This document shows positions 1 through 38,147 of a stretch of 38,147 bases of DNA, piece by piece. This DNA is from a virus: the IMG/VR virus record IMGVR_UViG_3300001749_000010, positions 1-38,147 of that record, one strand, 5' to 3'. Under the pieces are notes generated by a model, which ran no database searches, had not been told where the DNA came from, and saw only the letters and a list, made by a program, of their open reading frames with translations. The translations under genes and the position numbers were made by a program. Every line of letters starts with the position of its first letter. Position 1 is the first letter of the stretch.

Positions 1-20
1 TTTTTTTTTTTTTTTTTTTT
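1..20. repeat. Terminal poly-T tract, left (T20)
   Basis: Twenty consecutive T residues start the window. The window also ends in 22 Ts on the same strand, so the two tracts would fuse into one T tract if the molecule were closed. It may be a real homopolymer in the phage, a tail added during library making, or an assembly break at a homopolymer; the sequence alone cannot decide. Confidence 0.9.
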
Positions 21-26
21 CTATAT

Positions 27-49
27 TACAGTTACCTTTAGTTACCTTT
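27..49 (+). repeat. Left arm of 23-bp terminal inverted repeat
   Basis: This 23-bp stretch is the exact reverse complement of 38046-38068. Each arm contains a tandem duplication of the decamer AAAGGTAACT (read on the plus strand at the right end). The arms lie a few bases inside the left T tract and about 57 bases inside the right one. Protein-primed replication is unlikely because the polymerase here is family A, so binding sites for a replication or packaging protein are a better guess. Confidence 0.85.
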
Positions 50-88
50 ACACCTCAACACCGCGCCATTGCTGGGGCACAAACATCT

Positions 89-239
89 GCTACAACATGC
101 GCTACAACCCTGCTACAAACACCTAAAACGCCGCTGTTTTCATCCTCGCCGCAAATTTTTATGTTAGTGGTCACTAACTTGGCTACAAAAATACAAAATA
201 GTGCCCTCTCCAGCTACAAGTTTGTAGCGGGTTTGTAGC
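89..239. repeat. Cluster of GCTACAA repeats (iteron-like)
   Basis: The heptamer GCTACAA occurs in direct orientation at 89, 101, 112, 182 and 213 and inverted (TTGTAGC) at 222 and 233. The copies at 213 and 222 form a near-continuous palindrome with a 2-bp centre. A separate palindrome with 7-bp arms, GTTAGTG-GT-CACTAAC, lies at 163-178. The cluster is in the non-coding region upstream of the first early gene. Such clusters are typical of initiator- or repressor-binding regions; the role here is inferred. Confidence 0.7.
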
Positions 240-301
240 AGCCATTTAGCCACCTTCTGACAATATGTTTAAACATTCTCTAACAAATTACGTTTACATA
301 G

Positions 302-331
302 TTGCACTATGAATACTAGTCGTACTATAAT
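302..331 (+). promoter_or_regulatory. Early sigma70-type promoter upstream of the sprT-like gene
   Basis: TTGCAC at 302-307 and a perfect TATAAT at 326-331 are separated by 18 bp. Transcription would start near 338, leaving a leader of about 44 nt with a short hairpin GCGGC-AAAC-GCCGC (346-359) and a Shine-Dalgarno-like AAGGAA before the ATG at 382. The -10 box overlaps the palindrome TAGTCGTACTA, which suggests regulation. Confidence 0.75.
317..327. promoter_or_regulatory. Operator-like palindrome TAGT-CGT-ACTA
   Basis: This 11-bp palindrome with a 3-bp centre overlaps the first two bases of the -10 box of the leftmost promoter. The same TAGT-N3-ACTA pattern recurs before other early genes and in the right-end repeats. 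I infer a binding site for one regulator. Confidence 0.6.
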
Positions 332-381
332 GACCTCAACGAGACGCGGCAAACGCCGCCCATATATAAGGAACCACCACC

Positions 382-984
382 ATGAGCAACCCAATCAACA
401 ACCTAGACCGTGAAACATGGTTAACTGAACAAGCGCAATTTATCCTAGACGATATCATAGCGCTGCACTCGCCAATCCCAACTGACCGCCCTTTCCGTAT
501 CTCTATCGGCTTTCCTTCTGGCCGTCCTTCTAAGGTACTGGCGCAATGCTGGAAAGCTAAAGCAAGCGCAGATAACACCAATGAAATTTTTGTCAGCCCA
601 ACCGTTGACGACTCAATAGAAATTCTGGCGGCGCTAGCGCATGAGCTGATTCACTACACGGATGACTGCGAATCTGGACATCAACATCACTTTGCTAAAG
701 TGGCGCGCGCTATCGGCTTAGAAGGCAAGCTAACAGCAACAGTGGCAGGTCCAACGCTGACAGAGCAACTACAGCAATACGTTGATCTGCTAGGTCCGAT
801 ACCACATGCCAAACTTGACGCGAATGAATCAGGCAAAAAGAAACAAGGTACACGCATGCTAAAGGTTGAATGTGACTGTTGCGGTTTCGCTTTCCGCGCC
901 ACTCAGAAGCATATCGACTCTATACAGTTCACTGACTGCCTAGCTTGCAACAACGGCACCCTACAACTACCAGAGGGCGCATAA
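382..984 (+). CDS. SprT-like zinc metalloprotease domain protein
   Basis: The 200-residue product carries the metalloprotease motif HELIH at residues 87-91. A histidine-rich segment follows (H100, H102, H103) that can supply the third zinc ligand, as in SprT/Spartan proteins. A C-terminal zinc ribbon is visible, with C164, C166 and C167 followed by C186 and C189. Spartan-type proteases cleave proteins crosslinked to DNA; in phages the target is not known. The ATG at 382 is preceded by AAGGAA and lies directly downstream of a strong promoter, making this the first gene of the early operon. The next gene, an AAA ATPase, starts 24 bp after its stop. The family call is firm; the role in infection is inference. 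Confidence 0.85.
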   Translation: MSNPINNLDRETWLTEQAQFILDDIIALHSPIPTDRPFRISIGFPSGRPSKVLAQCWKAKASADNTNEIFVSPTVDDSIEILAALAHELIHYTDDCESGHQHHFAKVARAIGLEGKLTATVAGPTLTEQLQQYVDLLGPIPHAKLDANESGKKKQGTRMLKVECDCCGFAFRATQKHIDSIQFTDCLACNNGTLQLPEGA

Positions 985-1008
985 GCGCCCCCACTGAGGA
1001 CACCGACA

Positions 1009-2175
1009 ATGGAACTTACAAACCAAGAACGAAGCGCAGCTAGAGCAGCACTAATAAGAGCAGGTGTAGCAACGCGCGGCATGAGAGATGCCGACCTAAT
1101 GGCAGCGGCTAAAGAACAGGAAGCCGGTACCCCAGCACCTAAACCAGAGTGGGCAGGTGGTGATTTCGATGAAACTAAAAAAATACCGCCTATTAAGTGC
1201 GAAGAAATAGAAGCCGTATTAGAAGAAAACAAAACACCTACGAAGGAAGCCGACAAGATGCCAACGCCACAAGACCAAAACGCCGCAGCTGCTCAGATAG
1301 CGCAACTTATCACTGCTATGCTACCGCAACAAGAAACATCAATTGATGAATCTCGCATTGTTGAACTTATCCAAGAACATGCAACGCAAACTATTGAGTT
1401 TAAACACCACGACAGCAAGGAAGCGATTGCAATCAAAGGCGCGCACAAGCAACTGCCTGAACTGGTTACATGGTTGAACACTGGCACTAACGTCTATCTA
1501 ACAGGTCCAGCTGGCTCAGGTAAAACTACATTAGCAGAGCAGGCCGCTAAATCACTAGACGTACCATTCTATTCAACAGGTGCGATAATGGCCTCCTATG
1601 AGCTGCTAGGCGTTCGCAACGCCCACGGCGAGTATATAGAAACACCACTGCGCAAAGCATACGAGAACGGCGGCGTATTCCTTCTGGACGAAATCGATGG
1701 TTGCAGCCCTAAAGCACTAATCTGTTTTAACCAGCTACTAGCCAACGATACCTTCTGTTTCCCTGATGGCATGGTTAACAAACACGCTGATTTCGTAGCA
1801 GTAGGTGGTGCGAACACGACAGGCCAAGGCGCTACCCGCCAATATGTCGGACGTTCACAACTTGACGCTGCTACGCTTGACCGCTTTGTGCAGATAGAGA
1901 TCGAGTATGATGAAAAACTAGAGGCGCGTTTGGCTAGGGCTGAATATGAGCGTTTTGGTGGCGATTGCCGTAACACTCTAAACGATTGGGTTACCAAGGT
2001 GTGGGATGTCCGTGAACAGCTAACCAAGGCCAAATCAACTGCACTAGTGACACCCCGCGCCACTATCCATGGTGCTAGAGGCCTAGCCAAGGGTTTAACT
2101 GTTGAGCAACTGACCGCTTCTATTCTGACTAAGCACCTATCAGATGACCAGAAAGCGCAACTTAAGGGGCTGTAA
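1009..2175 (+). CDS. MoxR/CobS-type AAA+ ATPase
   Basis: The 388-residue protein has a lysine- and glutamate-rich N-terminal region of about 140 residues without a recognised domain. An AAA+ core follows: Walker A GPAGSGKT at residues 166-173, Walker B FLLDEID at 224-230, a sensor-1 asparagine in GGANT near 269, and the arginine-finger region TLDRF near 289-293. MoxR and CobS ATPases remodel partner proteins, often metal-centre or VWA-domain proteins. The following gene, 3 bp downstream, may encode that partner, and the preceding gene is a SprT-like metalloprotease, so the three could form one module. ATPase activity is well supported; the substrate is unknown. Confidence 0.85.
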   Translation: MELTNQERSAARAALIRAGVATRGMRDADLMAAAKEQEAGTPAPKPEWAGGDFDETKKIPPIKCEEIEAVLEENKTPTKEADKMPTPQDQNAAAAQIAQLITAMLPQQETSIDESRIVELIQEHATQTIEFKHHDSKEAIAIKGAHKQLPELVTWLNTGTNVYLTGPAGSGKTTLAEQAAKSLDVPFYSTGAIMASYELLGVRNAHGEYIETPLRKAYENGGVFLLDEIDGCSPKALICFNQLLANDTFCFPDGMVNKHADFVAVGGANTTGQGATRQYVGRSQLDAATLDRFVQIEIEYDEKLEARLARAEYERFGGDCRNTLNDWVTKVWDVREQLTKAKSTALVTPRATIHGARGLAKGLTVEQLTASILTKHLSDDQKAQLKGL

Positions 2176-2178
2176 GCA

Positions 2179-2997
2179 ATGGCTACCTATATCAGAAAAT
2201 ATGACTCTATATGCCAGTTTGCGCAATACATTGATTCATTGCCTGAAGAGTCGAGAGGCAAGGACACATCAAAGCGCCGTGTTGATAAAGGCTGGGATAT
2301 GGGCGTATCGTTTAAACAAGCTCTAAATGTCGCCTTAGATGGCGGCAACTGGCAGGAAGGCGCTGAACAGCTCCAATCTGTCAGCATCGATAAAGCAGCG
2401 CATGAACTAGCTGAAGTTATCGAGCCTGCCATCATTCACGATGTGTGTGGTGGAGGTCTGGACATAGGCGAGTACCTAGCAGACAGCCCCGAGTGCTTCT
2501 TTAGGCTGGAGGATGTAGAAGTGGTGCGACCTATCGTGAAGATAGGCGTTTGTAATGTCCCTTGCGCCAACATAGAAGCACACCAAATGATGAACCACGG
2601 GCGCGCCATCATTGCACTAGTGGAAGCTTTAGAGCTTCAAGGCTATAGCGTTGAACTGTCAGCTCTGTTCATCTCCCGTGCAAGCGGTGATGTGTTCATA
2701 AGCGATACAGCTATAAAGCAGGCTGGAGAGCCTTGGAGTGCTGCCAGCGTAGCGTATGCACTAGCGCACCCTGCTTTCCCCCGCCGTCTAGGTTTCAGAG
2801 AACTAGAAGAGGACAAAGACTGCTACAAGATGACTTGGCAAGGGTATGGAGATGGGCGCATAGAGAAACCCGAAGGCTATGACTTGTACTTCAAATATCT
2901 GGACACGCCTTACAACGTAGACACCCCAGCCGATGCGCTAGAGTACGTGAAAGAGATAGCAACCAAACAACAACCGCAACTATTACAGGGCGCGTAA
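2179..2997 (+). CDS. DUF7192-like protein, probable partner of the AAA ATPase
   Basis: The 272-residue product starts 3 bp after the ATPase stop, so the two are almost certainly co-translated. The middle (residues about 90-170) has the pattern GLDIGEYLADSPECF followed by beta-rich segments and a helix NHGRAIIALVEALELQGY, which I recall as DUF7192. This is similar in outline to the VWA-like partners of MoxR/CobS ATPases. I see no complete metal-ion-dependent adhesion site and no membrane segment. The family name is from memory; the partnership with the ATPase rests on gene order. Confidence 0.55.
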   Translation: MATYIRKYDSICQFAQYIDSLPEESRGKDTSKRRVDKGWDMGVSFKQALNVALDGGNWQEGAEQLQSVSIDKAAHELAEVIEPAIIHDVCGGGLDIGEYLADSPECFFRLEDVEVVRPIVKIGVCNVPCANIEAHQMMNHGRAIIALVEALELQGYSVELSALFISRASGDVFISDTAIKQAGEPWSAASVAYALAHPAFPRRLGFRELEEDKDCYKMTWQGYGDGRIEKPEGYDLYFKYLDTPYNVDTPADALEYVKEIATKQQPQLLQGA

Positions 2998-3016
2998 AGC
3001 GCCCAAGGTGGACAGC

Positions 3017-3214
3017 ATGAGCAATACAGACAAACAAGACTATTATTTTTACTGCTTGATAGTCCAAAAGAACGGCAGGGAACAACACCAATATGGGACG
3101 GTTGGAGTAATTGAAGGTACGCACCCACAAAAAGTATACGCTGAAGTACTAAAAGACTTTAGGCAGGACCACAACACCGACAACCTAGCGTTAATTGCGT
3201 TTAACAGAATATAA
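3017..3214 (+). CDS. Small early protein of unknown function
   Basis: The product has 65 residues, starting MSNTDKQDYYF. I chose the ATG at 3017 because AAGGTGG lies just upstream; an in-frame ATG at 3008 would bury that site. The sequence is mixed alpha/beta with no cysteine pairs and no membrane segment. It sits between the DUF7192-like gene and another small gene in the same operon. I do not recognise it. Confidence 0.6.
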   Translation: MSNTDKQDYYFYCLIVQKNGREQHQYGTVGVIEGTHPQKVYAEVLKDFRQDHNTDNLALIAFNRI

Positions 3215-3227
3215 GAGGGTGGCGACA

Positions 3228-3419
3228 ATGGTTATCACGGCAGAGCACGACAACATCACAAAAACACCTTACTACCTAGCAGAGCAGCGCCATAATGGGC
3301 GTTTGATACTGGCAGAAGGGCGTACTAGGGATCAAGCCATGGACCGCTGTCTAGACACTATGCTAGACAGCGATTTAAGAGCGCTAGCGGAAGAAGTTAA
3401 CTCCCTAGATACTGTTTAA
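3228..3419 (+). CDS. Small early protein of unknown function
   Basis: The product has 63 residues. The ATG at 3228 is preceded by AGAGGGTGG, a good ribosome site, and is preferred over an in-frame ATG at 3195 inside the upstream gene. The N-terminal half resembles a small beta sheet (YYLAEQRHNGRLILAEGRT) followed by a helix, a pattern common in uncharacterised phage proteins. Its last 23 bp overlap the 3' end of the convergent helicase gene. No function can be assigned. Confidence 0.55.
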   Translation: MVITAEHDNITKTPYYLAEQRHNGRLILAEGRTRDQAMDRCLDTMLDSDLRALAEEVNSLDTV

Positions 3420-4746
3420 ACATCCTCTCATATTCTTCCTTACTTTCCACTCTATCGACCACCAATTGGTCGATAGAGTTTTCAGCCAAAATATCTACTA
3501 CCTGCACCGGCTGAGTCTGACCCCTACGCCATAATCGAGCAACTGTCTGCTCTCTCAAGTCTCTAGACCATACCGGACCAAGCCATAGCATACGCCTACC
3601 ACCAGCCGCCAAGTTTAAGCCATGGCCTGCAGATCGAGGGTGCAACAACAGAACACCCTGTTCACCAGAGTTCCACTTATCAACCGTTTCAGGTGTTACC
3701 TTGCAGTCACTGCCGAAGATTTCCTCTAGTCGTTTGAGGTCGGCACCGAACCAGTAACAGATAATGACTTGCTCCCCTTCTTTACGCCAAGAGGAAGCAA
3801 TTCCCGCGCATGCGTCTATCTTGTACCGGTCCAGCCAGTGGGTTGGTTTCACGCCATCACAATCTTCAGGACCATAGAGAAAACCGTTTGCACACTGCAA
3901 CAGCTTGTTACTCAGTACTGCAGCGGACTCAGCCTCTACCCCTTCACCTTCGAACGACACCACCATAGACCCCTTCATCTCCTCATAAGTTTTACGTAAG
4001 GCAGGCGGCATGGGGAGCACTACTTGTTCAATCTCAAGAGGAGGCAATTCATGGCGGTAGTCAGGCATAGTGTAAACAACGTCTTCAATCTTCTTACTGA
4101 TTTCAGCCGGCGCCCAATCTAGCATTTCCCAGTTGTACTCATTGTAGTCAGTAGGGTAAAAATATTTACGTTTAAATAAATCTTTACGTGTCCCCAGCCT
4201 AGCACCTGAATCAACAACCAGCATCTGACCATACAACCCCTCCCAGTCTTCAGATACGGGGGTGCCTGTCATACCGACACGCCATTTAAAATCGTTTAGA
4301 CGTGGTCTTAGTGCTTTGAAGCCGGTCCCGCCTCCTGATTTGAAGCGCGATAATTCGTCAACTATCAACCCGTCAAACTTGCCTTTAGCTTTGTACACCC
4401 TGAACAACCAAGCGATGTTTTCAAAGTTGATACATACAATAGGTGCATCACCATCTAATGCGGCGCGGCGTTTCTTTTCGTTGCTCCCTGCAGCATTGGC
4501 GACTTTGATACCAGTAAGGTGCCCCCACTTTGCACACTCTTCAGGCCATACACTGTTGCACACCTTAACCGGCGCAATAACTAGCACACGCTTAACGACA
4601 CCAGCCTCTAGCAGTTCACTAGCCGCGGTTAGCGTTACTGCAGTCTTACCAGCCCCCATATTAGCCACCAGCAACGTATTGTCATGCTCGTAAAGCCTGT
4701 CCACGGCGTTTACTTGGTCGGCGGACATATCACTAAGTTTTAACAT
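3397..4746 (-). CDS. SNF2-family (DEAD-like) helicase/ATPase
   Basis: The 449-residue protein contains the superfamily 2 ATPase motifs in order: motif I MGAGKT at 30-35, motif II DELS at 130-133, motif III GMTGTP at 158-163, and a C-terminal motif VI QTVARLWRRGQTQ near residue 405. The compact size is typical of phage SNF2-like helicases, which translocate on double-stranded DNA. The start codon lies within the end of the VRR-NUC gene (14-bp overlap) with GGAGATG upstream, so the two are translationally coupled on the minus strand. Helicase plus VRR-NUC plus DUF2800 nuclease plus family A polymerase is a recurrent phage replication cassette, so a role in replication or recombination is inferred. 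Confidence 0.85.
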   Translation of the reverse strand: MLKLSDMSADQVNAVDRLYEHDNTLLVANMGAGKTAVTLTAASELLEAGVVKRVLVIAPVKVCNSVWPEECAKWGHLTGIKVANAAGSNEKKRRAALDGDAPIVCINFENIAWLFRVYKAKGKFDGLIVDELSRFKSGGGTGFKALRPRLNDFKWRVGMTGTPVSEDWEGLYGQMLVVDSGARLGTRKDLFKRKYFYPTDYNEYNWEMLDWAPAEISKKIEDVVYTMPDYRHELPPLEIEQVVLPMPPALRKTYEEMKGSMVVSFEGEGVEAESAAVLSNKLLQCANGFLYGPEDCDGVKPTHWLDRYKIDACAGIASSWRKEGEQVIICYWFGADLKRLEEIFGSDCKVTPETVDKWNSGEQGVLLLHPRSAGHGLNLAAGGRRMLWLGPVWSRDLREQTVARLWRRGQTQPVQVVDILAENSIDQLVVDRVESKEEYERMFKQYLGS

Positions 4747-5026
4747 TTAACATCTCCGAGATGACAGAATTAGCGCGCCTAGCAGAATCGATAACTTGCA
4801 CTTCTACGCCGTGATTACGTAAATCTAGAATGCAGCGGTGCTGCAGTGGAGATACGACACCAGTACCTGAAGGCGACTTTAACTCGACTAACATCACCTT
4901 ACCTTTATAGGCTAAGAAGCAGTCAGGGAACCCCGACCGCGACCGACTCTCCACTTTATCGAAGAGAATGTTATTAGCTTTGCATTTCTTGCGCAGGTAG
5001 TCGTGCAGATTTTTCTCAGTCTTCAT
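4733..5026 (-). CDS. VRR-NUC domain nuclease
   Basis: The 97-residue product consists almost only of a VRR-NUC fold of the PD-(D/E)XK superfamily. The catalytic pattern is visible as GFPD with D35 and VELK with E48 and K50, followed by Q62. Stand-alone VRR-NUC proteins are Holliday-junction or flap-cleaving nucleases. I chose the ATG at 5026 because GAGGAGTG lies upstream; a longer form from 5050 would start within the promoter region. It is the first gene of a two-gene minus-strand operon with the helicase, driven by a promoter that overlaps the divergent promoter of the DUF2800 gene. Confidence 0.85.
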   Translation of the reverse strand: MKTEKNLHDYLRKKCKANNILFDKVESRSRSGFPDCFLAYKGKVMLVELKSPSGTGVVSPLQHRCILDLRNHGVEVQVIDSARRANSVISEMLNVKT

Positions 5027-5044
5027 TTTTATTTCACTCCTCTG

Positions 5045-5073
5045 TTGCAATAGTCGAACTATACCACTAATAT
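5045..5073 (+). promoter_or_regulatory. Rightward promoter for the DUF2800 gene
   Basis: TTGCAA at 5045-5050 and TAATAT at 5068-5073 are separated by 17 bp, a sigma70-type arrangement, about 32 bp upstream of the ATG at 5105. Operator palindromes lie in the spacer (5051-5061) and at the edge of the -10 box (5073-5083). Confidence 0.6.
5051..5061. promoter_or_regulatory. Operator-like palindrome TAGT-CGA-ACTA
   Basis: This perfect TAGT-N3-ACTA site lies in the spacer of the rightward promoter and overlaps the -10 box of the leftward promoter, so one bound protein could silence both. Confidence 0.55.
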
Positions 5074-5087
5074 AGTCGTATTACCAA
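5058..5087 (-). promoter_or_regulatory. Leftward promoter for the VRR-NUC and helicase genes
   Basis: On the minus strand TTGGTA (5087-5082) and TATAGT (5063-5058) are separated by 18 bp, upstream of the VRR-NUC start at 5026. It overlaps the rightward promoter, so the two operons share a divergent control region of about 45 bp. Confidence 0.55.
5073..5083. promoter_or_regulatory. Imperfect operator palindrome TAGT-CGT-ATTA
   Basis: This site has one mismatch to TAGT-N3-ACTA and its centre is 22 bp from that of the operator at 5051, close to two helical turns. That suggests cooperative binding on one face of the DNA. Confidence 0.4.
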
Positions 5088-5104
5088 CAAGCGAGAGAAA
5101 GAAA

Positions 5105-6295
5105 ATGCCCACTAAACATTTGAAATACGGCGGTTCAACTGCAGCGCGAACAATAGGGTGCCCAGCATGGCAGGCACTAGCCGCAAACCTCCCCGCAAAA
5201 CAACCCAAAGCATCACCCGCGGCAGAGGAAGGGACGTGTTTACACGATGCCATGGAGTATTTAATAGGTGAGGTTATATCTCCGTCACCTGAGATAATAT
5301 GCGCAAACGAAATTATAGGGGAGTGTTTCAACGGTATAGAAATAACTGAAGACATGTTGGACAGTAAACTAACCCCTGCTGCGGATACCTTAGCATACGT
5401 GTTCAACAGGTATAAAATAACGCCAGAAAACATATTTCTAGAGCCTTTTGTAGAGCTAATACCGGACAGTGCTGGCGGCTCAATTGATGTGTTAGCGTTC
5501 AGCGATGACGGTAAGACAGCCATCATTGCAGATTATAAATTTGGGTTTAATCCTGTAGAGGCGGAGAACAACGCCCAGCTACTATTCTACGCACTATGTG
5601 CCGATGTTGACCCGCAGTTTACAGATCGTATGACAGACATTGAACGTTTAGTACTGGCGATAATTCAGCCATCACATGACGGTGAAGTAGACACCACACT
5701 GAAAATCTGGGAGACAGACCCAGATACTACATTAAATACTTTTGATGCCAAGATCACTAACGCAATAGCGGTAGCTGAAGAGGGTAAAAGCGAACCTTCA
5801 GCAGGCCCACACTGTAAGTTCTGCCCAGCTGAAGCGATATGCCCTGTTAAGACAGGGCTAGCACGTCAAGCGCAGCGATTGCCAGCGATAGAAGTGCAAA
5901 ACCTAGCTGAATACATCCCCATGGCTGAAGAGCTAGAGGCGTGGATTAAAGCAGTGCGCAAGATGGCGCATGAGCAGCTAGAAATAGGCGTTAAGATCGA
6001 TGGCTATAAACTGGTAAACAAGCGCGCTAGTCGCGTCTGGACCGATGCTGAAGCTGTAGAAACTAAGATCAAAAACATGCGCGGTGTGAAAGGTCACGAC
6101 CAGTACGAAATGAAACTTAAGTCACCTGCTCAGATGGAAAAATTATTTAAGCAAAAAGGTGTTGACTTCGCCAAGATAGCCGACTATATTACTTCAGTGT
6201 CTTCTGGTACGACTATGGCGAAAGCTACAGACAAACGTCCAGAAGCACCCTCAGTAGAAGCTTACCGCGCAGCTATGGCGCAACTTCCCGAGTAA
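5105..6295 (+). CDS. DUF2800 protein, Cas4/RecB-like PD-(D/E)XK nuclease
   Basis: The 396-residue protein matches the phage DUF2800 family. Nuclease residues are visible: EEGTCLH with H47, GGSIDVL with D128, and ADYKFG with D143 and K145. Four cysteines (C19, and C237, C240 and C246 in HCKFCPAEAICP) are placed as in the iron-sulphur-clamped nucleases AddB and Cas4. Such enzymes resect DNA ends; the C-terminal 130 residues are helical and may bind partners. The ATG at 5105 follows GAGAGA. The next gene encodes the likely ssDNA-binding protein, a pairing common in phage replication cassettes. The family is firm; iron-sulphur binding is inferred from cysteine spacing. Confidence 0.85.
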   Translation: MPTKHLKYGGSTAARTIGCPAWQALAANLPAKQPKASPAAEEGTCLHDAMEYLIGEVISPSPEIICANEIIGECFNGIEITEDMLDSKLTPAADTLAYVFNRYKITPENIFLEPFVELIPDSAGGSIDVLAFSDDGKTAIIADYKFGFNPVEAENNAQLLFYALCADVDPQFTDRMTDIERLVLAIIQPSHDGEVDTTLKIWETDPDTTLNTFDAKITNAIAVAEEGKSEPSAGPHCKFCPAEAICPVKTGLARQAQRLPAIEVQNLAEYIPMAEELEAWIKAVRKMAHEQLEIGVKIDGYKLVNKRASRVWTDAEAVETKIKNMRGVKGHDQYEMKLKSPAQMEKLFKQKGVDFAKIADYITSVSSGTTMAKATDKRPEAPSVEAYRAAMAQLPE

Positions 6296-6349
6296 CTACT
6301 GAACTAACGATAGTTTAACTTTAATATTAACAATAGAAGCGAGAAAAAC

Positions 6350-7012
6350 ATGTCACAATTACCTGCAAATCCTCAAGACCTATTAGGCGGTTTCAAACGC
6401 GCACAGCAACGCCAAGAAATGGCTGGCGGTGACGGTCATTTCCTTAAGTTGGATAAGACTGGCACTTGGTTGTACGGCGCTGACGAAGTTGAAGTCGAAG
6501 AGGGTAGTCGCTGGGCTATCAACCCTGCAACGTTAGCCACTGGCTTCGCTGCTTGGGATGATAATGAAAAGGTCGGTGAAGAGATGGCGCTGCTTACCGG
6601 TGAGCCAGTTATTAAATCTTCCCTACCTGATGTCGGCGCGGCGTGGGCACCACAAACTGCAATGCAGCTGAAATGTTTAGATGGTGAAGATGCTAACGTA
6701 GAAGTTATTTACTCCACTACCAGTAAAGGCGGTCAGAAGGCGTTTAAAGTCGTTCTGGCTACTATCACTGCCCGTATTGAAGATGGCGAGACTGATATTA
6801 TCCCTATCGTTGAGATGGATGTAGACAGTTACAAACATAAGAAATACGGTAAAATTTTTACTCCTGTTCTGAAGGTCGTAGGCTGGATGGGTTTAGATGC
6901 TTTAGTTGCTCCTGAAGCTGATGAACCTGAAGTCGATGAGCCTGAAGTCGATGAAGTGGAAGAGGTGGAAGAGGAAAAACCTGCACCACGCCGTCGTCGC
7001 CAACGCGGCTAA
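6350..7012 (+). CDS. Probable phage single-stranded-DNA-binding protein
   Basis: The 220-residue product has a beta-rich core (about residues 25-185) and a low-complexity C-terminus with repeated DEPEVDE units and a glutamate run, then a basic end RRRRQRG. An acidic tail is typical of ssDNA-binding proteins that recruit partners, although it normally ends acidic rather than basic. The core resembles a phage family found beside DUF2800, where ssDNA-binding proteins usually sit. The gene lies 54 bp after the nuclease gene and ends at a strong terminator. The function is inferred from context and tail composition. Confidence 0.55.
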   Translation: MSQLPANPQDLLGGFKRAQQRQEMAGGDGHFLKLDKTGTWLYGADEVEVEEGSRWAINPATLATGFAAWDDNEKVGEEMALLTGEPVIKSSLPDVGAAWAPQTAMQLKCLDGEDANVEVIYSTTSKGGQKAFKVVLATITARIEDGETDIIPIVEMDVDSYKHKKYGKIFTPVLKVVGWMGLDALVAPEADEPEVDEPEVDEVEEVEEEKPAPRRRRQRG

Positions 7013-7022
7013 AAAGCAGACA

Positions 7023-7052
7023 CCCCTTGGTGTTAAAACCAAGGGGTTTTTT
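7023..7052 (+). terminator. Rho-independent terminator
   Basis: A 9-bp perfect stem CCCCTTGGT / ACCAAGGGG (7023-7031 and 7038-7046) with a 6-nt loop is followed directly by six Ts. It closes the DUF2800/ssDNA-binding operon, so the polymerase unit downstream needs readthrough or its own promoter. Confidence 0.9.
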
Positions 7053-7064
7053 AAACAATAATGA

Positions 7065-7075
7065 TAGTAGGACTA
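7065..7075. promoter_or_regulatory. Operator-like palindrome TAGT-AGG-ACTA
   Basis: This perfect TAGT-N3-ACTA site lies between the terminator and the ATG at 7081. I do not see a convincing -35/-10 pair with it. Because it overlaps the expected ribosome-binding region, it could also act at the RNA level. Confidence 0.4.
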
Positions 7076-7080
7076 CAACC

Positions 7081-7431
7081 ATGAGTGATATAGACGTTAG
7101 AAAATTAAAAGCAATTCGCACTAAAGTTGGTGTGTTTTTAGAAGAGACGCAGGACTTAATAGGTGCATTAAGTAACAGCAATGAGGAAGTACACGATCTA
7201 GCGCTGTTCTTTGCATACGCATTAGGCGAAGGTGCTGGCGTTGTATCTTCTGCCATTGCCTCACACCCTGAACGTGACGATGTTTCTATAGACTGCAAAA
7301 TAGAGGCTGCTATGGCTCCATGTATTGCCGGCGCAACTGAAGCAATCCAAAGAATACTAGAGGTGAACATAGAAGTATGCACATCACACCCTGTACAAAC
7401 AGACCTAAGCGATAGCGGGGTTACACACTAA
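7081..7431 (+). CDS. Small helical protein of unknown function upstream of the polymerase
   Basis: The 116-residue product is mainly helical: a basic amphipathic N-terminal helix (MSDIDVRKLKAIRTK) and an alanine-rich central helix with two cysteines further on. It has no membrane segment and no known motif. I prefer the ATG at 7081 over one at 7027, which lies inside the terminator hairpin. Its stop overlaps the polymerase start by one base (TAATG), so the two are translationally coupled. A role as a polymerase accessory factor is possible but there is no sequence evidence for it. Confidence 0.6.
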   Translation: MSDIDVRKLKAIRTKVGVFLEETQDLIGALSNSNEEVHDLALFFAYALGEGAGVVSSAIASHPERDDVSIDCKIEAAMAPCIAGATEAIQRILEVNIEVCTSHPVQTDLSDSGVTH

Positions 7432-9425
7432 TGAAATGTGTCGGTCTTGACTTTGAAACTCGGTCTAAGACCGACATCACCGCAGGCATATATAACTATG
7501 CCTCTTGCCCTACCACCGATATCCTATGCCTGTCTATTATCTGCGAGGAAACAGACGATGAATGGTTATGGTATCCGCACGATGGCCCACTACCAGCCAA
7601 TGCAGTAAAACGTTTAAACGCTGCTGACTTTGTGAAAGCTCAAAACGCCGAATTTGATAAAGCTATTTGGGAGTTCATTGCAGTACCTGACTACAACTTC
7701 CCTAAGATTGCAGAAGAAAGATGGTATTGCACCGCTGCAGAATGCCGTATCAATGCTCTGCCTAGCGCGTTGGATAAGGCAGCTAGAGCACTGAAAATAA
7801 AACGTCAAAAAGACACCCGCGGCAAACAGCTTATAAAACTACTATCTATACCTGACAAGAATACAGGTGAGTTCAATGAAGACCCTGCAGCCTTGAAAGA
7901 GATGGGTGAATACTGCCTTCAAGATTCTAGGGTAATGATGGACATCACCCGCAGCATTCGCTCAATGTCAGCGCAAGAACACGCCGATTGGCTTATCACA
8001 GTGCATTTAAACGATGCGGGAGCAAGGATAGACAGGGAGATGGCTGAACTAGCCGTTAACTACGCCGAAGATGAAAAGCAGGCCATTGCTGAAAAACTAA
8101 CTGCACTGACCGGCGGCGCAGTTACAAAACACACTCAGTCAGCACGTATAAAAGCGTGGGTGTTAGAAGAGACAAATCACGACTCTGAAATCGTAAAGCA
8201 GATGACCGTCTACAAAGAAGGCGTTACAAAGCTATCACTAGATAAGGCTATACGTGCGAACCTTATAGAGCTATCAGACACGTCTGCTCTGCATCTACCC
8301 GAACACGTATTAGAAGTTATTGAACTTACCGATCAAGGCAACAAATCCAGCGTTAGTAAGTTCCAGAAAATGCTAACCATGGCACACCCTGAAGATGACA
8401 GGGTGAGAGGTGCGTTTGTATTTGCAGGTGCTGGGCAAACTCAGCGTTTCGCCTCTAGAGGTCTGCAACTGCATAACATGAGGCGTGATTGTTGGAGCGC
8501 AACAGAGGCTTTAGGTATTAAGGCCGATATGCAGGAGGACTACGAGCTAGATAACGTTATGGATACACTGTCTAAGCTCCTGCGCCCAACAATCATGCCT
8601 GATGACGGTAAAGTATTTGTTGTAGGGGATTGGTCCGCTATCGAAGGGCGTATATTGCCATGGATAACGGGCGACCCTAGAGCTGAAGAGGTGTTAGATA
8701 TCTTCCGAAGCGATGAAGATATCTACTTGCACACCGCAGCCAGCATGCGAATTGATGACCGGCAGATAGGTAAAGTTGCAACACTGGCGCTTGGATATCA
8801 AGGTGCGGTCGGAGCCTTCCAATCGATGGCGAAAAACTACGGGCTTAAGCTGCCAGAATCGCAGGTAAAACACATCGTTAAGAAATGGCGTGAAGCTAAC
8901 CGCTGGGCGGTAGACTTCTGGGCTAACTGCGAGCGCGCCGCTATCATGGCGATGCGTAAACCTAATGAATATATTCCTATCGGGCGCTGCCACTTCGTTT
9001 ACATCGAAGGTCTGATCGATGGGACTTTATGCGGTATCCTTCCAGACGGCACAATCATTCAATACCCTAGAGCCAAACTTGAATATGTAGAGACTCAGTA
9101 CGGCGGTAAACATCAAGTATCGTACATGAAAGCCAGTCTAACACCGAAGGCAGACGCTAAAGAATGGCCTAGGCACACACTGTATGGCGGTATTATTGCG
9201 GAGAACTTCACCCAAGCAACAGCCGGTTGCATTCTGCGCGAACCGTTGCGCCGACTAGAGAACGTTGTTTTACATGTCCACGATGAAATCGTACTAGAAG
9301 TTGATACGGCTATTGCAGAAGATAGTATGACTATGCTACAGTCAGTTATGGAAGAGGTGCCGAGCTGGGCTGAAGGTCTACCGCTTAAGGCGGAGCCTGA
9401 AATAATGGACCGGTACGGCAAGTAA
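7431..9425 (+). CDS. DNA polymerase, family A (PolI-like) with 3'-5' exonuclease
   Basis: The 664-residue protein replicates the phage genome. The N-terminus holds the proofreading exonuclease motif GLDFETR (D7, E9). The polymerase domain has motif A GDWSAIEGR near residue 400, a motif B region around LGYQG, and motif C HVHDE near residue 617 with the catalytic aspartate and glutamate. There is no 5' nuclease domain, as is usual in phage family A enzymes of this type. The gene is coupled to the small gene before it and followed by a 149-bp structured gap and the primase-helicase gene. No truncation is seen. Confidence 0.95.
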   Translation: MKCVGLDFETRSKTDITAGIYNYASCPTTDILCLSIICEETDDEWLWYPHDGPLPANAVKRLNAADFVKAQNAEFDKAIWEFIAVPDYNFPKIAEERWYCTAAECRINALPSALDKAARALKIKRQKDTRGKQLIKLLSIPDKNTGEFNEDPAALKEMGEYCLQDSRVMMDITRSIRSMSAQEHADWLITVHLNDAGARIDREMAELAVNYAEDEKQAIAEKLTALTGGAVTKHTQSARIKAWVLEETNHDSEIVKQMTVYKEGVTKLSLDKAIRANLIELSDTSALHLPEHVLEVIELTDQGNKSSVSKFQKMLTMAHPEDDRVRGAFVFAGAGQTQRFASRGLQLHNMRRDCWSATEALGIKADMQEDYELDNVMDTLSKLLRPTIMPDDGKVFVVGDWSAIEGRILPWITGDPRAEEVLDIFRSDEDIYLHTAASMRIDDRQIGKVATLALGYQGAVGAFQSMAKNYGLKLPESQVKHIVKKWREANRWAVDFWANCERAAIMAMRKPNEYIPIGRCHFVYIEGLIDGTLCGILPDGTIIQYPRAKLEYVETQYGGKHQVSYMKASLTPKADAKEWPRHTLYGGIIAENFTQATAGCILREPLRRLENVVLHVHDEIVLEVDTAIAEDSMTMLQSVMEEVPSWAEGLPLKAEPEIMDRYGK

Positions 9426-9548
9426 CACAATATATTGTGGTTTGAGCGACAAACTCCCCGTATCGACAACACGATAAAAGAGGGAGTATCCTTAATAGTT
9501 CACCCCCACAAAAATAGAAAGCCCCGTTAAGGGCTTAACTTAACGGGG
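9426..9548 (+). other. Intergenic segment with four consecutive hairpins
   Basis: Between the polymerase and primase genes lie a 14-bp perfect palindrome CACAATATATTGTG (9426-9439), a stem GTTTG-AGCGA-CAAAC (9440-9454), a stem ATCG/CGAT (9462-9475) enclosed by ACTCCC/GGGAGT (9453-9458 and 9482-9487), and a 10-bp stem CCCCGTTAAG/CTTAACGGGG (9522-9531 and 9539-9548). The last has no T run on the plus strand; on the minus strand it is followed by a weak T-rich stretch. It may be a terminator, an RNA processing element or a replication element. Confidence 0.5.
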
Positions 9549-9574
9549 CCGATAAACATACCGTCGAGGGAAAT

Positions 9575-12055
9575 ATGTCTAACCAAGATTTTATACTTGC
9601 TGATGAAGTAGAGTCAACACCAGCCAAACCAGCAAGAAAGCGCGCGCCAAAACTCCCAACACCTGCGGACATGGAAACACCTTTTATAGAGGTGGCACCT
9701 AGAGAGTACAATCTAGAGACCATCCAAGAATTTCTAGACTTAGTTTTCCATGCGGGTATGACAGACCAAGGTGAAACAATGGTCTGGATGGTAGATAAAC
9801 ACCGCAAGCCGGTATACCCAATATCAGAAGATGAAATGCTGGACTACTTAGGTAAAACTAAGCAAGGCAAAGCACTTTACTACGGCACTGCCAGCGTTAG
9901 GCGTGACAACACCGGCAAACTATACAACCGCCAAGCGCTGTTCGAGCGTTTACACGTTATCGTGCTAGATGATATCGGCACTAAAGGTAAAGCATCAGAC
10001 CTGCCAGAAGGCCTTGAACCTACGTACATCATTGAATCTAGTAAGGGCAATTTCCAATACGGTTACGTACTAGAAGAACCAATCGATAACCTAGACAGTG
10101 CGAAAGCTCTAGTATCCATCATGTATGAATCAGGTATTGCCGATGCTGGCGGTAAAATGCCTAACAAACTGGTGCGATTGCCTGAAGGTATCAACGGTAA
10201 GAAAGGTAACAAAGAACGCACCTATTTCGTATCTAACCTAGTAACTATGGATGGACCATTATGGACCCCACAGAAGTTACTAGATACTTTGGACGCTGGC
10301 GTAGACTGGGCTGAAGTAGAAGAGAACGCCGAGGAAGCAACAAAGCGCCGTAACCGTATGAAAGCCGGCGCTACGCCATGGGCACCATACCGCCCACTTA
10401 TGGCAAGCATGACAGGCATCATTGACCCTGTAGCTGAGTGGTTAGTTGAGAACGATAAAGTAGTTTCTGAAAATGGTGATTGGCTGGTTATCCAATGCCC
10501 TTGGGCAAGCTCCCACACTAGCGGCGGTGATACTGCAGGGTATAAACCTATCGGTGTTGGTGAAGACCCATCAAAACGAGGTTTTCATTGCTTCCATGAC
10601 AGTTGTGAAAGCATGCACACTGAGGAATTCTTACAGTACGTGGCTGCATTAGGCGGACCGACTGCAGCGGCTAAAGATCAAGCGGCTGACATGGTATCTA
10701 GTTACGTATACGACATGGTTAACGATTGCGCTTGGAAGATAAAAGACACCCAAGACCCTCGACAGATTTCTATGTCAGGCCTTCGCAATGCACACCCACG
10801 TAAAACATTAGTAGCAACTCCAGACGGCAAGCTTAGACCTACCGCTGAATACAACATGTGGCTAACAAGTGAAAGCCGAGTGACAGTGATGGGTACAATT
10901 TTTGACCCTTCAAACCCTGCCCGATTGGTTGAACGCGATGACGACCTATTTGTTAACCAGTTCGCACCACCGTCATGGGGGCTAGGTCCGTATGAAGAGA
11001 AACACGTAGAGAAGTTTAAACAGTTTATAGACTACTTGATCCCAGCCAAGGCAGAGCGTGAATACTACTTAGATTGGTTAGCTGCCAAAGTTCAAGATAT
11101 GGGCTTCAGAGGTGCAGCAATTGTAATGGTGGCGCAGGTGCAAGGTGTAGGCCGTTCAACGCTATGCGATATGATAGCCACCATGTTAGGTTCAGTTAAT
11201 GTTCGAAACGAACCTTTTGAGAAGATTGTAGGTGAGCAACAATATAACGACTGGCTAGAAGCGCCGTTCGTAGTGACAGATGAGACATTAAACACAGGCG
11301 GTCTGAACTCATATAAGACCTATGAGAAGCTTAAAGAGCTGATAGACCCAAGACCTAGACTTATGTCCATAAACCCTAAATACGGCAAACAGCGCCGCAC
11401 AATGGTCCACTCCTCTTTCATGTTCCTGTCAAACCATAGTAACGCGTTATCGATCACTGAAGATGATCGTCGTTTCTATGTGATATCTAACCCCCACAAA
11501 CCAGCACCGGCTAAGTTCTTCACCGAGCTGAACGACTGGGTTAATGAGATGGAGGGAGGCAAACCGGCTTGGGTTACTCATGTATACCGCTGGTTGATGG
11601 AACGTAAGATAGATATGGAAATTCTACTGGCACCGCCTGAAGCTACTGCAGCTAAAAAAGCCATGATAGAGGAAAGCCGAGCAGACCTAGACTTGTTAGG
11701 CACAGAGATTTTCGCCAAGTGGCCTTGCGAGTACATTAGTTTCGGACAGTTTACACACGCTGTAGAGCACTTTGCAGATAGAGTCGGGCTGTATGACATC
11801 CAAAACTACAAAGCTCAGTTGAAACGTATCTTCGGTAGTGGCACCTATGCCCTGTCTCAGAACAGCGTTTTTAAGCTGGACGGTAAGAACACCCGCTTCA
11901 AAGTTATCATTGCTAAGGCTAACGATGACACAACACCGAAAGGTGAACTGTTAACTGCAGACGACAAAGCGCACATCAGAGCGCACTTAATCGCAGAAAA
12001 CATTAAAGAATCCATGGAAAATATAGCTGGTGCGCTTGACGTAGTAGGGCTATAG
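9575..12055 (+). CDS. Phage primase-helicase (AEP-like primase plus SF3-type helicase)
   Basis: The 826-residue protein combines priming and unwinding. The N-terminal third resembles archaeo-eukaryotic primase domains of phage and plasmid proteins, with VIVLDDIG near residue 130, ESSKGNFQYGYVL near 155 and RLPEGINGK near 205. A zinc-binding stretch follows (CPW and CFHDSCE, residues about 308-350). The C-terminal part is an SF3/DUF5906-like ATPase with a phosphate-binding loop QVQGVGRST near residue 520, where arginine replaces the usual lysine, and VTDETLN as the likely Walker B region. The arginine variant is, as far as I recall, known in this family. It lies directly downstream of the polymerase gene, completing the replisome. 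Confidence 0.85.
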   Translation: MSNQDFILADEVESTPAKPARKRAPKLPTPADMETPFIEVAPREYNLETIQEFLDLVFHAGMTDQGETMVWMVDKHRKPVYPISEDEMLDYLGKTKQGKALYYGTASVRRDNTGKLYNRQALFERLHVIVLDDIGTKGKASDLPEGLEPTYIIESSKGNFQYGYVLEEPIDNLDSAKALVSIMYESGIADAGGKMPNKLVRLPEGINGKKGNKERTYFVSNLVTMDGPLWTPQKLLDTLDAGVDWAEVEENAEEATKRRNRMKAGATPWAPYRPLMASMTGIIDPVAEWLVENDKVVSENGDWLVIQCPWASSHTSGGDTAGYKPIGVGEDPSKRGFHCFHDSCESMHTEEFLQYVAALGGPTAAAKDQAADMVSSYVYDMVNDCAWKIKDTQDPRQISMSGLRNAHPRKTLVATPDGKLRPTAEYNMWLTSESRVTVMGTIFDPSNPARLVERDDDLFVNQFAPPSWGLGPYEEKHVEKFKQFIDYLIPAKAEREYYLDWLAAKVQDMGFRGAAIVMVAQVQGVGRSTLCDMIATMLGSVNVRNEPFEKIVGEQQYNDWLEAPFVVTDETLNTGGLNSYKTYEKLKELIDPRPRLMSINPKYGKQRRTMVHSSFMFLSNHSNALSITEDDRRFYVISNPHKPAPAKFFTELNDWVNEMEGGKPAWVTHVYRWLMERKIDMEILLAPPEATAAKKAMIEESRADLDLLGTEIFAKWPCEYISFGQFTHAVEHFADRVGLYDIQNYKAQLKRIFGSGTYALSQNSVFKLDGKNTRFKVIIAKANDDTTPKGELLTADDKAHIRAHLIAENIKESMENIAGALDVVGL

Positions 12056-12095
12056 TAATAACATAAACCAACTATCAAATTAGAAGGCTTTAAGT

Positions 12096-12251
12096 ATGAC
12101 AGCACAAGCATACACGCCGCAGAAGCGATACACTGAAAAGCAGAAGGACCAAGGCCTAACAAAAGTTACGGTTTGGGTTCCTGAATATGATCGCGAAAAG
12201 ACGCTAAAATACGCGGCTAAACTGCGCAGAGAACACGAAAAGAATATTTAA
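12096..12251 (+). CDS. Small basic protein with strand-helix pattern, unknown function
   Basis: The product has 51 residues, from the ATG at 12096 with AGAAGG upstream to the TAA at 12251. The C-terminal half reads TKVTVWVPEYDREKTLKYAA and continues as a charged helix, a pattern I have seen in many small phage and prophage proteins. A beta strand followed by a helix recalls half of a ribbon-helix-helix DNA-binding fold, but the second helix is missing. It is a candidate for the regulator acting on the early operators, with weak support. A strong terminator follows. Confidence 0.65.
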   Translation: MTAQAYTPQKRYTEKQKDQGLTKVTVWVPEYDREKTLKYAAKLRREHEKNI

Positions 12252-12274
12252 ACTGCTCCACTCGTCGGTTGTTT

Positions 12275-12299
12275 GCCGAGGTAACCCCTCGGCTTTTTT
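12275..12299 (+). terminator. Rho-independent terminator
   Basis: A 7-bp stem GCCGAGG/CCTCGGC (12275-12281 and 12287-12293) with a 5-nt loop is followed by six Ts. It ends the polymerase/primase operon. Confidence 0.9.
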
Positions 12300-12325
12300 A
12301 CCGACTAGGATAGTCTTACTATAGA
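12297..12325 (+). promoter_or_regulatory. Weak promoter with operator upstream of the RMF-like gene
   Basis: TTTACC at 12297-12302 and TATAGA at 12320-12325 are 17 bp apart. The palindrome TAGT-CTT-ACTA lies at 12311-12321 and overlaps the -10 box in the same register as at the leftmost promoter (-10 starts 9 bases after the operator start). The -35 box overlaps the T tail of the terminator. Confidence 0.45.
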
Positions 12326-12334
12326 GGTGTTAAA

Positions 12335-12496
12335 ATGACTGACGATAAATATTACAGAAGAGCATACGCCCAAGGCTCTCAGGCTTACCGTGACGGATAC
12401 CCATCAGGTGCTAACCCATACGGTCGTAAAACTCGTAACTACGGTGAGTGGTTAGATGGTTGGTATGATGCGCAGGAGGTGAGTCGTGGCAGGTAG
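12335..12496 (+). CDS. RMF-like (ribosome modulation factor-like) small protein
   Basis: The 53-residue product matches the layout of ribosome modulation factor (55 residues in E. coli): an N-terminal helix with AYAQGSQAYRDGYPSG, then NPYG, then EWLDGWYDAQE, equivalent to the RMF pattern G-x2-A-x3-G, CPY and WLxGWxEA. RMF binds the 30S subunit and drives 100S dimer formation, shutting down translation. The ATG at 12335 is preceded by AGAGGTG. The gene has its own operator-bearing promoter and overlaps the next gene by 11 bp. Family resemblance is good; that it acts on host ribosomes during infection is inference. Confidence 0.65.
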   Translation: MTDDKYYRRAYAQGSQAYRDGYPSGANPYGRKTRNYGEWLDGWYDAQEVSRGR

Positions 12497-12965
12497 TCGA
12501 AAGAAACGCAAATATAACCCTAACAAGCGCTATAAAAACGTAGCTAAGGCGATTCTGAGAAGTAACCACTTCGCCACCATATTCGTTTCCAGCGGTAAGG
12601 GGCTAACTTACATGATCGACAGAAAAACAGGTATCGGCATCAAGCCAGTACCGCAGTTGATCAAGGTGGTTACAGAGCTGCAGTTTAAATGGAGTGTGTT
12701 AATGGCTGCACTCTGTATCGGTGATGACGGTAAGGAATACATGAAGTATGAAGAGATCATCGCCAATGATGAAGTTAAGCAGTCTGAACTGGCTGATTTC
12801 TTAAACGAAAGTCATAAAAAGCTCATTGAAGGGTGCAACCCTAGACACGTTGTAAACGCTGCGTGGATAGCGTCACCTGTAGGGCATGAATGGACTGAAG
12901 CTGAAGCGGCACGACTGTTCAGCTCTAGAGGGGGTTGGGATGTTACCGAATGCAGCGAACAGTAA
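12486..12965 (+). CDS. Hypothetical protein with basic N-terminus
   Basis: The 159-residue product starts at a GTG (12486) placed after a near-perfect Shine-Dalgarno AGGAGGTG. The first 25 residues are strongly basic (AGSRKKRKYNPNKRYK), suggesting nucleic-acid or ribosome contact; the rest is mixed alpha/beta with no known motif. It overlaps the RMF-like gene at its start and the DUF6378-like gene at its end, so all three are co-translated. I do not recognise a family. Confidence 0.65.
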   Translation: MAGSRKKRKYNPNKRYKNVAKAILRSNHFATIFVSSGKGLTYMIDRKTGIGIKPVPQLIKVVTELQFKWSVLMAALCIGDDGKEYMKYEEIIANDEVKQSELADFLNESHKKLIEGCNPRHVVNAAWIASPVGHEWTEAEAARLFSSRGGWDVTECSEQ

Positions 12966-13419
12966 ACCAATTGATATGTATCGGACAATGCAGGAAGGTG
13001 TAGGCGTTGCCGGTGTTATGGATGCAAAAGAGGAGTTAGAAAAAATGGGGTACAGTAGAGAAAGTGAAAGTGAAAGTGAAAGTCGTATGGATATTATCGG
13101 GCAGAACGGTAATGACGGTGAACACTACAAAGAACTAGCACGAGTAAAACCGTCTGAGGTTCTACGTGCTGGTGCACACCACATGGAAGATAGAGCGGCG
13201 ACATATGACAAGCCCGAAGGTGAACGGTCCATGGCGGCTACAGTGGCGGCGTTTAAAGCTATCACTGGTGTTGAGATGACTGAAGAGCAAGGGTGGAAGT
13301 TTATGGCTATTCTTAAACTTGTACGTTCTGAACAAGGTGACTTTAAGTTAGATAACTATGAAGACTGTGCAGCATACGCGGCGTTGGCGGCTGAAAGCGC
13401 CAGTGAATCGAGAGGTTAA
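12940..13419 (+). CDS. DUF6378-like protein
   Basis: The 159-residue product has a C-terminal domain with the pattern HHMEDRAATYDKPEGERSM, a helix, EEQGWKFMAILKLVRSEQG and DNYEDCAAYAALA, which I recall as DUF6378. The conserved histidines, acids and helices resemble an all-alpha NTP-pyrophosphohydrolase-like fold, but this is not proven. I chose the ATG at 12940 after TAGAGGGGG; a longer form from 12886 lies deeper in the upstream gene. A linker contains (ES)4, encoded by GAAAGT repeated four times. The alanine-rich end overlaps the zinc-ribbon gene. Confidence 0.65.
   Translation: MLPNAANSKPIDMYRTMQEGVGVAGVMDAKEELEKMGYSRESESESESRMDIIGQNGNDGEHYKELARVKPSEVLRAGAHHMEDRAATYDKPEGERSMAATVAAFKAITGVEMTEEQGWKFMAILKLVRSEQGDFKLDNYEDCAAYAALAAESASESRG
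13060..13083 (+). repeat. GAAAGT hexanucleotide repeat, four copies
   Basis: Four perfect tandem copies of GAAAGT encode Glu-Ser repeats in the linker of the DUF6378-like protein. The unit length keeps the frame, so copy-number changes would only alter linker length. Confidence 0.9.
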
Positions 13420-13597
13420 GTGTAAACGTTGTGGGAGTAAAGTCGTGACGGAGTATCAATCACTAAACGAAAAATACTGTCACGACTGCAACGACTTCTA
13501 CGAATGGCATTTAACCGAAGGGCAGGAGTCAACTACGATTGAAGGGCAGACCTATGCTGCTCTCCAAGCGGACAAAAAGGACGCTCTGCTAAAATAA
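13403..13597 (+). CDS. Small zinc-ribbon protein
   Basis: The product carries two cysteine pairs, CKRCG near the start and CHDC about 20 residues later, followed by an aromatic stretch FYEWHLTEG, as in single zinc-ribbon phage proteins. I place the start at the GTG at 13403 (64 residues) with a short overlap of the upstream gene; an in-frame ATG at 13358 is possible, and neither has a good ribosome site. It is the last plus-strand gene, and its end overlaps a convergent minus-strand gene by 46 bp. Zinc binding is inferred; the function is unknown. Confidence 0.6.
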   Translation: MNREVKCKRCGSKVVTEYQSLNEKYCHDCNDFYEWHLTEGQESTTIEGQTYAALQADKKDALLK

Positions 13598-13749
13598 TCC
13601 TCTCTGATAGACACATGATGCCCGCCGGAGAAAATAACTTCATAGTAAGGTTTTCCGGCGGCAGCTACTACCTCTTCAACTACTACAACATCTCTAACTC
13701 TGAACTCTTCACCGTCAGAATTGGTGAAGAAACCGTCTTTAATACTCAT
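13552..13749 (-). CDS. Small protein of unknown function, last gene of the late operon
   Basis: The 65-residue product begins MSIKDGFFTNSDGEEFRVRD and looks like a small beta barrel (VRDVVVVEEVV, then YYEVIFSGGHHVSI). Its ATG shares one base with the stop of the upstream gene (TAATG) and AGAGGCG lies upstream, which supports it as a real, coupled gene. The 3' end overlaps the convergent zinc-ribbon gene. An 8-bp inverted repeat falls within it (13622-13661). No family is recognised. Confidence 0.6.
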   Translation of the reverse strand: MSIKDGFFTNSDGEEFRVRDVVVVEEVVAAAGKPYYEVIFSGGHHVSIREDYFSRASFLSAWRAA

Positions 13750-15035
13750 TATATCGCCTCTGCAAATTCATAAGTAACACCTACGTTAGCACTACCGCCT
13801 GACTCTCGGTGCATAGTAAACACCAAGATATCGTTCGGAGTCTGGAAAATATCGGTCCTGCCTTCAAACAGTGCAGAGGTAGAGTAACTTTCATCTTGGT
13901 TAACCCTAGCACCGAAGGTAAGTGATGCTTTAGATGTGTCGAATGACATAGGTGTAGCTACGTTCGGTACATCGTAAACAATATACTCTAGGTGCCCGTC
14001 TCTGAAATCTGTCCAGCTCTGATCGTTCTCAGTGATGGCAGTGGCATCTCGTGTACCCCACACTCTGAACACACACCGCTGGTCTGCATATGCAGTAGCC
14101 AGCAACGCTAAAACGTCACGGGTGTTAAGTAATGAGCCGAACGTACCTTTGTTACGCACTGCTAAGATCGGCACGTTGAAACCACTTATGGCTACTGAAG
14201 CCGTTTCGTTTTCAGTAGATACAGCACCGTAAGCTTTACCGTTATCTGCACCACCTTCAGATGATACATCGACGCAACCTACGTTTATCTCTACTGGGTC
14301 GCCTTGGTTGATACACTCAAATGCTATCGGCAGCGCTGGGTTAAACACTGACAGTTCATCTAGTGTACCTAGTAACGGTAGCTCTGCCACCTTCTCTAAG
14401 TTGATGAAAAAATTGTAAGAACCAACACCGCGCCACTGCAGTTGGATATCGAACACATTACCTTTAGCTAGGTCTATGGCTTCAGGTATTGTGATAGGCA
14501 ATTCAAAGGTAGATGTTACTGAATCGATGGTTGTTCTACGCACCATGAACAAATTGCCATCTCTAAGTCTAAAACCTACGCCTGCCTCTTTAGTGAACAT
14601 ACCCATGGTGCGTTCGCCAGCAGCTGAAGGGTTAGGAAGAAATGCAGAGATAGACCATAAGTGGCCTCGGTTTGGTTCGTAGCGGGGATGTCTGAAAGTT
14701 CGTAACTGGCGCTTTTCATTGGTTGCGCCCGATACCATGTTGAGCTTACCGTTTACTGAAGTGGCAGAGACAAATGCAGGTTGTTCCACATCGTCTATCA
14801 TTTCATACCACTTATCGGCAGGGACGTTATATGTAAACATGCCGTGAAGGATAGACTTGTCTAAAACTGCTTTAGGCCTACCCCAAGCGTCCGATGCGTA
14901 CCCAGTTGGTGTGGGGTCTATTGGGATTGGGTTATCTTTACCAATGCCTGTAAACGATCCGTCACCTTCATCAGTACAGATGAAAACAGGTTCTACGCCG
15001 TTCTCTGACGGCCCTTCATATCGACGCTGAGACAT
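13749..15035 (-). CDS. Putative virion-associated protein with lectin-like beta-rich region
   Basis: The 428-residue product is beta-rich throughout. The stretch from about residue 105 to 220 (YEPNRGHLWSISAFLPNPS, then GFRLRDGNLFMVRRTT) resembles concanavalin A-like modules in marine phage virion proteins. I chose the ATG at 15035 because AGAAGG lies just upstream; a longer form from 15062 would overlap the previous gene. It lies downstream of the lysis genes rather than with the fibres, so it may be a decoration or receptor-binding protein. The class is inferred from fold pattern only. Confidence 0.55.
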   Translation of the reverse strand: MSQRRYEGPSENGVEPVFICTDEGDGSFTGIGKDNPIPIDPTPTGYASDAWGRPKAVLDKSILHGMFTYNVPADKWYEMIDDVEQPAFVSATSVNGKLNMVSGATNEKRQLRTFRHPRYEPNRGHLWSISAFLPNPSAAGERTMGMFTKEAGVGFRLRDGNLFMVRRTTIDSVTSTFELPITIPEAIDLAKGNVFDIQLQWRGVGSYNFFINLEKVAELPLLGTLDELSVFNPALPIAFECINQGDPVEINVGCVDVSSEGGADNGKAYGAVSTENETASVAISGFNVPILAVRNKGTFGSLLNTRDVLALLATAYADQRCVFRVWGTRDATAITENDQSWTDFRDGHLEYIVYDVPNVATPMSFDTSKASLTFGARVNQDESYSTSALFEGRTDIFQTPNDILVFTMHRESGGSANVGVTYEFAEAI

Positions 15036-15046
15036 AACATACCTTC

Positions 15047-15406
15047 TTAATCGCTCCCACAATTAGCTACTGAGATAGCCAGTTGATCTAAGCGTTGGTT
15101 AATCTGCTCCATCTGCCGGTGATTGTCGTCCTTTATAGAGGACATTACTTGATGTGTATCTTGTTTAATGCTCAGAATAAGATCGCGCAGCGAGTTAAGG
15201 TCGCGGTCTAAGTCAACTCGTTTAACGTATTCGTCTTTCACAGAGTTCACCCGTTCATGTAGAGCTGTTATCTGAGCATCCGTTCGCCCCTCTAGCTCTT
15301 TATTCTGCGTGTCCATGCGAGTCATTAAAGATTTAAACGCGCCTGCTACTAGGCCTACCAAGACAATCATCTGCCCGAAAATCTGTAAGAAAAGTTCTGC
15401 CGACAT
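15047..15406 (-). CDS. Membrane-anchored coiled-coil protein
   Basis: The 119-residue product has one N-terminal membrane segment (residues about 5-28, LFLQIFGQMIVLVGLVAGAF) followed by a long charged coiled coil (residues 30-112). The layout resembles small membrane proteins near phage lysis genes, such as holin accessories, but no family is certain. It follows the spanin pair after a 57-bp gap that contains a TATAAT-like -10 element. It could be a lysis regulator or an alternative holin; topology is seen, function is guessed. Confidence 0.6.
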   Translation of the reverse strand: MSAELFLQIFGQMIVLVGLVAGAFKSLMTRMDTQNKELEGRTDAQITALHERVNSVKDEYVKRVDLDRDLNSLRDLILSIKQDTHQVMSSIKDDNHRQMEQINQRLDQLAISVANCGSD

Positions 15407-15436
15407 GTTAAACCCTTATTATTAAATGTTTACCGC

Positions 15437-15442
15437 ATTATA
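15437..15442 (-). promoter_or_regulatory. Possible -10 element (TATAAT) in the gap after the spanins
   Basis: A perfect TATAAT is present on the minus strand in the 57-bp gap between the spanin genes and the coiled-coil gene. No good -35 box lies 16-18 bp upstream, so it is at best a weak internal promoter. Confidence 0.25.
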
Positions 15443-15463
15443 GCGTGTAAACAAATTAAGATT

Positions 15464-15691
15464 CTAGTCAGAATTAATCTCTCTGATAGCTTTCATTCTA
15501 GCAGCACATTCATCAATTACCGCTTTTTGTTCGACTGCCAAAACACCAACATCTCGCCAAGTGTCACCCATCAGTACAGGCTGCTCTGGCAGCTTTGTAA
15601 GTCTAGGGTCTATCGGTGTCTGGACGTAACGGGTGAAGCACCCCGTCAATAGCGGTAGTGTCAGCACAACCAGTAGGGTCAACTTCAACAT
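15464..15691 (-). CDS. o-spanin (Rz1-like outer-membrane lipoprotein)
   Basis: The 75-residue product has a lipoprotein signal peptide: a lysine at position 3, a hydrophobic core and the lipobox LTGC with C18 as the lipidated residue. The mature part is proline-containing and periplasmic. The first 89 bp overlap the i-spanin gene in another frame, the classic Rz/Rz1 arrangement. o-Spanin and i-spanin span the periplasm and fuse inner and outer membranes in the last step of lysis, which implies a Gram-negative host. Confidence 0.85.
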   Translation of the reverse strand: MLKLTLLVVLTLPLLTGCFTRYVQTPIDPRLTKLPEQPVLMGDTWRDVGVLAVEQKAVIDECAARMKAIREINSD

Positions 15692-15896
15692 ATATTTTCT
15701 TAACCTTTGTTTTAGTTACTATGGTTCGTTCTTGTTGCGCTTTATCCAATTCATCTGCAGCTAGGCGTAATTGCTTTTGGTACTCTTTAGCCTGTTTCTC
15801 ATACTCAACTATAGTAGAGGTAACGCCGTAATCGTAGGCGAAATATGAAGCTGCCAAGATAGCAACGGCAAAAGCTAGATAGATATATTTGGTCAT
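15603..15896 (-). CDS. i-spanin (Rz-like inner-membrane protein)
   Basis: The 97-residue product begins MTKYIYLAFAVAILAASYF, a single N-terminal membrane anchor, followed by a periplasmic coiled coil (residues about 32-65) and a short end. I chose the ATG at 15896, which overlaps the stop of the holin-like gene (ATGA); an upstream start at 15968 would run through that gene. The o-spanin gene begins inside its 3' part in another frame. It is the inner-membrane half of the spanin complex. Confidence 0.85.
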   Translation of the reverse strand: MTKYIYLAFAVAILAASYFAYDYGVTSTIVEYEKQAKEYQKQLRLAADELDKAQQERTIVTKTKVKKIYVEVDPTGCADTTAIDGVLHPLRPDTDRP

Positions 15897-16087
15897 TTCG
15901 AACGCCCCGTATTCATGTAAGCAAACAACCCCATAATAACGGCACCTATCACCAAGTTGCCGAACCACTGCGCATCTTCAGGCGTTAAATTATCTTTAGT
16001 CCATAGATACGCATCAGTGCCCACCCATAGCAACCATAACAGCGCTATGCGAGGGAACACTCGGTAGTTGTTGATACGCTCGTGCAT
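15893..16087 (-). CDS. Putative holin
   Basis: The 64-residue product has two predicted membrane segments (PRIALLWLLWVGTDAYLW and FGNLVIGAVIMGLFAYM) separated by a polar turn, and a short basic C-terminus. Size, topology and position between the amidase and spanin genes fit a small holin, which forms the inner-membrane holes that release the amidase. Its ATG overlaps the amidase stop (TGATG) and its stop overlaps the i-spanin start, so all are coupled. The call rests on topology and context. Confidence 0.7.
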   Translation of the reverse strand: MHERINNYRVFPRIALLWLLWVGTDAYLWTKDNLTPEDAQWFGNLVIGAVIMGLFAYMNTGRSK

Positions 16088-16494
16088 CACGCTAACAACG
16101 CATGTACGTCAAAACAGGGGCAAGCTTTACTCGACTCATCACGGTGTCCATATATATCGGCATCTGTAAGGTCGTGTTCTATTTTCAGTCGGTTTAGCAA
16201 TTGTATGAGACTTAGGTACTGCCCGATAGAGTAGTTAGCATCAGGTTCGCCCGACTCTTTAACACCGCCAACCATACATATGCCTATGGAATCAGTGTTG
16301 TGCCCTTTTACATGCGCGCCCGGTCTTTCTACAGGGCGGCCTGACTCAATACTGCCATCACGCTTTATTACGAAATGATAACCTATATCAGACCACCCTC
16401 TACCGGTGTGCATCTTGCGTATTTCACCAACACCTATGTTTTTAGATGGTGATGTCGCGGAGCAATGTACGAACACCCTATTTATGGTGCGCAT
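16087..16494 (-). CDS. Endolysin: N-acetylmuramoyl-L-alanine amidase (T7 lysozyme-like)
   Basis: The 135-residue enzyme is a single Amidase_2 domain that cuts the bond between muramic acid and L-alanine. The zinc ligands of T7 lysozyme are matched by H10 (VHCSAT), H117 (GHRD) and C125; the catalytic partners are matched by Y39 (GYHFVI) and K123. The H117, K123 and C125 spacing is the same as in T7 lysozyme. No signal peptide is seen, so release needs the holin encoded next. T7 lysozyme also inhibits its RNA polymerase, but no such polymerase is present here, so only the lytic role is inferred. Confidence 0.92.
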   Translation of the reverse strand: MRTINRVFVHCSATSPSKNIGVGEIRKMHTGRGWSDIGYHFVIKRDGSIESGRPVERPGAHVKGHNTDSIGICMVGGVKESGEPDANYSIGQYLSLIQLLNRLKIEHDLTDADIYGHRDESSKACPCFDVHALLA

Positions 16495-17231
16495 TAGTTT
16501 ACAGCCTCTCTAAAGAAGACATCTATATCTAAATCTAGTACAGGGGCTGCTGCTGCCAGTAACGGATTATTGCGATCTAATACGCTAGCTGCATCAAAAC
16601 GTAGTTTCATTCCTGCGTCAGAATTAACCAGTAGTGTAAACGCATCTAACTTACCGATAGTATCTAAGTGCTCTATCGCTTGCAGTTTAGTTATGGTGCT
16701 CGGCACCCAATCAGAAAAATCATCGCTAGCGGTAGGCCAATCGTGGGTCAATACGCGTAAGTCTTCAACTGTCTCACATGCTTGAATAGAGGCCTCAGCT
16801 GCTTCTGAGCACGATATAACTGCGTCCCGATAAGCCCTTACTTCGACAGGGATAGCGATGTTGCGAGTTGTTTCACGTGTAACCATCCAATCAGATACAG
16901 ACAGTAGAGAGTTAGCATGCTGTTTTACTACATTGACTGCCTTAGATTTAAGACCTAACGTAATTAACTGTGCCCCGCGCTTGTCTAGTACCGGTTCGCC
17001 TGCTTGGTCAACTTCAGCTTTATCTTCTAAAGCTTTTGGGTTGTTATGACTCCAATAATACCGGCTATCAAATTTTTCAGGTGGTTGGACATCCACCCAA
17101 GTAACTCCGAGGGCCGTTAATTCTTCTTCTGATAACTTAGTCCAAAGATTCTTAGGGTAACGTGTGCCGTTATCCAATACCAGTTCATTGCGTGGGTAAA
17201 CTGGGATCCCATTATAACTGTATGTTCTCAT
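16494..17231 (-). CDS. Putative tail fibre assembly protein (DUF4376-like)
   Basis: The 245-residue product has an N-terminal module typical of fibre-associated proteins (residues 1-80) and a central helical part with SDWMVTRETTRNIAIPVEV and AYRDAVISC, a pattern seen in DUF4376-like tail fibre chaperones. It follows the two fibre-like genes and precedes the endolysin, the usual place for a fibre assembly factor. The start shown follows CTAGGAGTAAAC, a good ribosome site. The chaperone role is inferred. Confidence 0.65.
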   Translation of the reverse strand: MRTYSYNGIPVYPRNELVLDNGTRYPKNLWTKLSEEELTALGVTWVDVQPPEKFDSRYYWSHNNPKALEDKAEVDQAGEPVLDKRGAQLITLGLKSKAVNVVKQHANSLLSVSDWMVTRETTRNIAIPVEVRAYRDAVISCSEAAEASIQACETVEDLRVLTHDWPTASDDFSDWVPSTITKLQAIEHLDTIGKLDAFTLLVNSDAGMKLRFDAASVLDRNNPLLAAAAPVLDLDIDVFFREAVN

Positions 17232-17239
17232 GTTTACTC

Positions 17240-19663
17240 CTAGTTAGCGTTAGCGTATTTAAATGGAACTTCCATGATGACTTCATAAATGAAAGTACCT
17301 GTCCCACCGAAAGAGATAGCATCATTACCTGAGGAGGCACCCCGTATTTTGAATCCATTAGAAAGAATATCTATCCCAAGAGTTGTCTTCTCGGCTTCAG
17401 CCGTGTTTGAATTAAGAAACTCAACAGCTAAGTTATCTGGGCTACGCGTTCCATCGTAAACCATCCAGTTAACTGCACCAGCTGTGGTGTACTTAATACG
17501 TACGTACATAGGCTTACCACCTGTGTAAACGAAGTGTTCACCTCCCGCTGCATCATAGTAACTGCCAAACTTAGAGTAACCTTCTACAGAATGGTAGCAG
17601 TAGGCAATGATAGGTTGACCAGATGTATTATTCTCATCATTAGCATTGAGAGTAAATACACTAGATGTAGGTTCTGTATTATTCCAAGGGAACACACTGG
17701 TTTGAGCTGCTGCTGTTTGGTTTAACCGTAAGAATTGAGTTGCACCTATCTCTCTATGATAGACAGGCCAACCATTAACGTTTCCTCTGGATTTAGAAGC
17801 TATAAAATCTAATGGTTCTAATAAACCATGACCTACAGTGTCCCCATTATTCTGTGCACCTGTGTAAGCAACAATACTCTGACCAGCTAACGTATTGGCA
17901 CTTACTGTAGATTGGATAGTACCATTGTTGTTGACGACACCAGCGCCACCCATCTTCCAACACCAGTCTACGAATGAGCCATTGAGTTTATTGACGTTAG
18001 GATTTGACCCTAATGTAAATCCGTCAGTATCAAAAGACAGTAGGTGATTAGTGTATGTAAATTCAGCTCCAGTTAAATCTGTCCACAGTGCCTTATTAGC
18101 TCCACGAACAGCATCTACTAGTTGATGACTATTCACCGCACTACGTTCTTTAGTATTTACTAAATCTGGCTGGAAGCCTACACCTGTTATAGGGTGTGAT
18201 ACTGCGCCGTCTCCGGTATGCAACACGACATTAAAATGATCCTTCGCTTGAGTCTCACTGTTAGGGCCGATAACTGGTTCGGGTAGGTTGTTAGCACATA
18301 GAGTTAGGTAATCAGTCGGTGGCACGTGTGCGAAATCCGATTGACCGAAGTTAATAGTGACCTGAGAATCAAGACTACCGTTCCAACTTGTATGCGCTGC
18401 AATTACGTCTGATGTACTAAACAATCGATCAGCTATCTGTCCAGTACCCGCTACAGGATCACCTGAGTTTACCCAAGTACCGTCATAACCTATCCATATT
18501 TTCCCGGCGTCTACATCTACCGCCATCATCAACATGTATGAGTTATTGGTCAATCCTGTTACTTGATGAACAGTAACACCATCTGACTTAGGATCTAGTA
18601 CATCTGTGACTAGGTTAAGTGCTGCGCCATCAAAACCTTCGCCATCTGTCTCCGACCACACAACGTTGGTATTTGATGGAGAGAACTGGGTAGAGTCAAT
18701 AACACCAATCCCTCCCCAGTTACCAGTTCCAGTTAAAATATCGACTGAGCACTCCATGTAAAACTTACCAGAACTTGGTAAATTAAACGTAGAAAAACAA
18801 GTACCCCAGTTTGACGCACCTGATGCACCTTTCATATTCAAGTTGCCGTCATGCAAAGTGGCTTGAGTATTATGCAACGTAAGAGGGTTCAACGTACAAT
18901 ACTTATTAGTAGGACTATCCAGTAACACATCTGTAGCCGCTAGGTTAACAGGTGTCCAATCATTGTCATTACCTGATACATCATTACCAATGTCAGCAGG
19001 GTTAGCAAAATCTAAGTGGAAACCGTTAGTGCCGTACGATCCAGTGTACTCCTTAGGAACCCATACACCGTTCTTGAATTCACCAAATGCGTCAGCGTCT
19101 AACGCTTGTCCATCTATTAGTTGAGTTGCAGCTGAATACCCGTCCATAGCAGACGTAACGTTAGGTGCATCGTAACCAATCTGGTGTTGAGTGGTTGAAT
19201 TAACAGCTACGTTAGCATTCTGAGGAGGGTACGTTGCAGTTGTGAAGCTGGTTTCCATCTCACCGTTTACGTAGATTTTAAAACGATCTGCTGCGGTTAC
19301 TTGTGTCGTATCTATGACGAAAACGAGATGATACCATGCTGAACAGTCCCTGAATACTCTGGAAGGCTCAAGGGTAGCGTCAGTACCCAAACCCGTTCTC
19401 GTAAAGAGTTGAAGTTTATTATTGAACATCCTAATCTGAACTTTATCAGCGGAGGATATCTGACAACTAAACAACATGGAATCTTGAATATTACCACGCT
19501 TAAACCGTGTACTATACGTTAAAGTATTCCTGTTACTACTGACACTAGGCGTTCTAGTTAAGTGCGCAGAGTCATTATCATTGAAACGTAAGCTCTGATC
19601 TATCTTGTGTGTGTAGAACTCTGTAGTACTAGCACTTTTAGTTGTGCCTTGTATCAAAGACAT
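17240..19663 (-). CDS. Tail fibre or adhesin with LamG/SPRY-like and DUF7483-like regions
   Basis: The 807-residue protein is beta-rich. Residues about 20-200 resemble a concanavalin A/LamG domain (YSTRFKRGN, WYHLVFVIDTTQ, IYVNGE). Residues about 260-440 resemble a SPRY-like domain (GKFYMECSVDI, KIWIGYDGTW). The C-terminal half has WCWKMGGAG, SIVAYTG and GWPVYHRE, a pattern I associate with DUF7483 in marine phage adhesins. It is therefore a likely receptor-binding protein. Its ATG overlaps the upstream fibre gene stop by one base, with GGAGG upstream, so the two are translated together and probably assemble together. Confidence 0.7.
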   Translation of the reverse strand: MSLIQGTTKSASTTEFYTHKIDQSLRFNDNDSAHLTRTPSVSSNRNTLTYSTRFKRGNIQDSMLFSCQISSADKVQIRMFNNKLQLFTRTGLGTDATLEPSRVFRDCSAWYHLVFVIDTTQVTAADRFKIYVNGEMETSFTTATYPPQNANVAVNSTTQHQIGYDAPNVTSAMDGYSAATQLIDGQALDADAFGEFKNGVWVPKEYTGSYGTNGFHLDFANPADIGNDVSGNDNDWTPVNLAATDVLLDSPTNKYCTLNPLTLHNTQATLHDGNLNMKGASGASNWGTCFSTFNLPSSGKFYMECSVDILTGTGNWGGIGVIDSTQFSPSNTNVVWSETDGEGFDGAALNLVTDVLDPKSDGVTVHQVTGLTNNSYMLMMAVDVDAGKIWIGYDGTWVNSGDPVAGTGQIADRLFSTSDVIAAHTSWNGSLDSQVTINFGQSDFAHVPPTDYLTLCANNLPEPVIGPNSETQAKDHFNVVLHTGDGAVSHPITGVGFQPDLVNTKERSAVNSHQLVDAVRGANKALWTDLTGAEFTYTNHLLSFDTDGFTLGSNPNVNKLNGSFVDWCWKMGGAGVVNNNGTIQSTVSANTLAGQSIVAYTGAQNNGDTVGHGLLEPLDFIASKSRGNVNGWPVYHREIGATQFLRLNQTAAAQTSVFPWNNTEPTSSVFTLNANDENNTSGQPIIAYCYHSVEGYSKFGSYYDAAGGEHFVYTGGKPMYVRIKYTTAGAVNWMVYDGTRSPDNLAVEFLNSNTAEAEKTTLGIDILSNGFKIRGASSGNDAISFGGTGTFIYEVIMEVPFKYANAN

Positions 19664-21069
19664 TATGCACCTCCAGAAGTAAGGGAAGCAGAAGCAGTTA
19701 ACTGAGTATTAACCCCATCGCTGTTGTAACTGATCCAATACACGCCAGCCGTAGATATCGCTACGAGGTCATCCGCACTTATCAAAATAGCAGCGGAAGC
19801 CCCTATTAAGAACCCACCACTATTATCAAACCAGATATTGCCAGATTGGCCCGATGCTATGTTAGTAAATACTAACGTAGCTGATCCGGCTGGCGTAGCT
19901 TTAAAGTTGTTACCTGCACTTAGGTCAAAACTTAAATCGTTGTCAACTGTGATGGCACCCCTTTTAGGGCCTGTAATAGTCTCGGCGCCTGAAATATGAA
20001 CTAAATCGGTGGGGTTTATAGACGCTGCACTGTCGGCTGCCTCTTGAGCTGATGTAGCGGCTGCTGAAGCTGAATTGGCTGCGTTAGTTTCAGACGTAGC
20101 GGCTGCTGATGCAGAATTGGCTGCGTTAGTTTCAGACGTCGCTGCATTAGAAGCGGCTGTAGTAGCTGTAGTAGCTGCTGAAGATGCAGTAGCTGCGTCA
20201 GTACTTGCACTAGAGGCAGAATTGGCTGCGTTAGTCTCAGACGTCGCTGCGTTAGTTTCAGACGTAGCGGCTGCTGATGCAGAAGTGGCTGCGTTAGTAG
20301 CTGATATATTGGCTGCCGATGCAGAATTGGCTGCGTTAGTCTCAGACGTCGCTGCATTAGCTTCAGACGTAGCGGCTGCTGAAGCCGAATTGGCGGCGTT
20401 AGTTTCAGACGTCGCTGCGTTAGTTTCAGACGTCGCTGCGGCCTGAGCACTAGCTGCGGCGGCGGCTGTGGCTGCGTTTACATCTGTCTCATCGTTTATT
20501 ACTGCTGTGACTTTCGTACCTGTAGGGTACGTAGTAAGTAGCGTTATCTCGTTAGTAACTGAGTCGTAAGTGTAGTCATCAGTAAGGTATATGCGCCCAC
20601 GGTCGCCAGATGTCGCATCTAAGTAGATAGCTGCACCTGCCACGTTCTTTGTAAACGGTACGACAGTCTGAGCAGCACCTAGCGTGACGCGCTCTAATAC
20701 GGCACCTATCGATTTACTGGATGCTAGCGGGTACCACTGGGAGTCTGTCACGTCCCACACTTGCAGTTCACCAGCTAAGATACGGAAAGAATCGACACCC
20801 TGCAGTGCAAAACGAATATCGCCTGTAGCTGCTCGGTACATGCCTGAGTTAGCTGCCGTTGTAAACGTTACAGCTGGAGCACCTACCGTACCATCAGTGT
20901 GTTTTAGAGGTGCCAACATACTACCGTTACCTGAACGGGAAAGACTATCCTGCATCTCTGCTTTCAAGTCGTTCATAGTAGTGTTGGCCCAAACAGAGGA
21001 TACCGTAGTCTGAGTGATTACAGGGTTTCCTGTAGGGAGAGTGTAATTACCCGATGCGTCGCGTGGCAT
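19663..21069 (-). CDS. Tail fibre protein with alanine-rich repeat shaft
   Basis: The 468-residue product has an N-terminal attachment region (residues 1-120), a small beta domain (about 120-197), a long low-complexity shaft (about 199-350) built from units such as ATSETNAANSASA, and a C-terminal beta domain. The repeats resemble the alanine/serine/threonine-rich shafts of lambda-type side-tail fibres. It likely links the tail to the distal adhesin encoded next. The repeat region is prone to recombination, so shaft length may vary between relatives. Confidence 0.75.
   Translation of the reverse strand: MPRDASGNYTLPTGNPVITQTTVSSVWANTTMNDLKAEMQDSLSRSGNGSMLAPLKHTDGTVGAPAVTFTTAANSGMYRAATGDIRFALQGVDSFRILAGELQVWDVTDSQWYPLASSKSIGAVLERVTLGAAQTVVPFTKNVAGAAIYLDATSGDRGRIYLTDDYTYDSVTNEITLLTTYPTGTKVTAVINDETDVNAATAAAAASAQAAATSETNAATSETNAANSASAAATSEANAATSETNAANSASAANISATNAATSASAAATSETNAATSETNAANSASSASTDAATASSAATTATTAASNAATSETNAANSASAAATSETNAANSASAAATSAQEAADSAASINPTDLVHISGAETITGPKRGAITVDNDLSFDLSAGNNFKATPAGSATLVFTNIASGQSGNIWFDNSGGFLIGASAAILISADDLVAISTAGVYWISYNSDGVNTQLTASASLTSGGA
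20020..20475 (-). repeat. Degenerate tandem repeats encoding the fibre shaft
   Basis: About 450 bp consist of imperfect tandem units containing the motifs GCTGCGTTAG and TCAGACGTCGC (plus strand). Because of the repeats, long spurious open frames exist on both strands here. Short-read assembly could have collapsed or expanded this region. Confidence 0.8.
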
Positions 21070-21083
21070 GTTTAAATCCTCTG

Positions 21084-23588
21084 TTACTCGCTATCTTGGC
21101 TGATAGCTAGTGCTTTAAGTGCTGCAAAAATTGCGTCATCCATCTGCTTAGGTGAAGACGTTTTAGTTATTTTACCTTCTAGGCCAGATAAGAAAAGCTC
21201 CGGCGACTTAAGCATTCGGTTAAGTTCTTTAACTATATTAGGGTCCGTATGTTTATCACGCAACAATCGTTTGATGTTTCGCTTCAACATCCCTGCAGCC
21301 ATAAGCTGATGGGATGAAGGTAATACAGACAATACCGGCAATGTAGCAGCCGTAGAAACCATATCGTCTACTGTCTCACTTAGTGCGGCTGGCGTATGCG
21401 TAGCACCACCGGCAAGACGTAACCTACGCCCTTCATGCGCAGAGATGATATCGGTTACTTGTTTGATATCTTTACTGTCTATAAGGCCATTAGCTTCCAA
21501 CCTGCCTAGTGAGGCCATCAACTTATCGGCATCTTTAGAGTTCAGATCGTTTACACCTAGTGCTAGTTCTTTCAACTGGTTAAACGACTGTGATTTAAAC
21601 TCACCAGCCGCCTCTGGCGACTCTTTCTGCAGTCTGCGATAGATGTTACCTAGTTCACCACTGTCATCAGCTGCGGAGAGTTCACCTTTTATGAACTTCT
21701 GAGGGCTACCGGCGTATTTAGCAAGTCCTAAACCTTTGACTTTAGTTTTACGGCCTTCAGTAGACGATTTAATCTCTGCCATTTTCTTCTTAAGCAGTGA
21801 TTGCGCTTCGGCCTGCGTTGCTTTCTCTGCAGAAATAATTTTCTTGGTTTCAGTTGCAGCATCTGCGGCACCGGCCTTAGACGTAATAGCTGTATCTAAC
21901 TGCTTTCTTAGGTCAGGGAAGTAGTCTAGTGCAGGTGCATAGTTCATCAGAGTCTTATCGGTCAACCCATCTTTACGGATTGATTCACGCAAGAAATCTT
22001 CAGCTTTAGCGAGTATTTTAGGGTCATCGGCTTCAACTATGTTACGCATAGTTGCCGCACCTTTATCACCTTTAAATCCTGCGTTACTGGCGAACAATTC
22101 AGGCTCGTTTAAACGAGGCTTGTCTAGGTATCCTGCGCCTAAGCGCTGTTTTTTCTCTACTGTAGTTGCAATCGCGTCTCTGAAGTTCTCACCTACCTGC
22201 GTAGGGTCTTGACGTAAACGTGCATCCATAATACCGCTAACTTCGCCTAGACGCTTGTTAAGCAGTCCGAAATCGCCTGTGTTTCTGGCAGATCGGTTAA
22301 TATCTTTTATGGTGGACAGTACGTGTTGAACATCAGTAGGTTGCGACACTCGGGTTAGATCGTTAATGTGCCCGAATACAGACTTGTACTTTTTCATCAA
22401 GTCTATACGTTCACCTTGCGGTAAACCTTTGAGCAGCTCATTAACCTCACCTTTCATCTTAGATACGTAGACATCGCCACTATCTTCGAATGCTTTCCAT
22501 GCAGGTTTCTCTTTGTTGAGCGTCAAGAATTCATCCAGCTCATCGTATGCAGTAGATAGCTCAGTGCTGGCGATATCCGTTCTGCCAGTACCGCCAAGTG
22601 CTCGATCAGCTTCTGCAGCGCGCATATCTGCTGTTTCGCCCTGCATCTCAGCCAATTTAGCTCGATGCTGGCTCTGAGAGATGTCTAGATCGGTAGCTGC
22701 CTTGGTCTGTGCAGTTTTACCGGCCTGTGCTTCGTCTAGAGCTGTTAAGGTCTTGTTTAAACGTCTGGTAGCAGTCGCTGAAGGGTCTACACCTGTACTT
22801 GGTGCGATATCAGTAAATTGCTGACCTAATTGTTCTGTTCGTGCTCTATGGACGGGTACTAAACTTTCACGGATGTTAGGGTCGCGCATAGCTTCACGCT
22901 CTACCGCTGCAAGTCTAGGATCGCGACTTAAATCAGATAGCGTACCTTTCTCACCTCGGGCAAGCGCGTCATCAATAGCGCTTTTAACTTGGTTCGTATC
23001 GCCCATATTCTGGCGTAGGAAATCAACCGCGGCTTGAGTCTCTGCAGGTACTTGGCGCGATTTACTGAATTTATCCAGTAGTTTACTGCCGCCTTTAGCT
23101 GCTGTTTTTAACCCTGCAGGTGTGAAACCGCCTGTTAAACCACCAACAACTTCGCCAGTGTCGCCGCCTATACTTTCACCTACCATGGCCCCTAAAGCTG
23201 ATAAACCGCTTGCAACAGTGTTTGCGCGTGAAGGTGCAACGAGAGCACCTGACCCCCATTCACCACCAGTACGCAAAGTATCGGTTAGTGGTTCTTTTTC
23301 GGGGTCTACAGTCTCTGCGGTTACATATTTTGCCGCTGGTATGTCGTGAGCAGTATACAAACGCATAGATTCTGGCGCACCGCCAAGCTCTAACGCGGCG
23401 TTAACCAAGTTAGAAGGCAGGCTGGCGATGTCTAGCAACCCTTTGTTTACCCCGCCTGCGATATGCCCTATTTTCTGCATTGGTGTTGCTTCAGGTGCAG
23501 GAGGCGTAGCGAGTTTCTGGCGTAGAGGGTTTACACGCTCTTCACCTTCGCGGGATGCCTGTAATTTTTCACGTAATGGGTTAGACAT
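21084..23588 (-). CDS. Large internal virion (ejection) protein
   Basis: The 834-residue product has a glycine-rich hydrophobic segment near residues 125-160 (SALGAMVGESIGGDTG) that could insert into membranes during ejection, then long helical regions rich in K, E, A and D. It is the last and largest of four genes between the nozzle and the fibres, where podoviruses encode proteins that form the DNA ejection channel. I chose the ATG at 23588 after GGGGG, avoiding a 20-residue extension into the upstream gene. I see no lytic transglycosylase motif. The role is inferred from position and composition. Confidence 0.65.
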   Translation of the reverse strand: MSNPLREKLQASREGEERVNPLRQKLATPPAPEATPMQKIGHIAGGVNKGLLDIASLPSNLVNAALELGGAPESMRLYTAHDIPAAKYVTAETVDPEKEPLTDTLRTGGEWGSGALVAPSRANTVASGLSALGAMVGESIGGDTGEVVGGLTGGFTPAGLKTAAKGGSKLLDKFSKSRQVPAETQAAVDFLRQNMGDTNQVKSAIDDALARGEKGTLSDLSRDPRLAAVEREAMRDPNIRESLVPVHRARTEQLGQQFTDIAPSTGVDPSATATRRLNKTLTALDEAQAGKTAQTKAATDLDISQSQHRAKLAEMQGETADMRAAEADRALGGTGRTDIASTELSTAYDELDEFLTLNKEKPAWKAFEDSGDVYVSKMKGEVNELLKGLPQGERIDLMKKYKSVFGHINDLTRVSQPTDVQHVLSTIKDINRSARNTGDFGLLNKRLGEVSGIMDARLRQDPTQVGENFRDAIATTVEKKQRLGAGYLDKPRLNEPELFASNAGFKGDKGAATMRNIVEADDPKILAKAEDFLRESIRKDGLTDKTLMNYAPALDYFPDLRKQLDTAITSKAGAADAATETKKIISAEKATQAEAQSLLKKKMAEIKSSTEGRKTKVKGLGLAKYAGSPQKFIKGELSAADDSGELGNIYRRLQKESPEAAGEFKSQSFNQLKELALGVNDLNSKDADKLMASLGRLEANGLIDSKDIKQVTDIISAHEGRRLRLAGGATHTPAALSETVDDMVSTAATLPVLSVLPSSHQLMAAGMLKRNIKRLLRDKHTDPNIVKELNRMLKSPELFLSGLEGKITKTSSPKQMDDAIFAALKALAISQDSE

Positions 23589-23590
23589 TT

Positions 23591-24637
23591 TTAGCCCCCG
23601 AAACGATCTAGGTATTCGCGTTGCTCGCTTTCGTCTAGGTCGTTCCAATCATCTTCACTAACGCCAGAAGGTATTTTCAAGCCGCTTCTGTTAGAGAAGT
23701 TAGACGGTTTATTTTCCGTAAACGGGTTAACTTCAGCATCTTTATATTTGCCTTCGTACACATCTTGCATGATCTGTAGTTTAGCTTTGATAGTATCAGC
23801 ATCCATATTAGGGTTTATGGACGCTGATTTCCAGATAGCTTTCTCGGTGTTGGTAAGTGCAGAACCGAACATATCGTGACGAATAGGCATACTCCAGAAA
23901 CGCTCAAAGTTACCCCACCAGTTTTGGCGGTCTTTCATGTTTGCGTTAGCAAGTATTGGTGATTCAGCTGCCGCATAGTTAGACAAATCACCTGCCATAG
24001 GTATGCCGAAAGCAGGGTTAGCGTAATCGTCTGTAAACGCATCAGCTAGCATGTTTATCATGCCTGTGCCTTTAGCTTCATCTTTACCGCCTTTACCTCC
24101 CTTACCGGAAGATAACGGACGTTCATACTTAACCCAATCTGTGCCTTTTACTGGCTGTCCGTCTAACTCTAGTTGCCCTGTGCGGTCGTTGACCTGCAAA
24201 GTAGCTACTTCGTTAGTTTTAGTGTTCTGGTATTTACCTGCAGAAGCATCCCCAGCTTGGGCATTGCGTTTAGCGGCCCAAAGTTTAAGCGCTCGATCAT
24301 TACCGCCTTGTCGCCACTGGTCGTTTATAGTGTCTCTGTCTTGCTGATATGCAGTGTTGTCTGCGTTAACTTGAGCGTTATACAGTGCCTGTGCATTACC
24401 TGCGTCTGCAGCTTGTTGGCGCGCAAAATCTAGTTGCGGCTGTAGTTCGCTAACTTGTTCGCGCCCTTGTTGGCGGTCCATGTTAGCAAGCATGCCGGAC
24501 AGCATGCTGCGCGCTTCAGGCCTAGCAGTATTTCGCAATGCTAGCGCTTCAGCCATTTGCTCTTCTAATCCTTTAACATCTGCTGCTGTTCTACCTTGAG
24601 TGCGTAGAGCAGAAGCCAAAGCGTTTACATCAGCCAT
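23591..24637 (-). CDS. Internal virion protein
   Basis: The 348-residue product is mostly helical, rich in alanine, glutamine and asparagine, with a glycine/lysine linker (GKGGKGGKDE) in the middle and an aromatic block WWGNFERFWSMPIRHD in the second half. It lies 2 bp after the stop of the preceding gene and 2 bp before the next start, so it is part of a tightly coupled ejection-protein set. No enzymatic motif is seen; the call rests on gene order. Confidence 0.6.
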   Translation of the reverse strand: MADVNALASALRTQGRTAADVKGLEEQMAEALALRNTARPEARSMLSGMLANMDRQQGREQVSELQPQLDFARQQAADAGNAQALYNAQVNADNTAYQQDRDTINDQWRQGGNDRALKLWAAKRNAQAGDASAGKYQNTKTNEVATLQVNDRTGQLELDGQPVKGTDWVKYERPLSSGKGGKGGKDEAKGTGMINMLADAFTDDYANPAFGIPMAGDLSNYAAAESPILANANMKDRQNWWGNFERFWSMPIRHDMFGSALTNTEKAIWKSASINPNMDADTIKAKLQIMQDVYEGKYKDAEVNPFTENKPSNFSNRSGLKIPSGVSEDDWNDLDESEQREYLDRFGG

Positions 24638-24638
24638 T

Positions 24639-25199
24639 TTATAACCCCAATAAGCTCAATAGTGCGCCTGCACCCATACCCCAAGGACCGAGAGTGGATA
24701 AGTACGCTTTAGCGCCAGTACCTGCAGCGCCTGCGATATCACCTTGCGCCAGTTGATCTACTCCGCGCAGTGCGGAAACGATAGGTACGCCAGTATCTAC
24801 TGGGAAATCCATACCTGCAGCATCCAGTGCATCTGCCCCTGAATCTACCATAGTAGTAGTTGCCGCATCCATAGGCATATCGCCCATACCTGCAATCGCA
24901 TCAGTTGGCGCTGTTGTGGCGATATCTGTAGGCATGTCCATACCTGCGTCAAAATAAGCAGGGTTTGAGCCTCTAAGTGCTTCAACCATGCTATTTTTAG
25001 CGCCTGATACTGCATCTGCAATAGGAGTGCTGTCGCCGGTCCACTTATCGTACATAGTGGCAGCATCAGCCATCAGCTCTTTATTCTGTGCGTACTCTTG
25101 CTGTTTGTTAGCGCTATCTATTCGGGCGCGCTCTAATTCAGCCTGTAAGAAGTCCGGCGTACCCGCTTGTGCGGCTGTTTTAAAATCTGCAAAGCGCAT
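24639..25199 (-). CDS. Small internal virion protein with hydrophobic C-terminus
   Basis: The 186-residue product has a helical N-terminal half, a low-complexity region rich in D, A, T and M with repeated PTD and PMDAAT units (residues about 88-135), and a hydrophobic C-terminus GPWGMGAGALLSLLGL that may insert into or associate with membrane. The layout fits a small ejection protein. The next genes on both sides are only 1-2 bp away. No family is recognised. Confidence 0.6.
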   Translation of the reverse strand: MRFADFKTAAQAGTPDFLQAELERARIDSANKQQEYAQNKELMADAATMYDKWTGDSTPIADAVSGAKNSMVEALRGSNPAYFDAGMDMPTDIATTAPTDAIAGMGDMPMDAATTTMVDSGADALDAAGMDFPVDTGVPIVSALRGVDQLAQGDIAGAAGTGAKAYLSTLGPWGMGAGALLSLLGL

Positions 25200-25201
25200 G
25201 T

Positions 25202-25960
25202 TTAGTTACTCCCGAAAGATTCATTCATGTTAGCAATTGGCGCGTTTGGATCAAGTGACGTAGCTTCACCAATGTTGAAATTACGTTTGCTGATATACTC
25301 TTGAATCTTCTTATCGCGCAATGCGTTGGCGAAGTCTGCACTGCCTAATTGCTGACTCCAAAGCTGGGCGGCTTCATCTCTGCCAGTACCTACTGCACCC
25401 ATTCTAGCCTGTTCATACGCATCATTGCGTGAACGTTCAAAATTACCCATGGCTTCATCGTAGGCTTGGTCACCTGCGCGTAAGCCTTGGTTACGTAATT
25501 TAGCTTCCATAGCTTCAGCACGTTGCTGGAACTGAGGGTCTAGTCGAGAAGTTTCACGACCGTATGCTGCATCTTCTGCCCTAGCGCGAATCTCATCAGG
25601 GTTATAGTCTAAGCCTGTAGGGTCGCCAAACTGACCCCATTCTGGACCTGCAGATAAATCCTGTTGCGCCCTATTAAGTGCATCTTGCTGCATTTGACTT
25701 AGTTGCCCTGCACCGCCCATCTGCTGTTCAAAAATAGCTTGCATTTCAGGTGATAGATTCTGGCTCTGCGTCCACTTAGTGACTTTCTCACCAGTTGCAG
25801 GGTCGATATGTTCTTCGGTATTCCACGTTTGGCTACCGAACGGGTTATATTGGTCCGGTCGGTTCGCGTAGTTTACATCGCGCGCCGTTACTCGGTTTTC
25901 AATACCCTCTTGTTTAGCTGCCCCTACCACATCAGGAGAACTACCACCTTTTTTACCCAT
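25202..25960 (-). CDS. Internal virion protein, BPP-1-like
   Basis: The 252-residue product begins MGKKGGSSPDVVGAAKQEG and contains NRPDQYNPFGSQTW, a pattern I recall from virion proteins of BPP-1-like podoviruses. The rest is helical and glutamine-rich. I chose the ATG at 25960 because AGGAGG lies upstream; a 20-residue longer form would overlap the GNAT-like gene. It is the first of four ejection-type genes. Confidence 0.65.
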   Translation of the reverse strand: MGKKGGSSPDVVGAAKQEGIENRVTARDVNYANRPDQYNPFGSQTWNTEEHIDPATGEKVTKWTQSQNLSPEMQAIFEQQMGGAGQLSQMQQDALNRAQQDLSAGPEWGQFGDPTGLDYNPDEIRARAEDAAYGRETSRLDPQFQQRAEAMEAKLRNQGLRAGDQAYDEAMGNFERSRNDAYEQARMGAVGTGRDEAAQLWSQQLGSADFANALRDKKIQEYISKRNFNIGEATSLDPNAPIANMNESFGSN

Positions 25961-25961
25961 T

Positions 25962-26396
25962 TTAAGCAACCTCCTGCTTAGGCAGACAAACACAATTTTC
26001 TTTAAGTAACTGCATGACAACGTAATCTACGCCATCTGCAAAACCATCTTTCATGCGGAATACTTCTGTGAACCCTATGTGTGTGTCTAGCTTAATAGCT
26101 TTCTTATTATCGCTAGGGATGAAGGCGTAAAGCACTTTTTTATCCGAAGCGTTGAAAATGTAATCTGAACACAACTCTAGAAATCCGTGTTTTAGCACCA
26201 TGGCAGACGTAATTAAAAAATGCCCTTGTACCGAGTTATTAGTCCAGTTATCCAGAACTAACGCCCCGACACGCTCTTCAGTGTCTAAATCTACTGCGAT
26301 TATACCGCTTGTATCCTCTACCTGCATTATCGGTAGATGGCTGTTTATCCATTCCCAGTCCGTAGGACCGTGAAAACTTCTATATTCGATCCTCAT
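25962..26396 (-). CDS. GNAT acetyltransferase-like virion-region protein
   Basis: The 144-residue product has the layout of a GNAT fold: an N-terminal strand and helix, a central strand VGALVLDNW, then a long helix followed by YAFIPSDNKKAIKLDTHIGF, which matches the end of acetyl-CoA-binding GNAT domains (xxNxxAxxLxxxxGF). T7 gp13, a protein of the internal virion region, has a similar fold, and this gene is in an equivalent place. It overlaps the nozzle gene by 4 bp. Whether it acetylates anything is unknown. Confidence 0.6.
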   Translation of the reverse strand: MRIEYRSFHGPTDWEWINSHLPIMQVEDTSGIIAVDLDTEERVGALVLDNWTNNSVQGHFLITSAMVLKHGFLELCSDYIFNASDKKVLYAFIPSDNKKAIKLDTHIGFTEVFRMKDGFADGVDYVVMQLLKENCVCLPKQEVA

Positions 26397-28039
26397 ATCA
26401 TCGGACCCCCTGCCTTATAAATAACGTCCCAGCCAACAAGTGTAAACGTATTGTACGCTTGGCCTCTGTAGGCTACCGCTGCATTTCGCCCTATGCCAGA
26501 ACTACCGTATATGGTGTTCCAACCTGAGTTAATATCAGCACCCCAGACCGCACCATCCCAGTTATCTACGTCCCAAATACCGATTTTAGGCGGTGCGGAC
26601 GCTACCGGAGTCGTGCTTTCTAGTGAAGTATAGTCGTATCTTGCCACTGCTGAAAAGGTTGGTTCTATTACACCTATAGTATCAGGGCGAATATACTGAA
26701 CTACCTTGTTTATACCTTGCAGGCCTAGCGGTGAAAAACTAGACAATACTGAGAATTCTATCGGGGTGGCGTTAACTGTAGGTGCTGGTGGCGGTGTGAT
26801 TTTTACGTCATCCACTTCAACGTCCATGTAGTTTACGCGCATAGAAGCGTCACCAAATACAACAGCGTTCTTCCAAGTGGCGAAAGAGCGAATAGCTAGG
26901 TCGCGCCAGAAACCCCAACCATCTACGGTAGTGTTGTAGAACAGCTGTAGAGGTCTAACCCCTTCCTTAACCGGCGTAGTGATTAAAATGCCGCCTTCAG
27001 AAGGGATGTAACGTACTGACCATCCGTTTAATGTGCTATCAGCTGCCATTAACCCACGAATGATACCTGCAACTCTGAAAGATGCCTGTATATCATCAGG
27101 GTTAGTGATTGACGTACCTTTTAGCAAGTCGCCCATGGATATCAGACCGTAAGTGGAGAGTAAATACAGCTCCCCGCCAACATCTGTAGCGAATTTTGGG
27201 CCTTTAGGCAGGTTACCTATGAAATATATACCCCGCAGCTCCCAAGTAGTGGCAGAGCTAGGGTCGTCGCCTTGGTATACTGCTACATCGCCTGCACTGC
27301 TGACACCGACAAACATATCATCTACGCCAGCACCACCATCTACGGACCAGTTGAACAAGCCGCGTAGTGAACCACCGCTTTTAAACTTAGGGCCAAATGA
27401 GAACTTAGTAGCTGCGCCAGCTATAGCGCCTAGACCTAAGTAATATGAATCTGGGCTGTTACGTTCTATAAACCATATGCGCTGCTTATGCAGAGCTACG
27501 AAGTTTATATCGGTTACAGTTACGCCTGTTATGCCAGTAGCCTGTGCCCACGTATCGCCAGTCACATCGTATGTAAACAGTCCGTTAAGGCTGTCTGCAT
27601 ACATCATTATCTTATCGCCTGCATCGGTTATGTACGAGATGTAAACACCGAAACCAGCATCCTCTGTCTGAGTGGTGAAGGTTACTTTATTAGTTGGTGT
27701 ACCTGCAGAAGCAGTTACATCGAAAATACCTTCGTTGGTGACTGCAAAAAGACGGTCTTCGCTACCGTCTTCTGCTAACCCATCAAATGGCATTATAGTG
27801 TTGACTGATATGCCTGTGGCTGCCTCGACTTCGATCTGCCACTCTCTATACCCTTTGCGTAACTTTATACCGCCATCGTCTGGAACTAGGTTGTACGTGT
27901 AAACACACACGTCTAGTGCGCCTTGTGCCAGTGGTGTGCGTGAATCTACGCCTTTATAAGGTGCAGGTATGCGCGTAGTTGCTGATTCTTGCCGTTTAGG
28001 TTTAGATAACCCGCCTCTGCGTACCGCATGAATAGCCAT
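26393..28039 (-). CDS. Tail nozzle/stabilisation protein (P22 gp10-like)
   Basis: The 548-residue product is beta-propeller-like and beta-rich. It starts with a basic arm and the pattern IPAPYKGVDSRTPLA, then LRKGYREW, as in gp10-like tail hub proteins of podoviruses. These form the nozzle below the adaptor ring and close the head after packaging. It is preceded with one-base overlap by the adaptor gene, the standard pairing. The family assignment is good although the detail is from memory. Confidence 0.75.
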   Translation of the reverse strand: MAIHAVRRGGLSKPKRQESATTRIPAPYKGVDSRTPLAQGALDVCVYTYNLVPDDGGIKLRKGYREWQIEVEAATGISVNTIMPFDGLAEDGSEDRLFAVTNEGIFDVTASAGTPTNKVTFTTQTEDAGFGVYISYITDAGDKIMMYADSLNGLFTYDVTGDTWAQATGITGVTVTDINFVALHKQRIWFIERNSPDSYYLGLGAIAGAATKFSFGPKFKSGGSLRGLFNWSVDGGAGVDDMFVGVSSAGDVAVYQGDDPSSATTWELRGIYFIGNLPKGPKFATDVGGELYLLSTYGLISMGDLLKGTSITNPDDIQASFRVAGIIRGLMAADSTLNGWSVRYIPSEGGILITTPVKEGVRPLQLFYNTTVDGWGFWRDLAIRSFATWKNAVVFGDASMRVNYMDVEVDDVKITPPPAPTVNATPIEFSVLSSFSPLGLQGINKVVQYIRPDTIGVIEPTFSAVARYDYTSLESTTPVASAPPKIGIWDVDNWDGAVWGADINSGWNTIYGSSGIGRNAAVAYRGQAYNTFTLVGWDVIYKAGGPMI

Positions 28040-28773
28040 TACTGTCCAAATCCTGTATCAGGTACGTTTCGAATGTTTAAGTAAGGGTATGCATTAGATG
28101 AGCCTGCGTTCAACACCGGAGCACCTTTTTCGGTGCCTGTGATGAATGCGAAAATTTGGTTAAAGTCATCTTGTGCTTTAGTCGTATCAAAGCCGGTAGC
28201 GTCTAAGTATTTAAGTTTTAGATATCGGCTGATAAGTGTTCTATGGAACAGTGGTACTTGGTCGCCCGCAGTTATCTCATTGGTGTGTTCGAAAGGCTCA
28301 GTACCTGAACGCACCCAACCGTTGGATACATATTCAAAATTGATATCTAGGCCTACAGGTGGTGGGTCTGGATATACGTTAAATCTACCTTCAGCAATTC
28401 GGAAAGATGCGTAGATGGATGAGTTAGAGAAGTCACGCCCTTTAAGGTATGCCCAGTCTTCAGATGTAAGCGGGCCACCTAACGGTACTCGCTGGCTGCG
28501 CTCCCATACTGTTTGATTCATCATATATGCGAAGTCATCAGGCAGTGCATAGGCACCTGAATCACCGCTTTGCGTGAGGATTTGATGTTCTTTTAGAAGT
28601 TGCTCCCATGGATGGGCTTCTACTAGTTCTTCACCTGCAATGTTTAGCAGGTATCGCATTTTTATGAATGAAGGGTCTGCCGAAGCATAAGGGTCGATAA
28701 CAGGGGTAATCCCCACCTCAGCAGCGACTCTGTTTAAAATTTTATTTGCCGTGTCTAAGGTGGTGATTGCCAT
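28039..28773 (-). CDS. Head-tail adaptor (P22 gp4/T7 gp11-like)
   Basis: The 244-residue product begins MAITTLDTANKILNRVAAEV and contains SFIKMRYLLNIAGEELVEAH and the phrase ALPDDFAYMMNQT, typical of gp4/gp11-type adaptor proteins that form a 12-fold ring under the portal. It lies directly before the nozzle gene with a TAATG overlap and after the 224-residue head protein gene. AAGGAT lies upstream of its ATG. Confidence 0.8.
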   Translation of the reverse strand: MAITTLDTANKILNRVAAEVGITPVIDPYASADPSFIKMRYLLNIAGEELVEAHPWEQLLKEHQILTQSGDSGAYALPDDFAYMMNQTVWERSQRVPLGGPLTSEDWAYLKGRDFSNSSIYASFRIAEGRFNVYPDPPPVGLDINFEYVSNGWVRSGTEPFEHTNEITAGDQVPLFHRTLISRYLKLKYLDATGFDTTKAQDDFNQIFAFITGTEKGAPVLNAGSSNAYPYLNIRNVPDTGFGQ

Positions 28774-28783
28774 GGTCTATCCT

Positions 28784-29458
28784 TTATTCTTCTGCGATTT
28801 CAGGCGGTTTGCGAGCAGTGCGGCGGCGCTTAGGCTTTTCTTCCTCTTGCGCTGGCTTGTCTGCTGCCTTTACTTCCTCTTGCGCTGGCTTGTCTGCTGC
28901 CTTTACTTCCTGCATGTCAGCAAGCATCTGACGCATTTCAGCCATTTCAGCATCTTGTTTAGCGAGACGCTCTTCAAGTGCTTGTTTCTCTTCAACCAGT
29001 TTAGTCTGATCTGAGTACTCTAGGAAAGCTTTAGCTTTTTCACGTAGTGTAACACCACCACGAATACGGGAGATATCACCATCAGACACGCTTACTAGTT
29101 GTTCAACTGTCTTAACATGTAAGAACGACAGCTCTTCAACCATAGTGCGGCTGATCTGAGGCCATTCGCTTAGTGGTGTACCTTCAGAAGGTGCCTCTAC
29201 GCGTTGTTTAAACATATCATAGTGGCGTGGAAAGCGCTGTTTATCCGCGTGAGTAGCTGGGCGGCAAGCTTGTGCATCGCGCTTACCGGCAATGCGAATC
29301 TCAATGTATTCACGCTCTACGAAAATAGGTCGGCCTTCTTTTGCAGTGGCTTCTTTATCTTCGCGCTCTTTAAGGAAAAATTTAACCATTAACTGTGAGT
29401 CAGCTTCAGATTCACGGCCTTGCTGAAAATCGTTATGGTTTAGATCGTATGTTTGCAT
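28784..29458 (-). CDS. Conserved head-region protein with C-terminal coiled coil
   Basis: The 224-residue product belongs to a family found next to the capsid gene in related podoviruses. Recognisable parts are VKFFLKERED, EYIEIRIAG, PLSEWPQISRTMVEEL and a helix-hairpin-helix-like SVSDGDISRIRGG. A coiled coil follows (residues about 155-185), then two copies of EVKAADKPAQE and a basic tail PKRRRTARK. The basic tail could contact DNA. The duplicated segment comes from a perfect 33-bp tandem repeat. The family role is unknown to me. Confidence 0.65.
   Translation of the reverse strand: MQTYDLNHNDFQQGRESEADSQLMVKFFLKEREDKEATAKEGRPIFVEREYIEIRIAGKRDAQACRPATHADKQRFPRHYDMFKQRVEAPSEGTPLSEWPQISRTMVEELSFLHVKTVEQLVSVSDGDISRIRGGVTLREKAKAFLEYSDQTKLVEEKQALEERLAKQDAEMAEMRQMLADMQEVKAADKPAQEEVKAADKPAQEEEKPKRRRTARKPPEIAEE
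28841..28906 (-). repeat. Perfect 33-bp tandem duplication within a gene
   Basis: Bases 28841-28873 and 28874-28906 are identical. They encode an 11-residue in-frame repeat near the C-terminus of the head-region protein. The absence of differences suggests a recent duplication. Confidence 0.9.
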
Positions 29459-29482
29459 AGTGTTTATCTCTGCCTGTTAAAA

Positions 29483-29507
29483 GTAAAAAGCGAGGTTTCC
29501 CTCGCTT
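29483..29507 (-). terminator. Rho-independent terminator downstream of the capsid genes
   Basis: On the minus strand the stem AAGCGAGG/CCTCGCTT with a GAAA tetraloop (29507-29488) is followed by a T-rich run. It lies just after the 126-residue head gene. Because no strong promoter is seen after it, it probably attenuates rather than fully blocks transcription, giving more capsid mRNA than tail mRNA. Confidence 0.85.
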
Positions 29508-29512
29508 CTGGT

Positions 29513-29893
29513 TTACGCTACTGGTATTTCACCCCAGACATAAGCACCTGAAGGTACTGTCTGTCCGGTGCGGTTAACTGCACCAGTTGTCGCATCTAGA
29601 ACTGCATCAGGTGCTGTACTAGCGTCAGCGGCTACGAAAGCCACCTCATTGTTAACGTCCGCACCATTAACGGTGTTTACATCAACTGCAGCGGCCCCAA
29701 TGATGCCGGATTGATGCGCTACTGTATCTTCGATACGAGGCCAATCCTGCTCTTTAGGGTTGTAGTCACCTGTGTTAGTTCCTACGCTCGGCGCATTAGA
29801 TGCGCCTTTATTCATGCCGCCTGCCCAGTCCGCTGCAGTAACTTCGCCTGCGCGGGTGGTGCCGATTGCATAAGTAGCTAAGTTAGTAGCCAT
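29513..29893 (-). CDS. Putative head decoration or capsid-associated protein
   Basis: The 126-residue product is small, rich in alanine, threonine and glycine, and without charged clusters: MATNLATYAIGTTRAGEVTA at the start and PSGAYVWGEIPVA at the end. It lies between the capsid gene and a terminator, so it is likely made in large amounts with the capsid protein, as expected of a decoration protein. GGAGAAG precedes its ATG. No homology is certain. Confidence 0.6.
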   Translation of the reverse strand: MATNLATYAIGTTRAGEVTAADWAGGMNKGASNAPSVGTNTGDYNPKEQDWPRIEDTVAHQSGIIGAAAVDVNTVNGADVNNEVAFVAADASTAPDAVLDATTGAVNRTGQTVPSGAYVWGEIPVA

Positions 29894-29916
29894 GGTTACT
29901 TCTCCACATTTAGATT

Positions 29917-29943
29917 AAAAGGAGGGGGTAGTTTACACCCCCT
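29917..29943 (-). terminator. Weak terminator-like hairpin after the major capsid gene
   Basis: On the minus strand AGGGGG/CCCCCT (29943-29938 and 29928-29923) flank a 9-nt loop and are followed by CCTTTTAA. The short T run makes it at best an attenuator; it may instead stabilise the 3' end of capsid mRNA. Confidence 0.45.
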
Positions 29944-29951
29944 GCCTAATA

Positions 29952-30947
29952 TTAACCGTTAGCGTCGAAACGACCTTGAAGCATACGGCCTGAAGTAGTT
30001 AAGTTACCCGCCCAAGCCATGATCTGAACTTCAGCATCTTGGTTGGTAGCATAACGGCGGTTAGGTGATAACGGCACCATGTTACGATCCGCGTGTGGGC
30101 GGTAGTGAACATACTTAGTGTTAAGGAAGAAGGCTGTACCAGCTGGCGCGCCTGATCCGTTAGCACCGTTGTAGATACCACCATCCAAGCATACGTCCGC
30201 ATCCATGAACTTAACAGTTGCGAAACCTGCATCACCTGAATCAGTGTTAGTGAAGCGCTGCTGTGCCTGTAGAGATGCGATGTACGCATTCCATACAGTT
30301 GTGTCAGCCATGATTAGGTCAGGGCGTTCCATGCCACGTACCAACTCAGCCCACAAAAGGTTCCAATAGCCTTGGATTTTAGTAGGGTCTAAGCCGTTCG
30401 CTGCTGTTTGGTCAGATACTGCGTTCTGCCAGAAAGTGAACGTACCGCCATCGATGCCGCCATAAGCTGCCGCCGTGGGGTCTACAGGGATAGCTGCTTC
30501 CAGACCATCGATCTGTTTACCGCCAGCTGCTGTACCATCAGAGTACAAACCGCCGCAGATCAAGTTAGCCATGGTAGCTTCAGCTACTTCTAGGCGAGAC
30601 TCCATAAGATCGATCATTTTTTCACGACCGGAGTTCTGCAACTGCTCTAGGCCTGAAATTACTACAGGTACTGCAGCCTGTTTGATGTCGTATTCTGCGG
30701 CTGAAAGCACATCAGATACGCCAACTGGCAACAGATCATACCCAGAATACCAACCTGCGTTGTTGTTTTCTGCGAACGATAGTTCCTGAAGGATTTTAGT
30801 GCCGCCTGAGAAAGTCTTAATACGACCATTCTTTTTAAGTTTGGCAAGCAAGGCGTTGTTGTTTGTTACGTTATCTGCGATCTTGCGAGTACGAGATTCA
30901 ATCGTAGTCGCCATGATATCGCTGATATTTGAGTTAGCGAAAGCCAT
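29952..30947 (-). CDS. Major capsid protein
   Basis: The 331-residue product matches capsid proteins of BPP-1-like podoviruses: ATTIESRTRKIADNVTNNNA near the N-terminus, then KTFSGGTKILQELSFAEN, GWYSGYDLLPV and VVISGLEQLQNSG, and the C-terminal MVPLSPNRRY. I chose the ATG at 30947 because GGAGAG lies directly upstream; a 7-residue extension to 30968 lacks a site. It follows the scaffold gene and has its own promoter and a structured leader of about 150 nt, in keeping with high expression. An HK97-like fold is expected from the family. Confidence 0.88.
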   Translation of the reverse strand: MAFANSNISDIMATTIESRTRKIADNVTNNNALLAKLKKNGRIKTFSGGTKILQELSFAENNNAGWYSGYDLLPVGVSDVLSAAEYDIKQAAVPVVISGLEQLQNSGREKMIDLMESRLEVAEATMANLICGGLYSDGTAAGGKQIDGLEAAIPVDPTAAAYGGIDGGTFTFWQNAVSDQTAANGLDPTKIQGYWNLLWAELVRGMERPDLIMADTTVWNAYIASLQAQQRFTNTDSGDAGFATVKFMDADVCLDGGIYNGANGSGAPAGTAFFLNTKYVHYRPHADRNMVPLSPNRRYATNQDAEVQIMAWAGNLTTSGRMLQGRFDANG

Positions 30948-30963
30948 GGTTACTCTCCATAGA

Positions 30964-31119
30964 GTCAATAAAGAAAAAATACTTGTTGCTGAGTCCCTGC
31001 GTCTGCGCTGAAACCCTGCGCTTTATTGACCGTTCGCTATCTTTTTCTTGTCTGCTACCGAGGCTGGGACTAAAGATTTGAAAAGTCAAATGTGTATGTA
31101 GAATATTAGCGCAGGGTTT
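30964..31119 (-). promoter_or_regulatory. Capsid-gene leader with nested inverted repeats
   Basis: Two perfect inverted repeats lie in the gap between scaffold and capsid genes: GTCAATAAAG (30964-30973) with CTTTATTGAC (31021-31030), and AAACCCTGCGCT (31011-31022) with AGCGCAGGGTTT (31108-31119). They share bases 31021-31022, so the two stems compete in part. The first stem ends about 16 nt before the capsid ATG. This suggests an RNA switch or mRNA-stabilising structure. Confidence 0.6.
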
Positions 31120-31131
31120 ACACTAGATCAA
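31103..31131 (-). promoter_or_regulatory. Sigma70-type promoter for the major capsid gene
   Basis: On the minus strand TTGATC (31131-31126) and TAATAT (31108-31103) are exactly 17 bp apart. The -35 box contains the TGA stop of the scaffold gene. Transcription would start near 31096 and give a leader of about 150 nt. Confidence 0.65.
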
Positions 31132-32240
31132 CTATTTGCTGCATCATCAAAGGCAGCGTTTAACTGATCTCTTAGCGATAGTTCTCCACCGCCACCGCCT
31201 GTACCTAGTTGACGGCCTGAAATACTGCTCGCTGCAGCACGTTTTTGATCTAATGTTTGCTGATTGCCTTTTATCTGCGCATCGCGTTCACGCTGTGAGA
31301 TAACATTAGAAATTTCAGGATGTGCAGCACATGCGCGCTTATACGCGTCTTCTAGTGATACGTTTACACCGCGTTTAGATGCTAGTTCTATGATGTCTGC
31401 CATGTCTTCGCGTACATCGGCTAAGAACTCATGTTTTTCAGCAAATTTAGCAATTTCGCCGTTTGCTTGGTTTACACGTTGCTGTTGTTGCAGCTGTTGT
31501 GCTTGTTGAGCTTGCTGCATCAAGTTGTTAACAGGTGCTAGGCGTTCATTAAGCATGCGTTCTAGTGCAGCTGTCTGAGGGTCTGCAGCTGCCGGTGCTT
31601 GGCCTTGTGGTCCTGCAACTAGCACGTTGTCTAGTGATTCAATATCTACGCCGTACTGACCGATTAAGCGCGCTATCTCTTGCGCTTTTTGCTGGGGTGT
31701 GCCCATGCGCATTGTTGTCATTACACCGAAAGCTGCTTGCATCGCCTCCATTGGGGTGCTGAAGCCTTCCGCTGCCATGATCGGAGCAAACGATTGACTG
31801 ATGCTAGATAGCTGTTCGTGAGTTTGTCGCGCTTCTTTGGTGTTAGCCATGGAGTCGGCCATTTCTTTTTCACGTGACATGATTTTTTCTTGCAGAGGCC
31901 TTGGAATTTTTGACCACTGTTCACGCTCTTGTGGCCCCCAATTAACAGGAGCTTTAATACTGTTTTTGCTCGTATCCTGCTCTTGATCATCGGTGCCATC
32001 CTGTAGGTGGGGGGCTGCCGCGCCTTCGGCTGATTGCTCGGCAGAGGTAACATCACCCTCTGACTCGGCAGACCCCTCTTTTTCTGGATCGGTGTTATCT
32101 TGATCACCTTCGATGGCTGCGCTTGTATCTTGCTCGCCTTCAACTGCGTCTGTGATAACTTCCTGCGGTGTCTCTTCTAGCGAGCTACCTGCATCTATTG
32201 TGTCTATCGATTCGTTTAAAGCTTCTCTAATATCGCCCAT
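31128..32240 (-). CDS. Scaffolding protein (putative)
   Basis: The 370-residue product has an acidic, low-complexity N-terminal third (E, D, T and S rich, residues 1-95), a central helical part, and a glutamine-rich coiled coil (LMQQAQQAQQLQQQQR near residue 240), then a basic C-terminus with a glycine run GGGGGE. Acidic helical proteins encoded just before the capsid gene are typical scaffolds, with a C-terminal basic helix binding the coat protein. No protease motif is seen. The role is inferred from composition and position. Confidence 0.7.
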   Translation of the reverse strand: MGDIREALNESIDTIDAGSSLEETPQEVITDAVEGEQDTSAAIEGDQDNTDPEKEGSAESEGDVTSAEQSAEGAAAPHLQDGTDDQEQDTSKNSIKAPVNWGPQEREQWSKIPRPLQEKIMSREKEMADSMANTKEARQTHEQLSSISQSFAPIMAAEGFSTPMEAMQAAFGVMTTMRMGTPQQKAQEIARLIGQYGVDIESLDNVLVAGPQGQAPAAADPQTAALERMLNERLAPVNNLMQQAQQAQQLQQQQRVNQANGEIAKFAEKHEFLADVREDMADIIELASKRGVNVSLEDAYKRACAAHPEISNVISQRERDAQIKGNQQTLDQKRAAASSISGRQLGTGGGGGELSLRDQLNAAFDDAANS

Positions 32241-32258
32241 GATTATTTCCTCTGCCGT

Positions 32259-32678
32259 TTATCGTAAGCCGTGATCGTACATAGCTCGTTTAATTGTTTC
32301 AACCCGCTGCGCTTTAGCTTCTCGGGTTGCACCTGTCATCTCAGCACTGCGCTCTCTACGTTTACGTTCGAAGAAAGCTTCGCCACCATTATCTCCAAAA
32401 TCTTGGAGGTTGGTCACACCATGTTTTTTATTGTGTCGGCGTAACTGTGCCCTATCATCGATTAGCGTTCCATCGATAGGGCTTACAAACGGTTCAGGCG
32501 AACCTAATATTGCAGGTGCATTGGGGTCTACTCTGTACAGGTCTGCTTTATCAATAAGTTTACCAGTTTCAGGGTCTTGCACCCATGATCCACGTTCTGG
32601 CTTCTTATCTTTGCCGAAAATGCGGTCGTACTCTTCGTCGAACTCTTCAGAGTTTTTACGTGATCGGATATTAGACAT
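32259..32678 (-). CDS. Conserved podovirus head-region protein of unknown function
   Basis: The 139-residue product contains FVSPIDGTLIDDRAQLRRHN followed by KKHGVTN, a motif I recall from small proteins between portal and scaffold genes in related phages. The N-terminal half is charged and probably extended. It has no cysteines or membrane segment. The gene is 18 bp from the scaffold gene and 8 bp from the oxygenase gene. Family known to me only by context; function unknown. Confidence 0.6.
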   Translation of the reverse strand: MSNIRSRKNSEEFDEEYDRIFGKDKKPERGSWVQDPETGKLIDKADLYRVDPNAPAILGSPEPFVSPIDGTLIDDRAQLRRHNKKHGVTNLQDFGDNGGEAFFERKRRERSAEMTGATREAKAQRVETIKRAMYDHGLR

Positions 32679-32686
32679 GATGCCTC

Positions 32687-33358
32687 CTAAAAGTACAGTA
32701 CGACAGAGTTATCAGCCAGAACCACGCCATGTCCTTGTAGTGTTATGCGAGCTTCGTTCGCTTCCATATCTACAGGGTTAGCTATCTGGTGCGGGATCAT
32801 ACCGGAATGGGTGTACAGCGTACCTACTTCATATTTAACGTAAGTAGGTTCTGGTATTTCTACCGGCTGCTCATTGTCGTATTTACCAAACCACTCTTCA
32901 TCGATAGTTGGGTACAGGTTAAGCCCACCTTCAGAAGGTAGCTCTAGCGGTAGAGTGAATGTAAACGTATCCACAACGGGCATAGGCCACTCTATACGTT
33001 TAAACGGTTCGTCTATGTGGATATGTCCTTCGACACCGTTGCATTCATTTTTGAAAATATGAAAACCCATAAGCGCTACTTCGGGCAGGAACACTACTTT
33101 TTGCCTTAGTTCCTCCTCAAACAGGTCAGCCACGTACTGCATCAGACCGCCGAAATAGCGGGTTAGGTCTGAGTTAGTGCAGAACGAAAACTGCGGGTAG
33201 TCTTTAGGATCGTCGTTGTATGTTGAAGCCCCGAGGGTGTGGAATAGTCCACCCCTTCGAGGCACCCAAAGGTGTTCGAGTTCTCGAACCCTCTGGGCGA
33301 TTTGCTGGCATTGCTCTGCCGAGAGCACATTTGATAAGCTCTTAACGCCATCAATCAT
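32687..33358 (-). CDS. 2-oxoglutarate/Fe(II)-dependent oxygenase-like protein
   Basis: The 223-residue product has the iron-binding facial triad of 2OG oxygenases: H114-x-D116 in GHIHIDEPF and a distal H190 in GMIPHQI, with R204 14 residues later in position to bind 2-oxoglutarate. Many such enzymes hydroxylate proline, lysine or nucleobases. Here the gene overlaps the portal gene by 8 bp and lies inside the head module, so the enzyme is made with structural proteins and might modify a virion protein; that target is a guess. All key residues are present, so activity is plausible. Confidence 0.75.
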   Translation of the reverse strand: MIDGVKSLSNVLSAEQCQQIAQRVRELEHLWVPRRGGLFHTLGASTYNDDPKDYPQFSFCTNSDLTRYFGGLMQYVADLFEEELRQKVVFLPEVALMGFHIFKNECNGVEGHIHIDEPFKRIEWPMPVVDTFTFTLPLELPSEGGLNLYPTIDEEWFGKYDNEQPVEIPEPTYVKYEVGTLYTHSGMIPHQIANPVDMEANEARITLQGHGVVLADNSVVLYF

Positions 33359-35537
33359 CTTTTGATTCCTTAGTAGTTGCCTTTTTTGCAGCTTGCGTAG
33401 TTTCTTTTATCTTATGCGCTGCAGCTTCGCGTATTTCTTGAATCTTGTTCCCTGTCTTAGCCGCTTCAGTGATGATATCTAGCTCTGCGGTTGTTGCATC
33501 CTTGCGAATCTCGCCTTCGATAGTCGCGTTAGTCTGCACTAGGTTAGACTGAGTTTCGACTTTCTCCATCAACAGGTCGGCTTCCAGCTTGGCTTGAGTC
33601 TCAGCCAGAGAGCGCTGCATATCTGCTTCGATCTCTTCCAGTTTCATCGCGTGTTGTTGCTGTGCTAGTTGCATGTCGCGCATGAAGTCCTGTTCACGTA
33701 GCTGTGCATCCGCTTCAGCTTTGGCAGCAATCTTACCTTTCTCGCCTTGCTGTTTGAGCTGCTCTTGCTGGATGGCAAGTTGTGCTGCTGCCATGGCAGG
33801 GTCTGTTTTACCGCCTTGATCTTCATCCTGAGCTTTCTGAGCCGCTTCGATAGCTTTATCGAGCACACCTTCAATCTCGTTAGCGCCTTTAAACCCTGCA
33901 AGCCCCCACTGCAATAGCTGAAGTAGGAAAGGTTTAGAGCTTGGGTCTTGCTCCATAATTGGAGATGCAGACTGCATAAACACCGCTAGTGCGTTGATGT
34001 ATTCTGTTCGTTCGCTCTTGAGCTGCGCGTAGTCAGCCATGGCGATAGACTCAGGGCGAATCTTAACTCTTAGTTGTGCTTGCTTGTAATTCTTAATGAT
34101 TTCAATAGCTTGCGGCAGTAAGTCCACATCTACTGAGTGCTGCATGTTAGATTTTTGAGCAATCGTCTGCGGTGAGAAGTGTTTAGAGATGATTTCAGCT
34201 TTGATCTGGAACAAATCAGAGGCGAACTTAGCGAACTGCTCTTGCAGTGCTTGGACGCGCATCGATCCAAATTTTGCTTTCATCTCTGATTGGCCTACAC
34301 CTTCATAGGCGCTGCCAAGCTCACCACGCATGATATCTGACATGCCTGTAATTTGTTGCAGTAAGCCAATAGCTTCACTTCGCATATCGCGTAGTTTATC
34401 TAGCGCGTTTACAACGTCTGCTATCGGCAGCCAATCAACTTGACCTTTAAGGCCTTGTTTCTCACCAAATACCGCCCAGTTACTGACTGGGATGAGTTGG
34501 TTATCAGTACCGTTGTTCATCATCTTCTTAATTTCTTCAGAAGAAGAGTCGTAAACACCTACTACCTTCACAGCCTCTGTAATGATCGATATGCGCTCTT
34601 GCAGCTTATCTATCTCATTGTATAGGTCTTCTGCTAACTTGTAGTCAGGCGTAGGCAGGTAAAGGCTGGTGGTAGGGTTCGCCAATAAAAATGGAGGTAC
34701 TGGATAGAAGTTCTCTAATTGCAGTGGATCGTCTTTCGTTTCGAGTACTTTATCGTACCCAAAGCACAACCACACTACCTTGCGTTTCTCTTTGTCCCAT
34801 ATTTCCCAGACTTCAGCTTTCTTCCACGCACTGTCTGTCTCAGCATCTTGGTTAGATGTTTCTTCATCTGTCGCCATTTTTTGCTGTTTAAGCGGTACGT
34901 TGTTTCCTGCCTGTTCACCAAAACGTGCTTTAACTTCGTCTTTGGTCATATACGACCTGAACGCGATCCAACGTACTTCAGACCAGTTGCGCGCCCACGA
35001 CCACATCACATCACCCCAATGGAAATAGTCAATCGGGGCTGATTCATCCATAACTTGCTCTTCACCATCCACCATGGCAGTTTTCATGTCGTAGCGGACC
35101 CTTGCGCACCCTAAACCAGCTAAAAGGCGGTCAGACAGTGCTGATTGCAGTACTGAATCTACTTCCTCACCGTTCTGTTGGATGTCGAGAGAGAGCAATC
35201 GCTGAATAGTGGTGGCTGCTACCCTGCCAGCATCGTCATTTTGGTCAGTATATTGTCTGTCCACGGCGATTTTAGGCGTATTTCCGTACATCATCGACTG
35301 TAGTGTGGTGATGTTGGAGTGGAAGAGGTTAAGTTTAAACGTCCCCATATCCTTCTGGGTAGAAGTGTTGTCGCCAAGGTACTTTTTGACAATTTTATCA
35401 GCCATTTTATGCCATTTTTGTAGCATCTTGGTTGATGCGCCTAATTCTTCGGCATAGTACTGATACTGGCCTTTAGGCGTGTCTTTGAAGTCCTTGCGGG
35501 ATTCGATAGAACCATTATTGGCAGTATTTTCGTTCAT
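33351..35537 (-). CDS. Portal protein
   Basis: The 728-residue product has the size and layout of podovirus portals: an N-terminal helical region, a central wing/stem part with EIDKLQERISIITEAVKVVG and RGELGSAYEGVGQSEMKA, and a long C-terminal coiled coil rich in Q, E, A and K (about residues 580-728) that may form the barrel or contact ejection proteins. It follows the large terminase gene by 5 bp. Portals form the 12-fold ring through which DNA enters and leaves the capsid. GAGG precedes its ATG. Confidence 0.85.
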   Translation of the reverse strand: MNENTANNGSIESRKDFKDTPKGQYQYYAEELGASTKMLQKWHKMADKIVKKYLGDNTSTQKDMGTFKLNLFHSNITTLQSMMYGNTPKIAVDRQYTDQNDDAGRVAATTIQRLLSLDIQQNGEEVDSVLQSALSDRLLAGLGCARVRYDMKTAMVDGEEQVMDESAPIDYFHWGDVMWSWARNWSEVRWIAFRSYMTKDEVKARFGEQAGNNVPLKQQKMATDEETSNQDAETDSAWKKAEVWEIWDKEKRKVVWLCFGYDKVLETKDDPLQLENFYPVPPFLLANPTTSLYLPTPDYKLAEDLYNEIDKLQERISIITEAVKVVGVYDSSSEEIKKMMNNGTDNQLIPVSNWAVFGEKQGLKGQVDWLPIADVVNALDKLRDMRSEAIGLLQQITGMSDIMRGELGSAYEGVGQSEMKAKFGSMRVQALQEQFAKFASDLFQIKAEIISKHFSPQTIAQKSNMQHSVDVDLLPQAIEIIKNYKQAQLRVKIRPESIAMADYAQLKSERTEYINALAVFMQSASPIMEQDPSSKPFLLQLLQWGLAGFKGANEIEGVLDKAIEAAQKAQDEDQGGKTDPAMAAAQLAIQQEQLKQQGEKGKIAAKAEADAQLREQDFMRDMQLAQQQHAMKLEEIEADMQRSLAETQAKLEADLLMEKVETQSNLVQTNATIEGEIRKDATTAELDIITEAAKTGNKIQEIREAAAHKIKETTQAAKKATTKESKDD

Positions 35538-35542
35538 TTGGT

Positions 35543-36889
35543 TTAAATCCTCATACGTTTAATAGTGCCAGTTGGGGTCGATTCCCTATCAGCAAACAGA
35601 TCAGCCAAATTATAAGCCGGATACGGGTCTTTTTGTAGTGAAGCGTGAGGGTTAGGTGCCGGTCGGCGTTTTTTGTCCGCTACCAGTGCCAAATATCGGA
35701 ATGAGTCGGCGTAATCAGACTCCCACGAATGGAGTGGTGTATCGTGATACCTTTTGTTGATCTCATCGTATTTTCTTCGGTACGTTCTAAGTGCTTCAAA
35801 ACCATGTTCGCAGGTATTTCTGTTGAAGTAGCAGAATGGTAGAACGAGACGTACTGCATCAATGCCATGCTGGACTGATAAGCTGGGTACAATGTCAAGT
35901 TCAGTACCTGTATCGCGGAATTCATCAATGAATTGCTCGATTGTAGACTTGCCAGTTTGAAGTGATTTAGCTCTTGCATCGTGCGGCAACCAGATTTTGT
36001 CAATACGGTATGGTTTCGCTCTAAGGAGGTCAAAATAGTAAGACAGGTCTTTACCATGTGCCTCCTCACAGTCAATAACAGCGACTCCATCGGGTCGTTC
36101 CTGAAAGAACCAAAGTACGGTTGAGTCGGAGTAACCAATATCTGCAGTGACAGTGACAGGAAATTGCGGATCATGTTGCACCTTGTCTGAAAGTTGGTCG
36201 TTCTGCTCAATCTTAGCGAGCGTAGTGGCGTAGTACGTACCGAGAAGTGCGGCGGTGAAGCTGCATAGCATCTCTTGCTCGTATTGCGCCTCTGACATTT
36301 GATCCTTGAGACCTTGCAGCTCTTTCTCATCTATCAACCCTGATGTTTCAGCATCTAGGGAGAGGGAGAACCATTCGTCTGACTCTTGACTGAGCTTGTA
36401 GAAGTCGTAGAACTGGTTTCGTCCTTTGGGCGTACCGATAAACACACACCATCCCTTTCGATCTGCGAGGGTTGGCAGTAGGACTTCTGCCCATAGTGAT
36501 GGGCGGCAATCGCCAAACTCATCAACAACAAGGCCATCAAAATAAAGTCCACGCAAAGCGTCTGGGTTGTCGGAGCCATAGAGCGAAATAACCGCATTGT
36601 TCGGGAGCCTTACCGATAGATCGGATTCTCTTACTTCTACTGCAATACCTTGGGTGGCTTCTTTTAGGTACACCCAAGCAATCTTTTTAGCCTGTTGGCG
36701 GAAAGGAGCAACGTACCCGTACTGCGGGTTTTTCTTCGTTGAGTACAGTGCCCTTACCACTAACTCGTTTACACACGCTACCGTTTTGCCCGCACGACGA
36801 TGGGCTACAATGCAGCTCCATCGTTTTGTGCGCTGGTGGAATGCTTTAAACGGTTCGCGAGGTTCGTAAGCGAGTTCAAATTGATCCAT
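35543..36889 (-). CDS. Terminase large subunit
   Basis: The 448-residue packaging motor has a Walker A HRRAGKT at residues 30-36, a Walker B LVVDEF at 120-125, a coupling motif IGTPKG at 151-156, and an RNase H-like nuclease domain with D250 in TADIGYSDS and D273/E275 in VIDCEEA. It cuts concatemeric DNA and drives it into the prohead. It lies 3 bp after the small subunit gene. All motifs are intact. Confidence 0.93.
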   Translation of the reverse strand: MDQFELAYEPREPFKAFHQRTKRWSCIVAHRRAGKTVACVNELVVRALYSTKKNPQYGYVAPFRQQAKKIAWVYLKEATQGIAVEVRESDLSVRLPNNAVISLYGSDNPDALRGLYFDGLVVDEFGDCRPSLWAEVLLPTLADRKGWCVFIGTPKGRNQFYDFYKLSQESDEWFSLSLDAETSGLIDEKELQGLKDQMSEAQYEQEMLCSFTAALLGTYYATTLAKIEQNDQLSDKVQHDPQFPVTVTADIGYSDSTVLWFFQERPDGVAVIDCEEAHGKDLSYYFDLLRAKPYRIDKIWLPHDARAKSLQTGKSTIEQFIDEFRDTGTELDIVPSLSVQHGIDAVRLVLPFCYFNRNTCEHGFEALRTYRRKYDEINKRYHDTPLHSWESDYADSFRYLALVADKKRRPAPNPHASLQKDPYPAYNLADLFADRESTPTGTIKRMRI

Positions 36890-36892
36890 GAG

Positions 36893-37405
36893 TTACCCGT
36901 CTAATACCGTTTTCGGCATGTGGGATTGATTGATTATGATACTGACTTGAGTTGGCCCGCCTTTACCTATCTCTGCGTTATGGGCGTTTACATCCATTTT
37001 GTTCATTTCAGAGATGGCGAGCATAGCTACTTTTGGTTGCTCTTCTTCGTTACGTACTGCAATACGGTTAAGGATAGCCCTACGATGTTCGATTGACATG
37101 CCATCTTTAGCAGCTTGGTAGTAGTTGAGCATACCTAGAAGCTTCTGAGTATCGTCACGGTGTAGCATTTTGGAGACAGTATTGGGTGAGATGTTCAGAT
37201 TCTCAGCAATGGTGACACCTTTTACGCCTGCGAAGTACTGTCGCGCTACTTGGACGTGTTTAGGTGCCATCATTTTCTGATGCGCATAGATAGCCTGCCT
37301 AACATTCTCTTGGCGGCGGTTGTGTTCGTCATTACTCGGGTGAAATTCGTCGTATTCGATCTCTTGGAATTCAGCCGGTAAGTTAATCGGTGCGATTTCA
37401 TTCAT
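36893..37405 (-). CDS. Terminase small subunit (putative)
   Basis: The 170-residue product has a helix-turn-helix in the first half (GVTIAENLNISPNTVSKML, residues about 65-85) that would bind the packaging site, and a C-terminal helical region expected to oligomerise. It lies directly upstream of the large terminase gene. No Shine-Dalgarno sequence precedes the ATG at 37405, and a strong promoter is so close that the mRNA may start at the ATG itself. Confidence 0.75.
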   Translation of the reverse strand: MNEIAPINLPAEFQEIEYDEFHPSNDEHNRRQENVRQAIYAHQKMMAPKHVQVARQYFAGVKGVTIAENLNISPNTVSKMLHRDDTQKLLGMLNYYQAAKDGMSIEHRRAILNRIAVRNEEEQPKVAMLAISEMNKMDVNAHNAEIGKGGPTQVSIIINQSHMPKTVLDG

Positions 37406-37411
37406 AGTTGG

Positions 37412-37440
37412 AGTATATAGGCGGGTTACTTTTACTGCAA
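37412..37440 (-). promoter_or_regulatory. Sigma70-type late promoter upstream of the small terminase gene
   Basis: On the minus strand TTGCAG (37440-37435) and TATACT (37417-37412) are exactly 17 bp apart. The predicted start of transcription, 6-7 bp downstream of the -10 box, falls at or beside the ATG at 37405, so the transcript may have no leader. No TAGT-N3-ACTA operator overlaps it. Confidence 0.7.
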
Positions 37441-37471
37441 GGTTTGTAGTAGGGCTATGTACGTTAAATTG

Positions 37472-37576
37472 GTAGTCGTACTAGAAACGAAAATTGAACA
37501 TTTAGCGTAGTCATACTAGAAACGAAAATTGAACATTTTATGTAGTCGTACTAGAAACGAAAATTGAACATTTTAT
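37472..37576 (+). repeat. Three tandem 35-bp repeats carrying operators and promoter-like boxes
   Basis: Units start at 37472, 37507 and 37542; each begins GTAGTCGTACTAGAAACGA (the second has CAT in place of CGT) and ends in TTGAACATTT plus a few bases. Each contains the palindrome TAGT-N3-ACTA. Across units TTGAAC and TAGAAA are 17 bp apart in the plus direction, with the operator in the same register to the -10 box as at 317. They may be weak rightward promoters or a regulator-binding array. Confidence 0.85.
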
Positions 37577-38045
37577 GTAAATGGATCGGGGGCCGGACGA
37601 GGCCGCTGTTTTAAATTTTAGGCGGGGGTGCAAAATCTGACATAAAAGATCGATCGATCGAAGAGAACAGATTTAAACAAGGCCTGTCATTCATCACATT
37701 AACAGAGCGTTTAAACAGCGCGCTAAATTCAGCGTAAAGAACTGTTGTTTAGTTCTGTTAGTTCACGCAACAAACAACACGCACAAATAAAAGCGAGAAC
37801 ATAAGGCCGAGGGTATGGCATAGGGAGGGTGTTTAAACAGCGTGTAATAGATTGTGCGTAAATGTTTCACGGAAGACATAGGCGTACTAGTGGTATGACT
37901 ATGCGTTAACTGGAGGCGATAATAAGGACTTTTGTTAGAGATGGTGTAAACAGTCTGTAAAGTATGCAAACGAGATGCGGCGGCGATGTAGATATAAGCC
38001 GGTTTCACCCTCATATTTTGAGGCATGAAATAAGAGGTAAAAACA
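37577..38045. other. Non-coding right-end region with hairpins
   Basis: I find no convincing gene here. It contains a CGAT triplet repeat near 37650, two GTTTAAAC palindromes (37709, 37831), a perfect hairpin AGAACT-GTTGTTT-AGTTCT (37738-37756), an inverted repeat GTTGTTT/AAACAAC (37744-37750, 37772-37778), and a hairpin CCTCA-TATTT-TGAGG (38009-38023). An open frame of 87 codons on the minus strand has no ribosome site and unlikely composition. Together with 1-381 it may form an origin or control region. Confidence 0.6.
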
Positions 38046-38068
38046 AAAGGTAACTAAAGGTAACTGTA
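38046..38068 (+). repeat. Right arm of 23-bp terminal inverted repeat
   Basis: It is the perfect reverse complement of 27-49 and contains AAAGGTAACT twice in tandem. Confidence 0.85.
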
Positions 38069-38104
38069 TTGACCAAAGTTCTAGAAAATTATTACCCTCC
38101 ACAC

Positions 38105-38124
38105 TACTGTCTATATATACAGTA
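38105..38124. other. AT-rich hairpin before the terminal T tract
   Basis: TACTGT (38105-38110) and ACAGTA (38119-38124) are perfect inverted arms around an 8-nt AT-rich loop, followed by one C and 22 Ts. It has the outline of a terminator, but the stem is weak. The 15 bases before the T tract (38111-38125) also nearly match the 15 bases after the left T tract (21-35). Confidence 0.5.
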
Positions 38125-38125
38125 C

Positions 38126-38147
38126 TTTTTTTTTTTTTTTTTTTTTT
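38126..38147. repeat. Terminal poly-T tract, right (T22)
   Basis: Twenty-two Ts end the window on the same strand as the 20 Ts at the start. A tail added to both 3' ends would give T at one end and A at the other, so the same-strand arrangement is more consistent with a circular or terminally redundant molecule opened inside a T tract, or with an assembly effect. Confidence 0.9.

Follow-up and report, generated by a model that had tools for sequence, protein, structure and literature searches.

The 11-bp palindrome TAGT-N3-ACTA (TAGTNNNACTA), which recurs in an IMG/VR virus record of 38147 bases (the whole of which was analysed and is here called the window), is probably the operator of a phage-encoded repressor, most likely a 51-aa protein of ribbon-helix-helix (RHH)-like type. 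As it occupies matching control points in related phages, beside a small DNA-binding-like protein, it looks like a self-limiting early-gene switch – 'early' being a label suggested by gene content and synteny.

Perfect copies number ten, against 0.95 expected from dinucleotide shuffles of the whole window (in line with the earlier estimate of about one chance copy), and none of 100 such shuffles gets to ten; among window palindromes whose arms span four or five bases and whose gaps run from 0 to 8, TAGTNNNACTA is in the top three for over-representation. The copies start at 299, 317, 5051, 7065, 9323, 12311, 18907, 37473, 37508 and 37543. The original prediction had located all of these correctly, except those at 299, 9323 and 18907, and it had also correctly given the one-mismatch copy at 5073 while missing the degenerate ones at 12042, 37447, 37879 and 37891. 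Its statement that every copy found was non-coding holds for eight of the ten (9323 and 18907 are coding), and the bias is still far from chance: non-coding DNA makes up 2026 of 38147 bases (5.3%), which gives a binomial p = 2.6e-9, and the comparison of coding with non-coding density, set beforehand, thus came out unequal and in favour of non-coding DNA. The two coding copies are probably due to chance and match the one chance copy expected. One-mismatch copies, counted over the whole window, show no excess (25 vs 20 expected), so that the signal comes from the perfect copies, joined by some degenerate ones at key places, with five in informative positions (5073, 12042, 37447, 37879 and 37891; Table 1).

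Table 1. Copies of the palindrome and associated features in the window, with counterparts in related contigs (L numbers)
Feature	Position	Strand	Remarks
Putative operator TAGTTGCACTA, perfect	299..309		Overlaps -35-like TTGCAC (302-307) of SprT/MoxR promoter
Putative operator TAGTCGTACTA, perfect	317..327		Overlaps -10 TATAAT (326-331)
Putative operator, perfect	5051..5061		In spacer of rightward TTGCAA-17-TAATAT (5045-5073)
Putative operator TAGTCGTATTA, one mismatch	5073..5083		Downstream edge of rightward -10
Perfect copy	7065..7075		Between terminator 7022-7047 and ATG 7081
Coding copy, perfect	9323		Inside polA
Promoter TTGACG-17-TAACAT of candidate regulator gene	12036..12064	+	Overlaps VapE stop codon
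Putative operator TAGTAGGGCTA, one mismatch	12042-12052		In spacer of TTGACG-17-TAACAT
Candidate regulator gene, 51 aa	12096-12251	+	Resembles ribbon-helix-helix / MazE-like proteins (phrog_11804)
Perfect copy TAGTCTTACTA	12311..12321		Between terminator 12275-12293 and RMF-like gene 12335-12496
Coding copy, perfect	18907		Inside tail-protein gene
One-mismatch copy TAGTAGGGCTA	37447..37457		Same letters as copy in candidate regulator leader (12042)
Array, three 35-bp repeats, one putative operator each	37472..37579		Copies at 37473, 37508, 37543
Two adjacent one-mismatch copies, TAGGCGTACTA and TGGTATGACTA	37879..37901		Starts 37879, 37891
Leader motif TAGTCGTACTATAA	L091
Leader motif TAGGTGTACTATTT	L179, L180, L181, L207
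Leader motif TATGCGTACTATTA	L176
Leader motif TAAGCGTACTATAT	L177
Counterpart of 5051	L180:856		Promoter-like TTGCAT-17-TATCAT
Counterpart of 5051	L181:4965		Promoter-like TTGACT-18-TATGAT
Counterpart of 5051	L207:3218		Promoter-like TTGCAT-17-TATTAT

The copies at 299 and 317 are paired, 18 bp apart, on the promoter-like TTGCAC-18-TATAAT upstream of the SprT-like gene (382-984). The 5051 copy, which like the one at 12042 lies within a promoter spacer, also overlaps the leftward -10 of TTGGTA-18-TATAGT; together with 5073 it falls in the 75 bp that separate the divergent genes VRR-NUC (leftward) and DUF2800 (rightward), and the pair overlaps promoter hexamers for leftward as well as rightward transcription. 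Reversed, the 5073 site (TAATACGACTA) resembles a T7 promoter, but the motif is a palindrome; the large early-region ORFs encode a helicase, an AAA ATPase, a nuclease, PolA and a VapE-like protein, none of which looks like an RNA polymerase, and the T7-type reading was therefore dropped.

With shuffled flanks for comparison, promoter resemblance exceeds chance at 317, 5051 and 12042 and is no better than the shuffles at 7065, 12311, 37473-37543 and 37879; as the coding copy at 9323 also scores p = 0.035, this comparison is weak taken alone. A -10 box nine bases after the operator start, claimed originally for 317, 12311 and the array, is genuine at 317 (TATAAT), with plausible instances at 12311 (TATAGA) and at array copies 2 and 3 (TTGAAC-17-TAGAAA, where the shuffled flanks do as well), the spacing being partly built in because the motif's own terminal TA begins the hexamer. 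The weakest sites are 7065 and 12311, each of which sits between a terminator and a start codon. No convincing promoter was seen at 7065, where an AGGA may serve as ribosome site; at 12311, a TTTACC-17-TATAGA promoter is possible. The product of 12335-12496 resembles ribosome modulation factor, with a Pfam RMF match (E 3.9e-5) that falls short of the family's cut-off, and this gene, right after the putative operator, is possibly one for translation control.

Most sites overlap a -10-like hexamer (TATAAT, TACTAT, TATGAT), and the motif might accordingly be read as a promoter element – a -10 with upstream bases – for host RNA polymerase or a variant sigma factor, with no operator involved. We consider this quite improbable: the position of the -10 relative to the motif varies (+6, +9, +17 or overlap with the -35 over all sites; +6 or +9 in the relatives), which speaks for an operator, the GYG bases outside any hexamer stay conserved, and the sites are paired and arrayed, those of the window including perfect palindromes.

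The original prediction of one DNA-binding regulator, not obvious among the encoded proteins, is to be amended in its second part, as a candidate is present at 12096-12251 with a degenerate copy of the motif in its leader. Its gene lies just downstream of the VapE-like helicase gene, at the end of a rightward replication operon (DUF2800, gene 6350, polA, VapE-like helicase), and at sequence level a putative operator does sit in its own promoter, at 12042 as in the leaders of seven relatives. The seven aligned proteins of the family share QKRYT-like, G and RV(N/T)xWVPE stretches, and all seven match phrog_11804, whose annotated function is unknown. Weaker matches are to MazE-like, RHH_5, KorA and UrfF families: MazE-like PF11455 is matched by two of seven members (best E 0.0013, below its cut-off; 19.1 bits for the window protein and 21 for the distant homologue in L211, against a gathering cut-off of 22), RHH_5 weakly by two of seven (best E 0.0014), and NCBIfam UrfF NF041430, for the member shown, reaches 16 bits against a cut-off of 100. 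A literature search on UrfF gave irrelevant matches only, and the BacA paper describes no RHH protein. The AlphaFold2 monomer (pLDDT 76.5, pTM 0.40) has a helix at 3-18, an extended stretch at 19-29 and a helix at 30-50, a helix-strand-helix arrangement unlike the textbook strand-helix-helix and without a second C-terminal helix; fold searches, PDB included, gave no match. The gene's neighbours encode the VapE-like helicase and the RMF-like protein, and no toxin-family match appeared among the flanking early genes scanned.

Relatives were found by a VapE-like helicase profile and have the same early gene order as the window; a VapE search of the genome collection gave eight weak loci, none useful, and polA, small terminase and the 51-aa protein, each taken as a single-sequence query, brought up no viral contigs. 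Seven independent relatives carry a close 51-aa homologue (L091, L176, L177, L179, L180, L181 and L207; the near-copies L197 of L177, and L182 and L185 of L181, were not counted as independent). In these, the homologue's gene comes directly after VapE, and in all seven its leader contains a version of the motif, TANGYGTACTAT or, in one, TAGTCGTACTAT. In six of the seven, the leader has TTGACG-17-TACTAT, the motif being placed as in the window; the relatives' motif shows incomplete symmetry in its left half, which in L177, L179 and L181 runs over the stop codon of VapE. Three relatives (L180, L181 and L207) had a readable divergent region, with the nuclease side leading leftward and the operon rightward, and all three have the motif there as TATGCGTACTAT. 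L207, fetched once the motif was already defined, has exactly two copies, both at the predicted places, and the near-complete G044 has exact TANGYGTACTAT only twice, at the 51-aa-type leader and the divergent region. A matrix built from the relatives alone, applied to the window, places non-coding window copies at eight of its ten top matches (with about one match at the tenth score in simulated genomes); the copy at 37879 (TAGGCGTACTA), which has the relatives' form of the motif, ranks second. Conservation at matching places in relatives is thus found, as the original prediction implied it should be, in the leader, the divergent region and – in L023, a capsid relative (78%) – an array of three tandem copies (14-bp spacing, 414-452) upstream of a small-terminase-like gene, the counterpart of the window's right-end array.

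In the 3.18 Mb of fetched DNA, exact TANGYGTACTAT occurs only in records with the 51-aa gene, and there at the leader or in the divergent region, plus L184, L215 and L023. The single copy in L184 follows its gene-6350 homologue, L184:1709 being placed like window 7065. There, TAGGTGTACTATAATG (L184:1709-1723) lies over a TTTACC-17-TATAAT promoter and also over the start codon (ATG) of a PAPS-reductase-like ORF, whose full message could therefore not be made from a promoter there. Among major-capsid relatives (up to 88% identity), the motif is not enriched; as most of these contigs are fragmentary and lack the early region, and L015, which is near-complete, has a single copy, capsid kinship is the wrong yardstick.

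Linkage to the gene is what bears on another possibility, namely that the palindrome is the operator of a different regulator – a host factor, or the small terminase, which has a weak helix-turn-helix match and borders the array – with the 51-aa protein merely linked. Phage terminases can bind repeats, and distant homologues of the 51-aa protein occur without the motif: it is absent with those of L211 and L217 and not obvious upstream of that of a filamentous Vibrio phage (close homologues of the L181 protein were not found in plasmid and phage records). We nonetheless think this unlikely, for in each of seven independent relatives the 51-aa gene has the motif in its leader, and L172, L173/L174 and L175, where the sequence after VapE is readable and the gene absent, have no TANGYGTACTAT copy. 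In relatives of the L172/L174 type, which lack the VapE-linked regulator, a different small ORF (L172:1944, L174:4987), Arc-like by eye (e.g. RFTLGNIPQSLHGDVKNLAE) and with no Pfam match, precedes DUF2800.

A host factor or terminase would also leave unexplained that, over the window and the seven relatives, strand residue 25 of the 51-aa protein covaries with motif position 4: a T accompanies the TAGT sites of the window and L091, an N the TANG sites of the other six. By VapE identity to L181, L091 (50%) is nearer than the window (39%), so that the shared T25 and TAGT do not simply reflect closeness, although a single ancestral change would also account for the covariation. A bolder idea, which we hold to be rather doubtful, is that a 51-aa helix-strand-helix protein without the second RHH helix represents a new minimal class of DNA-binding regulator, coordinating early transcription and replication from one palindrome, its specificity switchable at one strand residue (T25 for TAGT, N25 for TANG).

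The right-end array is non-coding and lies upstream of the small terminase gene, in a terminase/SprT non-coding region of roughly 1.1 kb that holds about eight copies, with 35-bp direct and inverted GTTACCTTT repeats; with its inverted repeats, it may be a replication or packaging region. This density, and the L023 array in the same region, would suit a palindrome that is mainly a replication-origin or partition-like repeat, its promoter copies being secondary. We find this reading highly improbable in view of G044, both of whose TANGYGTACTAT copies are at promoters and none in a terminase/SprT-type region. The window has T runs at both ends (1-20, 38126-38147) and, near them, AGTTACCTTT repeats in inverted orientation (30-50, 38042-38065); the G044 counterpart of the window-end region has a poly-A run and GTTACCTTT repeats. 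Possibly a circular genome was opened within a homopolymer, or the region serves as an origin or in packaging.

A further palindrome, GTTTAAAC, has 13 copies in the window, where 1.05 would be expected, spread over coding and non-coding DNA alike (267, 1398, 2310, 3414, 7612, 11014, 22107, 22755, 29206, 32998, 35333, 37709 and 37831). Many related contigs have it in great excess (L211 17, L016 16, L181 15, L019 12, L217 11), and 171 of the 228 loci examined lack it; perhaps it is a highly iterated palindrome associated with a host group.

The early regulon under one regulator that was first proposed appears largely borne out by enrichment, placement, conservation and linkage. What was directly computed is the enrichment, the non-coding bias, the promoter-like overlap at the main sites, the conserved places and the co-occurrence with the gene; from these we infer the protein's binding, repression by that binding and its timing, while the overlap of sites with promoter hexamers suggests that it is early transcription that would be repressed. 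As the 51-aa protein accumulated, a dimer would bind the palindrome, occluding RNA polymerase at the SprT/MoxR promoter (299/317), blocking the divergent helicase-nuclease/DUF2800 promoters (5051/5073) and blocking its own promoter (12042), which would give negative feedback and early shut-off; the terminase-side arrays (37447-37901) may regulate transcription or replication there. The proposal offers a testable regulon – operator, target promoters and candidate repressor – for uncultured phages with a VapE/PolA-type early region, a role for the phage family phrog_11804 and a simple candidate protein-DNA pair for work on specificity.

By sequence, the nearest matches of the 51-aa family are UrfF (plasmid repression protein F) and MazE-like PF11455 – both below curated cut-offs, where shown – and phrog_11804. 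Members of the RHH superfamily have a strand-helix-helix fold, dimerise through the strand and insert it into the DNA major groove. Among them, P22 Arc and related repressors are small, basic and dimer-type, with an alternating-pattern strand and short palindromic operators over early promoters, and serve in early shut-off and autoregulation. The 51-aa protein is likewise small and basic, with an alternating strand (KVTVWVP) and palindromes over early promoters as its proposed targets, but its model lacks helix B and has an N-terminal helix, its putative operator differs in sequence, and it has no detectable sequence link to Arc or related repressors. RelB of E. coli relBE is an RHH autorepressor with operators in its own promoter (PMC2812701), a likeness to the RHH-type autorepression proposed here through the operator in the 51-aa gene's own promoter; unlike RelB, the 51-aa protein has no toxin partner found beside its gene, and its sites are spread over several phage promoters. 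Anti-CRISPR-associated (Aca) repressors are small phage regulators whose genes come last in an early unit; they are proposed to act as repressors of early transcription and are described as helix-turn-helix families (PMC9410906). The 51-aa protein is not helix-turn-helix and has more putative target sites, yet, as with Aca, its gene ends an early unit and it is a candidate early repressor.
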